Assembly: GCA_026418055.1 (NCBI GenBank)
Contig: JAOACB010000001.1
Coordinates: 1 to 64,000, forward strand
Direction: 5' to 3'
From: Fimbriimonadales bacterium
Lineage (GTDB): Bacteria > Armatimonadota > Fimbriimonadia > Fimbriimonadales > Fimbriimonadaceae
Length of the DNA: 64,000 nt
Position numbers and translations under genes: made by a program. Under the pieces are notes generated by a model. That model saw only the letters and a list, made by a program, of their open reading frames with translations, did not search any database and had not been told where the DNA came from. Of the stretch, positions 1 through 64,000 are shown in pieces; the first letter of the stretch is position 1, and each line of letters begins with the position of its first letter.

Positions 1-690
1 GTGCAGGTTTATTCGGGACAGATCACGCTCGTGGACAGCTTGGAGGCCCACCCCATCCCCCGAACGTACGACCCGACGGCGAACCAACTGACCGACGGCA
101 CGCGCACCGCCGACGTCCGGAGCGGCGTCCTTCGGGGCCTTTTCGACTCGCACAACCGCCTGAGCGCCTACCAGGACCAGCTGGACACGCTCGCCGACAC
201 CCTCAGGGCCGAAGTGAACGCCATCCACGCCAACGGCCTGACCGCTCAGGACCCGCCGCAAACCGGCGTGTTGTTCTTCAACGACAGCCCGAACGGGGCG
301 ATCGACTTCGACCTGTCTGCGGAGGTGCTGGCGAGTCCCGACGCGGTCGCGGCGGGCAGCACCGGCAAGGCCGGAGACGGCGGCATCGCCTTGGAGCTTT
401 CGCGCCTGAGGGACGCCTCCCTGCCAGCGCTCGGCGGGCGCACGTTCTCCGCGTTCTACGCCGACCTCGTCTCGCAGATCGGCCGCGAGGCCCAGCACGC
501 TTCGAACGACAAGGGCTCGCTGGGGGCCGTGCTGGACCAGATCGACGTGCAACGGCAGAGCATCAGCGGAGTGTCGCTGGACGACGAGATGGCGAACATG
601 CTGCGCTTCCAAAGGAGCTACCAAGCGGCCGCGCGCATGCTATCGGTTTTCAACCAAGTGACCGAAGATTTGATTAGCATGCTCCGCTAG
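1..690 (+). CDS. flgK: Flagellar hook-associated protein FlgK, C-terminal part (cut by window edge)
   Basis: C-terminal 229 residues of hook-associated protein 1, which joins the flagellar hook to the filament outside the cell. The N-terminal part lies before the window, so the GTG at position 1 is only an in-frame codon and not a supported start. The tail DEMANMLRFQRSYQAAARM followed by SVFNQVTEDLI is the conserved C-terminal helix that packs against the N-terminal helix in rod/hook/HAP proteins. flgL follows after 30 bases, then fliW and csrA, which is a standard order for a late flagellar operon. A hook protein FlgE would show a similar tail, but the flgL-fliW neighbours favour FlgK. Confidence 0.9.
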   Translation: MQVYSGQITLVDSLEAHPIPRTYDPTANQLTDGTRTADVRSGVLRGLFDSHNRLSAYQDQLDTLADTLRAEVNAIHANGLTAQDPPQTGVLFFNDSPNGAIDFDLSAEVLASPDAVAAGSTGKAGDGGIALELSRLRDASLPALGGRTFSAFYADLVSQIGREAQHASNDKGSLGAVLDQIDVQRQSISGVSLDDEMANMLRFQRSYQAAARMLSVFNQVTEDLISMLR

Positions 691-720
691 CAGTTTTGCC
701 GGGTTTGAGCCAACCGGACC

Positions 721-1650
721 ATGAGGATCAGCACGGGATACCAGTTCGACACCTACGCGAGGAGCGTCGCCAGAAGCCAGGAGGCTTACGTCGAGGCTCA
801 GCGCGCCGTCGTGACGGGACGGAAGCTGAACGTGCTGCGCGACGACCCGTTCGGCACGGCCCGGTCGATCACCATGCGGTCCCTGCGCTCGGCGTCGGAG
901 CAGTACGCCAAGAACCTGGACTCCGCCAAGAGCACGCTCGCCATGACGGAGTCCGTCCTGTCGGACGTGTACGGAGTTCTGCGGGACGCCCACCAGCTGG
1001 CCTTGCGCGGCGCGAACGGCACTTCGGACCAGCCCGCGCACGCCAGCCTCGCCCGGCAGGTGGCGGACCTGCAGAAGCGGTTGTTGGAGCTTGCGAACAC
1101 CAAGGGCCCCAGCGGAGGCTACCTGTTCGCAGGCCAGAACGCCGGCGAGAAGCCGTTCTCGCTGCAACCGGACGATGGCTCCGTTCCCACGGGCGGCACG
1201 CCGCTTCCCACGGGGGGCTACGTCGTGTTCTCGGGAGACTCTCTGCCGGTGCTGGTGGAGACGGGACCCAACGAGACCCTGTCGGTGTCGGTCGATGGCG
1301 GCCAGTTGTTCAGCGACGCCTACCGGCGTCTGGACCAGGTTCGGCTCCATCTGGAGAACGGGGATCTCTCCAGCTTGGGTGGCGACGACCTGCGGGACCT
1401 CCAGTCCTCGATGGACGCGGTCAACACCGCCCGAGCCTCGGTCGGTTCCCGCCTTCAGCAGGTGGAGCAGCGCCAGGAGATGCTTCAGAGGAGGATCGAC
1501 GACCTGACCGTCGGCCTCTCCGATGTGGAAGAGGTGGACCTGACCGAGGCCATCCAGCGCTTCAAGACGGCGGAAACCGCCTACCAGGCGGCGCTCACCG
1601 TCGCCGCCCAAGGCTTCAAGCTCAGCTTGATGGACTTCATTCAAGGATAA
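721..1650 (+). CDS. flgL: Flagellar hook-associated protein FlgL
   Basis: 309-residue hook-associated protein 3, the junction protein between FlgK and flagellin. The N-terminus MRISTGYQFDTYARSV and the C-terminus (ETAYQAALTVAAQGFKLSL, residues about 285-303) are the two flagellin-like helices that form the coiled core. The length is within the usual 300-400 residue range. It starts 30 bases after flgK with only a weak purine stretch (CCGGACC) before ATG, so translation may depend on the upstream gene. fliW follows 6 bases after the stop. It is secreted by the flagellar type III apparatus, so no signal peptide is expected and none is seen. Confidence 0.93.
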   Translation: MRISTGYQFDTYARSVARSQEAYVEAQRAVVTGRKLNVLRDDPFGTARSITMRSLRSASEQYAKNLDSAKSTLAMTESVLSDVYGVLRDAHQLALRGANGTSDQPAHASLARQVADLQKRLLELANTKGPSGGYLFAGQNAGEKPFSLQPDDGSVPTGGTPLPTGGYVVFSGDSLPVLVETGPNETLSVSVDGGQLFSDAYRRLDQVRLHLENGDLSSLGGDDLRDLQSSMDAVNTARASVGSRLQQVEQRQEMLQRRIDDLTVGLSDVEEVDLTEAIQRFKTAETAYQAALTVAAQGFKLSLMDFIQG

Positions 1651-1656
1651 AGACGC

Positions 1657-2115
1657 ATGCAGCTCGACAACACTCGGTTCGGCACGATCCAGTTCCAGGA
1701 AGGAGACGTGGTGACGCTACCGGATGGCATGGTGGGGTTCCCGCAGTGGACCCGTTTCGTCCTGGTGCAAACCCGCGAGGGCAGCCCCTTCCGCTGGCTG
1801 CAGTCCGTCGAGGACCCTTCCTTGGCGTTCTTGCTGGCCGATCCCACGGCGTACTGCCCGGACTACGCTCCGGAGCTCCCGGACGCGGTGGCCGCGGCCC
1901 TGGGGCTGACCGAGCAGTCGCCTTGCCTGTTGCTCGTGACCGCCGCGATCCCCAGGGGCAGGCCGGAGGACATGACGCTCAATCTCGCCGCACCCGTGCT
2001 CATCAACATGGAGAGCCGCATCGGAGCTCAGGTCATCCTGGAGAGCGAGGCGTATACTATGAAGCACCGGGTGTTCGCGGAGGCGCCGCAGGCGGTGGAT
2101 GCCAGGGCCGCCTAG
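1657..2115 (+). CDS. fliW: Flagellar assembly factor FliW
   Basis: 152 residues. FliW is a small cytoplasmic protein that binds flagellin or, when free, binds CsrA and blocks it, linking flagellin level to translation. The family core is visible as FGTIQFQEGDVVTLPDGMVG (residues 7-26), with FVLVQ and a later LLLVTAAIP strand. It sits between flgL and csrA, the most common arrangement for this partner switch. The start lies 6 bases after flgL, so they are probably translated from one message. Nothing unusual in length or composition. Confidence 0.93.
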   Translation: MQLDNTRFGTIQFQEGDVVTLPDGMVGFPQWTRFVLVQTREGSPFRWLQSVEDPSLAFLLADPTAYCPDYAPELPDAVAAALGLTEQSPCLLLVTAAIPRGRPEDMTLNLAAPVLINMESRIGAQVILESEAYTMKHRVFAEAPQAVDARAA

Positions 2116-2160
2116 GTCCGGCGTCTCGTCGGTCTGCGGAGTGCCACGGAGGGCGCGTCG

Positions 2161-2367
2161 ATGCTGGTTTTAACGAGGAAGGTCCGTCAGAGCATCATCG
2201 TCGGGGACGAGATCGAGATCGTCGTGTTGGACGTCCGCGGCGAGCAGGTGCGCCTGGGCATCCGCGCGCCCAAGGATGTCGCCGTGCACCGCAAGGAGGT
2301 GTACGAGCAGATCCAGGAGGAGAACCGGCGGTCCGCCGGGGTCAACCCGGAGGACGTCCCCGGCTGA
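2161..2367 (+). CDS. csrA: Translational regulator CsrA
   Basis: 68-residue homodimeric RNA-binding regulator. It begins [20 protein letters not shown] and carries the conserved surface [19 protein letters not shown] (residues about 42-60), whose basic residue and VHR segment contact GGA-containing RNA hairpins. The usual family length is 60-75. GGAGG at 2146-2150 lies about 10 bases before ATG. It is placed after fliW, its antagonist. A hairpin overlaps its stop codon (2364-2383) and could end the flagellar operon. The flagellin gene, the classic target, is not in the window. Confidence 0.95.
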
Positions 2368-2383
2368 GGGGGCGCGCCCTCAG
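2364..2383 (+). terminator. Hairpin overlapping the csrA stop
   Basis: CTGAGGG and CCCTCAG form a 7-bp stem around GGCGCG, starting within the csrA stop region. No T tract follows, so a factor-independent terminator is only plausible. It separates csrA from the ribF promoter-like element at 2393. Confidence 0.45.
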
Positions 2384-2392
2384 GGTGGGCGG

Positions 2393-2398
2393 TAGAAT
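2393..2398 (+). promoter_or_regulatory. -10-like element (TAGAAT) just before ribF
   Basis: TAGAAT inside GGTAGAATCG lies 9 bases before the ribF ATG. There is no Shine-Dalgarno sequence between it and the start, so transcription would begin within a few bases of the start codon. The same GGTAGAATCG string precedes mqnC (minus strand, 37545-37550). No good -35 box is seen. Confidence 0.5.
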
Positions 2399-2407
2399 CG
2401 CTTCCCG

Positions 2408-3322
2408 ATGCTGAGCTTTCTGGGCACGGCCGGCCTCGTGCCGAGCTGGAGCGGATCCGTCGTGTGCATCGGCACGTTCGACGGGGTCCACTTGGGGCAC
2501 CGGGCCGTGATCGCCGAGGCCGTGGCCGAAGCCGAGAGCTTGGGGAAGCCGTCCGTGCTCGTGACGTTCGACCGGCATCCCGCGGCGGTGCTTGCCCCCG
2601 ACCGTTGCCCGCCGTCCCTCGGCAGCCTCGGTTCGAACCTGAGGAGGTTCGAGGAGCTGGGCATCGCCGTGAGCCTGGTCCTTCCGTTCGACGAAGCCTT
2701 GGCCTCCCAGACCGCCGAGCAGTTCTGGGAGGGCGTCCTGAAGGGGTTGCTCCGCGCGGAGCGCCTGGTGGTGGGCCACGACTTCGCCTTCGGTCGCGGC
2801 CGCCGTGGCACGGCCTCGTGGCTCAGCGAGCGGGTCCCGACGACGGTGGTTCCGCCATTCGAGACGGGAGGAGCGCGGGTGAGCTCCTCCCGGATCCGGG
2901 AATGCGTTCTGGCGGGCCGCATGGAAGAGGCGGCCATCCTTCTGGGCCGTCCGTATGCGCTGGAGGGGGTGGTGGTTCAGGGCGAGCGCCTCGGCCGAGA
3001 GCTCGGCTACCCCACGGCGAACCTGGGGCTCGTCTGCAACCAAGCCGTGCCCACCGACGGGGTGTACGCGGGTCTGTGCCGCACCGTTCGGGGCACTTAC
3101 GCCGCGGCTGTGAGCATCGGCACCAGGTCCACCGTAGGCGGGTCCCGGCGGGCGATCGAGGCCTATCTGCTGGACTACCCAGGAGACGCGCTGTATGGAA
3201 CCGCGGTGTTCCTCGAGGTGGCTCGGTGGCTCCGCCCGCAGGAAACCTTCCCCGATCGGGAGGCGTTGAAGAGGCAGATGGCGTTGGACGTCGAGGCGGT
3301 GCGGCGGGGGTTTGCGCGGTGA
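2408..3322 (+). CDS. ribF: Bifunctional riboflavin kinase / FMN adenylyltransferase
   Basis: 304 residues; makes FMN from riboflavin and then FAD. N-terminal adenylyltransferase domain: CIGTFDGVHLGHRAVI (residues about 19-34) holds the HxGH nucleotide motif, and SSSRIRE near residue 160 is the ISSTxIR-like motif. The C-terminal kinase domain begins near GRPYALEGVVVQGERLGR, with the diagnostic GYPTANL and PTDGVYAG. The ATG was chosen because it follows a TAGAAT element by 9 bases. The stop overlaps the next gene by 4 bases (GTGA), so the two are probably translationally coupled. Confidence 0.95.
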   Translation: MLSFLGTAGLVPSWSGSVVCIGTFDGVHLGHRAVIAEAVAEAESLGKPSVLVTFDRHPAAVLAPDRCPPSLGSLGSNLRRFEELGIAVSLVLPFDEALASQTAEQFWEGVLKGLLRAERLVVGHDFAFGRGRRGTASWLSERVPTTVVPPFETGGARVSSSRIRECVLAGRMEEAAILLGRPYALEGVVVQGERLGRELGYPTANLGLVCNQAVPTDGVYAGLCRTVRGTYAAAVSIGTRSTVGGSRRAIEAYLLDYPGDALYGTAVFLEVARWLRPQETFPDREALKRQMALDVEAVRRGFAR

Positions 3323-3804
3323 GTCCGGCTAGGGCTTGGATCCTCGGGGGGTCGGTCGTGGTCCTTCTTCTGGCCGGCTTGCTGCAGGTGCTCCTCGCCT
3401 CTGGCCCCAGCGATGAGAGGCTGATCCGCGAAGCCCTTCAGCAGAGCCTGCGCGCAGGCAAGGAGGGTCGCCCGGGCGGGGTGGTGGAGTTGCTGAGCGA
3501 CCAGCTGCGGTTCAACGACGAGATGGTTCCGAACAAGCGGCAGATCGCCCAGTTCGTGCGGGATTCCCGTCCCGAGGTGTTGGTCACGGAGAAGAGCCTC
3601 GAGGTGCACGGAGACCAGGCCTTGATGGTGGCCAACGTGTCGGTGCGCCTCGCGACCCCTCTTGGGATCAGTCTCGACCGAACGTTCGAGGACGTCCAGC
3701 TCCAGTTTCGGCGGGAGCCCGGGACCCGTCTGCTGGTGTTGCCCGACCGCAAGTGGCGCCTCTATCGGGTGCTCGCGCCGAACGCCAGCCTTTCGGAGTT
3801 CTAG
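3319..3804 (+). CDS. Unknown membrane-anchored protein
   Basis: 161 residues, not recognised. Start GTG is at 3319, overlapping the ribF stop (GTGA), which supports coupling. One N-terminal hydrophobic segment (residues about 6-24, ILGGSVVVLLLAGLLQVLLA) should act as a signal anchor with the rest outside the cytoplasm. The remaining part is mixed alpha/beta: SDERLIREALQQSLRAG looks like a helix, followed by a fold reminiscent of SnoaL/NTF2-like accessory domains, but no catalytic residues can be named. Its place after ribF may only reflect operon packing. Confidence 0.8.
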   Translation: MSPARAWILGGSVVVLLLAGLLQVLLASGPSDERLIREALQQSLRAGKEGRPGGVVELLSDQLRFNDEMVPNKRQIAQFVRDSRPEVLVTEKSLEVHGDQALMVANVSVRLATPLGISLDRTFEDVQLQFRREPGTRLLVLPDRKWRLYRVLAPNASLSEF

Positions 3805-3880
3805 CCTGCTTGACCCTGGCGAAGGGTACACTTCAAACTGCGGGGGTGTTTGAAGCCTCCGTCAACAGGAGAAACGACCT

Positions 3881-4129
3881 ATGAAGAAGCTCATCAGCTT
3901 GTTCGCCATCGCCGCCCTGGCGTTCGCCATCGTGGGTTGCAGCGCGCCGCAGGACCAGGCCGCCAACACCGAGTCGACGACGACCACGACCACGCCTTCC
4001 GACAGCTCCGCCACCACCGGCGGCACCGAGGGTTCGACGACCGGAACGACCGAGGGTGCGTCCACCGGCAGCACGGAGAGCGGCACGACCGCTCCCGCCG
4101 CCGGCGCCACCGAGGGCGAGGGCAAGTAA
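3881..4129 (+). CDS. Small Thr/Ser/Gly-rich lipoprotein
   Basis: 82 residues. A lysine-start signal peptide (MKKLISLFAIAALAFAIVGC) ends in a lipobox with Cys20, so it should be lipidated and exported. The mature part is a low-complexity run of Thr, Ser, Gly and Glu with a TTTTTT stretch and repeated GGTEGSTTG-like units, probably disordered. AGGAG at 3867-3871 lies 9 bases before ATG, a rare clear Shine-Dalgarno site in this window. A TACACT -10-like box lies at 3827-3832. A strong hairpin follows, so it is probably a single-gene unit. Function unknown; such short lipoproteins are often abundant envelope components. Confidence 0.85.
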   Translation: MKKLISLFAIAALAFAIVGCSAPQDQAANTESTTTTTTPSDSSATTGGTEGSTTGTTEGASTGSTESGTTAPAAGATEGEGK

Positions 4130-4153
4130 ACGCCTCGCAGTTCCAACAAGAGC

Positions 4154-4187
4154 ACGCGGCGGCCCCCGATGGACGGGGCCGTCGCGT
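4154..4187 (+). terminator. Terminator after the small lipoprotein
   Basis: A 13-bp stem (ACGCGGCGGCCCC with GGGGCCGTCGCGT, one G-T pair) with an 8-base loop, followed by TGTTTCGG. It lies 24 bases after the lipoprotein stop and before the M29 peptidase. Confidence 0.75.
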
Positions 4188-4202
4188 TGTTTCGGCCGAA
4201 GG

Positions 4203-4208
4203 TAACCT
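4203..4208 (+). promoter_or_regulatory. -10-like element (TAACCT) before the M29 peptidase
   Basis: TAACCT lies exactly 7 bases before ATG 4216, inside AGGTAACCT. Identical or near-identical placement occurs at gltX, the TMEM14-like gene and the S41 protease. Suggests a leaderless message. Confidence 0.5.
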
Positions 4209-4215
4209 CCGGTAG

Positions 4216-5349
4216 ATGCTGGATCCCAGAGTCACGACGCTGGCGGAGCTGCTGTGCAGCCACTCCACTCGGCTCGAGCAGGGCGATCGCGTGCTGGTGC
4301 ATGCGTTCGACGTTCCCCAAGAGGCGGTCGCGGAGGTCGTGCGGGTGGCGCGGTCCTTCGGCGCGCAGGTGGTGGTGCGACTGGAGAGCAACAGGGTCCG
4401 AAGAAGCCTCCTGCACGGCATGACGGAGGAGAACGCCGCGCTGATCGCCGAGGTCGAGAAGTTCGAGATGGAGCGCATGACGGCCTACATAGCCCTCCGG
4501 GGTGGCGACAACGCGTTCGAGCTGGCCGACGTTCCAGCCCCGACGATGGCGATGTGGAGCCGGGTGTACGCTCAACCGGTCGTGTTTCAGACGCGAGTTC
4601 CCAAGACCAAGTGGGTGGCCTTGCGGTGGCCCTCAGCGAGCATGGCGCAGCAGGCGGGCATGCCGACGGAAGCGTTCGAGGACTTCTACTTCCGTGTCTG
4701 CACGCTCGACTACGCCCGCATGAGAAAGGCCGCCGAGCCGTTGGCGGAGCTCATGGCCAAGACGGACGAGGTGCGAATCGTCGGCCCGGGAGAGACCGAT
4801 CTGCGGTTCAGCATCCGAGGCATCGGCGCCAAAGCCTGCAGCGGCGAGCGCAACATCCCCGACGGCGAGTGCTTCACCGCGCCGGTTCCCGATAGCGTCG
4901 AGGGCGTGATCCGCTTCAACACGGTCTCGCTGTACCAAGGTCAGGAGTTCTCGGACATCCGGTACGTGGTTCGAGGGGGCCGCATCGTGGAGGCGGAGGC
5001 CGGCGCCATGACGGCCAAGCTGAACGAGATCCTGGACACCGACGAGGGGGCGCGGCGGTTCGGAGAATGGTCGCTGGGCTATAATCCCCACGTGCTCCAT
5101 CCGATGAGGGACACCCTCTTCGACGAGAAGATCGCGGGTTCCTTCCATCTGACTCCGGGCAACAGCTACAACCCGCCGGGTGGGAACGGCAACGTTTCCG
5201 CGATCCATTGGGACACGGTGATGATTCAGCGGCCCGAATACGGCGGCGGGGAGATCTGGTTCGACGGCGTGCTGGTGCGCAAGGACGGGCGCTTCGTGTT
5301 GCCGGAACTCGAGGGATTGAACCCGGAGCATTTGGCGGCTGGGGCGTAG
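4216..5349 (+). CDS. Aminopeptidase, M29 (thermophilic aminopeptidase) family
   Basis: 377 residues; cytoplasmic dimetal aminopeptidase that removes N-terminal amino acids from peptides. Metal-site motifs typical of M29 are visible in order: GERNIPDGECFTAPV (residues about 216-230), EAEAG near 260, HPMRDTLFDEKIAGSFH (near 295) and HWDT near 335, giving the Glu, His and Asp ligands of the family. The usual length is 360-415. There is no signal peptide. ATG follows a TAACCT element by 7 bases with no Shine-Dalgarno site. bioY follows after 13 bases and may share its transcript. The substrate range cannot be told from sequence. Confidence 0.9.
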   Translation: MLDPRVTTLAELLCSHSTRLEQGDRVLVHAFDVPQEAVAEVVRVARSFGAQVVVRLESNRVRRSLLHGMTEENAALIAEVEKFEMERMTAYIALRGGDNAFELADVPAPTMAMWSRVYAQPVVFQTRVPKTKWVALRWPSASMAQQAGMPTEAFEDFYFRVCTLDYARMRKAAEPLAELMAKTDEVRIVGPGETDLRFSIRGIGAKACSGERNIPDGECFTAPVPDSVEGVIRFNTVSLYQGQEFSDIRYVVRGGRIVEAEAGAMTAKLNEILDTDEGARRFGEWSLGYNPHVLHPMRDTLFDEKIAGSFHLTPGNSYNPPGGNGNVSAIHWDTVMIQRPEYGGGEIWFDGVLVRKDGRFVLPELEGLNPEHLAAGA

Positions 5350-5362
5350 GAGGATCCAAAGG

Positions 5363-5926
5363 ATGCAGACCACGCTGGCTCGAACGTTGCTGCGCACCGA
5401 CGCGAACCTTTCCCGATCCCTGGCCGCCGTCGTCGGAGCAGCGGCCCTCACGGCGATCGGCGCCCAGGTTCAGATCCCGTTCGTCCCGGTGCCGTTCACC
5501 CTGCAGACGTTCGCCGTTCTCGCAACGGCGCTGGCTCTGGGTTCCCGACTGGCCGTTGCGAGCCAGGCCACCTACCTGCTCGCAGGCGCGGCGGGGTTGC
5601 CGGTGTTCGCAGGATTCAGCGGAGGCTTGGCGAAGCTGGCCGGGCCCACGGGGGGATACCTGCTGGGCTTCGTCGTGGCATCTTGGATCGTCGGCCGCCT
5701 GGCGGAGCGAGGGTGGGATCGGTCGATGCCTCGCGCCTTGGCCGCGTGCGCTCTCGGCATGGTGGCTGTGTACGCCCTTGGGGCCTGCGTCCTGTCGTTC
5801 TACGTGGGGTGGCCCGATGCCCTGCGGCAGGGGGTGCTGCCGTTCGTGCTCGCGGACGGTCTGAAGGGTCTCGCGGCGGCGACCTCGCTTCCCGTCGCGT
5901 GGCGGTTGCTGGGCGAGCGCGACTGA
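5363..5926 (+). CDS. bioY: Biotin transporter BioY (S component)
   Basis: 187 residues with about six membrane segments; the substrate-binding subunit of an ECF-type biotin importer. The family signature is clear: QIPFVPVPFTLQTFAV at residues about 35-50, GAAGLPVFAGFSGG and GPTGGYLLGF, with a late LPFVLADGLKG. AGGAGG at 5348-5353 before ATG supports the start. No EcfA or EcfT genes are nearby, so it either uses a shared energising module coded elsewhere or works alone, as reported for some BioY proteins. A biotin repressor site is not evident upstream. Confidence 0.93.
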   Translation: MQTTLARTLLRTDANLSRSLAAVVGAAALTAIGAQVQIPFVPVPFTLQTFAVLATALALGSRLAVASQATYLLAGAAGLPVFAGFSGGLAKLAGPTGGYLLGFVVASWIVGRLAERGWDRSMPRALAACALGMVAVYALGACVLSFYVGWPDALRQGVLPFVLADGLKGLAAATSLPVAWRLLGERD

Positions 5927-5951
5927 GTCGTTAGGGCTCCGCGGCAAAGCC

Positions 5952-7856
5952 ATGGTTCTCTCGGTCGCCTCGTTGCGCAAGCTGTTCGCGGACGAGGTGG
6001 TGCTGGAGGACGTCGCGTTCCTCATCGGGGCGAGGGACAAGGTGGCTCTCGTCGGCCGAAACGGTTCGGGCAAGACCACGCTGCTGCGGATTCTGGCGGG
6101 CGAGCTGGAGCCGGACGGCGGTTCGGTTCGATTCGCCCGAGGCGCCCGTATGGGCTATCTCCGGCAGGAACTGCCCGTCGACCATGGTCTGACGGTGCTG
6201 GAGGAGGCGCAGGCCGGCAGGGCGGAGGCCTTGCGGATGGCCGATCGGTTGCGGGAGCTCGAGGCGAAGCTCGACGCGGCGCCGAGCGAGGAGGAACTGG
6301 AGGAGTACGCGCTGCTCCACGAGCGCTTCGTCGAGGCGCAGGGGTACGCGGCCGAGAACGACGTGCGCGTGGTGCTCTCCCGCATGGGCTTCGAGGAATC
6401 CGACTTCGACAAGCCCACCTCGGCGCTGAGCGGTGGGGAGAAGACGCGTCTCGCCTTGGCCCGGCTGCTGCTCGAGGAACCCGACCTGTTGGTGCTCGAC
6501 GAGCCCACCAACCACTTGGACCTACAGGCGACCGAGTGGCTGGAGAACTGGATCCGTGGTTATCCTGGCGCGGTGTTGGTGGTTTCGCACGATCGCCGGT
6601 TCCTGAGCGAGGTCGCCCAGCAGTTCCTGCTGCTGGAAGACGGCCGTACGAAGACGTATCCTGGTCCTCTCGACAAGTTCCTGAGGCTGCGCGACGAGGA
6701 GACGGAGCGGCTGGCGCGGCTGGCCAAAAAGCACCAGGAGGAAATCGCTCGGCTGGACGAGTACGTGCGGCGTTTCATGGGAAGCGAGAGGACCGCCCAG
6801 GCGCGAGGGCGACTCAAGATGCTCGAGCGCCGTCGGGCCGAGGCGGTTCAGGCTCCGCGCGCCGAGCGCGGGCTGAGAGCCAGCCTCCAAGCTGGCCAGC
6901 GCTCGGGAGACCTCGTGTTCGAGGCGAAGGGTCTCTCGAAGGCCCATGGCGGACAGCGCTTGTTTCAAGGCCTGAGCTGGACGGTCCGCAGGGGCGAGCG
7001 TTGGGGCGTGATCGGGGCGAACGGAGCCGGCAAGTCGACCCTCGTGCGCATTCTGCTGGGGCTGGAGGCCCCGGACGAGGGCACGGTGCGCCTCGGTGCC
7101 AACGTTCAGCCCGGCTGGTTCGCCCAAGAGGCGGAGCACCTCCACGCGGACATGACCCCGCTCGAGTATCTCGTGGACGCTTGCGGCTTGGCTCCAGACG
7201 AGGCCAGGGGCTTGTTGGGGCGCTTCCTGTTCTCCGGGGACGACGCCTTCCGTCGCATCGGCTCACTGAGCGGAGGAGAGAAGAACAAGCTCGCTTTGGC
7301 TCGACTGAGCGCCGAGAGGCCGAACCTGCTCGTGCTGGACGAGCCCACAAACCACTTGGACTTCGATTCCCGCGAGGCGCTCGCAAGGGCCTTGAGGGAC
7401 TACCAAGGCACGCTCGTCGTGGTGTCGCACGACCGCTACCTGCTGGACGAGGTCACCGATCACACGCTGGACTTGCGGCGCGAGGGGCCGGTCCAGTATC
7501 CCGGCAACTACACGGAGTACAAGCGCGCGAGCCACAGGCCAGCCCGAGAGACCGAGCCTCGGCGAAGGGCAGAGGAGAAGGTGGCAGATTCCGGCCTCAG
7601 TCCGCGAGCTGTGAGCAAGGAGATCGCTCAGCTGGAGCGGGAGCTCCAAGCGGCGGAGGACCGCGTGGCCGAGCTCGAGGAAGACCTTGCGTCGCTCGAG
7701 CGCACCCTGGAAGCTCCCGCACCGGACGCGGATTTGCTCGAGCTCACCTCTCGGCATGCCGCGCTGCAGGCCGAGGTGGCTCAGGCTCTGGCATACTGGG
7801 AGGGGATTGGCTCGGAGCTCGAGCGGCTGCGGGCGCTCCAAGGAGGCAAGCGTTGA
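5952..7856 (+). CDS. ABC-F family ATPase (ribosome-associated type)
   Basis: 634 residues with two ABC domains and no membrane segment. First domain: GRNGSGKTTL (Walker A, residues about 36-45), LSGGEKTRLALARLL (signature) and LLVLDEPTNHLDL (Walker B). Second: GANGAGKSTL near 357, LSGGEKNKLALARL and LLVLDEPTNHLDFD. The linker between the domains is Arg/Lys/Glu-rich, and residues about 560-630 form a predicted coiled coil. This is the Uup/YheS-like layout, whose members act on the ribosome or on nucleic-acid branches. The stop overlaps the TTG start of the next gene by 3 bases. The exact ABC-F subgroup is not resolved. Confidence 0.92.
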   Translation: MVLSVASLRKLFADEVVLEDVAFLIGARDKVALVGRNGSGKTTLLRILAGELEPDGGSVRFARGARMGYLRQELPVDHGLTVLEEAQAGRAEALRMADRLRELEAKLDAAPSEEELEEYALLHERFVEAQGYAAENDVRVVLSRMGFEESDFDKPTSALSGGEKTRLALARLLLEEPDLLVLDEPTNHLDLQATEWLENWIRGYPGAVLVVSHDRRFLSEVAQQFLLLEDGRTKTYPGPLDKFLRLRDEETERLARLAKKHQEEIARLDEYVRRFMGSERTAQARGRLKMLERRRAEAVQAPRAERGLRASLQAGQRSGDLVFEAKGLSKAHGGQRLFQGLSWTVRRGERWGVIGANGAGKSTLVRILLGLEAPDEGTVRLGANVQPGWFAQEAEHLHADMTPLEYLVDACGLAPDEARGLLGRFLFSGDDAFRRIGSLSGGEKNKLALARLSAERPNLLVLDEPTNHLDFDSREALARALRDYQGTLVVVSHDRYLLDEVTDHTLDLRREGPVQYPGNYTEYKRASHRPARETEPRRRAEEKVADSGLSPRAVSKEIAQLERELQAAEDRVAELEEDLASLERTLEAPAPDADLLELTSRHAALQAEVAQALAYWEGIGSELERLRALQGGKR

Positions 7857-8857
7857 GGAAGCTCGTGCTGACCGGCATCCGGACGATGGAGGTCGTTCCT
7901 GCTGCGGATCCCGTGCCGGGCCCCGGAGAGGTGTTGCTGCGCGTGGAGTCGGTCGGCGTGTGCGGTTCCGACGTCCATTACTGGCGCCATGGGCGCATCG
8001 GCGACCAAGTCGTCGAGTACCCGTTCTCCGTGGGCCACGAGATGGCTGGCACCGTGGTCGGCCTCGGCGAAGGGGTCGAGGGCCTGTCGGTTGGCCAGCT
8101 CGTCGCGGTGGAGCCCGCCATCAGCTGCCGCGAGTGCGACCAGTGCCGCCAAGGCCGGTCGCACACGTGCCGTCGATTGCGCTTCCTCGGTTGCCCGGGC
8201 CAGGTGGAGGGTTGCCTGAGCGACCTGATCGCCATGCCCGCGCAATGCTGCTTTCCCGTTCCCCAAGGGTTCGATCCCGACTTGGCGATGCTCATCGAGC
8301 CGCTCTCCATCGGGCTGTACGCCGTGCGGCGCGTCGGCCCGTTGCGCGGCCGGCGGGTGGCCGTGCTGGGCTCAGGGCCGATCGGTTGCAGCGCCCTCTT
8401 GATGGCGAAGGCGGAGGGAGCCTTCGTGTGGGCTTCGGACAAAGTGCCGGAGCGGATCAGGATGGCCCTTCGCTTGGGAGCCGACGCGGCAGGCACGCCG
8501 GTCGAACTCGACGAACAGCCTCCGTTCGACGTGGCCATCGAGTGTTGCGGCGAGCAGGAAGCCTTGGACCAGGCAGTGCGCATCCTGGGACCAGGCGGCA
8601 AGCTTGCTGTGGTGGGGATTCCAGCCGAGGACCGCGTGTCGTTCGCCGCCCACGAGGTCCGCAGGAAGGAGATCGACATCTTCGCGATCCGGAGGCAGAA
8701 CGAGTGCGTCGCGCCTGCGTTGCGGATGGTGGTGGAAGGAGCGGTCGACCCGACCCCGATGGTCACGCACCGGTTCCCGCTCGAGCGCGCGCAAGAGGCC
8801 TTCGAGCTTGCCTCCGAGTACCGCGACGGCGTGCTGAAGGCGGCGATCCGGCTCTAG
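7853..8857 (+). CDS. Zinc-dependent alcohol/polyol dehydrogenase (MDR family)
   Basis: 334 residues; NAD(P)-linked oxidation of a secondary alcohol, related to sorbitol, xylitol and threonine dehydrogenases. Catalytic zinc motif: GVCGSDVHYW (Cys37) and VGHEM, then EPAISC. The four structural-zinc cysteines are in CRECDQCRQGRSHTC. The Rossmann motif is GSGPIG near residue 165. The start is TTG 7853: AAGGAGG ends 6 bases before it and the codon overlaps the ABC-F stop, while the next candidate (GTG 7865) has no such site. The VHYW motif points to polyol dehydrogenases, but the substrate is unknown. Its end overlaps the convergent gltX stop by 4 bases. Confidence 0.88.
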   Translation: MRKLVLTGIRTMEVVPAADPVPGPGEVLLRVESVGVCGSDVHYWRHGRIGDQVVEYPFSVGHEMAGTVVGLGEGVEGLSVGQLVAVEPAISCRECDQCRQGRSHTCRRLRFLGCPGQVEGCLSDLIAMPAQCCFPVPQGFDPDLAMLIEPLSIGLYAVRRVGPLRGRRVAVLGSGPIGCSALLMAKAEGAFVWASDKVPERIRMALRLGADAAGTPVELDEQPPFDVAIECCGEQEALDQAVRILGPGGKLAVVGIPAEDRVSFAAHEVRRKEIDIFAIRRQNECVAPALRMVVEGAVDPTPMVTHRFPLERAQEAFELASEYRDGVLKAAIRL

Positions 8858-10392
8858 GACGCTCCCGAGGCGAGCTCCAGCGCGCGCCTCAGGCGACGCT
8901 CCATGCGCTCGGGGCCGAGCACAGCCATCAGCTCGAACAGCCCCGGGCCGGCGGTCTTGCCGGTCAGAGCGACCCGAGTGGGGTGCACGACCGGGCCGAG
9001 CTTCTCGAACCCCTTGGCCTCGGCGAACTCGCGCAGGACCGACTCGCAAGCGGCCTCATCCACCATTCGCGGCAGGTTTTCGAGCAAAAAGTTGAAGAGT
9101 TCCGCGGCATGCGGCTGTTGCAGCCACTTTGCGACGGCCTTCGGGTCCATTGCCGGTTCGTCCTCGGTGAAGAAGCCGCAGACTTCCGTGACGTCGGGAA
9201 GCACCGTCGTTCGTTCGTGGGCCAGCGCGAAGATCCTTTCCGCGTACGAGGGCTGCTCCTCGATGACGCGCGCCATCCGGTCGACGGCGTCCGAGACGCG
9301 GGACGACTCGGGTTGCGGCTCCGCCACCTCGGTCCAGTACTGCCGCACGTAGGGCTCGCGAGCGTATTTCCGGAAGGCTTCGACGAACTGAGGGATCGAG
9401 AGTCTCCGGATGTGCCAGCCGTTCAGCCACCGGAGCTTCTCCAGATCGAAACGCCCGGGAGATGGTTGCAGGCCCTCCAGCGTGAAAGCCTCGATGAGCT
9501 CCTCTTCGGACATGCCTTCGCGGTCGTCGCCCGGAGACCAGCCGATGAGGGCGACGAAGTTCTTGAGGGCCGCTGGCAGGAAGCCCTGGGCCATGTAGTC
9601 CAGCACGCGCGTGGCTCCGTGGCGCTTGCTGAGCTTCTTGCCGTCGTTGCCGACGATCACGGGACAGTGCACGAACACGGGGCGCTCCCAGCCGAACATG
9701 TCGAACAGCAGCGCGTGCTTGGGGGCCGAGGAGATCCACTCCTCCCCTCGCAGGATGTGCGTGATGCCCATGAGGTGATCGTCGACCATCGCGGCGAAGT
9801 GGTAGGTGGGCATGCCGTCGGCCTTGATCAGCACAGGGTCGTCGATCTGGTCGCTGTCCCACTCGATCCGCCCGCGGATCGCGTCGTCGATGGCGATCGT
9901 GGTGCCCCTGGGGATGCGCTGGCGGATCACGCACGGTCTGCCCTCGCGCTCGGCGGCTTCCACCCTCGAGGCGGGCGCGTCGCGCCATTCCCCTCCGAAG
10001 TAGCCCACGGGCAGCTTGTTGGCCATCTGGTGCTCCCGCATGGCCGCCAGCTCCTCGGGAGTGTCGAAGGCCTTGTAGGCGTGTCCCTCCTCGAGCAGGC
10101 GCCGCACGTAAGGCTCGTAGATCCCGGCCTCCTTGCGCTCGCTCTGCCTGTAGGGGGCGCACGGGCCGCCGACGTGCGGGCCCTCGTCGAAGTCGATTCC
10201 AACCCAGCGCAGCGTCTCGATGAATTCGCGCTCGCTGTCGGGGTTGTAGCGGTTGCGATCGGTGTCCTCGATGCGAAGGATGTTCTGGCCGCCGCAGTGC
10301 CGGGCGAAAAGGTACTTGAACAGCGCGTCTCGAAGAGCGCCGACGTGGAGCAGCCCGGTCGGGCTTGGGGCGAACCGCACGCGGACCGACAT
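8854..10392 (-). CDS. gltX: Glutamate--tRNA ligase
   Basis: 512 residues; class I aminoacyl-tRNA synthetase charging tRNA-Glu. It opens with MSVRVRFAPSPTGLLHVGAL, containing the HIGH-type motif HVGA. The KMSKS-type loop is KLSKRHGAT near residue 250. GEEWISSAPKH and WERPVFVHCPVI are family blocks, and the C-terminal third is the anticodon-binding helical region. The start at 10392 is set by homology: the open frame continues upstream through other genes without meaning. A TAACCT element lies 7 bases before ATG and no Shine-Dalgarno site is seen. It begins 2 bases after the HAD phosphatase stop. Confidence 0.95.
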   Translation of the reverse strand: MSVRVRFAPSPTGLLHVGALRDALFKYLFARHCGGQNILRIEDTDRNRYNPDSEREFIETLRWVGIDFDEGPHVGGPCAPYRQSERKEAGIYEPYVRRLLEEGHAYKAFDTPEELAAMREHQMANKLPVGYFGGEWRDAPASRVEAAEREGRPCVIRQRIPRGTTIAIDDAIRGRIEWDSDQIDDPVLIKADGMPTYHFAAMVDDHLMGITHILRGEEWISSAPKHALLFDMFGWERPVFVHCPVIVGNDGKKLSKRHGATRVLDYMAQGFLPAALKNFVALIGWSPGDDREGMSEEELIEAFTLEGLQPSPGRFDLEKLRWLNGWHIRRLSIPQFVEAFRKYAREPYVRQYWTEVAEPQPESSRVSDAVDRMARVIEEQPSYAERIFALAHERTTVLPDVTEVCGFFTEDEPAMDPKAVAKWLQQPHAAELFNFLLENLPRMVDEAACESVLREFAEAKGFEKLGPVVHPTRVALTGKTAGPGLFELMAVLGPERMERRLRRALELASGAS

Positions 10393-10394
10393 GG

Positions 10395-10949
10395 CTAGCA
10401 GGTTACCTGCCCTCCGACGATCCACTCGGCGGCTTCGAGGAGGTTGGCGAACACCCTCTCGGGCTGGTGGGGCCACGAGTGCCAATCGCCCGAGCGGGAC
10501 ACCCCGCTCAGTACAAGAATCGGCCGAAGTCCTGCACGATGCGCGCACTCGATGTCGGTCGGCTGGTCCCCGATGAAGAACGCGCCCCTCAGGTCGAGGC
10601 CGAACTCGTCGCGAGCCCGGAACACCATTCCGGCACCGGGCTTGCGATAGTCGCCAGCCTCGGAGCGCAGGAGGGTGCAGTAGTAGATCTTCCGGATCTG
10701 GAAGCCGCGGGGCGCGATCGCGGCCTGCAGCTTCGCGTCGATCTGCCGCAGGGTCTCCTCCGTGTACAGCCCGAGCGCCACGCCCTGCTGGTTGCTGATC
10801 ACGTACAGGTCGTAGCCGGCGTCGTGCAGCAGCTGCAAAGCGTCGACGGTCCAAGGAAACAGCTCGAAGTCCTCGACGCACGTGACGTACGGATCGAGAT
10901 CGACGTTGAGGACGCCGTCCCGATCGAGGAAGAGGGGCTTGCGGTTCAC
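10395..10949 (-). CDS. HAD-IIIA phosphatase, GmhB/HisB-N type
   Basis: 184 residues. The HAD motif FLDRDGVLNVD (residues about 7-17) gives the nucleophile and acid aspartates, ISNQQGVA is motif II, RKPGAGM carries the motif III lysine, and FFIGDQPTDIECA gives the motif IV acids. This matches D-glycero-D-manno-heptose-1,7-bisphosphate 7-phosphatase and histidinol-phosphatase relatives. The zinc-binding cysteine loop of typical GmhB is reduced here: the region reads YCTLLRSEAGDYRKPGAGM with one Cys only. A role in heptose or other sugar phosphate metabolism fits the nearby glycosyltransferase but is inferred. The MFS gene lies just upstream (12 bases). Confidence 0.8.
   Translation of the reverse strand: MNRKPLFLDRDGVLNVDLDPYVTCVEDFELFPWTVDALQLLHDAGYDLYVISNQQGVALGLYTEETLRQIDAKLQAAIAPRGFQIRKIYYCTLLRSEAGDYRKPGAGMVFRARDEFGLDLRGAFFIGDQPTDIECAHRAGLRPILVLSGVSRSGDWHSWPHQPERVFANLLEAAEWIVGGQVTC
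10400..10405 (-). promoter_or_regulatory. -10-like element (TAACCT) before gltX
   Basis: Minus-strand TAACCT lies 7 bases before the gltX ATG, inside the end of the HAD phosphatase gene. No -35 box could be recognised. It may allow gltX to be expressed separately as a leaderless message. Confidence 0.45.
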
Positions 10950-10961
10950 GGGCCTGAAGTG

Positions 10962-12290
10962 TTACCCGATCCTCGCGGAGCCCCGCCGATCGAGGCCCGA
11001 CAGTCCGCGGCGATCCATCCAAGCCCATAGGGCGCCAGCCAAAACGACCATCGCTCCGATCCTCAGGGCCAGGGGCAGGCCCGTGTGCGAGACGAGCAAG
11101 CCCGGGCCCAAGCGCACCAGGTCCGGCGCCATCGGCACCGCCTGCGCAGCCAGAGCCATCGGAGCGAGGTCGGGGGCCAAGTGCGGCGGCAACCAACGGG
11201 CGATCCATCCGAACAGCAGAAGGCCCACCGGACCCAGTCCCGAGAGAGCCCAGATGTGGAGGGAGAGCACCCTGCCTCGGAGTTCGTCGGGGGACAGCAG
11301 CTGGCAGAGAGCGTTCGTGGTGTTGAACTGCGAGACGGTTCCCAAACCGGCGAGCATCAGCAGGGGAAAGGCCTGCCATCCAGTCCGAGCGTAGCTCAGG
11401 AGCAGCAGAGAGAGGCCCACGGACGTCATCGCGATCCGAATGGTGAGGGCCCTCCAAGGGCGGTTCGCGATCGAGGTGAGCGCCAGCAGGCCCGCGATCG
11501 CCCCGACGCCAACAGCCGACATCGCCAAGCCTAGGCCCTGCTTGTCCAGGCCCAGCATCTTGGATGCGATCGCTGGCATCAGCGCCAGATAGTGCAGCGC
11601 GAACACTGAAACGACCGCCTCGAGGCTGAGGAGGGTCCGGATGCTTCGGTGGGACCAGGCGTAGCGAAAGCCCGCCAGGAGGCGCTCTCTCACCGGTTCG
11701 ACCACGCGGGGCACGGAACGCAGATCGGAGCGGATCAGCAGCACCGAGAAGATGAGCGCCGCGTAGCTCGTTCCGTTGACGATAAAGCAGGCCTGGGCGC
11801 CGAAGAACGCGAGCAGAGCGCCTCCCAGCGCCGGCCCGATGATGCGGGCCAGGTTGAAGGTCATCGCCTGCAGCGGCACGGCGGCGGCCAGCTCCTCCGG
11901 AGGCACCACGCGGCTGACCACCGTTTGGCGCGTCGGCATCTCCACCGTCGACACGAGGCCCAGCAACAGGGCGACGAGGACAAAGTGCCAGTACTGCGCG
12001 AAGCCGAAACCGACTGCGGCGGCCAGAAAGAGCGCGCCCGCCGCGAACACGGCTTGGCAGGCGATCAGCACCCACCGCTTGTCGTACGCGTCGGCGAGCA
12101 ACCCCGCGAAGGGGCCCACCAGCGAGACCGGCACCGACGAGCAGAACGCGATGAACGCCAGCTTGGCTTCGTCCCGAGTGAGCTCAAAGACGATCCACCC
12201 GTGGCCGACGTTCTGAATCCACGATCCGATGAACGAGATGAGGGCGCCGAGCCAGAGCAACAGGAAATCCCGATGCCGAAAGGCCCGCAT
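10962..12290 (-). CDS. MFS transporter (DHA3-like exporter)
   Basis: 442 residues with about 12 membrane segments. It opens MRAFRHRDFLLLWLGALIS and has the loop 2-3 motif GLLADAYDKRWVL (residues about 63-75), equivalent to the MFS motif GxxaDrxxrr. This N-terminus (FRxRDFLLLWxG...ISxxGsWxQ) is typical of the DHA3/enterobactin-exporter-like group, which exports drugs or siderophores. A CATACT element and a GAGG stretch precede ATG by 8 bases or less, so both leaderless and normal initiation are possible. It heads a minus-strand run with the phosphatase and gltX. Substrate unknown. Confidence 0.87.
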   Translation of the reverse strand: MRAFRHRDFLLLWLGALISFIGSWIQNVGHGWIVFELTRDEAKLAFIAFCSSVPVSLVGPFAGLLADAYDKRWVLIACQAVFAAGALFLAAAVGFGFAQYWHFVLVALLLGLVSTVEMPTRQTVVSRVVPPEELAAAVPLQAMTFNLARIIGPALGGALLAFFGAQACFIVNGTSYAALIFSVLLIRSDLRSVPRVVEPVRERLLAGFRYAWSHRSIRTLLSLEAVVSVFALHYLALMPAIASKMLGLDKQGLGLAMSAVGVGAIAGLLALTSIANRPWRALTIRIAMTSVGLSLLLLSYARTGWQAFPLLMLAGLGTVSQFNTTNALCQLLSPDELRGRVLSLHIWALSGLGPVGLLLFGWIARWLPPHLAPDLAPMALAAQAVPMAPDLVRLGPGLLVSHTGLPLALRIGAMVVLAGALWAWMDRRGLSGLDRRGSARIG

Positions 12291-12388
12291 CCTCTGCAGT
12301 ATGAACCCTTTCGGCCGCTGGGCGCGCCTAGGTAAACTGAGGAAGGTTTCTGGTTCCCGCGTTCCAGTCGCCGACGAGGGTTTTCAAC

Positions 12389-13480
12389 GTGCCGGAGAGA
12401 TCCTTTAGGGTCCTGCAGATCATTTCCAGCTCGCGCACCTCCGGCGCGGAGAGGCACGTGATCAACCTCGCGGAGCTTCTGGTTCGACTCGGCCACCAGG
12501 TTGAGGTTCTCTGCCCGCCGGGAGAGTGGTTGCCTCAGACGCTCCGCGCGAGCGGCGTTCCCGTTCGCGAGCAGCCCATGCGCAAGACGGGTTGGTTCCG
12601 AACCCTCGGGTGCATCCTGCGAACCGTGCGGCGGGACCGCGTGGATGTGATCCACACGCACCTCACCCGCGGCGCCTACTTCGGCTACCTCGCTGGGTTG
12701 CTGCGGGGCGTTCCCGTGGTGGCCTCCGTGCACATCGCGACGAGGGACCGCATCTACCGGCGGGTGGCGCGGGGATCGAACCGAGTGATCGCGGTCAGCA
12801 ACTACGTACGGGGAACCCTGTTCGGGCAAGGGGTGCCGGAGCGGTTCATCGACACCGTGTACAACGGCACCGACTTCGACCGGATCGCCCAGCACGATCC
12901 GCGAGAGCTTCGCGAGGAGCTGCGTCTCTCAGCCAAGTCGCGGCTCATCGGCCTCATCGGCAGAGTCAGCCACGAGAAGGGCCATCTCGAGATGGTTCGT
13001 GCGATGAGCGAGGTGCGCAAGGCCTATCCGGAGGCCCACATCCTGTTCGTCGGCAGAGTCTGCGCGGACATTCGCGGCGACCTCGAAGCGGAGCTGGATT
13101 CGGCCAGCCTCAGGGACCACGTCCATCTTCTCGGCGAACGATCGGACGTGGCGCGGATTCTGGATTCCGTGGAGTTCAGCACCCTGCCCTCGCGGAAAGA
13201 GGCCTTCGGCATCGCCGCGATCGAGGCCATGGCCAGGAGCCGAGCCGTTTTGGCGACGAGGATAGGAGGCTTGCCCGAGGTCGTCCGGCACGGCAGCACG
13301 GGACTGCTGGTGGACCTGCGTCCCGACCAGCTGGCCGAGGCGATGGTCTACCTCCTGGACCATCCGGCAGACACCCAGGAGATGGGACGACGAGGCAGGT
13401 TGCTCGTTCAGGAGCGATTCACGCTCGACCGCATGGTCGAGCGAACGCTTCGGGTCTACGAGAAGGCTGTCGGCTCCTAG
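12389..13480 (+). CDS. Glycosyltransferase family 4 (GT-B fold)
   Basis: 363 residues. The N-terminal half contains TSGAERHVINLAELLVRLGH (residues about 15-34), the acceptor-side loop of GT4 enzymes, and IHTHLTRGAYFGYLAGL. The C-terminal half has IGRVSHEKGHLEMVRA and the EAFGIAAIEAMA (E-x7-E) donor site. It transfers a sugar from a nucleotide donor, probably to a cell-envelope polysaccharide or lipid at the inner face of the membrane. The start is GTG 12389 with GAGGG 8 bases upstream. It ends over the stop of the convergent anti-sigma gene (4-base overlap). Together with the epimerase at 14851 it suggests a small envelope-sugar locus. Confidence 0.87.
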   Translation: MPERSFRVLQIISSSRTSGAERHVINLAELLVRLGHQVEVLCPPGEWLPQTLRASGVPVREQPMRKTGWFRTLGCILRTVRRDRVDVIHTHLTRGAYFGYLAGLLRGVPVVASVHIATRDRIYRRVARGSNRVIAVSNYVRGTLFGQGVPERFIDTVYNGTDFDRIAQHDPRELREELRLSAKSRLIGLIGRVSHEKGHLEMVRAMSEVRKAYPEAHILFVGRVCADIRGDLEAELDSASLRDHVHLLGERSDVARILDSVEFSTLPSRKEAFGIAAIEAMARSRAVLATRIGGLPEVVRHGSTGLLVDLRPDQLAEAMVYLLDHPADTQEMGRRGRLLVQERFTLDRMVERTLRVYEKAVGS

Positions 13481-14220
13481 CGAACCTTCGTGCTCGCCGC
13501 GATCCTGGCCAGGGAATCGTAGTCGCGATTCCCAACGACGAACAGCGCGTAGCCGCTGTCCATCCAAGCCACGCAAGGCTTGCCATCGAGGGTGCCCGAG
13601 AGGAGCTCCCCACCCGAGGGCAACGGACGCAGCTTGTCGATCGACGACGCGCCCGACACGGCGATGATGGTGAAGTCACCGAGGTTGTCCCGAAGGAGCA
13701 ACTTGATCATTCGCCGATCCTTGCCGTATCCGGCGAAGATGCCTCTCACCTGGCAAACTCCGGGTTGCAGGTTCATGGGTGCGTCGCCAATGGCTGACGC
13801 TGCCCACTGCCTCAGCTTTTCGGGCTCGCTGGTTTGGGGCTGAGGCACCGGGACCAGCATCGAGGACATCGAGGCGACATCGCTGGGACGGATGAGCCCG
13901 CTGCCTAAGGTGCGGTTGGCCACGTGTCCCACGACGAGCGCGAGCGCGAAGGCTCCGCAGAGCGCCCACGACCTGCGACCCACGAAGTGCTCGATCTTGC
14001 GGTCCCGCTCGATCTCCCGCAGGCGCGGGCGGCACCTCCGCCAAGCCTCTCGGCAGTCGGGGACCTCGGCCTTGGACTTGAGGATCCTCTTGGTGAGAAC
14101 GATCGCGTGGAACTCAGCGCGCAGGGCGGGGTCGGCCTGGACGGCTTGGCTCAAGGCCCGTTGCTCGCTCTCACCGAGCTCACCGTCGACCCAAGCATGG
14201 ATGTCCAATCGGTCGATCAT
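13477..14220 (-). CDS. Membrane-spanning anti-sigma factor
   Basis: 247 residues. The N-terminus (IDRLDIHAWVDGELGESEQRA) resembles the zinc-free anti-sigma N-domain that binds ECF sigma factors in the cytoplasm. One membrane segment covers residues about 85-101 (WALCGAFALALVVGHVA). The C-terminal part (from about 140) should lie outside and has GVCQVRGIFAGYG and CVAWMDSGYALFVVGN blocks of unknown fold with two cysteines. The ATG overlaps the stop of the sigma factor gene by 3 bases (ATGA), the usual coupling of such pairs. It presumably holds the sigma factor inactive until an envelope signal arrives. Confidence 0.87.
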   Translation of the reverse strand: MIDRLDIHAWVDGELGESEQRALSQAVQADPALRAEFHAIVLTKRILKSKAEVPDCREAWRRCRPRLREIERDRKIEHFVGRRSWALCGAFALALVVGHVANRTLGSGLIRPSDVASMSSMLVPVPQPQTSEPEKLRQWAASAIGDAPMNLQPGVCQVRGIFAGYGKDRRMIKLLLRDNLGDFTIIAVSGASSIDKLRPLPSGGELLSGTLDGKPCVAWMDSGYALFVVGNRDYDSLARIAASTKVR

Positions 14221-14780
14221 TCCGTCGCACCTTGTTTCAAGTAACCCTCGCGGCGGGCGAAATGTTCCAGCTCGCGTCGCAAAATGGCCCTTCCCCGAGC
14301 CAAGCGGGAGCGCACCGTTCCGACCGGAACGTTCGTAACCTCGGCGATCTCCTGGTAGCTCAGACCCTCGATGTCGCTCAGGATCACCGCCAGTCGGAAA
14401 TCCTCTGGAACTTTCCCCAAGGCCTCCTCGACCTCCTGGCTCAGCAGGCCGTCGAACAGTTGCGCGTCCGGCTCCTGGTCCTGTTCAGCGACGGGTTCGT
14501 AAACGTTTTCGTCCTCCAGCGACGCGATCTGCGGTCCACGGGCTCTTCGGCGGTACTTGTTGATGAAGAGATTGGTCAGGATCCGAAGAACCCAAGCCTT
14601 GAAGTTCGTCCCGTCGAACCGGTCGAAGGCTTCGAACGCACGAACGATGGCCTCTTGGGCGAGGTCCTCCGCTTCCTCTCGGGAGCGGGTCAGCCGCAGG
14701 GCCGTGCCGAGAACCGACGGGAACACGCGCTCGGCCTCCTTCTCGAACCTCTCCCTGGCGGATTTCCGCCCCAGCCACAT
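14217..14780 (-). CDS. ECF-type RNA polymerase sigma factor
   Basis: 187 residues. Region 2 contains EEAEDLAQEAIVRAFEAFDR and FKAWVLRILTNLFINKYRRR (residues about 39-78). Region 4 contains LSDIEGLSYQEIAEVTNVP and GTVRSRLARGRAILRRE, with the helix-turn-helix. A longer frame to 14852 exists, but the ATG at 14780 fits the family N-terminus and follows a TACACT element by 10 bases. The gene is coupled to the anti-sigma gene through ATGA. It should redirect RNA polymerase to stress or envelope genes, probably including its own operon, although no separate ECF-type promoter could be picked out by eye. Confidence 0.92.
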   Translation of the reverse strand: MWLGRKSARERFEKEAERVFPSVLGTALRLTRSREEAEDLAQEAIVRAFEAFDRFDGTNFKAWVLRILTNLFINKYRRRARGPQIASLEDENVYEPVAEQDQEPDAQLFDGLLSQEVEEALGKVPEDFRLAVILSDIEGLSYQEIAEVTNVPVGTVRSRLARGRAILRRELEHFARREGYLKQGATE

Positions 14781-14790
14781 GAGACAAGGC

Positions 14791-14796
14791 AGTGTA
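14791..14796 (-). promoter_or_regulatory. -10-like element (TACACT) before the ECF sigma gene
   Basis: Minus-strand TACACT within GGGTACACT lies 10 bases before the ATG at 14780. It supports that start over the longer frame. Confidence 0.45.
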
Positions 14797-14833
14797 CCCC
14801 TGCGTGTTCGGCGCGCCGGACGAGGCCGTGCGG

Positions 14834-14839
14834 TAGCAT
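14834..14839 (+). promoter_or_regulatory. -10-like element (TAGCAT) before the epimerase
   Basis: TAGCAT in GGTAGCATCGG lies 11 bases before ATG 14851. It resembles the GGTAGAATCG elements of ribF and mqnC. It lies 38 bases from the opposite-strand element at 14791, so this is a short divergent promoter region. Confidence 0.45.
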
Positions 14840-14850
14840 CGGTCCGGGAC

Positions 14851-15786
14851 ATGCCAGCCGCCTACTTGGTCACAGGGGGAGCCGGGTTCATCGGCAGCCA
14901 CATCGTCGACGCGTTGCTGGCGCGCGGCGATCGCGTGCGGGTTCTGGACGACCTCTCGTCGGGAAGCTTGGAGAACCTTCCCAGCGGCGCCGACTTCGAG
15001 CAGGGGTGCGTGACGGACTACGGCTTGGTGGCCCGCCTGACGGAGGGCTGCCGAGGGGTGTTCCACCTTGCGGCCATCGCGAGCGTGCCGCGCTCCGTCG
15101 AGGATCCCTTGTCCGTCGACCGGGTGAACACCCAGGGCACCCTCTGCGTTCTGGAGGCCGCCCGGCGCTCGGGAGCCCGGGTGGTGTTCAGCTCCTCGGC
15201 GGCTGTTTACGGCGACTCGCCGGAATTGCCCAAGACGGAGGCCATGCCTGCGGAGCCGATCTCACCCTACGGCGTTCAGAAGCTGGCCGGAGAGAGGTAT
15301 CTGTATGCCTTCCACCGGTTGCACGGCCTCGAGGGGGTGGCACTCCGGTACTTCAACGTGTTCGGACCTAGGCAGAACCCTAGGAGCATGTATTCAGGCG
15401 TGATCACCATCCTCTGCAGGAGGGCCCTGCGGGGAGAGCCGCTGACGGTTTTCGGCGACGGCACGCAGACCCGGGACTTCGTGTACGTTCGCGACGTCGT
15501 CGCCGCGAACCTGGCCGCGATGGAAGTTCCGGAGGCGCAGGCGGTGATCGCGAACGTGGGGACCGGCCAAGCCACGACGGTGTTGGAGCTCGCCGTGGCG
15601 ATCCTCAAGGAGTCGGGTTCCCGCTCCGAGATCCAGTTCGGACCTCCTCGGGCCGGCGACATCCTGCATTCCCGCAGCGATCCGAGCTTCGCCGAGAGGG
15701 CCATCGGCTTCCGTGCGCGGGTTCCCTTGAAACAGGGCCTGGCGGAAACCCTGGAATGGTTTCGGCAACTCGGTCCTGAGGCGTGA
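14851..15786 (+). CDS. NAD-dependent sugar-nucleotide epimerase (GalE-like SDR)
   Basis: 311 residues; extended short-chain dehydrogenase. The NAD-binding GGAGFIG motif (residues 9-15) follows a short strand. SSSAAVYG holds the catalytic Ser, and YGVQK (near residue 138) is the YxxxK catalytic pair. RYFNVFGPRQNP and DFVYVRDVV are hallmarks of UDP-glucose 4-epimerase and related dTDP/GDP-sugar enzymes. The true substrate (UDP-Glc, UDP-GlcNAc or another) cannot be fixed. It is divergent from the ECF sigma gene and near the GT4 gene, which suggests envelope polysaccharide synthesis. tRNA-Thr follows. Confidence 0.88.
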   Translation: MPAAYLVTGGAGFIGSHIVDALLARGDRVRVLDDLSSGSLENLPSGADFEQGCVTDYGLVARLTEGCRGVFHLAAIASVPRSVEDPLSVDRVNTQGTLCVLEAARRSGARVVFSSSAAVYGDSPELPKTEAMPAEPISPYGVQKLAGERYLYAFHRLHGLEGVALRYFNVFGPRQNPRSMYSGVITILCRRALRGEPLTVFGDGTQTRDFVYVRDVVAANLAAMEVPEAQAVIANVGTGQATTVLELAVAILKESGSRSEIQFGPPRAGDILHSRSDPSFAERAIGFRARVPLKQGLAETLEWFRQLGPEA

Positions 15787-15811
15787 AACGCGCCCTGCCG
15801 ATGGGTATACT
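15783..15811 (+). promoter_or_regulatory. Promoter of tRNA-Thr
   Basis: GTGAAA (15783-15788; 4 of 6 matches to TTGACA), a 17-base spacer and TATACT (15806-15811). Predicted initiation is 6-8 bases before the tRNA 5' end. The -35 box overlaps the end of the epimerase gene. Confidence 0.6.
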
Positions 15812-15824
15812 AGGCGTTCGGCGA

Positions 15825-15899
15825 GCCCTCGTAGCTCAGCGGCAGAGCATCCCCTTGGTAAGGGGAAGGTCGGAGGTTCGATTCCACCCGGGGGCTCCA
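15825..15899 (+). tRNA. tRNA-Thr (anticodon GGT)
   Basis: 75 bases with encoded CCA. Acceptor GCCCTCG pairs with CGGGGGC (one G-U). D arm is GCTC/GAGC. The anticodon stem TCCCC/GGGGA encloses TTGGTAA, giving anticodon GGT at positions 34-36, which reads ACC threonine codons. The variable loop is AGGTC. T arm is GGAGG-TTCGATT-CCACC, with an A-A mismatch in the middle of the stem, which is unusual for this otherwise standard tRNA. A TATACT promoter lies just upstream. Confidence 0.95.
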
Positions 15900-15906
15900 G
15901 TCTCCT

Positions 15907-16992
15907 TCAGCCTCTCTTCCTGAGAAACCTCTTCGAAACGATCGTCGCGGGTTCCCGTTTGCCCCGCAACTCGACCTCGCACGGCGTGTCCAGCGGGATC
16001 GAGGCATCCACGAAGGCGAAGGCGATGCCGCAGTCGAGCGTCGGCGAGAACACTCCGCTCGAGACCTCACCCACCTCGCGGCCCTGAACGAACACCTTGG
16101 CCCCGACCGTGGGCAAGCGCCTTCCGGCCATCCGCAAGCCCTGCAACTTGGTCGGGGTGCCCTCCTCGCGCGCTCTGCGGATCGGCTCGCAACCGAGGAA
16201 CTCCTTGGTTTTCGAGATCACCCAGCCCAGCCCGGCGGCGATGGGGCTGAGATCGTCGGCCAGCTCGTGACCGTACAGGGGCAATCCCGCCTCCACGCGC
16301 AGCACGTCGCGCGCGCCGAGGCCGCACGGCTTGACTCCAGCTTGGAGCAACGCATCCCACAGCCTGCCCGCGTCCTCAGCGGCGCAAACCAGCTCGCACC
16401 CCTCCTCCCCCGTGTAGCCGGAGCGCGGGGCGAAGCAGTCCACGCCGGCGATCCTCGCATCGAGCACGTCGAACAGAGCGGACGTGGAGAATCGCTCCGG
16501 CTGGTCGGACAGCGCCGCCAGCGTGGCGAGCGCCTTGGGGCCTTGCACGGCGATCATGGCCGTGCGATCGGTCTCGTCCTCGATCTCGACGCCGCGATCG
16601 TTGTGGGCTTGGAGCCACTCCACGTCCTTCGTGTGGTTGGCCGCGTTCACCACCATGCGGAAGGCGTTGGGAGAGATGCGGTAGACGATGATGTCGTCCA
16701 CGGTGCCTCCCCGCTCGTTCGGCAACAGGGAGTACTGACCCTTACCGTCCGCCAGCTTGGAGACGTCGTTCGCCGTCATCCATTCGAGGAACCCAAGCGC
16801 GCGCTCGCCCCGGAGCCAGAGACGAGCCATGTGCGAAACGTCGAACATGCCCACAGCCTCGCGGACCGCCTTGGATTCGGCGATCACGCTGTCGTACTGA
16901 ACGGGCATCTCATAGCCGGCGAAAGGAACGATGCGGGCTCCCAGAGCGACATGGCGGTCGAAGAGCGGGGTGCGGAGGCAACCGGAACTCAT
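15907..16992 (-). CDS. gcvT: Aminomethyltransferase (glycine cleavage T protein)
   Basis: 361 residues; transfers the methylene unit from aminomethyl-lipoyl H protein to tetrahydrofolate, releasing ammonia. TPLFDRHVALGARIVPFAGY and MPVQYDSVI near the N-terminus, FDVSHMARLWL, and the folate-site segment PRSGYTGEEGCEL (near residue 190) are family features. The C-terminal barrel ends with FSPTLDCGIAFAFVD. The ATG at 16992 was preferred over a longer in-frame start at 17028 because a perfect TATACT lies 7 bases upstream and homology begins here. gcvH and gcvP are not in the window. It lies after scpA-scpB but probably has its own promoter. Confidence 0.93.
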   Translation of the reverse strand: MSSGCLRTPLFDRHVALGARIVPFAGYEMPVQYDSVIAESKAVREAVGMFDVSHMARLWLRGERALGFLEWMTANDVSKLADGKGQYSLLPNERGGTVDDIIVYRISPNAFRMVVNAANHTKDVEWLQAHNDRGVEIEDETDRTAMIAVQGPKALATLAALSDQPERFSTSALFDVLDARIAGVDCFAPRSGYTGEEGCELVCAAEDAGRLWDALLQAGVKPCGLGARDVLRVEAGLPLYGHELADDLSPIAAGLGWVISKTKEFLGCEPIRRAREEGTPTKLQGLRMAGRRLPTVGAKVFVQGREVGEVSSGVFSPTLDCGIAFAFVDASIPLDTPCEVELRGKREPATIVSKRFLRKRG

Positions 16993-16999
16993 GGCTCCC

Positions 17000-17005
17000 A
17001 GTATA
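17000..17005 (-). promoter_or_regulatory. -10 element (TATACT) before gcvT
   Basis: Consensus-like TATACT, 7 bases before the gcvT ATG, in the 32-base gap after scpB. It predicts initiation at or within a base or two of the start codon. Confidence 0.55.
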
Positions 17006-17024
17006 GTCCCGCGCCTGGGAAGGC

Positions 17025-17579
17025 TCACTCCGGGTCGAAGAGCGACGGCAGGCGCCGCTCCCCTTGGTCCGCAGAGCTTCCGTCGGGGAGCTTGGGCAGC
17101 TGGCTCAGATCCTGCAGTCCGAAGTGATGGAGGAACTGTTGCGTCGTGCCGTACAGCACGGGGCGACCGGGAGTCGGCTTCCGACCCACCTCTTGGATGA
17201 GTCTCCTCTCGAGCAGGCCATGGATGCCGTAATCGCTCTGGACGCCGCGGATCTGCTCGATCTCGGCGGCGGTGATGGGTTGCTTGTAGGCGACGATCGC
17301 CAGCACCTCCATCATGCTGCGGCTCAGCCGTTGCCTCTGGGGCTTCAGGTAGTCGGCGACGCGCTCGGCGAACTGGGGCTTCGTGCAGAGCTGGTATCCG
17401 TCGGCGATGCGCACCAACTGGATGCCGCCCTGCCGTTCCAAACGTTGGGACAAGACCTCCAGAGCCTGCTCGGTTTGTCCCAGCGTGAGCCCGGCGGCCC
17501 TAGCCAGCTGCTCCGGCTTCGCTGGGGCGTCGGATACGAACAGCAGTGCCTCCAACAGGTCCACTGCGCCGAGGCTCAT
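17025..17579 (-). CDS. scpB: Segregation and condensation protein B
   Basis: 184 residues; winged-helix partner of ScpA that regulates the SMC condensin. LLEALLFVSDAPAKPEQLAR (residues about 8-27) begins the first winged helix. The block EVLAIVAYKQPITAAEIEQI followed by RGV and then GLLERRLIQEVGRKPTPGRP is highly diagnostic of ScpB, and YGTTQQFLHHFGL closes the second domain. The ATG overlaps the scpA stop (ATGA). An acidic/Arg-rich short tail follows. SMC itself is not in the window. Confidence 0.95.
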   Translation of the reverse strand: MSLGAVDLLEALLFVSDAPAKPEQLARAAGLTLGQTEQALEVLSQRLERQGGIQLVRIADGYQLCTKPQFAERVADYLKPQRQRLSRSMMEVLAIVAYKQPITAAEIEQIRGVQSDYGIHGLLERRLIQEVGRKPTPGRPVLYGTTQQFLHHFGLQDLSQLPKLPDGSSADQGERRLPSLFDPE

Positions 17580-18343
17580 CCCTTAGGATTCACCCCCGCC
17601 CTGCTGAAGACCGCTTCGCCGTTCTCCACGCGCACGGCCGCTTGGCCGAGCCGGAGCAATTCGAGCAGCGCCAGAAAGGCGAACACGGCGTCCGCTTTGC
17701 GGAACGGGCCGCGCAGAAGTTCCGACAGTCGGCGCCATCGGTCGTCCAAGAGCGCGAGCATCAGGCGCATCTGCTCGGCCAGCGACCGTCGGGGGCGGGC
17801 GGGGGGCTCCATCGGTTCGGGATGCGCGCGCGCGAGCACCCGCTGGAGCGCTCGAGCCAGGTCCGCAGGGGAAGCCGAGCCGAGAGCGAAGGGTATCTCG
17901 TACGGATCGGGACCAGCGTCGGCGGGACGGAAGAAAAGCCTCTGCCGCTGCTCCTCGAAGCTCCTCAACGCCTCGATGGCCTCCCGGTACAGGTGTGTCG
18001 ACGGTTCGATGAGCTCGGCCTGCTCCTCCAGCTCCGGCTCCGGCTGTTCCGAAGGCAGCAGGATCCAAGCCTTCCGCTCGACCAGGTAGGAGAGCGCGAG
18101 GAGCGCCGTAGCGGCCTCGTCGAAGTCGGTGTGCGGGGCCTCGATGAGGTACCTCAGATACGCTTCGCAGATCGGGGCGAGCGGAACGTCCCGAAGGTCC
18201 ACGCGCCGTTCCCGCACGCAGAGGAAGAGCGTCGCCAGCGAGCCAGTGAAGCGGGGCGACTCCACTTGGATGGGCGGAGGCGAGACGATGCCGAGCGCAT
18301 GGATGCGATCGTCGACGCTGGCCAGTTCACGCCGAGGGGCCAT
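17576..18343 (-). CDS. scpA: Segregation and condensation protein A (kleisin)
   Basis: 255 residues; kleisin that bridges the two SMC heads in chromosome condensation. The N-terminal part contains SPRFTGSLATLFLCVRERRV and DLRDVPLAPICEAYLRYL, the usual ScpA pattern (F-x-GPLdLLLxLi, IdIydIpi) in a diverged form. An Ala/Leu-rich stretch AATALLALSYLVERKAWILL follows. The C-terminal winged helix (about 180-250) includes AVFAFLALLELLRLGQAAV. It is coupled to scpB. Identification relies partly on this partner, because the N-terminus is more diverged than in most ScpA. Confidence 0.88.
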   Translation of the reverse strand: MAPRRELASVDDRIHALGIVSPPPIQVESPRFTGSLATLFLCVRERRVDLRDVPLAPICEAYLRYLIEAPHTDFDEAATALLALSYLVERKAWILLPSEQPEPELEEQAELIEPSTHLYREAIEALRSFEEQRQRLFFRPADAGPDPYEIPFALGSASPADLARALQRVLARAHPEPMEPPARPRRSLAEQMRLMLALLDDRWRRLSELLRGPFRKADAVFAFLALLELLRLGQAAVRVENGEAVFSRAGVNPKG

Positions 18344-18423
18344 CTGTGGGGAAGGGACGTTTCAGGGTCGCGAATGGATGCTTCCTGCCCCGGCTGAGCG
18401 GGGCAGGAGCGCTCCAAGGGCGA

Positions 18424-19824
18424 TCAATCGCGGCCAGGGATCCCCGGCTCCGTGAGCTTCGCGGGATCGAGAGCCTTCGCCAGGGTCTCCTCGTCGAGCA
18501 GGCCGAGCTCTCGAACGACGTCGGGGATCGTCTTGTTCTCCTTCAGAGCCTTCTTCACGACCTCGGCGGCCTGCTTGTAGCCGACGTAGGTGTTGAGAGC
18601 CGTCGCCAAGGAGGGCGAGGTTTCGGCGTAGTGGCGGCACCGCTCGGAGTCCGCTTGGATCCCCAGCACGCAGTTCTCGGTGAAGGTGTGCAGCGTGTTG
18701 GTGAGGATCTGCAGAGCGAACTGGGCGGAGAAGGCCATCCCCGGCATCATCACGTTGAGCTCCAGTTGACCGGCCTGCACCGCGTAGTCGATGGCCTGGC
18801 ACTGCCCCAGAACCTGGAACAAAACCATGTTCAGGTTCTCGGCCATGCTCGGGTTGACTTTGCCGGGCATGATGCTCGAACCGGGTTGCACCGGCGGCAG
18901 AACGATCTCGGCCAGGCCCGTGAGCGGGCCCGAGCAGAGGAGCCGCAGATCGTTCGCGATCCTGGTGAGCTCGAGCGCCAGGATCCGGAGCCCGGCGGCG
19001 AGCGCCGCCAGCGGCATCTGCGACTGCATGGCCTCGCGCAGGTCCTCGGCGTTCCGGAAGTTCAGGCCGGTGTAGGCGTTCAGGTTGCGCACGACGAGGA
19101 AGCGGTACTGGGGATGCGTGTTGAGGCCGGTGCCCGCAGCGCTTCCCCCGATTCCCAGCTCCTCGAGCTCCCAAGCGGCCTGTTCCAACCACCGACGGGC
19201 TTTGCGCACGGCCTTCGCGTAGGCGGCGAACTCCTGGCCTAGGCGGATCGGCACGGCGTCCTGGAGGTGCGTCCGCGCCGACTTGAGGATCGGATCGAAC
19301 TCCCTGGCCTTGGCGTCCAACGCCTCCGCCAGCCTGTCGACGGCTGGGAAGAGGTCCTCCAGCATCAGGCGCGCCATGATGCGCATCGCCGACGGGAACG
19401 TGTCGTTGGTGGATTGCCCGAAGTTCGGATGGTCGTTGGGATTCACGCGCTGGTACTCTCCCTTGCGCCCTCCCAGCAACTCCTCGGCGCGGTTGGCGAG
19501 CACTTCGTTGCAATTCATGTTGAAGCTCGTTCCCGCTCCCATGTGGAAGACATCCACGGGGAACTGGTCGCGCAGGGCGCCGCCGAGGATCTCGTCGGCA
19601 GCCCTCTGGATCGCCTCGCCGATGTCTCGAGGCAACAGTCCGAGCTCCGTGTTCGCCGCCGCGCAGGCCTTCTTCAGCAGAATGAAGGATTCGATCATCC
19701 TGGGATGCTCGGTCAGTCCGCTGATCGGAAACAGGCGGCGGCTGCGCTCAGCCTGGCTGCCCCAGTAGGCTTGCGCGGGCACTTGGACTTCTCCCAGGCT
19801 GTCCTTCTCGATCCGATACTCCAT
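18424..19824 (-). CDS. Class II fumarase / aspartate ammonia-lyase family enzyme
   Basis: 466 residues, the typical length. Family signature GSSIMPGKVNP (residues about 320-330) carries the catalytic Ser loop. GAGTSFNMNCNEVLANRA, NPNDHPNFGQSTNDTFPSA and RTHLQDAVPIRLGQEF line the active site. RTHLQDA and GTGLNTHPQY look like fumarase (FumC), while QLELNVMMPGMA and the C-terminal GLLDEETL segment also fit aspartases. The reaction is either fumarate/malate or aspartate/fumarate, and I do not separate them. The start has a TAAACT element 7 bases upstream and no Shine-Dalgarno site. Confidence 0.9.
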   Translation of the reverse strand: MEYRIEKDSLGEVQVPAQAYWGSQAERSRRLFPISGLTEHPRMIESFILLKKACAAANTELGLLPRDIGEAIQRAADEILGGALRDQFPVDVFHMGAGTSFNMNCNEVLANRAEELLGGRKGEYQRVNPNDHPNFGQSTNDTFPSAMRIMARLMLEDLFPAVDRLAEALDAKAREFDPILKSARTHLQDAVPIRLGQEFAAYAKAVRKARRWLEQAAWELEELGIGGSAAGTGLNTHPQYRFLVVRNLNAYTGLNFRNAEDLREAMQSQMPLAALAAGLRILALELTRIANDLRLLCSGPLTGLAEIVLPPVQPGSSIMPGKVNPSMAENLNMVLFQVLGQCQAIDYAVQAGQLELNVMMPGMAFSAQFALQILTNTLHTFTENCVLGIQADSERCRHYAETSPSLATALNTYVGYKQAAEVVKKALKENKTIPDVVRELGLLDEETLAKALDPAKLTEPGIPGRD

Positions 19825-19831
19825 GGGGGCC

Positions 19832-19837
19832 AGTTTA
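19832..19837 (-). promoter_or_regulatory. -10-like element (TAAACT) before the fumarase/aspartase
   Basis: Minus-strand TAAACT inside GGTAAACTGG, 7 bases before ATG 19824. Leaderless geometry. Confidence 0.5.
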
Positions 19838-19891
19838 CCGACCCCGCCTGCGGGGCGACCCGAAGGAACGAGCGGCTCCGGACGGAACGTC

Positions 19892-19897
19892 TATAAT
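19892..19897 (+). promoter_or_regulatory. -10 element (TATAAT) before 19910
   Basis: Perfect TATAAT, 12 bases before ATG 19910. No -35 match at 16-18 bases upstream. Forms a divergent promoter pair with the element at 19832. Confidence 0.5.
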
Positions 19898-19909
19898 CTT
19901 CGACAGCGG

Positions 19910-20266
19910 ATGCTGCACCTCGTCCCCGCGTTGCTGATCCTTTGGCTGAACGGCGCCCTCGCCGATCGGCCGGCTCTGCCGTCGGCGGTTCGAGCGGCAC
20001 TCTTGGAGCTGGGGGCGGGTACGTCCTCCAATCCGCAGTCCCTTCGGGCCCTGCAGGCGTGGTTGGGCGAGCGGGTGGGCGACGAAGTGCTCCAGCGGCT
20101 CGGGGCGTGGCTGGAGTCTCCGGCCCATGCCGCTCCCGAGGCCGAGGCTCTGGAAGCGGAGCGCGTGGAGCGGCTCCGGATCCCTCGGGGACTCTCCTCC
20201 CTAACCGTGGGAGGTCCGCCGCCCGGCGTGTCCAGGTTCCGGGACGGCCCGAATCGGTTGGCTTGA
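19910..20266 (+). CDS. Small exported protein of unknown function
   Basis: 118 residues. An N-terminal hydrophobic run (MLHLVPALLILWLNGALADR) looks like a cleavable signal peptide without a lipobox. The mature part is helical and Ala/Leu/Glu-rich (LRALQAWLGERVGDEVLQRL, then EAEALEAERVERL) and ends in a Gly/Pro/Arg-rich tail. ATG 19910 was chosen over the longer frame beginning 19823 because it places the signal peptide first and follows a TATAAT box by 12 bases. secA begins 63 bases downstream, so both may be on one transcript. I do not recognise the family. Confidence 0.65.
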   Translation: MLHLVPALLILWLNGALADRPALPSAVRAALLELGAGTSSNPQSLRALQAWLGERVGDEVLQRLGAWLESPAHAAPEAEALEAERVERLRIPRGLSSLTVGGPPPGVSRFRDGPNRLA

Positions 20267-20329
20267 ACGACCCTTCTTGTCGCCACCGGTCCCTGCCAGG
20301 GCCCTTCCAACCGAATTCCCAAGGCCACC

Positions 20330-23395
<3,066 letters not shown>

Positions 23396-23406
23396 GGAGA
23401 ACCCTC

Positions 23407-23502
23407 AGGGGCGTCGCTGGAGGCCACCACGGGGGCGACGCCCCTTGGTTTGGGGAACCCAAACCAAGCGCAAAGGAGGCCCGGAGCAAGCTCCGGGACC
23501 TC
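23407..23502 (+). terminator. Cluster of three consecutive hairpins after secA
   Basis: Hairpin 1: AGGGGCGTCGC (23407-23417) pairs with GCGACGCCCCT (23435-23445) over a 17-base loop. Hairpin 2: CTTGGTTTGGG (23444-23454) pairs with CCCAAACCAAG (23458-23468) over GAA; it shares two bases with hairpin 1, so the two may compete. Hairpin 3: CCCGGAGC (23480-23487) pairs with GCTCCGGG (23490-23497), extended by GGAGG/CCTCC with a bulged A. Hairpin 1 is followed by TGGTTTGG and can end secA transcription. The others may serve convergent transcripts or protect the 3' end. Confidence 0.6.
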
Positions 23503-23531
23503 CGCGCCGATCTTAGGTTGGTTGAAGAGGC

Positions 23532-23736
23532 TTAGCGATCCAAGTCGAACATTGGAATCGCACCGCCTCGCCCGCTCTTCTTGGCTTCCTCGATCGTCTG
23601 CTTCTGCCGCTCTTCGGTTCGCTTGACCTCTTCCAGAGCTTCCGCTTGGCTCGGGCCGCCACATCCAGCGAGCGCGGCTACGGTCCCCGCCATGACAAGG
23701 GCGAGCGCCCCGACGGCCTTCTTCACGCCAGCCCGA

Positions 23737-23744
<8 letters not shown>
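23532..23744 (-). CDS. Small lipoprotein coupled to the prepilin-like gene
   Basis: 70 residues. The signal peptide has a positive N-terminus (MSDRAGVKK) and a hydrophobic stretch ending LAGC, with the lipid Cys at residue about 28. The mature part is a charged helix ([20 protein letters not shown]) and a Gly-rich end. Its ATG lies 8 bases inside the 3' end of the prepilin-like gene in another frame, a strong sign of translational coupling, so it probably accompanies that pilin-type protein in the envelope. Function unknown. Confidence 0.75.
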
Positions 23745-24606
<862 letters not shown>

Positions 24607-24688
24607 CAAAGATGAACCTCCTTAGGGTTGCAAACAGGCGGCGAGTCTTCACGCCGGGCTGTCGGCGCTCCAACCCGCGACACTCGGC

Positions 24689-24717
24689 ATTGTAGCGAGC
24701 GTTCCGGTTCTTGCCAA
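24689..24717 (-). promoter_or_regulatory. Sigma-70-type promoter of the prepilin-like operon
   Basis: On the minus strand TTGGCA (24717-24712), 17 bases, TACAAT (24694-24689). Predicted start is near 24682, giving a leader of about 75 bases with an AAGGAGG site. This contrasts with the many near-leaderless genes in the window. Confidence 0.7.
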
Positions 24718-24789
24718 ATCGAGGCGGCAGAATGGGTCTTTAGGCCCGTTTTCGGGCCGAAGCGCCGTCGAACCGAACTTTTCCCGAGA

Positions 24790-25677
24790 TCAGGCTCGAT
24801 TCAGCCGAGCGATCCGCTCCTCCAAGGGCGGATGCGTGGAGAACAGTCGGGCCCAGCCGGGCAGACCGTGAATCTTCATCGCCGCGAAGGCGGGCTGCGC
24901 GTCGTCGACGGCGCCGGAGTGCGCCCTAAGGCGCTGCAGCGCGGAGACCATGGCTTCTCGGCCCGCCAGTCTCGCGCCGCCCGCGTCGGCGCGGAATTCC
25001 CTCTGGCGAGAGAACGCCGCCACCACGAGGCTCGCGAGGATCCCGAAGAGCACCTGCAGCGCCAGGATGGCCAGCAAGCGGACCAGGCCCTCGGCCCGGC
25101 CGCCCACCATGCGGCCGATCACGAACCCGATCACGCGGGACAGGAAGATCACGAAGGTGTTCAGGACACCCTGCAGCAGCGTCAGAGTGACCATGTCGCC
25201 GTTGGCGATGTGCGCCACCTCGTGCGCGAGCACGCCCTCCACCTCGCGCCGATCCATGCGCAGGATCAACCCCGAGGACACCGCGACGAGGGAGCGGCTC
25301 CGGGAGGGCCCCGTCGCGAACGCGTTGACCTCGTCGGAGAAGTACACACCCACCTCTGGAGTCTTCGGCAAGCCCGCCTGTCGGGAAAGTCGGGCGACGG
25401 TGTCGTACAGCCAGCGAGCGGTGGGGTCGGTGGCCGAAGCGTCGACCAAGCGCACTCCGAACACCCGCTTGGCGATCCAGCGCGACAGGGCCAGCGAGAG
25501 GAACGCCCCGCCGAAACCGAACACGGCCGAGAACACCAGCAGGGTCCCGAGGTTCAAACCGTAGGCAGAAATGCCGGTGTCGAGTCCCGTCAGCGACAGC
25601 ACCAGCCCGAGCACGAGCAACACCAGCAGGTTCGTCAGAAGAAAGTAGCCGATCCGTTTCCAGACCATCGTCTTCAC
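24790..25677 (-). CDS. htpX: Membrane zinc metalloprotease HtpX (M48)
   Basis: 295 residues; degrades misfolded membrane proteins, with its active site at the cytoplasmic face. Two N-terminal membrane segments (FLLTNLLVLLVLGLVLSL and LGTLLVFSAVFGFGGAFLSL), then the zinc motif VLAHEVAHIANGD (residues about 159-171), two further hydrophobic segments (LLQGVLNTFVIFLSRVIGFV and LLAILALQVLFGILASLVVA) and the third-ligand motif REFRADAGGARLAG. FSTHPPLEERIARL near the C-terminus is the usual HtpX end. The length is standard. It lies 28 bases after the FHA-ankyrin gene. Confidence 0.95.
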   Translation of the reverse strand: MKTMVWKRIGYFLLTNLLVLLVLGLVLSLTGLDTGISAYGLNLGTLLVFSAVFGFGGAFLSLALSRWIAKRVFGVRLVDASATDPTARWLYDTVARLSRQAGLPKTPEVGVYFSDEVNAFATGPSRSRSLVAVSSGLILRMDRREVEGVLAHEVAHIANGDMVTLTLLQGVLNTFVIFLSRVIGFVIGRMVGGRAEGLVRLLAILALQVLFGILASLVVAAFSRQREFRADAGGARLAGREAMVSALQRLRAHSGAVDDAQPAFAAMKIHGLPGWARLFSTHPPLEERIARLNRA

Positions 25678-25705
25678 CCGTCTGTAGGATTCCTTCTCGG
25701 AACCT

Positions 25706-26476
25706 TTACTGTTTCGAACGCGCGCCGCCTGTCAAGAGGTTCGCGATGTCGGGGTAGCCAGCCGAAAGGGCGATGTCCGCCGGTGTGGACCCAGTGGCCG
25801 AGCGGGCCTCGGGATCGGCTCCGGCCTCGAGCAGAAGCCGCACCGCCGCCAGGTGGCCGCGGTAGGCCGCCAAGTGCAGGGGCGTGAAGCCGTTTTGGTC
25901 CCGAACATTCACGTTCGAGCCCGCTCTCAGGTGTGCGCGGATCTGGGCCAGGTCTCCTGTCGCCGCGGCCTGGAACAGGTCGAGCCTCGGCTTGGTCTCC
26001 ACGACCTCCAGAATCCTTCGGGTCTCTTCCAACCCCCTCGCTCGGTCCCTCCACCAACTGTTCGCGGCCCAACCGAGCGTGGCCAGCGCCAAGCCGAAGA
26101 GCACTCCCAACAAGAAGCCTTGCGTCCGCCTCGGGCCGGGCACCGGCTCCGCGGGTTGCTCGGCTCCCAAGATGGCGACGAACGCGGGATCCTCGAAGCG
26201 CAGCGTCGTCATGCCGACCTGGATGGTGTCGAGATGGTGCAGGGCCGTGGGCCCATGGATCGGCGCGCGGTTCACCAAAGTGCCGTTGGTACTTCCAAGG
26301 TCGGTGAGGATGCATCCCTTCGGCAGGCGCTCCACCCTCGCATGGCGCCTGCTGAGGTTGATGTCCTCCGGAACGCGGACGTCGCATCCGGCGTCTCGGC
26401 CGATCAGCAGTTCGGCGGCGACCGGCCACTCCCGCCCCTTGCCGGGGCCGGCCACGCACACCAGCCGGGGCTCCAT
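25706..26476 (-). CDS. FHA domain - membrane segment - ankyrin repeat protein
   Basis: 256 residues with an uncommon domain order. Residues about 1-95 form an FHA domain: LLIGRDAGCDVRVPED with the GR pair, SRRHARVE (SxxH) and LGSTNGTLVN, the residues that bind phosphothreonine. One membrane segment follows (about 127-149, GFLLGVLFGLALATLGWAANSW). Residues about 165-250 hold two to three ankyrin repeats (DLFQAAATGDLAQIRAHLRA, NGFTPLHLAAYRGHLAAVRL, TGSTPADIALSAGYPDIANL). The FHA part is presumably cytoplasmic and the repeats extracytoplasmic. A CATAAT element precedes ATG by 8 bases. The cognate Ser/Thr kinase is not in the window. Confidence 0.85.
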   Translation of the reverse strand: MEPRLVCVAGPGKGREWPVAAELLIGRDAGCDVRVPEDINLSRRHARVERLPKGCILTDLGSTNGTLVNRAPIHGPTALHHLDTIQVGMTTLRFEDPAFVAILGAEQPAEPVPGPRRTQGFLLGVLFGLALATLGWAANSWWRDRARGLEETRRILEVVETKPRLDLFQAAATGDLAQIRAHLRAGSNVNVRDQNGFTPLHLAAYRGHLAAVRLLLEAGADPEARSATGSTPADIALSAGYPDIANLLTGGARSKQ

Positions 26477-26484
26477 CGGTTCCG

Positions 26485-26490
26485 ATTATG
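26485..26490 (-). promoter_or_regulatory. -10-like element (CATAAT) before the FHA gene
   Basis: Minus-strand CATAAT, 8 bases before ATG 26476, in the 51-base divergent gap shared with coaBC. On the plus strand a TACAAC box at 26517-26522 lies 5 bases before the coaBC ATG. Confidence 0.4.
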
Positions 26491-26527
26491 CTTCTTTGGC
26501 TCGGCGAAGGCCGGGGTACAACGGGTC

Positions 26528-27721
26528 ATGGCCAACGTCGTTCTCGGCGTGACGGGGAGCATCGCGGCGTATAGGGCGGCGGACATCGCCCGCGAGCTCA
26601 TGCGCGGCGGATGCGTCGTCCGCGTCTGCCTCACGGCGGCAGCCGAGAAGTTCGTGACCCGAGTCCTGTTCGAATCGCTGACGGGTCAGCCGTGCTTGGT
26701 TTGGGCCTTCGACGAACCCGAGGCAGGGCGCATGGCGCACATCGACTGGGCCCGGCAGGCGGACCTGCTTCTCGTCGCGCCGGCTACGGCGAACATCCTC
26801 AACAAGCTCGCGGCGGGTGTGGCGGACGACATGCTCTCCACCATCGCTCTCGCCTACACCGGGCCGACGCTCGTCGACCCCGCCATGAACCCCGCCATGT
26901 ACGGACACGACACCACGCGGGCCTCGATCGAGGCGCTGAAGGCTCGGGGGGTCGAGTTTGTGGAGCCCGAGGAGGGCGAGGTGGCCTGTGGGGAGCACGG
27001 CCAGGGCAAGCTGGCCTCGGTCGGGCGGATCGCCCGGGCGGCTCTGGACATGCTCGGTTGGACGAAGGTCCTTGCCGGCAAACGCGTGCTGATCACCTCC
27101 GGCCCAACCCGGGAGCCGCTCGATTCGGTGCGGTACCTCAGCAACCGTTCGAGCGGGAAGATGGGTGCGGCCTTGGCCAAAGCCGCGCTTTGGATGGGAG
27201 CCGAGGTGACGGTCGTGACGGGGCCTGCCCGGGTGGAGCCGCCGTTCGGCAGCCGGGTGGTGCGGGTCGAGACGGCGGCGGAGATGTTGGACGCAGCCTC
27301 CCGGGTCGCGCCGGAGGCCGACCTGATCCTGGGCGTCGCCGCGGTTGCCGACTATCGCGCCGAGAGGCCGTTCGAAGGCAAGATGCGTCGAACCGGCGAG
27401 CCGCTGGAGCTCCGGCTGGTTCCCAATCCCGACGTGCTCGCAGAGCTGGCAAGGCTCGCCAAGCCCACCGCCACCATCGTCGGGTTCGCCGCAGAGCCCT
27501 CCGAGGACCTGTGCAAGGCGCGTGAGAAGCTCGTTCGAAAGGGCCTTCACTTCATCGCCGCCAACGACGTCTCTCAAGGTGGCATAGGGTTCGAGAGCGA
27601 CGACAACGAGCTGGTGCTCCTCGGAAGGAACGGGGAAGTAGAGCGGTCCGGTCGGCGCAGCAAGCTGGCCTGCGCCCGGTGGCTCTTGGAGAGGGTCGTC
27701 GGCGGCACCGTTGCGAGCTGA
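26528..27721 (+). CDS. coaBC: Phosphopantothenoylcysteine decarboxylase / phosphopantothenate-cysteine ligase
   Basis: 397 residues; two consecutive steps of coenzyme A synthesis. CoaC part (residues 1 to about 180): VVLGVTGSIAAYRAADIAREL is the flavin-binding start, HIDWARQADLLLVAPATAN carries the catalytic His, PAMNPAMYG the substrate Asn, and EVACGEHGQGKL the catalytic Cys. CoaB part: SNRSSGKMGAALAKAALWMG and GVAAVADYRAE, with the C-terminal NDVSQGGIGFESDDNEL. The start at 26528 gives the normal N-terminus; a longer frame to 25853 is antisense to the FHA gene. A TACAAC box sits 5 bases before ATG, so the message may be leaderless. Confidence 0.96.
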   Translation: MANVVLGVTGSIAAYRAADIARELMRGGCVVRVCLTAAAEKFVTRVLFESLTGQPCLVWAFDEPEAGRMAHIDWARQADLLLVAPATANILNKLAAGVADDMLSTIALAYTGPTLVDPAMNPAMYGHDTTRASIEALKARGVEFVEPEEGEVACGEHGQGKLASVGRIARAALDMLGWTKVLAGKRVLITSGPTREPLDSVRYLSNRSSGKMGAALAKAALWMGAEVTVVTGPARVEPPFGSRVVRVETAAEMLDAASRVAPEADLILGVAAVADYRAERPFEGKMRRTGEPLELRLVPNPDVLAELARLAKPTATIVGFAAEPSEDLCKAREKLVRKGLHFIAANDVSQGGIGFESDDNELVLLGRNGEVERSGRRSKLACARWLLERVVGGTVAS

Positions 27722-27746
27722 CCTTCCGCGCGCGGCCGGAACGGGT

Positions 27747-27752
27747 TACAGT
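27747..27752 (+). promoter_or_regulatory. -10-like element (TACAGT) before the beta-helix gene
   Basis: TACAGT lies 8 bases before ATG 27761 in the 39-base gap after coaBC. No Shine-Dalgarno site is present between them. Confidence 0.4.
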
Positions 27753-27760
27753 AGCTGCGT

Positions 27761-29752
27761 ATGTCCAGCCAGTTCCAACCCTCCCCGGGCGTGCTCGAGA
27801 TCCGCGAGTCCACGACCTTCTCGCCCGAGGGTCCCTTGCAGGGTCGGATCGTCGTACGGGCGAGCAACATCGTTGTGGACGGCCGCGGTGCGGAGCTCGT
27901 CGGACCAGGCGCCGATGGAGGGCGGGAGGCCTTGGCGCGGGCGGGGGTGGGGATCGCGGCCAGAGGTTGCCGCAACGTGGTGTTGCGGAACTTCCGAGTG
28001 AGCGGCTTCCGCCTCGGCCTGCACCTCGAAGACTGCGATGGGTGGTCCATCGAGCACTGCGACTTCAGCGACAACTTCACGGATCCCGACTTCGGTTGGG
28101 GCGAGCAGGAGCCGGGCGGCGGCCTGCTGCTCGAGCGTGTCCGATGGACGGTGGTGCGCGAGTGCCGGGCGAACCGCGTGTGGGACGGCATCCACCTACG
28201 GCACTGCAGCGCCAACCTGATCCTGCGGAACGACTTCTCCCGCTGCACGAACGTCTGCGCGAAGCTGTGGGACGCCAGCAACAACGTGTTCCTGGAGAAC
28301 GACCTTTCCTACGGCATCCGCATCGACCGCGCCGCCGGCGAGGTGCACGCCCGCGACTCGAGCTCCATCCTGATCGAAAGCGGCTCCAACGACAATCTGT
28401 GGTATCGCAACCGGGCCGTGGGGGGCGGCGACGGCGTGTTTCTGCGCCCGCTGAACGGATGGGTCTCGGTCCGGAACGTTTTCGTGGAGAACGACGCCTC
28501 CGACGGCAACAACAACTGCTTCGAGTCGTGGAGCCCCGACAATGTCTACATTCGCAACGTCGCCAACCGCGGATCGTACGGCTTCTGGCTGGGCGGCAGC
28601 GACGGAACGGTGCTTTTGGGGAACGAGGCCAGCGGCAACGGCTCCCCGGGTGGCAACCACAATGCGCCCGAGCCGGTCTTCGGCCACGGGGGGATCGTGA
28701 TCGTGTCCGGGACGGCCTCCAACGTGCTGGCGGAGGGGAACCGGTGCGAACACAACCACGGGGGCGGCATCGTGGGCAGGGGTGACGTTCGGAACGAGCC
28801 GCCCCGCTTCCGCTGCCGAAACTGGGTGGTGCAGGACAACCGGCTCTCGGGCAATCGCTGGGGTTTGCACTTGGACAGAGCCTTGGGGCTGTTCCAAGCG
28901 GCCAACGACGACGGCAACGAGCAACCCGACTGGTTCGGGCGGGTGGATGCGGCTTCCGCTGGCCTTGCCGAGGCAGGGCCCGCGCCCATCGTGAGGATGG
29001 AAACGCCGGCGAGGATCGACGTCGGGATGGTGGCCCACCTGAGCGCCGAGGGCAGCTGCGATCCGGAAGGGCGGCCGCTTCGTTGCCTGTGGATGGTGGG
29101 TGACGAGATTCTGGAAGGCGAGCGGGCCGCATGGGCGCCGACGGTTCCCGGAGGCTACGACGTGGGCTTGCGCGTCGACAACGGCCGCCGGGCGTCCCTC
29201 GGCTGGTCCCGCATCGTGGTGTCGGAAGGATTGAAGGAGGAGTACGGCACGGAGAAGTCCGCCGCGGAATGGAGGTCGACGGGATCCCACCGGTTCTCCG
29301 ATGCCTCCGAGTCCGTCGAGGGCCGATACTCCCTCGCCCTTCGGGGGCTCGCCGGCGAGGAGGGACAGTGGGCGTTCTACGAGGCCCCGGCGAACGCCGA
29401 AGGCACGGAGGGGATCCGGCTTTGGGTCCGTTACCGCAACGAGAACGTGTTTTCTTGGAAGGACTGGACGCTTCGGTTGAGGCTGGTCTGCGACGGCGGG
29501 TCGTGGGAATGGTGCGGCACGCCGCTGTTGGCGGAGTGGTTCGGGCTGGGATCGAACCGCAACGGATGGTTCCGCGTGGAGGCTCCCTTCGAGGCGGCGA
29601 GCGCCCTCTTCGAGCGGACGGTCGTGGGCCATCCGTCCAAGGCTCGCGTCGCACGACTCGAGCTGGCGTTCTGCTCGCACGGCGAAGGCCCCTACACGGT
29701 TTGGCTGGACGGGCTGTCGTTCGGTCGTTGCCACCATAATGGAGCATCGTGA
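27761..29752 (+). CDS. Right-handed beta-helix repeat protein with C-terminal Ig/PKD-like region
   Basis: 663 residues. From about residue 20 to 400 there are repeating short strands with Asn ladders (NIVVDGRGAELVG, NVVLRNFRVSGFRLGLHLED, NLILRNDFSRCTN, NVFLENDLS, NVYIRNVANRGSYGFWLGG, NVLAEGNRCEHNHGGGIVGR), typical of NosD/pectate-lyase-like parallel beta-helices. Residues about 405-490 resemble a PKD/Ig-like fold (CDPEGRPLRCLWMVGD). The last 170 residues (FYEAPANAEGTEG onward) look like a carbohydrate-binding jelly roll. No signal peptide is visible at the chosen start. It may bind or act on polysaccharide, but no catalytic residues are assigned. Its stop overlaps the next start (GTGA). Confidence 0.82.
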   Translation: MSSQFQPSPGVLEIRESTTFSPEGPLQGRIVVRASNIVVDGRGAELVGPGADGGREALARAGVGIAARGCRNVVLRNFRVSGFRLGLHLEDCDGWSIEHCDFSDNFTDPDFGWGEQEPGGGLLLERVRWTVVRECRANRVWDGIHLRHCSANLILRNDFSRCTNVCAKLWDASNNVFLENDLSYGIRIDRAAGEVHARDSSSILIESGSNDNLWYRNRAVGGGDGVFLRPLNGWVSVRNVFVENDASDGNNNCFESWSPDNVYIRNVANRGSYGFWLGGSDGTVLLGNEASGNGSPGGNHNAPEPVFGHGGIVIVSGTASNVLAEGNRCEHNHGGGIVGRGDVRNEPPRFRCRNWVVQDNRLSGNRWGLHLDRALGLFQAANDDGNEQPDWFGRVDAASAGLAEAGPAPIVRMETPARIDVGMVAHLSAEGSCDPEGRPLRCLWMVGDEILEGERAAWAPTVPGGYDVGLRVDNGRRASLGWSRIVVSEGLKEEYGTEKSAAEWRSTGSHRFSDASESVEGRYSLALRGLAGEEGQWAFYEAPANAEGTEGIRLWVRYRNENVFSWKDWTLRLRLVCDGGSWEWCGTPLLAEWFGLGSNRNGWFRVEAPFEAASALFERTVVGHPSKARVARLELAFCSHGEGPYTVWLDGLSFGRCHHNGAS

Positions 29753-30042
29753 GTTCGGCTGTCTTGGCTTTGGTGTTGCTAGGAGGGTTGATCCTGTTCG
29801 GCATGCTCGTGGTGCTGCCGATCGTCGCGGTGGTTCTCGAATACCGATCCAAGGGCGCGAACCTCCGGGGGACCAAGGGGTCCGCGGACGTGCGAACGCG
29901 ATTGCAGGCGCTGGAGCAACGCGTGGCCGCCCAAGAGGCGAGGATCGCCGAGCTGAAGGAGATGCTCGAGGTGAACGTGCTCAGCATCGAGGAGAGGCGC
30001 GCGCTCGAACGGCGTCTCGGCGCACCCACCCAAGAGGATTAG
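29749..30042 (+). CDS. Small membrane protein with coiled coil
   Basis: 97 residues. GTG start at 29749 overlaps the beta-helix stop (GTGA), with GGAG 4 bases upstream. One N-terminal membrane segment (about residues 3-29, AVLALVLLGGLILFGMLVVL) is followed by a charged linker and a coiled coil (RTRLQALEQRVAAQEARIAELKEM region, about 50-75), then a short helix (SIEERRALERRL). The layout resembles PspB-like or other small envelope-stress proteins, but the sequence is not close enough to name it. Its stop lies 1 base from the convergent corA stop. Confidence 0.72.
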   Translation: MSSAVLALVLLGGLILFGMLVVLPIVAVVLEYRSKGANLRGTKGSADVRTRLQALEQRVAAQEARIAELKEMLEVNVLSIEERRALERRLGAPTQED

Positions 30043-30043
30043 C

Positions 30044-31009
30044 TCACAGCCAGCCTTTGCGGCGGAAATAAAGCCATTCCGCTCCCACCATCAGCAGCAT
30101 CGCGGCCAAGGCCATGGGATAGCCCCAAGGCCACTTCAGCTCGGGCATGTGCTCGAAGTTCATCCCGTACACTCCGGCGACGAGGCCTGCGGTCATGAGG
30201 AAGGTCGCCACGACCGTCAGGAGCCGCATCGTGCTGTTCAGGCGGTTGCTCACGAGCGAGAGATGGGCATCCAGAATGCCCGCCAGGAGATCTCGGTTCA
30301 CGTCGAGCATCTCGGCGACGCGCAACGTGTGGTCGTACACGTCCTGCAGATAGGGTCTCAGGTCCGAGGGAACCCATCGGGGATCGAGGCGGAACAGCCC
30401 GTTCAGCACGTCCCGCAGAGGCGCGATGCCGCGCCTTGCCTGCACGATCTGTCGCTTCAGGGCCAGGCTGCGCTCGACGAAGTCGCCGTCGCCTTGGAAC
30501 ACCAGAGCCTCGAGCTCGTCCACCTCGTCCTCGATGCGGTCGCACAGAGGGAAGTACGAATCCACCACCGCGTCCAAGATCTGATGCAGCAGGCGCGCCG
30601 GGTCCGGTCCGACCGAAGCCGGGGATCGCCTCCATCGCTCCAAGACTTCGTCCACCGTGGGCGCCGATTGGGACCGAACCACCACCAAGCCGCCAGGCAT
30701 CAGGAACAGCGCCACCTCGGCGAAGCCCTGCGCAACGGGGACCGCGACCTCCAAGAACACCGTCCCGCCCTCCTCCCTCAGAGACGGACGCTCGTTCGGG
30801 CTCACGGCGTCCTCCACCATCAGGGCGTCCAGGCAGAGGTGGTCCCTGAGGAAGCTCCCCGCCGCGGTAGGCTCGCCCACCTGAACCGACACCACGGTGC
30901 AGCCGCCGTCCCTCCAGAGCAGAGGCTTCGCGGCTTCTTCGCCGATGGCTTCGACGACCCTGTCGCGCAGCGTCCAAGCGGCGTACTCGCCCCATTCGCG
31001 CTCCCGCAT
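30044..31009 (-). CDS. corA: CorA-type magnesium/cobalt transporter
   Basis: 321 residues; pentameric divalent-cation channel of the inner membrane. A large cytoplasmic N-terminal domain (to about 255) ends in a long helix (LDVNRDLLAGILDAHLSLVS, then LNSTMRLLTVVATFLM). The first membrane segment is followed by the signature GVYGMNFEHMPELKWPWGY (the GMN loop), the second by a basic tail (RRKGWL). The length and end are typical. A CACAAT box lies 6 bases before ATG, weakly matching the leaderless pattern. Metal selectivity cannot be inferred beyond Mg/Co/Ni of the family. Confidence 0.93.
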   Translation of the reverse strand: MREREWGEYAAWTLRDRVVEAIGEEAAKPLLWRDGGCTVVSVQVGEPTAAGSFLRDHLCLDALMVEDAVSPNERPSLREEGGTVFLEVAVPVAQGFAEVALFLMPGGLVVVRSQSAPTVDEVLERWRRSPASVGPDPARLLHQILDAVVDSYFPLCDRIEDEVDELEALVFQGDGDFVERSLALKRQIVQARRGIAPLRDVLNGLFRLDPRWVPSDLRPYLQDVYDHTLRVAEMLDVNRDLLAGILDAHLSLVSNRLNSTMRLLTVVATFLMTAGLVAGVYGMNFEHMPELKWPWGYPMALAAMLLMVGAEWLYFRRKGWL

Positions 31010-31036
31010 GGGAGGATTGTGGCAGGCCCGCCCGCG

Positions 31037-33586
31037 TCAGGCGGCTTTAGGGACGGAGCGAGGGTTGGGCCGGTATAGGCCTCGGCGCTTGAGCGCACGC
31101 AGGAAGGCATCCACGAGGAACGGATCCAGCTGGGTGCCTTTCGCCTCTTCGAGGCGCCGGAGGGCCTCGGACACCGACAGACCCTTGCGGTACGGACGGT
31201 TGGTGGTCATCGCCGAGAACGCGTCCGCCACCGCGATCAATCGGCCCAACCAGGGGATGTCGTTGCCTGCCAACCCCTCGGGGTAACCCTTGCCGTCCCA
31301 CCGCTCGTGGTGGTAGCGGGCCCCATCCAGGATGCGGTCCATTCCTCGGAAGGCGCCGATGAGCATGCCCCCGATCACGGGGTGCCGCTTCATGGTGTCG
31401 TACTCGGCGTCCGTGAGCCTCCCCGGCTTCGTGAGGATCTCGGTCGGGACTCCGATCTTGCCGACATCGTGCAGCAGTGCGGCCATGCGGACCAAATCCA
31501 GCGTCTCGGTCGAGCAACCCAGCTCTTCGGCGAGCCACAGGCTGTAGTCGGCCACTTCCTCCGAGTGGCGCCGCGTGTAGGAGTCCTTGTTGTCGACGGC
31601 CGCCACCAAGGCGTCCAAGGCCGCGAAGGACTCGTTGGCGAGGAACTTTCGGTCCTCTCGGCGGCTTTCCTGGGTGAGTCCCACCGCCACGTCGTTGCGT
31701 TTGGCGATGGAGAGGTTCCAGTTCGCGGCACCCAGCAAGGCGTTGACGCTCAGGCCATCCTCGGGCGCCACCGCCACCCCCGCGTGGCACGGGATCGGAA
31801 GGAAAGGTCCGTTGGGAATGGAGTACCCGTGCGTTGCGAGCGTATCGACCATCATCCTGGCCGCGGCGGCCGCCGTGGGAAGGTCGGCCGCGGGCAGGAG
31901 GACGAGGAACTCGTCGGAGCCGCAACGCCCGATGATGGCGCCTTCGGGTGCGGACAGCACCAGCAGCTGAGCAGCTCTGCGCAGGATCGCGTCGCCCGCG
32001 GGCAGACCGTGGATCGCGTTCACTTGGCGGAAGTTCACCAGGTCCAGAATCAGCAGCCCTAGGGACTCGGACTCGCCCCTCGCGGCGAGCAGAGCCGCCA
32101 GCCGCTCGTGCATGGACCTTGCGTTCAGCAGGTTCGTGACGGGATCCCGCTCGGCAAGGGCCAGAACGCGCTGGTGGGTTCGGGCGTTGTCCATGGCGGT
32201 GGCCACCGAGTGGGCTAGCGACGAGGCCAAGCCCTGTTCGAGCTCGCTGTATGCCCTGCCGCGCGCAACCCCCAGCCAGCCCTTGCAGCCACTCTGCCTC
32301 ACCGGAATCAGCAGCCGGAACGTCTCCTGAGGTCCCTGACGGAGCTTGAGGACGACGGGATGGTCCACGCTTGGAAGCGTCGCCGTCTGATTGAGGACCG
32401 CAAGCTCTTGGTCGTCTAGGCCGGACTGGCGCCACAGCGCGCCGGATTCGCACGTCGGGTCGTGCGGGTCGGGTGGCAGCCATAGGTACGCCGCGTCCGC
32501 TGACAGCAACAGCCGAGCCTGCTCGAGCGTGGCATCCGCGATCTCCTCCGGGCTCAGTCTCTCCAAGATCGAGCGGGTCGCGGTGACCAGGCCGTGCAGG
32601 TCCCTCGAGCGGTCGGCCACCTGCCGCTCGAGCTCGCCCGCGGAGACTTCCAAGGCTTGCCTCAACAGACGCTCCTGGCGGTAGATTTCGGTCGCCCTGT
32701 AGCCGGTCCCCAAGGCCACGAAGCCCAATGTGCAGAGCGCGACGCCGCTCGAGATCGCTCCGAAGTCTCGAAGATCGAGAAGCACGAGGGCCCCCAAAGT
32801 CACCAGCGAGATCAGCGACGGCAGGAGGCAGAACGCCATGCGCCTCTCCAGGGAAGCGTTCTGAGCCAGCGTTTCCGGTCGGTCGAGGCGAACGAACGCC
32901 AGACACAGCAAGGAGGCGATCCAGAGTCCATCGGTGAGCAAGCCTGCGCGGTATTGGTCGGCAAGGGACGCCGACAGGAACGCGAAGTCGCCGACGGCCA
33001 TCAGCGAGAGGCTGGAGACCAGCCCTGCCGACGCCGTGGTTCGTCGCCGGTACATGAGGGCCAGTGCCAGAGTCAAAAGAAGCAGGGAGCCGGCCGCGTA
33101 CGTCGCAGAAGGCCAGACGGCCCCTATCGGTTGCGCGTCCGGCCCAAAGGCGGGCACCAGCAGAAATCGGATGGCCACAGCCGCCACGCCGGCCACCGAG
33201 AGCAGGGCGGCCAGAAGGGCCTGCGTCCACTCCTCTCGATCGAAGGGCCGAAGAAGCCGAATCAGGGCGGTGGCGAACAAGCCGTAGAACGCGAGGTAGA
33301 AGAGGTCCGCCGGGCCTGGCGTGGGGGCGCTCGAGGAGGCGAGCTCCGAGATCAGCCATAGTGCGTCGCCCACCGCGTAGCTGAAGCAAGCCCACGCGAT
33401 CCAGCGCCTGGGTTCGGTCCGCGAGACCGACTCAGCCCAGAATCGGGTGCCGGCCCATGCTGCTGCAAGGGTGGAGCTGAGGCTGATCCACGCGGCATCC
33501 AGATTCGCAGCTAGGATGGCGGCAACCAGGATGCCCGCGAGCCACCCCCAACGAGCCATCCCTCTCCACACGCCGCGCACCAACAT
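31037..33586 (-). CDS. Membrane GGDEF - HD-GYP protein (cyclic-di-GMP signalling)
   Basis: 849 residues. About 8-9 membrane segments cover residues 10-300, then a coiled stretch and a GAF-like sensor (about 340-470, with ATRSILERLSPEEIADATLEQ). A GGDEF domain follows (about 490-640): its signature reads RCGSDEFLVLLP, so the second Gly is Ser and activity is uncertain. The C-terminal HD-GYP domain is intact: LLHDVGKIGVP, RHPVIGG, HHERWDGKGYPEGL, IVAVADAFSAMTTNRPYR-type blocks, with the metal ligands and the GYP triad present. The main activity is therefore probably hydrolysis of c-di-GMP. The N-terminal membrane part may sense an unknown signal. Confidence 0.9.
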   Translation of the reverse strand: MLVRGVWRGMARWGWLAGILVAAILAANLDAAWISLSSTLAAAWAGTRFWAESVSRTEPRRWIAWACFSYAVGDALWLISELASSSAPTPGPADLFYLAFYGLFATALIRLLRPFDREEWTQALLAALLSVAGVAAVAIRFLLVPAFGPDAQPIGAVWPSATYAAGSLLLLTLALALMYRRRTTASAGLVSSLSLMAVGDFAFLSASLADQYRAGLLTDGLWIASLLCLAFVRLDRPETLAQNASLERRMAFCLLPSLISLVTLGALVLLDLRDFGAISSGVALCTLGFVALGTGYRATEIYRQERLLRQALEVSAGELERQVADRSRDLHGLVTATRSILERLSPEEIADATLEQARLLLSADAAYLWLPPDPHDPTCESGALWRQSGLDDQELAVLNQTATLPSVDHPVVLKLRQGPQETFRLLIPVRQSGCKGWLGVARGRAYSELEQGLASSLAHSVATAMDNARTHQRVLALAERDPVTNLLNARSMHERLAALLAARGESESLGLLILDLVNFRQVNAIHGLPAGDAILRRAAQLLVLSAPEGAIIGRCGSDEFLVLLPAADLPTAAAAARMMVDTLATHGYSIPNGPFLPIPCHAGVAVAPEDGLSVNALLGAANWNLSIAKRNDVAVGLTQESRREDRKFLANESFAALDALVAAVDNKDSYTRRHSEEVADYSLWLAEELGCSTETLDLVRMAALLHDVGKIGVPTEILTKPGRLTDAEYDTMKRHPVIGGMLIGAFRGMDRILDGARYHHERWDGKGYPEGLAGNDIPWLGRLIAVADAFSAMTTNRPYRKGLSVSEALRRLEEAKGTQLDPFLVDAFLRALKRRGLYRPNPRSVPKAA

Positions 33587-33689
33587 GAGTCCCCGCTCGG
33601 CCGTTTCCTCCCAGCCCCGAGGGTTTCATTCCACAACGGCGATGGTCATCGCGGCCTTTCAAAGGGGGTTGCTCGGGAAACCGCAAGGA

Positions 33690-35729
33690 TCAACGCCGCA
33701 ACGAGCGGCGCGGGCGAGAGGCGAGGGACTTCTCGCTGCTTGCCCCGAGAAGCTGGCGCAGGTGGAGGATCTCGTCCCTCACGTCGGCCGCGCGTTCGAA
33801 TTCCATGGCCTTGGCCAGGGCCTTCATCTCCCGCTCCAGCTGATCGATGATCTGCGGGATCTCCTCGATGCGGTAGGTCCTGCCCCGGGACTCCACTTCC
33901 GGTACCTCGACCTTGGAGACGTCGTAGGCGCGGATGGTCTCGCGCACCACCTTCTGCACGGTTCTCGGCGAGGTCCCGTGCCTTCGGTTGTACTCCATCT
34001 GGATCTCCCGCCTACGGTTCGTTTCGTCTATGGCTCGCTGCATGGACCCCGTGACCGTATCGGCGTACAGGATCACGGTGCCGTCGACGTTCCGGGCAGC
34101 TCTGCCGATCGTTTGGATCAGGGCGCGCTCGCTGCGCAGGTAGCCCTCCTTGTCAGCGTCGAGGATCGCCACCAGCGAAACCTCAGGAAGGTCGAGGCCT
34201 TCGCGCAGCAGGTTGACGCCGACGAGCACGTCGTACTCACCCTGGCGCAGCCCCTTCAGGATCTCGGGCCGGTCGAGGGAGTGCACGTTCGAGTGGATGT
34301 AGTTGACCTTGACCCCCAGGTCGTCCAGGTATGCCGTGAGGTCCTCCGCCATCTTCTTCGTGAGGGTGGTGACGAGCGTGCGTTGGCCTTTGGCCACCCT
34401 CAGCTGAATCTCGTTCAGGAGGTCGTCGATCTGGCCCTGGGTCGGCCGAACCACCACCTCGGGGTCCAGCAGGTAGGTGGGCCGGATGACCTGCTCGGCC
34501 ACCTGCTCCTGGACCTCGAGCTCGAACGGCCCGGGCGTCGCGGACACGAACACGACCTGCTTCACGCGCGCCAGGAACTCGTCGAACGTGAGGGGGCGGT
34601 TGTCGAGCGCGGACGGCAGCCGGAAGCCGTACTCCACCAGAACCTCCTTCCTCGAGCGATCGCCGTTGTACATGGCGCGGATCTGAGGAATCGTCTGGTG
34701 GCTCTCGTCGATGAACACGATCGCATCGCTGGGGAGGAAGTCCAGCAGCGTGTAGGGGGGCTCTCCCGGCTTGCGGCCATCGAAGTAGCGGGAGTAGTTC
34801 TCGATGCCGCTGCAGAAACCCACCTCGCGCATCATCTCGATGTCGAAGTCCGTGCGTTGCCGCAGGCGCTGCGCCTCGAGCAGCTTGCCCTCCGCCGAGA
34901 ACTTGGCGCACTGCGCGTCGCGCTCCTCCTCGATCTGTCGGATGACGTCGTCGAGACGCTCCCAAGGGGTGACGTAGTGGGTGGCTGGGAACACCGAGAT
35001 GCGGAGCGGCTCGTCCAGCACGTCCTGCGTGAGCGGGTCGATGAGTCGGATGCGCTCGATCGTGTCGCCGAAGAACTCGACGCGCGTAACAACCTCTTCG
35101 TCTTTGGGCTGGATCTCGAGGGTGTCGCCCCGAATCCGGAACGTGCCCCGATCGAGCACCATGTCGTTGCGCGTGAACTGCATCGCCACGAGCCGCTTGG
35201 CGGCCTCGCGCACGTCCATCGTGTCGCCGCACTCGAAGGTGATCACCGATTCGGCGTAGGTGTCCGGCGAGCCCAGACCGTAGATGCAGGAGACCGAGGC
35301 GACCACGATCACGTCCCTGCGTTCCAGCAAGGCCTGCGTTGCCGAGTGCCGCAGACGCTCGATCTCCTCGTTGATGCTCGAGTCCTTTTCGATGTAAACG
35401 TCGTTCTGGGGGATGTACGCCTCCGGCTGGTAGTAGTCGTAGTAGCTGATGAAGTACTCCACCGCGTTGTGGGGGAAGAAGGCTCGGAACTCCTGGCACA
35501 GCTGGGCCGCCAGAGTCTTGTTGTGGGCGAACACCAGCGCGGGCCTCTGCGTCTCCGCGATCACCGAGGCCATGGTGAACGTCTTGCCCGTCCCCGTTGC
35601 GCCGAGCAGCGTTTGGAACCGGAGGCCGCTGTTCAACCCGTCCACGATCCGGGCGATCGCTTCAGCCTGATCGCCGCGGGGAGTGAACTCCGGGTTGAGT
35701 TGGAACGGGCTGTCGTAGCGTACGATCAT
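33690..35729 (-). CDS. uvrB: Excinuclease ABC subunit B
   Basis: 679 residues; damage-verifying helicase of nucleotide excision repair. GATGTGKT (Walker A, residues 43-50), SYYDYYQPEAYIP (start of the beta-hairpin that probes DNA), VFIDESH (Walker B), VGVNLLREGLDLPEVSL and ALIQTIGRAARN (helicase motifs V and VI) are clear. The C-terminal UVR motif (MKALAKAMEFERAADVRDEI) binds UvrC or UvrA. The length is standard. A TATGCT element lies 9 bases before the ATG. It is flanked by a c-di-GMP protein and a secreted protein, with no other uvr gene nearby. Confidence 0.97.
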   Translation of the reverse strand: MIVRYDSPFQLNPEFTPRGDQAEAIARIVDGLNSGLRFQTLLGATGTGKTFTMASVIAETQRPALVFAHNKTLAAQLCQEFRAFFPHNAVEYFISYYDYYQPEAYIPQNDVYIEKDSSINEEIERLRHSATQALLERRDVIVVASVSCIYGLGSPDTYAESVITFECGDTMDVREAAKRLVAMQFTRNDMVLDRGTFRIRGDTLEIQPKDEEVVTRVEFFGDTIERIRLIDPLTQDVLDEPLRISVFPATHYVTPWERLDDVIRQIEEERDAQCAKFSAEGKLLEAQRLRQRTDFDIEMMREVGFCSGIENYSRYFDGRKPGEPPYTLLDFLPSDAIVFIDESHQTIPQIRAMYNGDRSRKEVLVEYGFRLPSALDNRPLTFDEFLARVKQVVFVSATPGPFELEVQEQVAEQVIRPTYLLDPEVVVRPTQGQIDDLLNEIQLRVAKGQRTLVTTLTKKMAEDLTAYLDDLGVKVNYIHSNVHSLDRPEILKGLRQGEYDVLVGVNLLREGLDLPEVSLVAILDADKEGYLRSERALIQTIGRAARNVDGTVILYADTVTGSMQRAIDETNRRREIQMEYNRRHGTSPRTVQKVVRETIRAYDVSKVEVPEVESRGRTYRIEEIPQIIDQLEREMKALAKAMEFERAADVRDEILHLRQLLGASSEKSLASRPRRSLRR

Positions 35730-35738
35730 CTACGCCAA

Positions 35739-35744
35739 AGCATA
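35739..35744 (-). promoter_or_regulatory. -10-like element (TATGCT) before uvrB
   Basis: Minus-strand TATGCT, 9 bases before the uvrB ATG (35729). No LexA-type palindrome is evident around it. Confidence 0.4.
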
Positions 35745-35779
35745 CGTGGGGGAGCACGGCGCCGTTGTGGGCTGCGTGC

Positions 35780-36448
35780 TCACAGGCGGCGGAGCTCGAA
35801 CTGCATGCCACTCAACTTGGGCTGACCCTCCGCGACGGGCCTTTCGGCTTGGAGCGTCGCGGAGTAGGAGCCGCTTGCGGCCAGCAGTCTTCCTCCTCGG
35901 GGGTCGAAGGTGCAACGGAACGACAGCACCGTCGGGCGACCTTGCGAAAGCGCGGAGCGGATGCGCGCCGTTCCGCTGAACTCGGCACGGCCATCCAGTT
36001 TGTCCAGCCTTGCCGAGCCGTGGACCGACCATCCCCGCACCCTCGGGTCCGTGTAGTCGAACGCGGTCTCCCTTCCCACCTCGAAGCCGCGACCGTAGAG
36101 CAGGTAGGGCAGGAAGGCGATGCCGGCCGCCGATCGTGCCTCGGGCGCCCATCCCGACACGATGCGTCCGCTCGCGTCGATCTCGTAATCGAAGCGAGCG
36201 TCGCGGGCTACAGACTGCGTCTCCCCGTACGCCTGCACGCGGATTTCTTCGACCGAGAGCACCAGACGCCCGGGCCCCGTCCCTCGCACGCGAGCCACCT
36301 GTCGCAGGCGGGCGTCCACGCGCAGGTCGGTGCCACCCGCCTCTCCCACGATGGTCACCTGGTAGCGCTCGGTCTCGCCATCATGGTAGGCCCTGGCCAG
36401 CTGCAGGGTGGGAGCCGCGACGGGCAACAGCGCGAGCCACCAAACCAT
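35780..36448 (-). CDS. Exported protein of unknown function
   Basis: 222 residues. ATG 36448 opens a signal peptide (MVWWLALLPVAAPTLQLA). It follows the mqnC stop by 5 bases, with GGAGGA 9 bases upstream lying inside the end of mqnC, so the two are likely cotranscribed. A longer frame upstream (to 36937) is antiparallel noise within mqnC. The mature part is beta-rich (YQVTIVGEAGGTDLRVDARL, LVLSVEEIRVQAYGE, FRCTFDPRGGRLLAASGSYS), suggesting a beta-barrel or lipid-binding-like fold such as seen in periplasmic proteins of unknown role. No family can be named. Confidence 0.72.
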   Translation of the reverse strand: MVWWLALLPVAAPTLQLARAYHDGETERYQVTIVGEAGGTDLRVDARLRQVARVRGTGPGRLVLSVEEIRVQAYGETQSVARDARFDYEIDASGRIVSGWAPEARSAAGIAFLPYLLYGRGFEVGRETAFDYTDPRVRGWSVHGSARLDKLDGRAEFSGTARIRSALSQGRPTVLSFRCTFDPRGGRLLAASGSYSATLQAERPVAEGQPKLSGMQFELRRL

Positions 36449-36453
36449 CGGAT

Positions 36454-37533
36454 TCAGTCCTCCAGAATCTCGTAACGCGTGTTCCGCCGCTTGGGCACGA
36501 AACCGGCCCCTCGGATCAGACGCTCGAACTCGTCCGCGCTCAGGATGAACTTGCTGCCGGCCGCCGAGACCACGTTCTCCTCGATCATCACCGATCCGAA
36601 GTCGTTGGCACCATAGCGAAGGGCCGTTTGGGCTATCTTCGGCCCTTGGGTGAGGATCGACACCTGCAGGTTCGGAACGTTGTCCAGGAAGACCCTGCTG
36701 ACGGCGAGCGTCCGGAGGTAGTCCGCGGCATCGGCCTTGCGGGCGATCGGCAGCTTGGTCTCCTCGGGCTGGAAGTTCCAGCAGATGAACGCGCGGAAGG
36801 GCTCGCACTCGTCCTGGAGGTCGCGGATGCGCTTGAGGTGCTCGACCCTGTCCTCGAGGGTCTCGACGTGCCCGTACATCATGGATGCGGTGCTCTTGAG
36901 GCCCAGCTTCGCCGCAGCCCGCATGCAAGACAGCCAATCGTCCGTGGAGTCCTTGAGCGGAGCGATCTGGTCGCGCACCCGATCGACCAGGATCTCCCCG
37001 CCCGCACCGGGGATCGAGTGCAGGCCCGCCGCATGCAACCTACGCAGGCACTCCTCCAGCGAGAGCCTGCTGATCTTGGCGATGTAGATGATCTCGGTTG
37101 GGCTGAGAGCATGCAGGATGACCTGGGGAAACTTATCCAGAATCATCCGAAAGGTGCGCTCATACCAGTCGATCTTGAGCCGGGGATTCAGGCCTCCCTG
37201 GAACAGGATCTCCACGCCGCCCCTGTCGACGGTGTCCTGCACCTTGGCGAGGATCTCCTCGTCGGTGAGCAGGTATCCCTCGGGGTGACCCGGCTCGCGG
37301 TAGAAGGCGCAGAAGCTGCAACGCACCCAACAGACGTTCGTGTAGTTCAGGATGCGCCCGATCACGTAGGTGACCGTGTTGCCCGGCACGAGCTGCTGGC
37401 GACGGTGGTCGGCGAGGGCCGCCAGCTCGACCAGGTTCGGGTGTCGCAGAAGCTCCAGCGCTTCTTCGGGAGAGATCCGCTCGTTGCGGAACACTTTGTC
37501 GGCGATCGCGTCGATGGCGCAGAGGGTCGGCAT
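36454..37533 (-). CDS. mqnC: Cyclic dehypoxanthine futalosine synthase (radical SAM)
   Basis: 359 residues; radical SAM step in the futalosine pathway of menaquinone synthesis. The cluster motif is CWVRCSFCAFYREPGHPEGY (C-x3-C-x2-C, residues about 69-88). VEILFQGGLNPRLKIDWYE, LHSIPGAGGEILVDRVRD and STASMMYGHVETLEDRVEHL are hallmarks of MqnC, distinguishing it from MqnE and CofH. ATG 37533 follows a GGTAGAATCG element; the longer frame to 38022 is antisense noise. No other mqn gene is in the window. It implies menaquinone-based respiration. Confidence 0.95.
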   Translation of the reverse strand: MPTLCAIDAIADKVFRNERISPEEALELLRHPNLVELAALADHRRQQLVPGNTVTYVIGRILNYTNVCWVRCSFCAFYREPGHPEGYLLTDEEILAKVQDTVDRGGVEILFQGGLNPRLKIDWYERTFRMILDKFPQVILHALSPTEIIYIAKISRLSLEECLRRLHAAGLHSIPGAGGEILVDRVRDQIAPLKDSTDDWLSCMRAAAKLGLKSTASMMYGHVETLEDRVEHLKRIRDLQDECEPFRAFICWNFQPEETKLPIARKADAADYLRTLAVSRVFLDNVPNLQVSILTQGPKIAQTALRYGANDFGSVMIEENVVSAAGSKFILSADEFERLIRGAGFVPKRRNTRYEILED

Positions 37534-37544
37534 GGTTCCGAGCG

Positions 37545-37550
37545 ATTCTA
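37545..37550 (-). promoter_or_regulatory. -10-like element (TAGAAT) before mqnC
   Basis: Minus-strand GGTAGAATCGC, with TAGAAT 11 bases before the mqnC ATG. It matches the ribF element over 11 bases. Confidence 0.5.
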
Positions 37551-37582
37551 CCGACCGTCGGGTCCGTTCATCGGCCCCTGGA

Positions 37583-38692
37583 TCAGTCGGCTTCCTCGAG
37601 GAAGAACCTCCGAATCTCCTCCTGCAGGCTGTGGCTCGGCTGGAGAGGTTCGCCGAGGGCGCGCTCGTCGAAGGGGACATCTCCCGTTCGCGGCTGTTCC
37701 GAGTCCGCGATCCCCACGAGCGCGCCGCGCTCGCCCCATGCGGCCAACAGCAGTCGGGTCGGCAGCTTGCGGGCCTGATCCATGACTGGTCGGAGGAACC
37801 GCGCCTCGAATTGCAGCTGCAGCCAACCGAGACGCTCCCGATCCTCGGCCGCGCGCGCCCGGCGGAAGTCGGCGAGGTGGACGATGAGTCTGCGGGCCTG
37901 GAAAGCGTCTTCCGCCAACGTCTCGAAGGGAGGTTCCGATCGGTTCCTGAACCAAGCTCGGGGCTTCCTCCCCATGCGAGCCAGCTGGGCCAAGCCGTGC
38001 ACCCGGATGGAACCGGAAGCAACCCATGGAACCGTCGAAGGCTCGGAGGACCACGGCTCGTAGGCTCGCACCGAGCCCGGTCCCCAGGGCCAAAGGAGGT
38101 TGGCGGGCGGGAGACCCCGATCCATTCGCCGCTTGTTCACGTCGTGGTCCTGCAACAGATCGACGGAATCCTCAATCCAGCGTCGCAACCGCCGCTCCAA
38201 GTCCGCCGTCGCTTGGCGGTAGCCGACCTCGCGCAGGCGGGAGGCCCAAACCAAGTCGCACTCAGGAGGGGGCCACCTCGTTGCCCAAGCGTGGTCGGGA
38301 CCCTCTCCCTCGAGCAACAGGGTTTCGGCCGTGTCGAGCACACGGGCCGCCCCAATCAGTTCGGCGGCTTCGTGATCTTCCAGGTTGAGGGCATCCCAAA
38401 CGGAGTCCCCGTCGGTCCCGAGCAGGCTCACATGGAAGCAGGTGGCCCCCCAGGGCGGGCGCGCTCCGAAACAGGCCGCTGCCAAAGGCCCTGGCTCGAC
38501 GCTGTACCGGGCTGGGTCCAAACCAAGCCAAGCGGCCTCGGGGCTCGCCGTCGGTTGCTCGGTGGTTTGCAGCACCGACCGAACCGAAGCCGCCTGGGCC
38601 CAAGTAGTCAGACTCTCGCCGGCCCTGACGAGCACCGAATCCTGCTCATCGGCGCCCAGCCAGCCAGGGACCAGCACGGCGATGCGTCTCAC
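37583..38692 (-). CDS. Degenerate relative of 2,3-BPG-independent phosphoglycerate mutase (ApgM-like)
   Basis: About 369 residues from GTG 38692. Several ApgM landmarks remain: GPLAAACFGARPPWGATCFH, then a Val/Leu strand and DHEAAELIGA, DHDVNKRRMDRGLPPANLLW and IRVHGLAQLARMG. The metal-site motifs appear lost: the N-terminal DGxGD stretch is replaced by LVPGWLGADEQ, and the C-terminal DHxTP stretch by AAWGERGALVG. It is therefore probably not a mutase. The longer TTG start at 38761 would begin upstream of the nrdJ terminator hairpin, so GTG 38692, preceded by TATCTC at 7 bases, was chosen. Function unknown. Confidence 0.65.
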   Translation of the reverse strand: MRRIAVLVPGWLGADEQDSVLVRAGESLTTWAQAASVRSVLQTTEQPTASPEAAWLGLDPARYSVEPGPLAAACFGARPPWGATCFHVSLLGTDGDSVWDALNLEDHEAAELIGAARVLDTAETLLLEGEGPDHAWATRWPPPECDLVWASRLREVGYRQATADLERRLRRWIEDSVDLLQDHDVNKRRMDRGLPPANLLWPWGPGSVRAYEPWSSEPSTVPWVASGSIRVHGLAQLARMGRKPRAWFRNRSEPPFETLAEDAFQARRLIVHLADFRRARAAEDRERLGWLQLQFEARFLRPVMDQARKLPTRLLLAAWGERGALVGIADSEQPRTGDVPFDERALGEPLQPSHSLQEEIRRFFLEEAD

Positions 38693-38717
38693 GAGCTCGG
38701 AGATACCCGAAAGCGCC

Positions 38718-38743
38718 GGGGCGGGGCCTGCGGGCCCCGCCCC
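38718..38743 (-). terminator. Hairpin after nrdJ
   Basis: 11-bp GC stem (GGGGCGGGGCC with GGCCCCGCCCC) over a TGCG loop, 25 bases past the nrdJ stop. On the minus strand it is followed by GGCGCTTTCGG, so a poor T tract. Probable end of the nrdR-nrdJ transcript. Confidence 0.6.
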
Positions 38744-38767
38744 TCCCGAGCGTTCAGCCAACCGCGA

Positions 38768-41700
38768 TCAGCTGCAGCCGCTGGTTTCGCCGCAACTGTC
38801 GCACTTCAGGCAGGTTCCATTGCGCACCAGGGTGAACTGACCGCAGTTGCGGCAAGGGTCTCCCTCGTAGCCCTTCATTCGGGCTTCCCGGATCTTGCGG
38901 GCGAGCGCCTCCTGCTCTCCCTCGGCCTTGCCGGCCGCGACCGGCACCGGCACCGCAACGAAGGCTTCGGGCGACTCAAACGGCAGACGCTCCTGCCCCT
39001 TGGCCTCGAGGAACGCCCGATCTTCGGTGTGCCCGGCCCAGAACCCTCTCGAGTCGTGGCGCTCGTTTGCGACTCCGGGCACGTGCCCGTACACCGGGCC
39101 ACGCTCCTCCTCCTCAAGGTATTCCGGCGTCTCCGGGTGGCCAAGAGCGTCGCTGCGCAGGTCCTCGGGTTGCACCTGCACCAAGTCGCGCCGGTCGAGG
39201 TAGGAGAAGGCCAGTTCGCGGAACACGTAGTCGATCACCGACGTGGCCATCTTGATGTTGTCGTGGCCGAAGACCGTCCCGTTCGGCTCGAAGCGGGTGA
39301 ACACGAACGCATCGACGAACTCCTCGAGCGGCACACCGTATTGAAGGCCGAGCGACACGGCGATCGCGAAGCAGTTCATCAGCGAGCGGAAGGCGGCTCC
39401 CTCGCGGTGCATGTCGATGAAGATCTCGCCCAGCGAGCCGTCCTCGTATTCTCCCGTCCGCAGGTACACCTTGTGCCCACCGACCAGAGCCTTCTGCGTG
39501 TAGCCTCGGCGGCGCGGCGGCAGCGCGTGCCGCTTGGCGATGTAGCGGTACACGAGGGTCTTGGCGGCGGCCACGGCGGGAGCCTCCGGGCTGGGAGTCT
39601 GCGTGGCCGGAGCTGAGGCGGCTGCGGACCGGGCAGGGACGACGGGCTGGGGCTCCGCCTCTTCGAGCGTGGCCTCGAGGATGGCCGCGGCGGTATCGTC
39701 CGAGGCCGCGCTCAGAGGCTGGCTGAGCTTCGAGCCATCTCGGTACAGCGCGTTGGCCTTCAGACCAAGGCTCCATGAGAGGCGGTAGGCCTGGCTGACG
39801 TCGCGGATCGTCGCCTTGGCGGGTAGGTTGATCGTCTTGCTGATGGCGCCGCTCAGGAACGGTTGGGCCGCCGCCATCATCCGGATGTGGCCCTCGGCGC
39901 TGATGAAGCGTCTGCCGATCTTGCCGCACGGGTTCGCGCAGTCGAAAACCGGGTAGTGCTCCGGCGACAGGTGCGGCGCTCCCTCGATCGTCATGGCGCC
40001 GCACGCGTAGGTGTTGGCCGCCTCGATCTGCTCGCGGGTGAAACCCAGCGCCTGCAACATGTCGAAGCTCCAGTCGCCCAGCTGCTCGTCCGTGAACCCG
40101 AGCTTCGTTTTGCAGAAGTCCTCCCCCAAAACGTCCTTGTTGAACGCGAACTGGGTCTCGAACGCGCCCTTGAGCGCCCCCTCGAGCCTCTCTAGAGCCG
40201 CGTCGTCGAAACCCTTGGCTCGCAGCGCCTCGTGGCCGATCTCAGGAGAACCCCGCAGCGTGCCGTGGCCGAGGCAGTAGGCGACGATGTCCTCGATCTG
40301 CTCCTGGCTGTAGCCGAGTCGCTTCAGGGCATACGGGATGCTCTGGTTGATGATCTTGAAGTAGCCTCCGCCGGCCAGCTTCTTGAACTTCACCAAGGCG
40401 AAGTCCGGCTCGATGCCCGTGGTGTCGCAGTCCATCAAGAGGCCGATCGTGCCGGTGGGCGCCAGGACCGTCACCTGGGCGTTGCGGAATCCGTGCGCCT
40501 CGCCCGCCTGCAGGGCTTGGTCCCAGCACTCGCGAGCGGCGGCCAACAGGTCCTCGGGGCAGTAGGCCGGATCGATGCCAACGGGAGTGATGCTCAGGCC
40601 CTCGTACTCGGTTGCCGGCGCGTTGTAGGCGGCGCGGCGATGGTTGCGGATCACACGGAGCATCGGGGCGCGGTTCCTCTCGTAGCCGGGGAAGGGGCCC
40701 AGCTCGCGCGCCATCTCTGCCGAGGTCAGGTAGGCCTGGCCGCCGAGGATGGCCGTCAGCGCTCCCGCGATGGAGCGTGCTTCAGGGCTGTCGTATGGGA
40801 TGCCCATGCGCATGAGCAGCGCGCCGAGGTTCGCGTACCCCAAGCCGAGCGTTCGGAATTCGTAACTGAGCCGAGCGATCTCGGGGCTGGGGAACTGCGC
40901 CATCAGCACGCTGATCTCCAACACGATCGTCCACAGCCGGATCGCGTGGCGGTAGCCCTCGATGTCGAAGCGGCCGGTCCGCGGATCATAGAACTTGGTG
41001 AGGTTGATGCTCGCCAGGTTGCAGGCCGTGTCGTCGAGGAACATGTACTCGCTGCACGGGTTGCTGGCGTTGATGCGGCCGTCGTGCGGGCAGGTGTGCC
41101 ACTCGTTGATGGTGGTGTCGAACTGGACGCCCGGGTCGGCGCAGGCCCATGCGGAGTAGCAGATCTCGTCCCACAGCCTCTTGGCGGGCACCCTCTTGGC
41201 AACCGTGCCATCGGTGCGGTTGTGCAACTCCCAGTCCCCGCCTGAATCGAGAGCCTCGAAGAAGCTGTTGGGTATGCGCACAGAGTTGTTCGAATTCTGC
41301 CCGGACACCGTCGCATAGGCTTCGCTCTCGTAGCCGGTGTCGTAAATGGGGAAGTCCAGCTGCTGGATGCCCTGATGGGCGAGCTGGATGGTGCGCTCGA
41401 TGTAGTTCACGGGAACGCACGCCTCCTTCGCTCGGGCGATCGCGCGCCTCAGGCGCAGGTTCTTGCGAGGGTTGCAGCGCTCCTCGGTGGACAATCCTGC
41501 CGGCTCGGGGTTGTGGCATGCGTCCAAGACCTCGCTCAGGTGGCGCTGGTTGATCTGCGAGCCTGCGACGAGGCTGGCCACCTTCTGTTCCTCGACCACC
41601 TTCCACCGGATGAACTGCTCGATGTCGGGGTGGTCGATGTCGAGGCACACCATCTTGGCGGCCCTGCGCGTGGTGCCGCCGGACTTGATGGCTCCGGCGC

Positions 41701-42406
41701 TGCGGTCGCCGACCTTGAGGAAACTCATGAGGCCGCTGCTGCGCCCGCCGCCGCTCAGCTTCTCGTTCTCGCCGCGGATCGGGCTGAAGTTGGTGCCGAC
41801 GCCCGAACCGTACTTGAAGATCCTGGCCTCGCGCGTCCAGAGGTCCATAATGCCCCCATCGTTGACCAGATCGTCCTTCACGCTCAGGATGAAGCAGGCG
41901 TGCGGCTGGGGTCGCTCGTAAGCGTTCTCGCTCCGCCTCACCTCCCTGGTCTCCGGATCGACGTAGTAGTGGCCCTGCGGGACACCCGCGATCCCGTAGG
42001 CGAAGTAGAGGCCGGTGTTGAACCACTGCGGGCTGTTGGGTGCGGCGATCTGCCGGGCCATCATGTGCACCAGCTCGTCGTAGAACACCTGAGCGTCGAG
42101 GTCGCTGGCGAAGTAGCCGTGGCGCTTGCCCCAATCGGTCCAGCAACCCGCGAGCCGGTGGAACACTTGGCGCGAGTCGGTCTCGGAGCCGAGGCTGCCG
42201 TCGGGCTGGGGCACCCCGGCCTTCCGGAAGTACTTCTGGGCGAGGATGTCCGTGGCCACTTGGGACCAATCCTCCGGAACCATCACGTTCTCCATGCGGA
42301 ACACGACGGAGCCGTCCGGATTGCGGATCTCGCTGGTTCGCGGCTCGAAGCGGATGCCGTCGTAGGGGTCCTTCCCTGGCTTGGTGAAGTATCGCTTGAT
42401 GATCAT
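38768..42406 (-). CDS. nrdJ: Vitamin B12-dependent ribonucleotide reductase (class II)
   Basis: 1212 residues; reduces ribonucleotides to deoxyribonucleotides with adenosylcobalamin, without oxygen. The N-terminus ([18 protein letters not shown]) and [20 protein letters not shown] (catalytic N-C-E loop, near residue 446) are typical. [20 protein letters not shown] and [12 protein letters not shown] are family blocks, and an internal TSRACADP-like position reads [18 protein letters not shown]. The C-terminal end carries a CRNCGQ and [13 protein letters not shown] cysteine cluster that can reduce the active site or bind zinc. Residues about 900-960 form a low-complexity Ala/Pro/Glu linker. It lies 41 bases after nrdR and probably shares its promoter. 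Confidence 0.97.
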
Positions 42407-42447
42407 CGTTGGGTTTTCCTCTCCGTGACTCTTGGAAGCCGGGCCTC

Positions 42448-42909
42448 TCAGCGCCGCTCGTCGGCCGGCACCGTGCTGGCGATCTGGACGAAATCGCTGG
42501 GCGACTGGAACTCCCGATACACGCTGGCGAAGCGCACGTAGGCGACGGGGTCGATGGTGCGCAGCTTCTCCATCACCCGCTCACCGATCTGCCATGAGGG
42601 CGCCTCGTCCTCGAAATCGGTCTGCAGCGACCTCTCCACCTCGTAGGCGGCCAGCCTCAGGGTCTCGATCGAGACGGGCCGCTTGTGGCAGGCGGTGATC
42701 ATGCCGTTGAGCACCTTGTCGACGCTGAACGCCTCGCGCGTGCCGTCCCGCTTCACCACCATGAGGCGAGGCGTTTCGGGCTCCTCGTACGTCGTAAACC
42801 TGCGGAGGCACTGCAGGCACTCCCGCCGCCTCCGGATCGCCCGGTCGTCTCGCGCCGGCCGGGAGTCGAACACTCTGTGCTCGGGATGCCCGCAATAAGG
42901 GCAACGCAT
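42448..42909 (-). CDS. nrdR: Transcriptional repressor NrdR
   Basis: 153 residues; ATP/dATP-sensing repressor of ribonucleotide reductase genes. The N-terminal zinc ribbon is [18 protein letters not shown] plus [15 protein letters not shown], and the ATP-cone follows ([20 protein letters not shown], residues about 50-69, and ACHKRPV). ATG 42909 begins with the family N-terminus and has GGGAGGG (42926-42920) about 10 bases upstream; a longer frame to 42939 was rejected. It precedes nrdJ in the same direction. A consensus promoter with a palindrome in its spacer lies 36 to 64 bases upstream, fitting autoregulation. Confidence 0.96.
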
Positions 42910-42944
42910 GTCTACCAACCCTCCCACATCTTGAGCCAAGGTGC

Positions 42945-42973
42945 ATCATACACCACAATCTGTGGGATGTCAA
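42945..42973 (-). promoter_or_regulatory. Sigma-70 promoter of nrdR-nrdJ with NrdR-box-like operator
   Basis: On the minus strand: TTGACA (42973-42968, perfect), 17-base spacer, TATGAT (42950-42945). The spacer holds the palindrome CCACA-GAT-TGTGG (42965-42953), positioned to block polymerase. It resembles NrdR boxes (ACACwATATnTwGTGT) in its CACA/TGTG arms but is shorter. Only one box is seen, whereas NrdR often uses two. Confidence 0.75.
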
Positions 42974-43036
42974 GGTCCATGCGCAGCAGAGAAAGATCTG
43001 CCTCTCCCCAGAGCGTTCGGCGGTGGCCGCGCGGCT

Positions 43037-43337
43037 TCACCCGACTCGGGCCAGTTCGGCCGACTCCGCGCTCGCGCGGATCGCGTCCGTGAGACTGCAG
43101 AACCACCAGTTCCGCGTCGTCGGTGGGGTTGTGTGGCTCCCCGCGGAGGATGCGGCCGACGAATTGGTGCCTGGGTCGAGGGCCTCCGGCACGGACGGGT
43201 CTGACCGCATGTCGAACAGGCGGCTTTCCCTCTGCTGGAACGGCTCGGTCTCGAGCTCGCAACCCTCGCTTTAGATTGCGTTGCGCCGGACCGCCCTTGG
43301 TTTCGAAGATGCGGCTGGCCATCAGACGGCGTTCCAA
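43037..43337 (-). pseudogene. Frameshifted coding remnant near nrdR
   Basis: Minus-strand coding signal (third positions mostly G/C, ordinary amino-acid composition) begins LERRLMASRIFETKGGPAQR in one frame and continues in another as EGCELETEPFQQRESRLFDM to a TGA at 43039-43037. A TAA at 43273-43271 closes the second frame at the junction, so a frameshift near 43262-43273 is implied. A short intact frame from ATG 43210 (57 codons) also exists. No family is recognised. It lies in the same frame as, and 12 bases after, the interrupted gene at 43350. Confidence 0.45.
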
Positions 43338-43349
43338 GTCGTTTGCAGC

Positions 43350-43925
43350 CTAGAACGCCTCCACCGCCCGGGTCGCACCGTACCAGAAGCGGACGAGCGG
43401 CACGGCGACGTCATCCGCGTCTCGGCTCTCGCCGTAGGCTTCCGCCAGCCGTCGGGCGATCAGGTCGCAGCTGGCTGCGTACCGACACTCGGGCTCGGGA
43501 CATCTCGTCTGCACTAGGGTGCGATCCAGTCTGTTCACTTGAGGGTCGATTCGAGGGTCGCCTCCCGATGGCTGCTCCCGGCGCAACCCGCCTCCGAAGC
43601 CCGGCAAGCCGCGCCTCCAGTGCCACACGGTTCGGCAGAAGCGCGAGTCCGCGATGTCCCCCGTGTCGGCATGGCGCTCGGGCACTCAGACGGGGATGCG
43701 GAGGCCGAAGCCGACCATGAGGCGCGGGCGGGTGGGACGCTTTGCTGCCAGCGTTCCCTTCGCCTCCATGCTCCTCGCCACCAGTTGCTGGCACGGAACT
43801 GGGAAGCCCGCCGGAAGCGCGGCGATCGGTTTCCGCTTCTGCAGGCGGTTGGGAATCGCGATGGACACGACGTCCAGCCGCCCGCAACCCAGCACGGCTT
43901 GCATGTTGGGGCAGGTACGCTCCAC
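43350..43925 (-). pseudogene. Unknown gene interrupted by an in-frame TGA
   Basis: From GTG 43925 (or ATG 43904) the minus frame reads VERTCPNMQAVLGCGRLDVV, LVARSMEAKGTLAAKRPTR and RLMVGFGLRIPV, then TGA at 43688-43686, and continues without shift as VPERHADTGDIADSRFCRTV to CPEPECRYAASCDLIARRLA and VRFWYGATRAVEAF with TAG at 43352-43350. Third positions are strongly G/C on both sides of the TGA, and other frames show Ser/Arg/Cys-rich shadow composition, so both halves look genuinely coding. The simplest reading is a nonsense-mutated or recently decayed gene. Two separate short genes, or a selenocysteine codon, are less likely. Family unknown. Confidence 0.5.
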
Positions 43926-44181
43926 GGCAAGCTCGCGGCCGACCTGCCTCGGCCGTTTGGTAACAGGATCGGTCAGAGGTCGGCAGGACTCTAATGCGCG
44001 AGGGGAACATCCGGGCATGGTGGCGCCCCGTGCCGGGCACGACGACTCCCTCCCGACACCTCGCCATGGCGCCGCAGGGTACCGTGAGCTGGGCGCGGTA
44101 GAATCGCGAACCAATTCGGGCGCCCGATCGTCTCAACGAAGGAGACCGAGGCGATCAAGAGCGGTTTCGCGGGTCGGGACT
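43926..44181 (+). other. Non-coding or decayed stretch
   Basis: No convincing gene. A GGTAGAATCG string on the plus strand (44097-44106) matches the -10-like elements of ribF and mqnC, but no start codon follows at a suitable distance. On the minus strand a frame reading LLIASVSFVETIGRPNWFAI lacks a credible start and could be a further remnant. Confidence 0.35.
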
Positions 44182-44211
44182 TTGCGATTGCGGACTCGTT
44201 GGGGTTAAACT
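44182..44211 (+). promoter_or_regulatory. Promoter of the 712-residue lipoprotein
   Basis: TTGCGA (44182-44187), 18 bases, TAAACT (44206-44211). A GGGAGGA site and ATG 44246 follow, giving a conventional leader of about 28 bases. Confidence 0.55.
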
Positions 44212-44245
44212 GTCGGCGCCAGAATTCTGGGAGGACTCGAGAAGC

Positions 44246-46384
44246 ATGCGGAAGTGGTTGGGAATCGTGTTGATCGCCGTCCTTTCCCTGCTGTGGGCAG
44301 GTTGCGGCGGTGGAGGGGGAGGCGGGTCGAGGTCCAGCAGAGGCGAGGTCACCCGCACGCTCGTCGGCTTCGTCTACGTGAAGAAGGCGGGAAGCACCGC
44401 TCCTGGGCCGAACGTGATCATCACGCCCGCGCAGACGCCTCCCAACGCGGACTACGACGTTCCCACCCAGGGCGTCGTGTCGCTCATCGCCAACGAGGCG
44501 AAGTTCCGAAAGGTTTCCAGCCGCAGCAACGATCTCCAGTTCTTCTCTCGAGACCTCTCGGAGGGCAACGACATTCTGATCACCGCCAGCACCACCGGCG
44601 ACGGTGCGATCCGGATCTCCGGCGCCAACATCTCGATCGGCTCCACGCCGCGAGTGATGGACTACGACTTTGTCGTGAACTTGCGCGACGGAGGACCCAA
44701 CCTGACGACGCTCAACCTGAACTCGCCGGGTTCGCCGGAGAACCGGACGCCCAGCGGCGCGGTCACCGAGGTCAAGTTCTCGTTCGACGGGAAGAGGCCG
44801 TCCGAGCTCGGCAACCAGCTGGCCGCCGGGCAGAAAGCCTACCTTTCTGTGGCGTTCTTCGACGCCAACGGCGTCTCCTTCCCGAACACTCCGGCCGCGG
44901 GCAACGCCATCCAAACGACCTCGAGCGATCCCGCGAAGATCTCGATCGACCCGAATACGAAGCTGGTCACGCCGGCTCTCGGTGGCCAGCTCGCCGGGCC
45001 GGTCACGATCACCAGCACCATCAGCAACCCTCCGGCGGTGGGGAGCCTCACCTTGGAGTACAGCTATGGTGAGCCCTCGAACGTCGACATCTTCCGCAAG
45101 GATGCCCGAGGCAACCTAGTCAAACTGTCGGACTTCAGCGCCCAGCCCTACGAGATCCGGTGGCTCGTGGCGACGAACCCGAGGCCGACCCAGATTCCGA
45201 CCTCCGTCGAGCTGATCGCCATCGTGACCAACCGCTACGGCGGCGCCATCCCGGAGCAGACCATCGTCTGGACCAACCCGGCGAAGGCTCCGAACAACGA
45301 GTGGCGGACCTCGGTCGGAGGACCCTGCTTCGTGGATCCCGACACGGAGGAGGCTGTCACCGAGACCACCACCGACTTGAACGGGCGCACGGTGGTGAAG
45401 GTCGTGACGCCGCCTCCCGTCGACGGCGACCTCGGCGGAGCCCCGGCATCGCCGTCGGGTGCGGGCGGTTCCGGCGACTCGTTCCCGAAGTTCCAGAACT
45501 TCCTGTTCGCGACCGTGAAGGGCACCACCGTGCGGAATGAGGCGCCGGCGAAGATCTATCTGAGCCGAGACCTGCAGTTCCTGCGCATTCGCGAAAAGAC
45601 CACCACCTTGAAGCGGTACATCGACGTCGGCGCCAGGGAGCAGTACACGGCCTACGGGGTTGACGTGGACCAGGACGAAGCGGAGAATCCTCCCTCGGCG
45701 GTTTGGACCGTGACCAACAAGCCCGGCGGCCACAAGACGGGCAACCCCGGCGAGCGCGAGCTGCAGGCCAACATCGCTCCGACCTCCCAGGCAACGATGG
45801 AGCAGGGTGGCGTGCTGGTGGCCGGCAACATCGCTGGAGAGGTGACCATCACGGTCTCCTCGAGCGACACGCTGTCCGGCCTGGTGCCTGACTCGTACGA
45901 CGTGTCGATCTACGGCCTGCCGAAGCAGGTGCTGTTCGTCGACGGTCCCCAAGAATTCGATCCGAACGCCCCATGGGAGGTCGCTGTGATTCCGGTGGGC
46001 ATCGCCCAGAATCCGTTCACGCAACCCGCGTCCGAAGTGCGGTACTCGCAAGGGCAGCCCAACGGGGACAACCCGCCAGAGTGGGTGGCCTACCTGTACG
46101 CAGGGATGTGCGACTCTTGGGGCCACTACCTCAACGCCCTCGCGAGCATCGACTACGAGCTCACGGTGGCCAAGGGCGAGCCGTACCACCCGTTCGCCAT
46201 CGAAGTGGTCACGGATCCGGTTGGTCAGGCGGGTGAGCCGTGCGCGATCATCACCTTCGCAGGGTTCGGCGCAGGATTCGGAGAGGCCCGGTTCACCATC
46301 GCGGGCACGTACGCGGGCGTGCGCGGAGGGCTGTCGCAACAGTTCTCCATCACGCGTGCTGTGCGCGTCAATACGAATCAGTAG
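44246..46384 (+). CDS. Large secreted lipoprotein with Ig-like regions
   Basis: 712 residues. The signal peptide MRKWLGIVLIAVLSLLWAGC ends in a lipobox at Cys20 and is followed by a polyglycine linker, the usual membrane-distal spacer of lipoproteins. The mature part is Thr/Ser/Asn/Val-rich and beta-strand in character. Segments such as TSVELIAIVTNRYGGAIPEQ, QYTAYGVDVDQDEAENPPSA and GEVTITVSSSDTLSGL look like bacterial Ig-like (BIG/invasin-type) domains. A Gly/Ser/Pro linker lies near residues 395-410. GGGAGGA about 10 bases before ATG supports the start. A strong hairpin follows. Probably a surface structural or binding protein; ligand unknown. Confidence 0.82.
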   Translation: MRKWLGIVLIAVLSLLWAGCGGGGGGGSRSSRGEVTRTLVGFVYVKKAGSTAPGPNVIITPAQTPPNADYDVPTQGVVSLIANEAKFRKVSSRSNDLQFFSRDLSEGNDILITASTTGDGAIRISGANISIGSTPRVMDYDFVVNLRDGGPNLTTLNLNSPGSPENRTPSGAVTEVKFSFDGKRPSELGNQLAAGQKAYLSVAFFDANGVSFPNTPAAGNAIQTTSSDPAKISIDPNTKLVTPALGGQLAGPVTITSTISNPPAVGSLTLEYSYGEPSNVDIFRKDARGNLVKLSDFSAQPYEIRWLVATNPRPTQIPTSVELIAIVTNRYGGAIPEQTIVWTNPAKAPNNEWRTSVGGPCFVDPDTEEAVTETTTDLNGRTVVKVVTPPPVDGDLGGAPASPSGAGGSGDSFPKFQNFLFATVKGTTVRNEAPAKIYLSRDLQFLRIREKTTTLKRYIDVGAREQYTAYGVDVDQDEAENPPSAVWTVTNKPGGHKTGNPGERELQANIAPTSQATMEQGGVLVAGNIAGEVTITVSSSDTLSGLVPDSYDVSIYGLPKQVLFVDGPQEFDPNAPWEVAVIPVGIAQNPFTQPASEVRYSQGQPNGDNPPEWVAYLYAGMCDSWGHYLNALASIDYELTVAKGEPYHPFAIEVVTDPVGQAGEPCAIITFAGFGAGFGEARFTIAGTYAGVRGGLSQQFSITRAVRVNTNQ

Positions 46385-46410
46385 CGCTCGGCCTTCGCCG
46401 AGTCGAACCT

Positions 46411-46438
46411 AGACCGGCGGCCTCACGGCCGCCGGTCT
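46411..46438 (+). terminator. Terminator after the large lipoprotein gene
   Basis: Perfect 12-bp stem AGACCGGCGGCC/GGCCGCCGGTCT with a TCAC loop, 26 bases past the stop, followed by TCCGTTCG. Confidence 0.75.
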
Positions 46439-46485
46439 TCCGTTCGGGTGGCTCGCCCCTGCGGACGCCGCCACGCCTCCTTCGG

Positions 46486-46523
46486 TAGAATGAGCTGAGC
46501 GTACGCGCTGGCAGTCAGCCAGC
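46486..46523 (+). promoter_or_regulatory. -10-like element and leader hairpin before sdhA
   Basis: TAGAAT (46486-46491) in CGGTAGAATG, then a small inverted repeat GCTGGC (46507-46512) / GCCAGC (46518-46523), then GGAAGGA before ATG 46541. Unlike other TAGAAT sites this one gives a leader of about 40 bases. Confidence 0.4.
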
Positions 46524-46540
46524 TCGCGCGGAAGGAACCC

Positions 46541-48433
46541 ATGCCTCAGAACACCGTAGCCGTCGTTGGAGGAGGTCTCGCCGGCTTGATGACCGCCATG
46601 AAGCTCGCGGAGGCCGGCGTCAAAGTCCAGCTGTTCAGCATCGTGCCGGTGAAGCGCAGCCACAGCGTGTGCGCGCAAGGTGGCATCAACGGCGCCGTGA
46701 ATCTGCGCGGCGAGGGCGACTCCCCGTACCTTCACTTCGAGGACACGATCACCGGCGGCGACTTCTTGAACCATCAGCCGCCCGTGATGCGCATGGCCGA
46801 GCGGGCTCCGGCGATCATCTACCTGCTGGATCGGATGGGTGTGCCGTTCAACCGCACCGCCGAGGGTTTGTTGAGCTTCCGGCGGTTCGGAGGAACGTTG
46901 AAGCATCGAACCGCCTACGCCGGAGCCACCACCGGACAGCAGCTGCTGTACGCGCTGGACGAGCAGGTGCGGCGGTGGGAGGTGTCCGGGCTTGTCGAGA
47001 AGTTCGAGGGCTGGGAGTTCCTCGGCATTGTGAAGGACGCCGACGGCCGTTGCCGCGGCCTCGTGGCCCAGAACCTCCGAACCATGGAGATCCAAGGGTT
47101 CGCCACCGACGCCGTGGTGATGGCCACCGGCGGTCCGGGCCTGATCTACGGCAAGTCCACCAACTCGGTCATCAACACCGGGTCGGCGGTCAGCATCTGC
47201 TACCAGCAGGGGGCGATCTACGGCAACCCGGAGATGGTGCAGATCCACCCGACGGCAATCCCTGGCGAGGACAAGAGGCGGCTCATCAGCGAGTCGGTGC
47301 GGGGCGAGGGAGGCCGGCTCTGGGTGCCGCGCGATCCGATGGATTCCAGGCCGCCCGCGGGGATTCCGGAGAAGGATCGGTGGTACTTCTGCGAGGAGCT
47401 CGACCCGGTTTACGGCAACCTTCTGTCGCGGGACATCGTGAGCTTCGCCATCTATTGCGTCTGCCGCATCGGACGCGGCGTGCAAGGCAAGGAACAGGTG
47501 TACCTCGACATCACGCACCTGCACCGCGAAAAGGGCATGACCCGAGAGCAGATCAACGACAAGCTCGAGGGCGTGCTCGAGATTTACGAGAAGTTCATGA
47601 GAGAGGACCCGATCGAGGTGCCCATGCGGGTCTACCCTGCGGTGCACTACTCCATGGGAGGGCTGTGGGTCGACTATGAGAAGGGTCACGAGACGGCCAT
47701 CGACGTGGACTCTCCAAGGAACCAGATGACGAACATTCCCGGTCTGTACGCCGCCGGAGAGTGCGACTTCCAGTACCACGGCGCGAACCGGCTGGGCGCG
47801 AACGCCTTGCTGAGTTGCCTCTATGGCGGCGAGATCGCGGCCCAGGGCGTGCAGGCCTACCTCAAAACCATGGATGTTGCGGCGGACCAGGCCGCCGGAC
47901 TGGCCGAAGAGGCTCGGCGGCAGCGTCAGAGCGAGTACGACCAGCTTCGGCAGAGCAACGGCAGCGAGAACCCGTTCCGGTTGCACCAGGAGCTGGGTGA
48001 CACCATGTGGAACAACTGCGGGATCTGGAGGACGCAGAAGGATCTGCTCGCCGCGCGAGAGAAGCTCGACGAGTTGGCGGAGCGCGCGAAGCGATGCTCC
48101 CTCCTGGATGCCTCCGGTTGGTCGAACCAGTCGGTGCCGTTCGCCCGAGCGCTCGGAAACATGATCGAGCAAGCCAAGGCGATCGTCGGTGGAGCCATCG
48201 TTCGCGACGAGAGCCGTGGAGCTCACTTCAAGATGGACACGCCGGACCGAGACGACTCCCAGTGGCTGAAGTCGACGCTCGCCCAGTGGACTCCCAATGG
48301 CCCCGTCTTCGAATACGAGCCGGTCGACTGCTGCTACATTCCGCCGAGGGCCCGCAAGTACAGGATCAACCAGAACAAGATCGTCAAGGAGATCATGGGC
48401 GAGGAGGCCCTAAGGGGCGTCGGCGGCTCTTAA
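46541..48433 (+). CDS. sdhA: Succinate dehydrogenase / fumarate reductase flavoprotein subunit
   Basis: 630 residues; binds covalent FAD and interconverts succinate and fumarate at the membrane complex. VVGGGLAGLMTAMKLAEAG (FAD fold, residues 7-25), SHSVCAQGGINGAVN, TLKHRTAYAGATTGQQ (region of the FAD-linked His), MVQIHPTAIPGEDKRRLISE and RVYPAVHYSMGGLW are all present. It is closest in pattern to the B. subtilis/epsilonproteobacterial type. GGAAGGA before ATG supports the start. Strikingly, neither sdhB nor the membrane subunit sdhC is adjacent; the gene is flanked by hairpins and unrelated genes. Confidence 0.95.
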   Translation: MPQNTVAVVGGGLAGLMTAMKLAEAGVKVQLFSIVPVKRSHSVCAQGGINGAVNLRGEGDSPYLHFEDTITGGDFLNHQPPVMRMAERAPAIIYLLDRMGVPFNRTAEGLLSFRRFGGTLKHRTAYAGATTGQQLLYALDEQVRRWEVSGLVEKFEGWEFLGIVKDADGRCRGLVAQNLRTMEIQGFATDAVVMATGGPGLIYGKSTNSVINTGSAVSICYQQGAIYGNPEMVQIHPTAIPGEDKRRLISESVRGEGGRLWVPRDPMDSRPPAGIPEKDRWYFCEELDPVYGNLLSRDIVSFAIYCVCRIGRGVQGKEQVYLDITHLHREKGMTREQINDKLEGVLEIYEKFMREDPIEVPMRVYPAVHYSMGGLWVDYEKGHETAIDVDSPRNQMTNIPGLYAAGECDFQYHGANRLGANALLSCLYGGEIAAQGVQAYLKTMDVAADQAAGLAEEARRQRQSEYDQLRQSNGSENPFRLHQELGDTMWNNCGIWRTQKDLLAAREKLDELAERAKRCSLLDASGWSNQSVPFARALGNMIEQAKAIVGGAIVRDESRGAHFKMDTPDRDDSQWLKSTLAQWTPNGPVFEYEPVDCCYIPPRARKYRINQNKIVKEIMGEEALRGVGGS

Positions 48434-48452
48434 GGTCGGAGCTCGCGGAGGT

Positions 48453-48481
48453 AGGGTCCCCGAACCTTTGGCGGGGACCCT
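48453..48481. terminator. Terminator between convergent sdhA and the M28 peptidase
   Basis: Perfect 10-bp stem AGGGTCCCCG/CGGGGACCCT with a 9-base loop, about 20 bases past the sdhA stop and 10 bases past the peptidase stop. It can serve both directions. Confidence 0.7.
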
Positions 48482-48490
48482 CGCGTCCTT

Positions 48491-49849
48491 TCAGGGCACC
48501 CACCCTTCGACGCGCAAGGCTTCCAGAAGATCCGCCTTGCGGAGCATTTCGACCACATGCTCGTGGGACCTGCGCGCCATCGTTCTTTCCGGCGCCTCGG
48601 AGAGCGTCGCCATGCAGCTCGCACCTACGGCTACCGCGTGGCACAGACCCGACTTCGAGACCTTCTCGAACGTGTCCCCGATCGCATGGTAGTAGCGGCC
48701 TCCGTCGCCCTCCAGGCGCGCGAGCAACCCCACAACGGGAACGCCCTCCAAAAGGAACGGTTGGTGATCGCTGTGCAGTCCTGGTTGGAAGTCGAAGGCC
48801 TGTGGGTTCATGCCTAGCCCTTCCAACCGGCTCGCGAGTTCTCGCAGCAGCCTGGGCGGCTCCTGCTCTCCAGGCACCCAGAATCCGTAGGGCGTGCCGG
48901 TCATGTCGAAGTTCAGCACGGCGCAGACGCGGTCGAGTTCGGCATGGTGCCGCTGAACATGGTGCTTGCTGCCGAGCAGACCGACCTCTTCCGCGGCCCA
49001 AAGGGCGAACCGCAGCGTCCTTCTCGGCTTCGGCAGCTGCTCGGCCAACGCCTTCGCCATGCCGAGCACGATGGCGCATCCCAAGCCGTTGTCGGTGGCC
49101 CCTTGCGACAGGTCCCAGCTGTCGAGGTGCGCGCCCGCCAGAACCACCACCGCCTCCGAACCTGCTCCCGGAATGTCGGCCAGAACGTTCCGCACCGTGG
49201 CCACTCGGATCCTGTTGGTCATCTCGATCCGCACGTGGGGCTGCTCTCTGGTGTCCAGGAGTCTGCGGAGACGAGCTGCGTCCTCCAGGGAGATGCCGAG
49301 GCTGAGGATGGGCGCTTCCCGGTCGGCGCACATGCCGGTCCGGGGAAGATTGCCGGGGGCCGAGCTGGCGATCAGCAAGCCTGCGGCGCGGAACCGCACC
49401 GCCAAAGCCAGCTTCTCCGAACGATGCAGAGGCCGATGGCCGGAGCGCACACCCTCGTCGCAAAGGGCCAGACAGCCCGGCAAGGTTTCGGCGCAGCGCT
49501 CGAAGTCTTCCGCCTCGCCGAAGCCGAGATCCACCACCTTCGCTCGAAGCGAAGACGACCTCGGCGTGTTTCCGTGGGCCGCGGCGGTAAGCCGCCAAGG
49601 CTTGGAACCCTCGGCCACAGCCTCGAGCGTGCCGCGCTCCCAAGCCTCGATCTCGAAGGGCTCGAAGTAGGGTTCCAACCCGATGTCGCGGAACTCCGCG
49701 GCGGCCCACTCCTCTGCGGCGACGCCCGCCGCCGAGCCCGCGACTCGTCCGCCGATCGTGTCGCAGAGGCGTCCCAGCGAACTATGGGAGGCGTTGCGCA
49801 ACAGGGCCGCGGCCACGATGCGCTCCAGCGGAACGTTCTCCGGAAGCAT
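48491..49849 (-). CDS. M28 family zinc peptidase
   Basis: About 452 residues. Metal-site motifs in order: VLAGAHLDSWDLSQGATDNG (His and bridging Asp), then WAAEEVGLLGSKHH (catalytic Glu pair), NFDMTG, and GLHSDHQPFLLEGVP (last His). A PA-domain-like insert precedes the catalytic part (residues about 90-190), as in carboxypeptidase Q and similar exopeptidases. No signal peptide is seen: the N-terminus MLPENVPLERIVAAALLRNA is amphipathic, so the site of action is unclear. ATG 49849 lies 6 bases after TAGCAT; a GTG two codons upstream (49855) is possible. Confidence 0.88.
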   Translation of the reverse strand: MLPENVPLERIVAAALLRNASHSSLGRLCDTIGGRVAGSAAGVAAEEWAAAEFRDIGLEPYFEPFEIEAWERGTLEAVAEGSKPWRLTAAAHGNTPRSSSLRAKVVDLGFGEAEDFERCAETLPGCLALCDEGVRSGHRPLHRSEKLALAVRFRAAGLLIASSAPGNLPRTGMCADREAPILSLGISLEDAARLRRLLDTREQPHVRIEMTNRIRVATVRNVLADIPGAGSEAVVVLAGAHLDSWDLSQGATDNGLGCAIVLGMAKALAEQLPKPRRTLRFALWAAEEVGLLGSKHHVQRHHAELDRVCAVLNFDMTGTPYGFWVPGEQEPPRLLRELASRLEGLGMNPQAFDFQPGLHSDHQPFLLEGVPVVGLLARLEGDGGRYYHAIGDTFEKVSKSGLCHAVAVGASCMATLSEAPERTMARRSHEHVVEMLRKADLLEALRVEGWVP

Positions 49850-49895
49850 GCGCACATGCTAGCGCAGAGCGCACCCCGGGCGCCACGCGAGGCCC

Positions 49896-50252
49896 TCAGT
49901 GGCCTTCGCGGGACTTGGATACCGCGGTGAAGTGGGAGCCCATCAGGATGCCGAACACCAGCGATGCCAGAGCCAGATTGGAAACGGGAATGATCGGTAG
50001 CTTGCCCGAGGCGGGATCGAACTGGAAGAACCTGTAACCCCAAAGCGCCACCAAACCCAGCACGATCAAGCCCAGCGTTCGGAACGCGGGCCCCGGCCTT
50101 TTGATCGTGGCGTAAGCGAGCAGGATGAGGAGCAACCCGACGATCCCCCCGATAACGAGGGAAGCGGCGCTCTTCCCTTGGGCAAACCCCATCACACCAC
50201 CCAGGATGTTGATTGCCCCGTAGGCGTACAGCACTCCTCGCAACCAGCGCAT
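49896..50252 (-). CDS. TMEM14-like small membrane protein
   Basis: 118 residues with about four membrane segments. GAINILGGVMGFAQGKSAASL and VIGGIVGLLLILLAYATIKR near the N-terminus carry the small-residue pattern (YGxxxxxGGxxGyxkxgSxxSL) of the TMEM14/UPF0136 family. Biochemical function in bacteria is unknown. A TAACCT element lies exactly 7 bases before ATG with no Shine-Dalgarno site. The M28 gene starts 46 bases downstream and has its own TAGCAT element. Confidence 0.78.
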   Translation of the reverse strand: MRWLRGVLYAYGAINILGGVMGFAQGKSAASLVIGGIVGLLLILLAYATIKRPGPAFRTLGLIVLGLVALWGYRFFQFDPASGKLPIIPVSNLALASLVFGILMGSHFTAVSKSREGH

Positions 50253-50259
50253 GGGCCCA

Positions 50260-50265
50260 AGGTTA
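50260..50265 (-). promoter_or_regulatory. -10-like element (TAACCT) before the TMEM14-like gene
   Basis: Minus-strand AGGTAACCT, 7 bases before ATG 50252, the same context as at gltX and the M29 peptidase. It lies just after the terminator of the upstream gene, so an independent promoter is needed here. Confidence 0.55.
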
Positions 50266-50272
50266 CCTAAAG

Positions 50273-50307
50273 CGGAGCCCTCCCCCTCGGACTGGGGGAG
50301 GGCTCCG
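50273..50307 (-). terminator. Terminator of the LolA-like gene
   Basis: Perfect 14-bp stem CGGAGCCCTCCCCC/GGGGGAGGGCTCCG over a 7-base loop, 19 bases past the stop at 50327. On the minus strand it is followed by CTTTAGG. Confidence 0.75.
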
Positions 50308-50326
50308 TAGTCTGACAGGGCAACGC

Positions 50327-51064
50327 TCAGTTCGCCGGCATGGCGAACAGCTTGTCCTCGACCGGAACTCCGCTCTTGATCTCCTTCATCAGGATCTGGA
50401 TCTCGATCGGACCGACCTTCACGATCTGCTTCATAGGGATCTTCAGGCCCTCGAACTCCTTGTAGTCCGTGAAGAAGGCCTCGAAGGGCATCTCCCCCAT
50501 CGGCCCCTGCTGCACGCCGGTCTGCTTCAGCAACAGGAAGGTTTCCGCGTCGAAGAACTGGCGGACGGGCTTGGCGTCCTTCGGCGTGACCTCCACCACG
50601 TGGACGCTCCGGTCACCAACCTTGTCGGTGCCGATGTAGGTCGCCTTGGTGTAGAACTGCCGCCAGTCGGTGGAGACAACGGAGCTGGTGCGCACCATGG
50701 CGGCCTTCTCGGCTCCCTCCAACCTGCGGAGGCCCTGAATGGGGTCCTTGGACCAGGCGACCTTGCCGTCGAAGCCCTGCAGGGTCTTGCCGATGCCTGC
50801 GATGTCGGTCTCCACACGGATCTTGTTGGGAGCCTTGATGTACGTCACGACCGAGCCCTGCAGGCCCTGAGCCGGCGCTTCCATGGTTGCACGCAGGATG
50901 GCCGTTTTCAGCTTCGTGAGGTTCTGCTTACCGCCCGATGCCTCGACGGATTTGTCGAGCACCTGCTCGGCGGTGAGGGTCGGTTGCGCTGGGCTTTGAG
51001 CGAGAGCCATGGCGCTCGCCAGTGCGAGGACGATTGCGGGGAGAGCTCGGAAGATCGTCTTCAT
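50327..51064 (-). CDS. Exported LolA-like / outer-membrane lipoprotein-sorting-type protein
   Basis: 245 residues. A cleavable signal peptide (MKTIFRALPAIVLALASAMA, cut near AQS) is followed by the pattern LTAEQVLDKSVEASGGKQNL and then a beta-rich fold: IRVETDIAGIGKTLQGFDGK, VAWSKDPIQGLRRLEG, VHVVEVTPKDAKPVRQFFDA, YKEFEGLKIPMKQIVK. This is the LolA/LolB-like incomplete-barrel pattern of periplasmic proteins that bind lipid or lipoprotein. ATG 51064 is fixed by the signal peptide; the frame continues upstream only because it runs into a decayed copy of the same gene. Role inferred, not proven. Confidence 0.8.
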   Translation of the reverse strand: MKTIFRALPAIVLALASAMALAQSPAQPTLTAEQVLDKSVEASGGKQNLTKLKTAILRATMEAPAQGLQGSVVTYIKAPNKIRVETDIAGIGKTLQGFDGKVAWSKDPIQGLRRLEGAEKAAMVRTSSVVSTDWRQFYTKATYIGTDKVGDRSVHVVEVTPKDAKPVRQFFDAETFLLLKQTGVQQGPMGEMPFEAFFTDYKEFEGLKIPMKQIVKVGPIEIQILMKEIKSGVPVEDKLFAMPAN

Positions 51065-51313
51065 GGGTGCAGTCCTTGATCGTTTGACGGGCGATGCGAC
51101 GGTGCGGTTGCTGCAAGGAAGGTGCGAAGCCCTCCTGTGCGGATTTTGACAGGTTGAGGCAACCTCTGCCGGTCCTCCGTCGTCTGCAGGGGGCTCGAGG
51201 CGGTCGCGCCACGGCTCGCGCCCAGCCAACCCGGGCAAGCTATCTGGAAGGGGATCCATCGAGCGCACTCTCCGGCCCGACCCGTCGGCGCCCCCCAACC
51301 TCGCCTCGTTCCT

Positions 51314-52051
51314 TACCGTCGGGATGGAGAAGAGCTCCCTCTTCACGGGAACCTTGGTCTCCCAGTCCACCACGACGAGCCGGCAGCCCCTTCGATCGGG
51401 CCAGAGCGGAAGATCTGGCTCTTTGGGATCTTCAGACCATCGAAGTCCCGTTAGTCGGCGAACAACGCCTCAACCGGAGCCCCACCCTTGGCGCCAACCT
51501 GCGCCTGACTCCTTCAGAAGCAGGAGCGTCTCCGCGTCGAAGAACTGCCGGATTGGAGCGCCGTCTCTCGGCTTGACTGCGACGACGTGGACGCGCCGAT
51601 CAGCGACCCGATCCAAGCCGATGAGCGTCGCCTTGGAGAAGGTCCGTCGCCAGCCCGCCGGCATTCGGAACCAGCAGCTTCAGACTTCGGTCTACTCAAA
51701 CCAGCCGGGCTTGCGCAGGCCCCCATGCGGGTTCTTGGACCAAGCCGTCCGACCGTCGCATCCGAAGAACATCTTGCCTCGTTTGACCAGGTCGGCCTCC
51801 ACGCGGATCTTGTCCGGCACCTGGTCGGTGATGGTGAAGCTCGGACCCCGTGAGCCGGTTTCAAACTCCATCTTGAGGCGAGGGGCCAGTGTCTGCAGCC
51901 TCGCAAGCATCCGAATGCCGCCCCAGGCGTCGGCGGCTTTGTCGAGCACCTGCTTTGCAGGGTGGCGGGTGGACCTTGCGCCTCAACCGGGAGCGCCGGT
52001 GCTTGCCGGCAAGAGGGCGCTCGCGCAGAGCGCCAGCACCATCGGTTTCAC
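51314..52051 (-). pseudogene. Decayed tandem copy of the LolA-like gene
   Basis: A clear but broken paralogue of the gene at 50327-51064. From GTG 52051 or ATG 52042 a signal peptide (PMVLALCASALLPASTGAPG) ends at TGA. The frame resumes as KQVLDKAADAWGGIRMLARL, DKIRVEADLVKRGKMFFGCD and GRTAWSKNPHGGLRKP, with TAG and TGA at the place equivalent to residues about 115-120. Then SKATLIGLDRVADRRVHVVA and PIRQFFDAETLLLLKESG follow, then a frameshift, FADY-equivalent FAD-stop-RDFDGLKIPKSQI, and finally VPVKRELFSIPT in a third frame. At least four stops and two frameshifts make it non-functional. Confidence 0.88.
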
Positions 52052-52063
52052 GGATGCAACCCC

Positions 52064-53341
52064 CTATCGTTGGACGGCTTGCGCGCCGCGGTTGCCTCGA
52101 AGGAGCTCCAAGGCTCTCCGGAGCACCGGGTCGCCGTCTCGCAACAGAGACTGATGGGTCAGACGGACCTCGACGTCGGGCAACGCTCCGCGACCCTCGA
52201 GAAGGACGCCTTTGGGTGTGCGGAAGTCGGCGAAGGCATACTGCAGGCGATTGCCGCAGGGCAACTTCTCGACGACGGAGGGAAGCACCGCTCCAGCCGT
52301 ACGGGAACCCACGAGTTTCGCCCGGCCCAGTTCCTGCAGGCCTGCCGCGAGGATCTCCGAGGTGCTGGCCGAGGTTCCATCGATCAGCACGACCAGCCTG
52401 CCGGAGTAGAGGGGAGGCTGTGGCGAGAAGCGGAACCTCGTCTCCCCCGCGCGCATCCGCATGATGCCTAGACTAGCAGGAGCGTCGACGAACTTCGCGG
52501 CGATCGGGATCGCCATCGCCCCCACTCCGCCTGGGTTGCCCCGCAGATCGAGGATCAGTCCGGGAGCTCCCCGATACGAGCCAATCGCCCGTTGAAGGGG
52601 CTCCAGCAGCGGCATCATAAAGACGTTGAAGCGGATGTAGCCGATCCCGCCAGGCAGTCGGCGTTGCTCGATGCGTGCGCGGATCGGAGGCAGCTCGCCG
52701 AACCGCACGATCTGGCCTTGCGCGGGCGCGCGGCGCATCGAAACGGACACTTTTCGCAACCTTCCGTCGAGGAAGACCGCCTGCACCGGTTGGCCGACTG
52801 GGCCGGCCAGCAACGCCCGCATCGCGCCGGCGACTTTAAGGTTCAGGAGATTGCGCTGGGCCGGGTCGTTCCAAATGGCTCGAACCACGGGCGCCACCGG
52901 TCGGGAGTCGACCTCCAACAGAATCCAGCCTGGCTTCACGCCCGCGCTCGCCGCCGGGGATCCGGGCGCAACCTCCACTACGGTCGGCCGCCCCTCGACC
53001 CAGCCGATGGAGATGCCGGTCTCTCCGCTCCCGTTCACGGGGTCCGAGGGCCCGCTCGCGTACGCCGCCGAGGGGATGACGCCGAAGTGCGAGAGGGGCA
53101 GCTCGCCCAGCATAGCATTGAGAACGGATAGATACTCCGCATCGGAACCCGCCACCTCGACCTTCTGCCGGTATCGCTCCTTGATCGCCGCCCAATCGAC
53201 GCCACCGAACTTCGGGTCGAAGAAGTGATCGTTGACCCTGCTCCAGACGATCTCGAACGACTGGAGTCTGGTTTGCTTGGGGATGTCCGCGCGGGCGAGA
53301 GCGGCGGCCGCCAGGGCGGCGAGGGCTAGGTGTCTGAGCAC
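52064..53341 (-). CDS. S41 family C-terminal processing protease
   Basis: 425 residues; exported serine protease with PDZ domain. GTG 53341 opens a signal peptide (LRHLALAALAAAALARADIP). The PDZ region is ISIGWVEGRPTVVEVAPGSP and AGVKPGWILLEVDS (residues about 110-145). The catalytic part has LPGGIGYIRFNVF, LILDLRGNPGGVGAMA and LVVLIDGTSASTSEILAAGL, where the Ser of TSASTSE is the nucleophile. KLVGSRTAGAVLPS and FRTPKGVLLEGRG complete the fold. TAACCT lies 6 bases before GTG. It follows an ECF sigma gene and precedes the decayed LolA-like copy. Confidence 0.9.
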   Translation of the reverse strand: MLRHLALAALAAAALARADIPKQTRLQSFEIVWSRVNDHFFDPKFGGVDWAAIKERYRQKVEVAGSDAEYLSVLNAMLGELPLSHFGVIPSAAYASGPSDPVNGSGETGISIGWVEGRPTVVEVAPGSPAASAGVKPGWILLEVDSRPVAPVVRAIWNDPAQRNLLNLKVAGAMRALLAGPVGQPVQAVFLDGRLRKVSVSMRRAPAQGQIVRFGELPPIRARIEQRRLPGGIGYIRFNVFMMPLLEPLQRAIGSYRGAPGLILDLRGNPGGVGAMAIPIAAKFVDAPASLGIMRMRAGETRFRFSPQPPLYSGRLVVLIDGTSASTSEILAAGLQELGRAKLVGSRTAGAVLPSVVEKLPCGNRLQYAFADFRTPKGVLLEGRGALPDVEVRLTHQSLLRDGDPVLRRALELLRGNRGAQAVQR

Positions 53342-53347
53342 TCCGGA

Positions 53348-53353
53348 AGGTTA
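53348..53353 (-). promoter_or_regulatory. -10-like element (TAACCT) before the S41 protease
   Basis: Minus-strand CGGTAACCT, 6 bases before GTG 53341, in the 17-base gap after the ECF sigma gene. Confidence 0.45.
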
Positions 53354-53358
53354 CCGAA

Positions 53359-53919
53359 TCAGCCGAAGACGACACCGAGGTCCTTGCGCAACAGAGACCT
53401 CGCCCGGAAGAGCCAGCTCTTGATCGTGCCTTCGGGCTTGTTCAAGGCGACCGCGATCTCTCCAACGTCCATGTGGCGGAAGTGCCGCATCAGAATGATC
53501 TCGCGGTAGCGCTCGGGCAGGCGCTCGATTGCGCTCAGCACCGCGCCGTGCTGAATCTGGGAGGTGGCCGCCTTCTCCATCTCGAAAGGGTCCGCGATCT
53601 TGTTCTGGTGGTCGTCCAGCGGCTGGCCGTCCCGCCTGCGGTCGCGCACCACGTCCACGCAACAATTCGCGCAAATCCGACAGAGCCAAGGGCGGATCGG
53701 TCGCTCCGCGTCGAACTCGGAAAGGTTCCGCCACGCCTTGAGCACCGACTCCTGCACGACGTCGTTGGCATCGTCCGGGTTGCGAAGCATGCGCAACGCC
53801 ATGCTGTACAGCATGGGTCTGTGACGATCCATCAGCAACTCGAACGCAACCTTCTCCCCCGCCTGCGCCCTCTGGATCAGGTGCGTCTCCCAACCCACCA
53901 CCCTTTGCGTCTGCTTCAT
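53359..53919 (-). CDS. ECF-type RNA polymerase sigma factor
   Basis: 186 residues. Region 2: FELLMDRHRPMLYSMALRML, then NPDDANDVVQESVLKAWRNL and RPWLCRICANCCVDVVRDRR (residues about 27-97). Region 4: LPERYREIILMRHFRHMDVG, EIAVALNKPEGTIKSWLFRA. ATG 53919 has AAGGA 8 bases upstream, although the codon before it (GTG 53922) is also a possible start. Unlike the other two ECF genes here, no anti-sigma gene follows; the next gene, an S41 protease, could be a target or regulator. Two adjacent cysteines in the ICANCC stretch might be redox sensitive, which is only speculation. Confidence 0.92.
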   Translation of the reverse strand: MKQTQRVVGWETHLIQRAQAGEKVAFELLMDRHRPMLYSMALRMLRNPDDANDVVQESVLKAWRNLSEFDAERPIRPWLCRICANCCVDVVRDRRRDGQPLDDHQNKIADPFEMEKAATSQIQHGAVLSAIERLPERYREIILMRHFRHMDVGEIAVALNKPEGTIKSWLFRARSLLRKDLGVVFG

Positions 53920-54077
53920 CACGCGGTTCCTTCAGAGAATCTCCGACCGTATCCTTTCAGACGCTTCAAAAAGATGGCGAGGTGCGGGCTCAGGGTCCAT
54001 CGTCCTTGGGTGCGAATCCAGCCTCGGAATGTTGCCGGATGACCTGTCAACTTTGCCGTATAGGCTCTCGTTGGTCC

Positions 54078-54102
54078 TGCCGACATTACCAGTATGTCGG
54101 CA
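54078..54102 (+). repeat. Perfect inverted repeat overlapping a start codon
   Basis: TGCCGACAT (54078-54086) and ATGTCGGCA (54094-54102) form a 9-bp perfect palindrome around TACCAGT. The right arm begins with the ATG of the gene at 54094, so either a repressor site or an RNA hairpin could cover the start. Confidence 0.7.
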
Positions 54103-55185
54103 CGGACGCTGATGCAGTGGTGCCTGGTTGGGATGCCAGGGTTTCTCATGGCCTTTTTGAGCCTGGGAGCCCGCACCTACCGCGATGGCTTCGAGTTTCG
54201 GAGCTACAACCGAACGCAGAACGAGACGATCGAGGCCTATGCTCAGCCGCTGCGGGGGGTGGACAGCCTGCCCAAGACCATGCCGACTCCCTCGGACTTT
54301 CCGAGGATCCGCCGAGTGGCCGAAGTGTGGATCAACGGTCTCCATTCCGGCGCTCTGCGCCCGATTCCACCCAGCCACGCAGATGAGGAGATTCCCCGGG
54401 GCGCCCGGGAGCAGATCCTGGTGGGGAGATCCTCCTTGGTCTCGATGCTGAAGAGCGCCTCCCACGTCGCCTCGAAGGCGGGCAGGAAGGAGGAGGCGAT
54501 TCGGTTCCTGCTGCAGGCCTACGAAGTGCTCGAGGTGAGCAAGACCAGCGACGCCTTCCTCATGGGTCTTTCGGCTCGAAGCCAATGGACGACGGTGGCG
54601 CACCTTTCCCGGGAGCTGAAGGGCTGGAAGGCGGAGGATCGGAGGCGGTGGGTCGCCGAGCTCCGGCGTTTGCTCGCCATCACTTCCGAATCATCGAGGA
54701 AAGCCAAGGAGATGGAGATCGGTCTGAAGCAGGGGACTCCCGAAACGGTTCGGATGGTCGGTGGCATGGAGATCCGAGACCTGAAGACGCTGCTCGCCTA
54801 TCGCTCCCGGAATCTCGCGCTCCTCACGAGCAAGGGAAGGACCGGAACGATCCTCGAGTCCCAAGGCGTGATCGCCGTGCAGGCCCAGCGGGAGCAGGAA
54901 GCCGCCTTGCGGCTCGTTCTGGACTCGGTGCAGGGTCTCCGGCCTCTACCAACGCTGATGGCGGAGCAGGCCCTGCCCGCGAAAGAGACGACGCGGCGCG
55001 GACAGTCGGTGCGTCCTAGCGACAGGGTGCCACCCTGGTCCTACCCCGCATGGAAGAGCCGAGTCCGGTGGTTCGCCCCGAACGGGCGGCCGATGGGATG
55101 GTCCGGTGAACCGCGCCACCGACCGGTCACTGGATCCACAGCGCCCCGTCCGGTCGCATCTCTACGGCCAATGCCGAGTCCCTGA
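54094..55185 (+). CDS. Unknown membrane-anchored protein
   Basis: 363 residues, not recognised. The N-terminal hydrophobic segment (about 7-25, MQWCLVGMPGFLMAFLSLGA) should anchor or export it. The rest is helical (SSLVSMLKSASHVASKAGRK, EEAIRFLLQAYEVLEVSKTS, WKAEDRRRWVAELRRLLAIT), possibly TPR-like. The last 60 residues are Pro/Arg/Trp-rich and run 59 bases into the 3' end of the convergent anti-sigma gene, so the true stop may have been displaced. The ATG is in the right arm of a perfect inverted repeat. It is divergent from the ECF sigma gene at 53359-53919. Confidence 0.72.
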   Translation: MSARTLMQWCLVGMPGFLMAFLSLGARTYRDGFEFRSYNRTQNETIEAYAQPLRGVDSLPKTMPTPSDFPRIRRVAEVWINGLHSGALRPIPPSHADEEIPRGAREQILVGRSSLVSMLKSASHVASKAGRKEEAIRFLLQAYEVLEVSKTSDAFLMGLSARSQWTTVAHLSRELKGWKAEDRRRWVAELRRLLAITSESSRKAKEMEIGLKQGTPETVRMVGGMEIRDLKTLLAYRSRNLALLTSKGRTGTILESQGVIAVQAQREQEAALRLVLDSVQGLRPLPTLMAEQALPAKETTRRGQSVRPSDRVPPWSYPAWKSRVRWFAPNGRPMGWSGEPRHRPVTGSTAPRPVASLRPMPSP

Positions 55186-55978
55186 GGGCTTGGGTCGCGG
55201 CGCCCACGCTGTCGGTCCCATCGAGCTTCCAAACGATGTCCGACCGCTTGGAGTCCGTCGCCACGACCACCGGGACGCGATAGCGGTCCGCCAAGGCCAC
55301 GGCAAGGTCCCTCACCGTCCCCCGGCCTTCGATCGGCAGCGACTGCCGAAGTCCGGGGATCGCGACGAACAGAGGCTCGGCCTGACCCTCCACCGCGACC
55401 TGCAGCAACGCGGGCTGCGGGGTGCGCACCACGACGGGGCTCCGCAGCATCTGGCCCATCGGGAAGCCTCGGCCGTCGAGCCTCACACGGGCGAGCTCTC
55501 GGCCTTGACCCAGCTCGCGGATCACCACGGTCTTCTCGCCGGCGGTCTGGTAGGTCACCACGGTCTCTCCGCCGCCGGACCGCACGTACAGGCGATCAGG
55601 CAGCTCGCTCGGCCCCATCGAGGCGATCGGCGAGCCGGACCGGTTGGTCAGCGTGATGCCCGCGGACACGAGGAGCAACGCCGCGATGCCGGTCGCCGTG
55701 GCCGTTCGCCAGTTGCGATACCAAGGCTCTCGGCCCCTGGCTTTCTCCCAAGCGTACCGATCGATCCTCGCCATGACGCGGTCGTGCAGGTCGAAGCCGG
55801 GCTCCGGGACCTTGGAGTGGACCAGCGACAGGGCCCGACAGGTCGCCGCGAACGCGTCGTACTCGGCACGCAGGCGCTCGTCAGCCGCCAGGCGCCGCTC
55901 CAGCGACGCTTTCATCGCCGCATCCAGCTTGCCCTCCCAATAGGCTGAGAACAGTTCCCTTGCCTTGTCCGCGTGCAT
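55127..55978 (-). CDS. Anti-sigma factor with C-terminal STN-like domain
   Basis: 283 residues. Residues 1-70 (HADKARELFSAYWEGKLDAA, SLERRLAADERLRAEYDAFA) are an anti-sigma N-domain without the zinc His-Cys motif. One membrane segment lies at about 92-110 (TATATGIAALLLVSAGITLT). The outer part has GGGETVVTYQTAGEKTVVIR, and the last 65 residues (GTVRDLAVALADRYRVPVVV to ALRDSALAVEMRPDGALWIQ) match the STN (secretin/TonB short N-terminal) fold pattern. STN normally belongs to TonB receptors or secretins that talk to such anti-sigma factors, so having it here is unusual. It lies 32 bases after the partner sigma gene. Confidence 0.82.
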   Translation of the reverse strand: MHADKARELFSAYWEGKLDAAMKASLERRLAADERLRAEYDAFAATCRALSLVHSKVPEPGFDLHDRVMARIDRYAWEKARGREPWYRNWRTATATGIAALLLVSAGITLTNRSGSPIASMGPSELPDRLYVRSGGGETVVTYQTAGEKTVVIRELGQGRELARVRLDGRGFPMGQMLRSPVVVRTPQPALLQVAVEGQAEPLFVAIPGLRQSLPIEGRGTVRDLAVALADRYRVPVVVATDSKRSDIVWKLDGTDSVGAATQALRDSALAVEMRPDGALWIQ

Positions 55979-56010
55979 GGTCGGTCTCTCCGTCTGACCG
56001 TTGGACTTCC

Positions 56011-56598
56011 TTAACCCCGGAAAAGTTCCAAGTCCTCCGACAAGAGATCTTTGAGCGAGAGCCGCGCACGGTTCAGCCGACTCTTCACGGTTCCAATCGG
56101 CAGATCGAGGATCTCGGCGATCTCCTCGTAAGACAGCATCTCGCCATGGTACAGCACGATCATCGTGCGCTGGTGCTCGGGGAGCGCGTCGATCGCTCGC
56201 TGCAGCGCCCTGTGGCGTTCTCCCTCCAAAGCGGTGTCGGAGGGCAGGGGGCCGCTGTCCTGCAACTGCAGCTCCATCTCCGAGTCGTCCTCCGCCGACA
56301 TGCGGCTTAGGCTCACCGCCGGGCGGGAGCGTTGCTTCTTCTGGGCATCCAGGTAGCAGTTCGTGACGATGCGATAGAGCCAGGTGCCGAACGCGCTGTC
56401 CTGGCGGAAGTTCCTCAGGGAGGAGTAGACGCGGAAGAACGCCTCGGCGACGATGTCCGCCGCCTCCTCCGGGTTTTTCGTCAGGCGGAAGGCGTATTGG
56501 TAGGCGCGCTTCTCGTGCTTGCGCACCAGCTGGTCGAAGGCTTCCCGTTCTCCACGGACAGCCCTCTCGATCAGCAGGCGGTCTTCGCTACCCGACAT
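56011..56598 (-). CDS. ECF-type RNA polymerase sigma factor (RpoE/SigW-like)
   Basis: 195 residues. Region 2 has EAFDQLVRKHEKRAYQYAFR, LTKNPEEAADIVAEAFFRVY and FGTWLYRIVTNCYLDAQKKQ. An acidic linker (SAEDDSEMELQLQDSG) leads to region 4: LPEHQRTMIVLYHGEMLSYE, EIAEILDLPIGTVKSRLNRA. It starts 9 bases after the DUF4446 gene and precedes the STN-bearing anti-sigma factor, so DUF4446-sigma-anti-sigma likely form one operon read from the TATACT box near 57136. ATG 56598 gives the normal family length. Confidence 0.93.
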   Translation of the reverse strand: MSGSEDRLLIERAVRGEREAFDQLVRKHEKRAYQYAFRLTKNPEEAADIVAEAFFRVYSSLRNFRQDSAFGTWLYRIVTNCYLDAQKKQRSRPAVSLSRMSAEDDSEMELQLQDSGPLPSDTALEGERHRALQRAIDALPEHQRTMIVLYHGEMLSYEEIAEILDLPIGTVKSRLNRARLSLKDLLSEDLELFRG

Positions 56599-56607
56599 GG
56601 CTGGAGA

Positions 56608-57108
56608 TCAAGGCGCCTCTTGCGCCAGGCGAAGGGCCTCCCTTTCCTCCGGCGAGAGATTCTTGGGGGACTTCCAGTCCTCGATCGGTTTGCAGTACAC
56701 CCTGCAGTCGTTGCGTCCGATCAAGCTCGTGAGCACGATGCCGTTGCCGAGGTCGTCGAGCATCGCCAGAGCGAAGCTCTGTTGGCCGCCGACATCCTCG
56801 AACGCGTCGAAGCGGACGAGCGCGGCCCGGCGGTTCGATCTTCGGAGCGCGCTCTCCAGCCGTCCCCCGAGGTCCTCCAGCGCTCGAACCCGGTCGTCGA
56901 GGCGCACCTTCTCCACCAGGTGGTGCTCGAGCAGCCGCTCGAGGTTCGCCCCGCTGGCCTCGTCAAGCAGCGTCCTCCAACGGCGGTAGAGTCGGCGCAG
57001 CTTGAGCCACAGCCCTGCCACCGCGCAGGCGACGATTATAATGAGCGCAAGGGCCGTGAGAAGCCACGGGCCGGTGTTTTCGCTGAACGTGCGCAGAAGG
57101 CTGTCCAT
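56608..57108 (-). CDS. DUF4446 family membrane protein
   Basis: 166 residues. ATG 57108 starts before a membrane segment (PWLLTALALIIIVACAVAGL, residues about 14-33), followed by a helix (LKLRRLYRRWRTLL) and a coiled coil. The conserved family end is clear: VRFDAFEDVGGQQSFALAML, DDLGNGIVLTSLIGRND, RVYCKPIEDWKSPKNLSPEE. The family is known from Firmicutes and others without a settled function. It heads the operon with the ECF sigma factor. The longer frame to 57207 was rejected because it overlaps the divergent lepB start. Confidence 0.88.
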   Translation of the reverse strand: MDSLLRTFSENTGPWLLTALALIIIVACAVAGLWLKLRRLYRRWRTLLDEASGANLERLLEHHLVEKVRLDDRVRALEDLGGRLESALRRSNRRAALVRFDAFEDVGGQQSFALAMLDDLGNGIVLTSLIGRNDCRVYCKPIEDWKSPKNLSPEEREALRLAQEAP

Positions 57109-57135
57109 GGCGGCGGCAGGGAACAGACGTTCCTC

Positions 57136-57141
57136 AGTATA
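57136..57141 (-). promoter_or_regulatory. -10 element (TATACT) of the DUF4446-sigma operon
   Basis: Minus-strand TATACT, 27 bases before ATG 57108, in the divergent gap to lepB. No convincing -35 box. Confidence 0.45.
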
Positions 57142-57187
57142 GCGGAAGCGACGGCCGGCTTCGAATGGTCCGGGGCGGTCCCAACCC

Positions 57188-57736
57188 ATGCGGAAGATGG
57201 CGATCACAGGCTTCGGCTTTGTGCTGCTGATGGTGCTGGCGCTGGCCGTGCTGTTCTATGCCAACTTTCGTACCGTCGTTGTGAGCGGCCCCTCCATGGA
57301 GCCCACGTTCAAGAACGGCGACCGTCTGTTGGCCAGCCGAGCTTACTGGCTGATCGGGCCGATCCAGAAGAAGGACATCGTGGTCGTGCGGCCCGAGGGC
57401 TCGAGGTCCTACGTGATCAAGCGGGTCGCCTACATGCCGGGGGAAACCGTCGACTATCAGAACATCCCCGACAACTGGTCCATCACCGATGGTCCGTACA
57501 AGGTTCCCGAAGGCAAGCTGTACGTTCTGGGAGACAACTGGGCGAATTCGGAGGACAGCCGCAAGTATGGACCCGTGAGCGAGAGCGCCATCCTGGGGAA
57601 AATCGTCGTTCTGCCTGCGATGTGGCAGGTTGCCTTGAAGGCCATCTTAGCCTTGACCGCGGCGTACTTCGTCGCGCTGTACGTTCTGGAGCGCCTGCGG
57701 GCGGGGCGAGCCCGGGCATCGGAGTCCGCTGGATGA
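57188..57736 (+). CDS. lepB: Signal peptidase I
   Basis: 182 residues; cleaves signal peptides at the outer face of the inner membrane. The N-terminal membrane segment (about 7-27) is followed by the catalytic serine motif SGPSMEPTFKNGDRL (Ser near residue 36) and the general-base lysine in SYVIKRVAYMPGE. VLGDNWANSEDSRKYGPV is the conserved box E-like region, and ILGKIVVLPAMW precedes a second, C-terminal membrane segment (ALKAILALTAAYFVALYVLE), which is unusual for the simple type. ATG 57188 gives a basic N-terminus (MRKM). The stop overlaps the Nudix start (ATGA). Confidence 0.92.
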   Translation: MRKMAITGFGFVLLMVLALAVLFYANFRTVVVSGPSMEPTFKNGDRLLASRAYWLIGPIQKKDIVVVRPEGSRSYVIKRVAYMPGETVDYQNIPDNWSITDGPYKVPEGKLYVLGDNWANSEDSRKYGPVSESAILGKIVVLPAMWQVALKAILALTAAYFVALYVLERLRAGRARASESAG

Positions 57737-58281
57737 GGAGGTTTCCGAGCGGAAGGTACCGAAAGCAACTGCTGCATTTCCATCCGGCCCCCTTTCGGCC
57801 GCCCTTGCGTCCCTTCGTGGTGCTCGTGTTCGCTTGGAGAGGAGACCGCGTGCTGGTGTGCCAGATCGAGGACCGGGGCTGGTGCGTTCCCTCGGGGAGG
57901 ATCGAGGCTCAGGAGCAACCCGAGGACGCGGCGCGGAGGGAGGCTCTGGAGGAGGGCGGCGCGGTGCTCGGCGACCTTCTGTACCTCGGTGCCTACCAGA
58001 TCCGTGAGGCCACCAACGTGCGTTGGGCGAGTTGCTTCGTGTGCGAGCTGGAGAGCCTGGGACCGATCCCGGAGTGGACCGAGTCGAGCGCCTGTCGCCT
58101 GCTGACCTTAGACGAGCTCCCAGAGGTCTACCACATCTGGAACCCGTTGACCGAGCAGGTGTTCCGGTACTCGTTCGAGGTGCTTCAGCGGCACCGCGAG
58201 CGCCTCAGGGCCGCGTGCCGCGACGGTGCAGCACCCGGCGCAGACCCTCGAGCGCCTGATGGTTCGTCCAGTCCAGGGTGA
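57733..58281 (+). CDS. Nudix hydrolase
   Basis: 182 residues. The complete Nudix box GRIEAQEQPEDAARREALEE followed by GG (G-x5-E-x7-RE-x2-EE-x-G) is at residues about 56-77, with the Glu residues that bind metal. It hydrolyses a nucleoside-diphosphate-linked compound; the substrate is not known. ATG 57733 overlaps the lepB stop (ATGA). The C-terminal tail (AACRDGAAPGADPRAPDGSS) is low complexity and overlaps the convergent surE gene by 77 bases, so the last part may be recent read-through past a lost stop. Confidence 0.87.
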   Translation: MRRFPSGRYRKQLLHFHPAPFRPPLRPFVVLVFAWRGDRVLVCQIEDRGWCVPSGRIEAQEQPEDAARREALEEGGAVLGDLLYLGAYQIREATNVRWASCFVCELESLGPIPEWTESSACRLLTLDELPEVYHIWNPLTEQVFRYSFEVLQRHRERLRAACRDGAAPGADPRAPDGSSSPG

Positions 58282-58981
58282 TCGGGGTGACCGCCACAAA
58301 GCCCTCCGACACGGCGTTCACGTCGGTGCCCGGCTGGTCCGGGTCCATGACCACCACGCCTCCCTGCCAGTAGTAGGGGCGGCCCCAGGGGTCTTCCCGT
58401 CGCTCCACGCGATCCTCGTAGACACGCTGGCCCATCTGAACGATCTTGGTTCCGCGCAGCTCCACGGCGTCGATGGAAGGCACGTTCACGTTGAGGAACG
58501 TGAGCGGAGGCAGGGGACACTCCGTTAGGAACCGCCAGTTCTCGCGAAGCCAGGATTGGGCGGTTTCCAGGTGCAGGGGGGCGTCCGCGACGAACAGCGC
58601 CATGCTGAGGGCAACCGACCGGATGCCGTTGATCGCTCCCTCCATGGCCCCGGCGGCCGTTCCCGAGTAGGTGATGTCGAAGCCCAGGTTCGGGCCGTGG
58701 TTGATGCCGCTTAAGACGAGGTCGCATCCTTCGGGGAACGCCACGGTGAGGCCCACGTTGACGCAGTCCACCGGCACGCCGTCCACCTCATAGGCCTCGA
58801 GGGACGGATGGCGCACCGGCCGAACCCTCAGGGGATTGCGCATGGTCATCGAATGGCCGCAGGCGCTCCGCTCGTGGTCCGGGGCTACGACGACGACTTG
58901 TCCGAACTCCTGCGCGACTTCGGCGAGGCTCCAAAGGCCGTCCGCCCGGATGCCGTCGTCGTTGGTGATGAGGATCCGCAT
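58205..58981 (-). CDS. surE: 5'-nucleotidase SurE
   Basis: 258 residues; metal-dependent phosphatase for nucleoside monophosphates and short polyphosphates, linked to stress survival. It opens MRILITNDDGIRADGLWSLA, with the acidic metal pair DD, then VVVAPDHERSACGHSMT and LVLSGINHGPNLGFDITYSG, where the Asn is a metal ligand. TFLNVNVPS is a later family strand. The length is normal. ATG 58981 was chosen by the family N-terminus (a longer frame reaches 59035). It is divergent from the VanZ-like gene with almost no gap. Confidence 0.95.
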   Translation of the reverse strand: MRILITNDDGIRADGLWSLAEVAQEFGQVVVVAPDHERSACGHSMTMRNPLRVRPVRHPSLEAYEVDGVPVDCVNVGLTVAFPEGCDLVLSGINHGPNLGFDITYSGTAAGAMEGAINGIRSVALSMALFVADAPLHLETAQSWLRENWRFLTECPLPPLTFLNVNVPSIDAVELRGTKIVQMGQRVYEDRVERREDPWGRPYYWQGGVVVMDPDQPGTDVNAVSEGFVAVTPITLDWTNHQALEGLRRVLHRRGTRP

Positions 58982-59028
58982 GGGATGGGTACAGTTTGGC
59001 ACAGACGGCGAAGGGGCGCCCGGATCGC

Positions 59029-59742
59029 GTGACACACTGGAGCGGAACGGCGGGAGGGCTCGTGGGATTCGGGCTGGCCGTCGCTATGGACACATGGCTC
59101 GGGCCGACCGCCATCGCGGCGTCCCTCGCTCTGCTCGCGGCGTTCGCGCTGGGCCGGGGTTTGCTCCTCGGCGTGCTTCCCGAGCGGGGGCTTGCGCTTT
59201 ATCTTGCTTTGTTCGGTGTCCTGTGGGCCCTAGGATCCCGGGACGACCTGCCGCGGCTTCTCAAGCTTGGCATGGTCGGTGCGTTGGCCGCGGCTGCCGG
59301 ATTCCTCGCCGTTCAGGCTCGGCGGAATCCCTCGAGGAGGCGGGTCGTTTGGGCGCTCGCGGCGGCTCTGTGCAGCCTCCTGGTCGCTCTGTTCAGCGGT
59401 GGACAGGGCGCTCCGGGCGCCTATCCGAGCTGGCTCGAGCTTCTTTTCGGACTAGACGCCGCGACGGCGGAGCTCGTGTCCACGGTGTCAAGGAAAGTGC
59501 TGCACTTCCTCTTCTACGGGCTCTTCGCAGCGGCCGCGTTTCTTGCCGCAGCCTCCAAGGGCGAGCGGGGAGCTTGCGCGCTCGCCCTGACGATCGTCGC
59601 CCTGCATGCTGGTGCCGACGAGGCGCGCCAAGTCTCTCACTCCGCACGCTCCGGCTCGGTGGGAGACATCTTGCTGGACCTAGCCGGGGCGGTGGTTTTC
59701 CTGTTGGTGGCCTCGTCAACACGCCGCAGACGGGTAGGCTGA
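59029..59742 (+). CDS. VanZ-like membrane protein
   Basis: About 237 residues with about six or seven membrane segments. The family signature lies in the C-terminal half: RKVLHFLFYGLFAAAAFLAA (R-x2-x-HF-x2-Y) near residue 150, and HAGADEARQVSHSARSGSVG followed by DILLDLAGAV (DE-x2-Q-x9-GR-like, D-x2-LD). VanZ relatives affect teicoplanin resistance in enterococci, but elsewhere the role is unknown. The start is uncertain: TTG 58996, directly after a TACAGT box, or GTG 59029; both give a hydrophobic first helix. It is followed after 6 bases by the STN-containing protein. Confidence 0.78.
   Translation: MTHWSGTAGGLVGFGLAVAMDTWLGPTAIAASLALLAAFALGRGLLLGVLPERGLALYLALFGVLWALGSRDDLPRLLKLGMVGALAAAAGFLAVQARRNPSRRRVVWALAAALCSLLVALFSGGQGAPGAYPSWLELLFGLDAATAELVSTVSRKVLHFLFYGLFAAAAFLAAASKGERGACALALTIVALHAGADEARQVSHSARSGSVGDILLDLAGAVVFLLVASSTRRRRVG
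59735..59740 (+). promoter_or_regulatory. -10-like element (TAGGCT) before 59749
   Basis: GGGTAGGCT, with TAGGCT 8 bases before ATG 59749. It overlaps the VanZ stop region, so the next gene could be read from its own leaderless message as well as by read-through. Confidence 0.35.
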
Positions 59743-59748
59743 GCCGAC

Positions 59749-61911
59749 ATGACGCTGCTCCAGGCTGTTCTGGCATGCTGGTTCTCGGCCCTTCAGGCCG
59801 GCTCAACTTCAGGGGACGGCGTGCGGCTGGAACTCGCCGCGATGCCGCTCTCTCGGGCGATCCCCGAGCTGTCGCGCGCCCTGGGTCGATCGCTGGCAGT
59901 CTCCTCCGAGCTCGCAGGGGAGGTGGTTGTTCTCCGCGTCCAAGGCGCTGAGCCTGCGGAGGTCCTCCGCAGGCTGGCTGAAGCCACAGAAGCCACTTGG
60001 GTGGAGCAGAACGGCCTGCTCAGGTTGGCTCTGACCGACGCTCAACGAAAGCAGCAGCGGGACGCCGAGCTCGCCTACCGAGAGAGGGCCGTCGGCGAGG
60101 CCATCCGCAAGATGGCCGAGCCGCTGGCGAGGCACCCGAACTTCGACCAGCAGGCGATGGAGGAGGCGAGCCAGCGGTCTCAGGGAGCGGCCGTTCGGCA
60201 GGGCGGATTCTCTCCCTTGGCCATGGTCCAAGCAGGGCGCAACGTGATCGCGGGCAACCCCGCGACGCCCACGGGCAGGGCTGTCGCGCGGCTGGCCCGC
60301 TTGATTGGTGCACGGGCGCTGGCCCAGTTGGGCGACGGCGAGCGGATCGTGTTCAGCACGCAGCCGAATCCGATGCAGCGTCGGTTTCCCAACGGAGGAT
60401 TCGACGCCATCCGCCTGTTGGTGGCGGAGCAGAGCCGCTACGCCGACGCCGAGGGAGCGCGCCAAGACGGAGGCATCGAGCAGCTGCTTGGGGCGGTCTT
60501 CGGCGGCGGCACCCGTAGCGCGGTGTCCGGCACGCCCGCCAAGGCCCTGCTGAGCGTGCAGCGGCAGAAGCTTCTGGATGGGTACGAGTTCCGCATCGCG
60601 CTGTTCGATGGTGACGGTCGCCAGGTCTTCACGGACGGCATGACGATGCTGCTGGAGACGAGCGGTCTGAACCTCTTGGACGCGCTGGGTCAACCTCCGA
60701 GCGACGGCGAGGAGATCGAACTCAGCCCCGTCTCCCGCGAGTTGCTGCAGAGCCTCCGCGGGCTCACCGGTCTCGCCTTCGGCCAAGCTCCGTCGCTTGG
60801 AATGAGTCCAGAGGTTGCAGGCAGGCTTCGCCGTCCAGACTTGTACGAACCGCTCGAGTACTTTCACGGCGAGGTGTTCCGGGGGATCGGCAAGGCTTAT
60901 GGCAAGAACGTCGTCGCGGCGATCCCCGACGGGGCTCTTGCGTCCAGTTCCTTCCTGTTGCCAGGGCAGAAGCTCACCGTCTCGGCCTTCCTGAAGGGTC
61001 TGCAAGATCTGAAGACGATGACGGTGCAGACGGAGGGGGATTGGATCGTGGGGAAGCCCACCCGTCCGTGGTACCAGCGGCAGCAGCGACAGGACCGTGC
61101 GGCCTTGGCTCGTCTCATCGCGTCGGCGGGAGCGAGGGGCACGCTCCGACTGGATGACTTGGCTTCTTACGCTTTGACGAACCCGCCGTTGCTCGAGAGC
61201 CCGGTGGCGTCGTTGCTGGCGTTGCTCACGATTCCCGGCGCCGCTTCCAACCCCAACTCGATGCAGTGGGAGCTGCTGCGGTTCTACGGCTCCCTCACCG
61301 CGGGCCAGCGTCAGAGGCTGGCCGCGGGCGACGCGATCCCCCTGCGGGAGCTGACACCGAGCCAGCGGGGCAACGTTTGGCGCATGGTGTACCTGCCTGG
61401 TTTCCTCGGCTTGGGTGGACTCAGCGTGGCGGGGGGATTGCCGGCGCCCCTCGCGAGAACGGAACCCACGGAGATCCTCCCCAACGGCTTGCCTCCCGGA
61501 TCGTCCCTACAAGTGGGCATCCAGCGTTCGGAGGTGGTGGTGGACGCGGGCGAGTCGAGGCCGGGGTTGCGTTTGTTCTCGGCTCTGGGGGCCGAGGAGC
61601 TGGGGGCCATGATGCAGCTTCGGGAGGACCCCACGATGGGTGCCATGGTCGGTCCGCTGTTGCCCGACTGGAAGCAGTTCCGGCTCGGCGAGAAGGTTCG
61701 GTACAGCTTCCTGTTCCGCTTCACTCCGGAGGTCGTCCTCGGTGGTTCGCTCGAGGACGTCGTGCTGGACGAGCGCGCGCCGGCGGCTTCCTTCGAGCAG
61801 CTGCCGCAAGCGTTCCGCGATCGGGTGCAGCGAGCGCGCGAGCAGATGAGGCAGGGGGCGGCCCAACTCGGCTCTCTGTTCGGGGGAGGCCAGGCGCCCC
61901 CACGGCCCTAA
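59749..61911 (+). CDS. Large exported protein with STN-like domains
   Basis: 720 residues. An N-terminal hydrophobic stretch (TLLQAVLACWFSALQAGSTS) acts as a signal peptide. Residues about 24-95 (RLELAAMPLSRAIPELSRAL, GRSLAVSSELAGEVVVLRVQ, EVLRRLAEATEATWVEQNGL) match an STN domain. A second STN-like stretch is at about 367-445 (FRGIGKAYGKNVVAAIPDGA, LTVSAFLKGLQDLKTMTVQT, then EGDWIVGKP). The rest is unassigned, with Arg/Gln/Ala-rich helices. No secretin or TonB barrel is visible. It may be a periplasmic partner of envelope machinery such as pili or signalling. Its stop overlaps the carB stop by 4 bases. Confidence 0.72.
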   Translation: MTLLQAVLACWFSALQAGSTSGDGVRLELAAMPLSRAIPELSRALGRSLAVSSELAGEVVVLRVQGAEPAEVLRRLAEATEATWVEQNGLLRLALTDAQRKQQRDAELAYRERAVGEAIRKMAEPLARHPNFDQQAMEEASQRSQGAAVRQGGFSPLAMVQAGRNVIAGNPATPTGRAVARLARLIGARALAQLGDGERIVFSTQPNPMQRRFPNGGFDAIRLLVAEQSRYADAEGARQDGGIEQLLGAVFGGGTRSAVSGTPAKALLSVQRQKLLDGYEFRIALFDGDGRQVFTDGMTMLLETSGLNLLDALGQPPSDGEEIELSPVSRELLQSLRGLTGLAFGQAPSLGMSPEVAGRLRRPDLYEPLEYFHGEVFRGIGKAYGKNVVAAIPDGALASSSFLLPGQKLTVSAFLKGLQDLKTMTVQTEGDWIVGKPTRPWYQRQQRQDRAALARLIASAGARGTLRLDDLASYALTNPPLLESPVASLLALLTIPGAASNPNSMQWELLRFYGSLTAGQRQRLAAGDAIPLRELTPSQRGNVWRMVYLPGFLGLGGLSVAGGLPAPLARTEPTEILPNGLPPGSSLQVGIQRSEVVVDAGESRPGLRLFSALGAEELGAMMQLREDPTMGAMVGPLLPDWKQFRLGEKVRYSFLFRFTPEVVLGGSLEDVVLDERAPAASFEQLPQAFRDRVQRAREQMRQGAAQLGSLFGGGQAPPRP

Positions 61912-64000
61912 GCTCGACCGACGAGGTACTCCTCCATCCGAAGGCAGCTGGATTGCTCCGGATGCCGGAAAACCCGCAACGCCCTCACCAGGGCCTTCGC
62001 TGTGTCGATGGAGGTCACGCAGGCGATGCCGGTTTCGATGCACGCCCTTCGGATCCGCGCACCCTCGGCCTCGGCCTTGGCGTCGGCGCTGGGCGTGTTC
62101 ACCATCAGGCTGACCTGGCCCTCCCGGATGAAGTCGAGCAGGTTCGGTTGGCCTTCGTGGATCTTCATGACCCAGTGGCTGGGGATGCCGGCGGCCCGCA
62201 GAGCGTCGTGGGTGCCTCCCGTGGCCGCGATGCGATAGCCTTGGGCGATCATTTCCCGAGCGATCTCGATGGCCGCGGGCTTGTCGGGGTCCTGCACGCT
62301 CAGCAGGACGAAGCCGTCCCCCTTGAAGGTGATCCCGGAGGCTACCAGAGCCTTATAGAGCGCCGCTTCGAACGTGAAGTCTGTGCCGAGGATCTCTCCG
62401 GTCGACTTCATTTCGGGGCCCAAGCTCGGCTCGACCTTGGCCAGCTTCTGGAAGCTGAACACGGGCGCCTTCACAGCGTACAGGATCGGTGGCGGGATCT
62501 CGGCGGCTCCTGAGGCAAACTCATCTTCCGGCACGATGCGGCCCCGAGCCATCGGCGGGCAGGGACTGCCGACGAAACGGTCGGGCTCGCCAGGATCCAG
62601 GATCCACAGCCCGCTCGAGTACCCTAGGTCGCGCAGCCTGGCACCCATGATGCAACGCGTGGCGAGCTCCACCATCGGAATCCCCGTGACCTTGCTCAGA
62701 TACGGCACGGTCCTCGAGGCGCGCGGGTTCACCTCCAGCACGTAGGCCTTGTCGTCGCGGATGACGAACTGGATGTTCATCACTCCGCGCACTCCGAGGG
62801 CTCGCGCGATCTTGCACGCGGCAAGCACCATCTGGCTCTGGACTTCGGGGCTGAGGCTGACCGCCGGGTAAACGGCCATCGAGTCTCCGCTGTGCACACC
62901 GGCTCGCTCGATGTGTTCCATGATGCCGGGTACCAAGGTGTCCTCTCCGTCGGACACCACGTCCACCTCGGCCTCCGTGCCGAGGATGTACTGGTCCACG
63001 AGCACCGGCTGACCAGGGTTCGCGTCCTCCGCCTCGCGGTAGAAGAGGCGCAGCTGGTTCTCGGAGTACACGATCTCCATCGCTCGCCCGCCTAGGACGA
63101 AGCTGGGTCGAACGAGTACCGGGTAGCCCACCTCGCGGGCGACCTTGATCGCCTCGTCCAGGCTCTTCACTGCACGGCCGGCTGGCTTGCGGATGCCGAG
63201 CTCGGAGAGGAGCTTTTCAAAGAGGTCGCGGTCTTCGGCGCGGTCGATCGCGCTCGGGGGAGTGCCGAGCACCGGCAAGCCCGCGTTCTGCAGCGGCGTG
63301 GCCAGATTGATCGCCGTTTGGCCGCCGAACTGCACCACCGCGCCGATCGGATGCTCATGCGCCGCGACGTCCAGGACGTCCTCCAGCGTGACGGGCTCGA
63401 AGTAGAGACCGTCGCTCGTGTCGAAGTCCGTTGAGACCGTTTCCGGGTTGTTGTTGATCAAGATCGCGCGGTAGCCCATCTTCTGCAGGGCCCACACGCA
63501 GTGCACGCAGGAGTAGTCGAACTCGATTCCCTGACCGATTCGGATTGGTCCGGAGCCGAGCACGAACACCGTTTGCCGGTCGTCCGACGGGCGCAGCTTG
63601 GCGTCGTCCTCCTGCTCGAACGTTCCGTAATAATAGGGTGTTGCGGATTCGAACTCGCCCGCGCAGGTGTCCACCATCTTGAACACCGGCATGACCTTCT
63701 GACGCTCGACCTCCAACGCGGCGCGGGTTCCGTACCTCGCCGAAGCCAGCTTCTCCAGTTTGGCGTCGACCGCCGTGGCCGGAGACGCTCCCAGAGGCAA
63801 TGCCGGTTGCTGGGCTCGTCGCTCGATCTCTCGAACGAACCCATCGAGATCGTCGCTGGCCTCGAGCGCAGCGAGGAACGCCTCATGGTCGCTCCCCAGA
63901 CTCTGCTGGGCACGGATGGCCTTCTGCACGAGCTCGAGGTCCGTTCGGGGGACGCGCAGAAGGCTCAGAATCGTCGGAGAGGGGAACCCGAGGAGGAACG
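61908..64000 (-). CDS. carB: Carbamoyl-phosphate synthase large subunit, C-terminal two thirds (cut by window edge)
   Basis: About 697 residues in view; the 5' end lies beyond position 64000. It makes carbamoyl phosphate for pyrimidine and arginine synthesis. The part seen includes the end of the first half, FVLGSGPIRIGQGIEFDYSC, AVVQFGGQTAINLA, the second ATP-grasp domain (VLVRPSFVLGGRAMEIVY, YLSKVTGIPMVELATR), and the C-terminal allosteric MGS domain (AIEIAREMIAQGYRIAATGG). The in-frame GTG at 63929 is not the true start, since the family sequence continues upstream to the edge. carA is not in the window. Confidence 0.95.
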   Translation of the reverse strand, partial: FLLGFPSPTILSLLRVPRTDLELVQKAIRAQQSLGSDHEAFLAALEASDDLDGFVREIERRAQQPALPLGASPATAVDAKLEKLASARYGTRAALEVERQKVMPVFKMVDTCAGEFESATPYYYGTFEQEDDAKLRPSDDRQTVFVLGSGPIRIGQGIEFDYSCVHCVWALQKMGYRAILINNNPETVSTDFDTSDGLYFEPVTLEDVLDVAAHEHPIGAVVQFGGQTAINLATPLQNAGLPVLGTPPSAIDRAEDRDLFEKLLSELGIRKPAGRAVKSLDEAIKVAREVGYPVLVRPSFVLGGRAMEIVYSENQLRLFYREAEDANPGQPVLVDQYILGTEAEVDVVSDGEDTLVPGIMEHIERAGVHSGDSMAVYPAVSLSPEVQSQMVLAACKIARALGVRGVMNIQFVIRDDKAYVLEVNPRASRTVPYLSKVTGIPMVELATRCIMGARLRDLGYSSGLWILDPGEPDRFVGSPCPPMARGRIVPEDEFASGAAEIPPPILYAVKAPVFSFQKLAKVEPSLGPEMKSTGEILGTDFTFEAALYKALVASGITFKGDGFVLLSVQDPDKPAAIEIAREMIAQGYRIAATGGTHDALRAAGIPSHWVMKIHEGQPNLLDFIREGQVSLMVNTPSADAKAEAEGARIRRACIETGIACVTSIDTAKALVRALRVFRHPEQSSCLRMEEYLVGRA

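Follow-up and report, generated by a model that had tools for sequence, protein, structure and literature searches.

An STN-tailed anti-sigma factor in a conserved ECF sigma operon of Fimbriimonadaceae, including genomes without detected TonB-dependent receptors

Introduction

What does the STN domain of an anti-sigma factor bind when the genome that encodes it has no detectable TonB-dependent receptor? In current understanding, an STN domain on such a protein supplies the docking half of TonB-receptor signalling and normally communicates with iron-uptake receptors. This question, which is a testable one, is raised by a locus in the 64,000-nucleotide stretch of Fimbriimonadales DNA analysed here (the window). 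An earlier note on this DNA had seen in it an anti-sigma protein with a terminal STN-like domain and no adjacent receptor gene, and had named the STN protein encoded at 59749-61911 as a possible counterpart. We give a probability of roughly 0.7 to the reading that the locus encodes an ECF sigma factor together with an anti-sigma factor that has the build of a FecR-type sigma regulator but no coupling to a TonB-dependent receptor. The conservation of STN-tailed anti-sigma factors where TonB receptors are not detected suggests that the module may work outside that system. What sets the locus apart is this setting; the fusion itself is already known from FecR-type regulators.

Results

A conserved DUF4446-sigma-anti-sigma operon

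The sigma and anti-sigma genes are co-directional on the minus strand, with a gap of 32 bases between them, and their open reading frames lie exactly where the earlier note had placed them (Table 1). The closest NCBIfam models for the sigma gene are SigW/SigM/RpoE-like, all below their cut-offs. The anti-sigma protein matches the anti-sigma-like model NF052375 with E=1.4e-11, under that model's cut-off; of the 53 family members in our alignment, 52 match the same model. The first gene of the operon encodes a DUF4446 protein and likely starts at 57108 rather than at 57207. The order DUF4446-sigma-anti-sigma was found in 21/21 loci compared, and the same row recurs in loci of the further families f2, f4 and f5: conservation of the operon extends over the order and takes in many genomes where no receptor was detected. 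Matches to the anti-sigma factor were recovered from nearly all Fimbriimonadaceae searched, usually as one full-length copy per genome. Our literature searches returned nothing joining DUF4446 with a sigma factor, and nothing on anti-sigma or ECF factors in Fimbriimonas or Armatimonadetes.

An ECF-type promoter was looked for at the head of the operon, and a conserved housekeeping-like -10 element was found there instead. This putative promoter element, CGCTATACT, has one copy in the window against 0.02 expected, and the same or a similar TATACT-type element stands at the equivalent place in most Fimbriimonadaceae loci. Hence, no autoregulation by the ECF sigma factor is visible; the conserved element suggests that the operon is expressed from a housekeeping promoter, with control exerted after translation.

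Several further genes lie around the operon. A convergent gene of unassigned function (54094-55185, plus strand) shares 59 bases with the anti-sigma gene at the latter's 3' end and has a homologue in 13 of 20 other loci, usually as its immediate downstream neighbour. A second ECF sigma gene (53359-53922, minus strand) has no recognised anti-sigma gene adjoining it and is followed by a gene for an S41 (Prc/CtpA-like) peptidase with a PDZ domain (52064-53341, minus strand); homologues of this second sigma factor occur at an equivalent offset in the loci of several relatives. In another family of the phylum (genome G093, L128:1170-3973), two tandem anti-sigma-like genes stand behind one ECF sigma gene.

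Table 1. Features of the operon, of the anti-sigma factor and of the formerly proposed partner, in window coordinates
Feature	Position	Strand	Basis
CGCTATACT, sigma-70-type -10-like element, putative operon promoter upstream of the DUF4446 gene	57136..57144	-	Conservation
DUF4446 gene, first of the operon	56608..57108	-	PF14584, E=4.4e-38
195-aa ECF sigma factor, presumed to pair with the anti-sigma factor	56011..56598	-	Pfam Sigma70_r2 (E=1e-16), Sigma70_r4_2 (E=3.5e-17)
Membrane anti-sigma factor, 283 aa + stop	55127..55978	-	NF052375 match, AlphaFold model, 53-member alignment (A1)
Cytoplasmic anti-sigma domain, zf-HC2/RseA_N-like, residues about 1-81	55736..55978	-	Helical in model; zinc ligands lost
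Single transmembrane helix, residues about 90-111	55646..55711	-	Helix in model and hydrophobic stretch in sequence
Periplasmic seven-stranded Ig-like beta sandwich, residues about 129-207	55358..55594	-	AlphaFold strands, Foldseek
C-terminal STN-fold domain, residues about 215-283	55130..55336	-	AlphaFold, Foldseek, Pfam matches of orthologues
720-aa protein with N-terminal STN/N0-like domain, outside the conserved locus	59749..61911	+	Profile matches, homologues

Cytoplasmic and middle domains of the anti-sigma factor

The anti-sigma factor is organised as a cytoplasmic anti-sigma domain, a single transmembrane helix, a periplasmic beta domain and a terminal STN domain. In its full-length AlphaFold model, obtained with 53 homologues (mean pLDDT 86), the cytoplasmic part is helical over residues 1-82, and a low-confidence linker separates the membrane helix from the middle domain. 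The cytoplasmic domain descends from the zinc-binding zf-HC2 type and has since lost the ligands: C3, H29, C33 and C36 are replaced by A, R, D and L in the window protein, and 48 of the 53 members have none of the ligands of the C..H-x3-C-x2-C pattern. All four are kept in three orthologues from sister families (L061, L108 and L109), three of the four in L110, and they are lost in nearly all members from Fimbriimonadaceae. The loss of the zinc site from a zinc-binding anti-sigma domain can thereby be followed inside a single order.

The middle domain looks, in the model, like a seven-stranded Ig-like sandwich rather than a FecR domain. Its Foldseek neighbours are mostly Ig-like sandwiches, with E-values of 0.005 or higher; a profile match to designed Ig proteins (8bl6, E=8e-8) was taken as a resemblance of the middle-domain fold only. 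The FecR profile (PF04773) is absent among the matches listed for the 53 members and has no match over its cut-off in the genome. The sole recurrent GT, and as such the candidate for a Gly-Thr self-cleavage site, is G220-T221. It is not conserved, since T221 is present in just 18 of the 53 members, most of the others having S, N, D, K or G at this position.

The C-terminal STN domain

Searched alone against the Pfam, NCBIfam and PDB sequences, the window protein gave no STN match, and the STN signal was reached via homologues and structure only. Two full-length sister-family orthologues exceed the Pfam STN (PF07660) cut-off of 28.4 bits, namely L108 with 29.6 and L123 with 32.8 bits, and both also have an N-terminal zf-HC2 domain over its cut-off; among isolated C-termini 12 of 59 match STN, the best with E=2.4e-9. 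Thus, the profile search that the earlier note had advised came out positive for orthologues and negative for the window protein itself; these orthologues settle the identity of the domain as STN.

The structural models agree with the domain call. With 53 and with 59 homologues alike, AlphaFold models residues 217-282 as a beta-alpha-beta-beta-alpha-beta-beta unit, mostly at pLDDT above 90; one of these models, made of the last 80 residues alone, has pLDDT 89 and pTM 0.79. As full-length Foldseek searches are dominated by the Ig-like domain, the C-terminal domain was searched from this separate model. Its first 50 neighbours include FoxA, GspD N0, BDI_1681, FpvA, PupR, PupB, FecA, XcpQ, PulD, InvG and PilQ: they are mainly secretin N0 domains, signalling domains of TonB receptors and anti-sigma factors, accompanied by gp44-like phage tail proteins, which share part of the STN fold. 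The best E-value is 0.11 and no match is individually significant, so it is the composition of the list that counts and no single match. From the model and the identity of these neighbours, the C-terminus has the beta-alpha-beta-beta-alpha-beta fold of STN domains, and prediction gave no other fold.

The second STN helix is apparently shortened in a few relatives, and the domain may therefore be drifting there. The full-length domain order was also recovered, by profile alignment or reading, in families f2, f3, f4, f5, f7 and f11. With the tail present in other families that have the conserved operon, its distribution indicates that it probably goes back to the ancestor of the order, and perhaps further.

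Absence of detected TonB components

Profile searches for Plug, TonB barrel and TonB_C, which were positive in control genomes, detected none of the three in the window's own genome, a 97%-complete MAG. The earlier note was thus right that no TonB-dependent receptor gene adjoins the anti-sigma gene, and none was detected genome-wide either. The barrel search covered 37 Fimbriimonadaceae genomes and detected none in 27, of which 25 keep the anti-sigma gene. TonB receptors are still present in some relatives; three sampled from these comprise a plug and a barrel, with no STN signalling domain detected. Since no TonB receptor was found in the genome, the sensor probably responds to another input.

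Discussion

Relation to known anti-sigma factors

The earlier note had taken the STN domain of such systems to come from the receptor only. This premise is incorrect: PupR comprises an anti-sigma domain (ASD, 1-82), a transmembrane segment (86-104), a juxtamembrane domain (CJM, 110-238) and an STN domain (250-324) (PMC7186176), and FoxR was modelled with the same architecture, including a C-terminal STN subdomain (PMC11637429). An STN-tailed anti-sigma factor is therefore not unprecedented. With FecR, PupR, FoxR and FpvR of Pseudomonadota the window protein shares the succession of anti-sigma domain, one membrane helix, periplasmic beta domain and C-terminal STN, as well as an adjoining ECF sigma gene. 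Unlike them, it is without a FecR (PF04773) domain, its modelled seven-stranded Ig-like middle domain contrasting with the 14-stranded juxtamembrane domain of FecR-type regulators; its cytoplasmic domain is zf-HC2-derived; and no TonB receptor or TonB was detected in its genome.

The FecR-like anti-sigma factors of Bacteroidota (FecR_C, PF16344) likewise have a C-terminal STN-like fold, and one of them, BDI_1681 (4m0n), is among the nearest structural neighbours of the C-terminal domain described here. The family differs from them in that just 2 of its 59 members give a FecR_C match, both weak (best E=0.13), and in that a receptor gene is not nearby. The N-terminal domain is related to that of the zf-HC2/ZAS anti-sigma factors (RsiW, RsrA, RseA-like), whose CHCC zinc ligands are those kept in the sister-family orthologues; RsiW (5wuq) was a weak profile match (E=0.14). 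To our knowledge, these zf-HC2/ZAS anti-sigma factors are without a terminal STN domain.

A proposed mechanism and its possible partners

We propose that the N-terminal helices would tether the sigma factor to the inner membrane, and that the Ig-like and STN part would dock on a periplasmic partner, which would shield the anti-sigma factor from a site-1 protease. As in FoxR and PupR, taken as analogues, protease access is probably governed by the periplasmic part. The docking partner would most likely be another STN/N0-type envelope protein, engaged through beta-sheet pairing; were it lost or changed, cleavage by the site-1 and then by an RseP-like site-2 protease would release the sigma factor. 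The genome encodes RseP-type M50 proteases.

The pairing with the 720-aa protein of 59749-61911, as the earlier note had it, we regard as very improbable. Both proteins have an STN-like domain, some homologues of the 720-aa protein matching GspD/SPI-1 N0 weakly, and the genes lie within 4 kb of each other (3.8 kb apart, on opposite strands) in the window and on one contig in G001 of the same genus. Co-occurrence is uninformative because both families are nearly universal, and linkage and exceptions were used in its place. The linkage held in G001, and none of the compared loci from beyond the genus showed it; in G002, also of this genus, contig edges conceal it. The anti-sigma gene is usually single, whereas the other family has 1 to 14 matches per Fimbriimonadaceae genome, often 5 to 14, and in G010 (100% complete) and G021 the anti-sigma gene is present but that family has no detected member. 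Compared by profile, the window's two STN domains are in register, yet the similarity is weak; this sits poorly with the pairing and was not used as evidence. It is possible that a different STN-bearing envelope protein binds the anti-sigma factor. The genome's other STN carriers are secretins, encoded on contigs C33, C71, C115 and C135, and STN/FecR_C-bearing proteins, with STN proteins on C51, C81 and C44. Secretins, with at least one in 58 of 61 genomes searched, are plausible candidate partners. That the partner is the N0 domain of a type IV pilus or type II-like secretin, whose assembly the sigma factor monitors, is nevertheless an unlikely reading. Secretins with STN/N0 domains are abundant (six secretin matches in the genome), the two best non-self places of the A2 profile in this genome, though weak, are secretins, and in the small genome G030 neither a secretin nor the anti-sigma gene was detected. 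Against this, G030 is reduced in general, no gene linkage exists, and G076 and G078, both incomplete, have the anti-sigma gene and no detected secretin.

The STN domain may instead need no other STN protein: it would self-associate or cap the Ig-like domain, the signal being a ligand, envelope stress or a protease. This we consider possible, if on balance doubtful. It accords with the finding that, in the loci examined, the operon has no linked gene for an STN partner, and with the variation of the STN domain among relatives, which suggests relaxed constraint, but in studied systems STN domains are protein-protein modules (PMC11637429). The reading as a relict FecIR system whose receptor was lost is favoured by the FecR-like domain order and by the persistence of TonB receptors in some relatives. 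We think it quite improbable: many genomes in which receptors went undetected still keep the gene as one conserved copy, neither the middle nor the cytoplasmic domain is FecR-type, and the three sampled receptors had no STN. Returning to the preferred reading, of a FecR-like regulator detached from TonB-dependent receptors, a tentative and rather unlikely generalisation would be that TonB-independent, STN-based sigma signalling is widespread in Armatimonadota, with the inner-membrane anti-sigma factor reading, in place of an iron receptor, the state of an STN/N0 envelope machine, most plausibly a secretin.

Two STN-related proteins deserve separate mention. The protein of 59749-61911 belongs to a lineage-expanded family of about 750 aa with no assigned function. 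On contig C51 of the same genome, a 338-aa protein (L005:1117-2130) matches both STN and FecR_C and is possibly a tandem STN protein.
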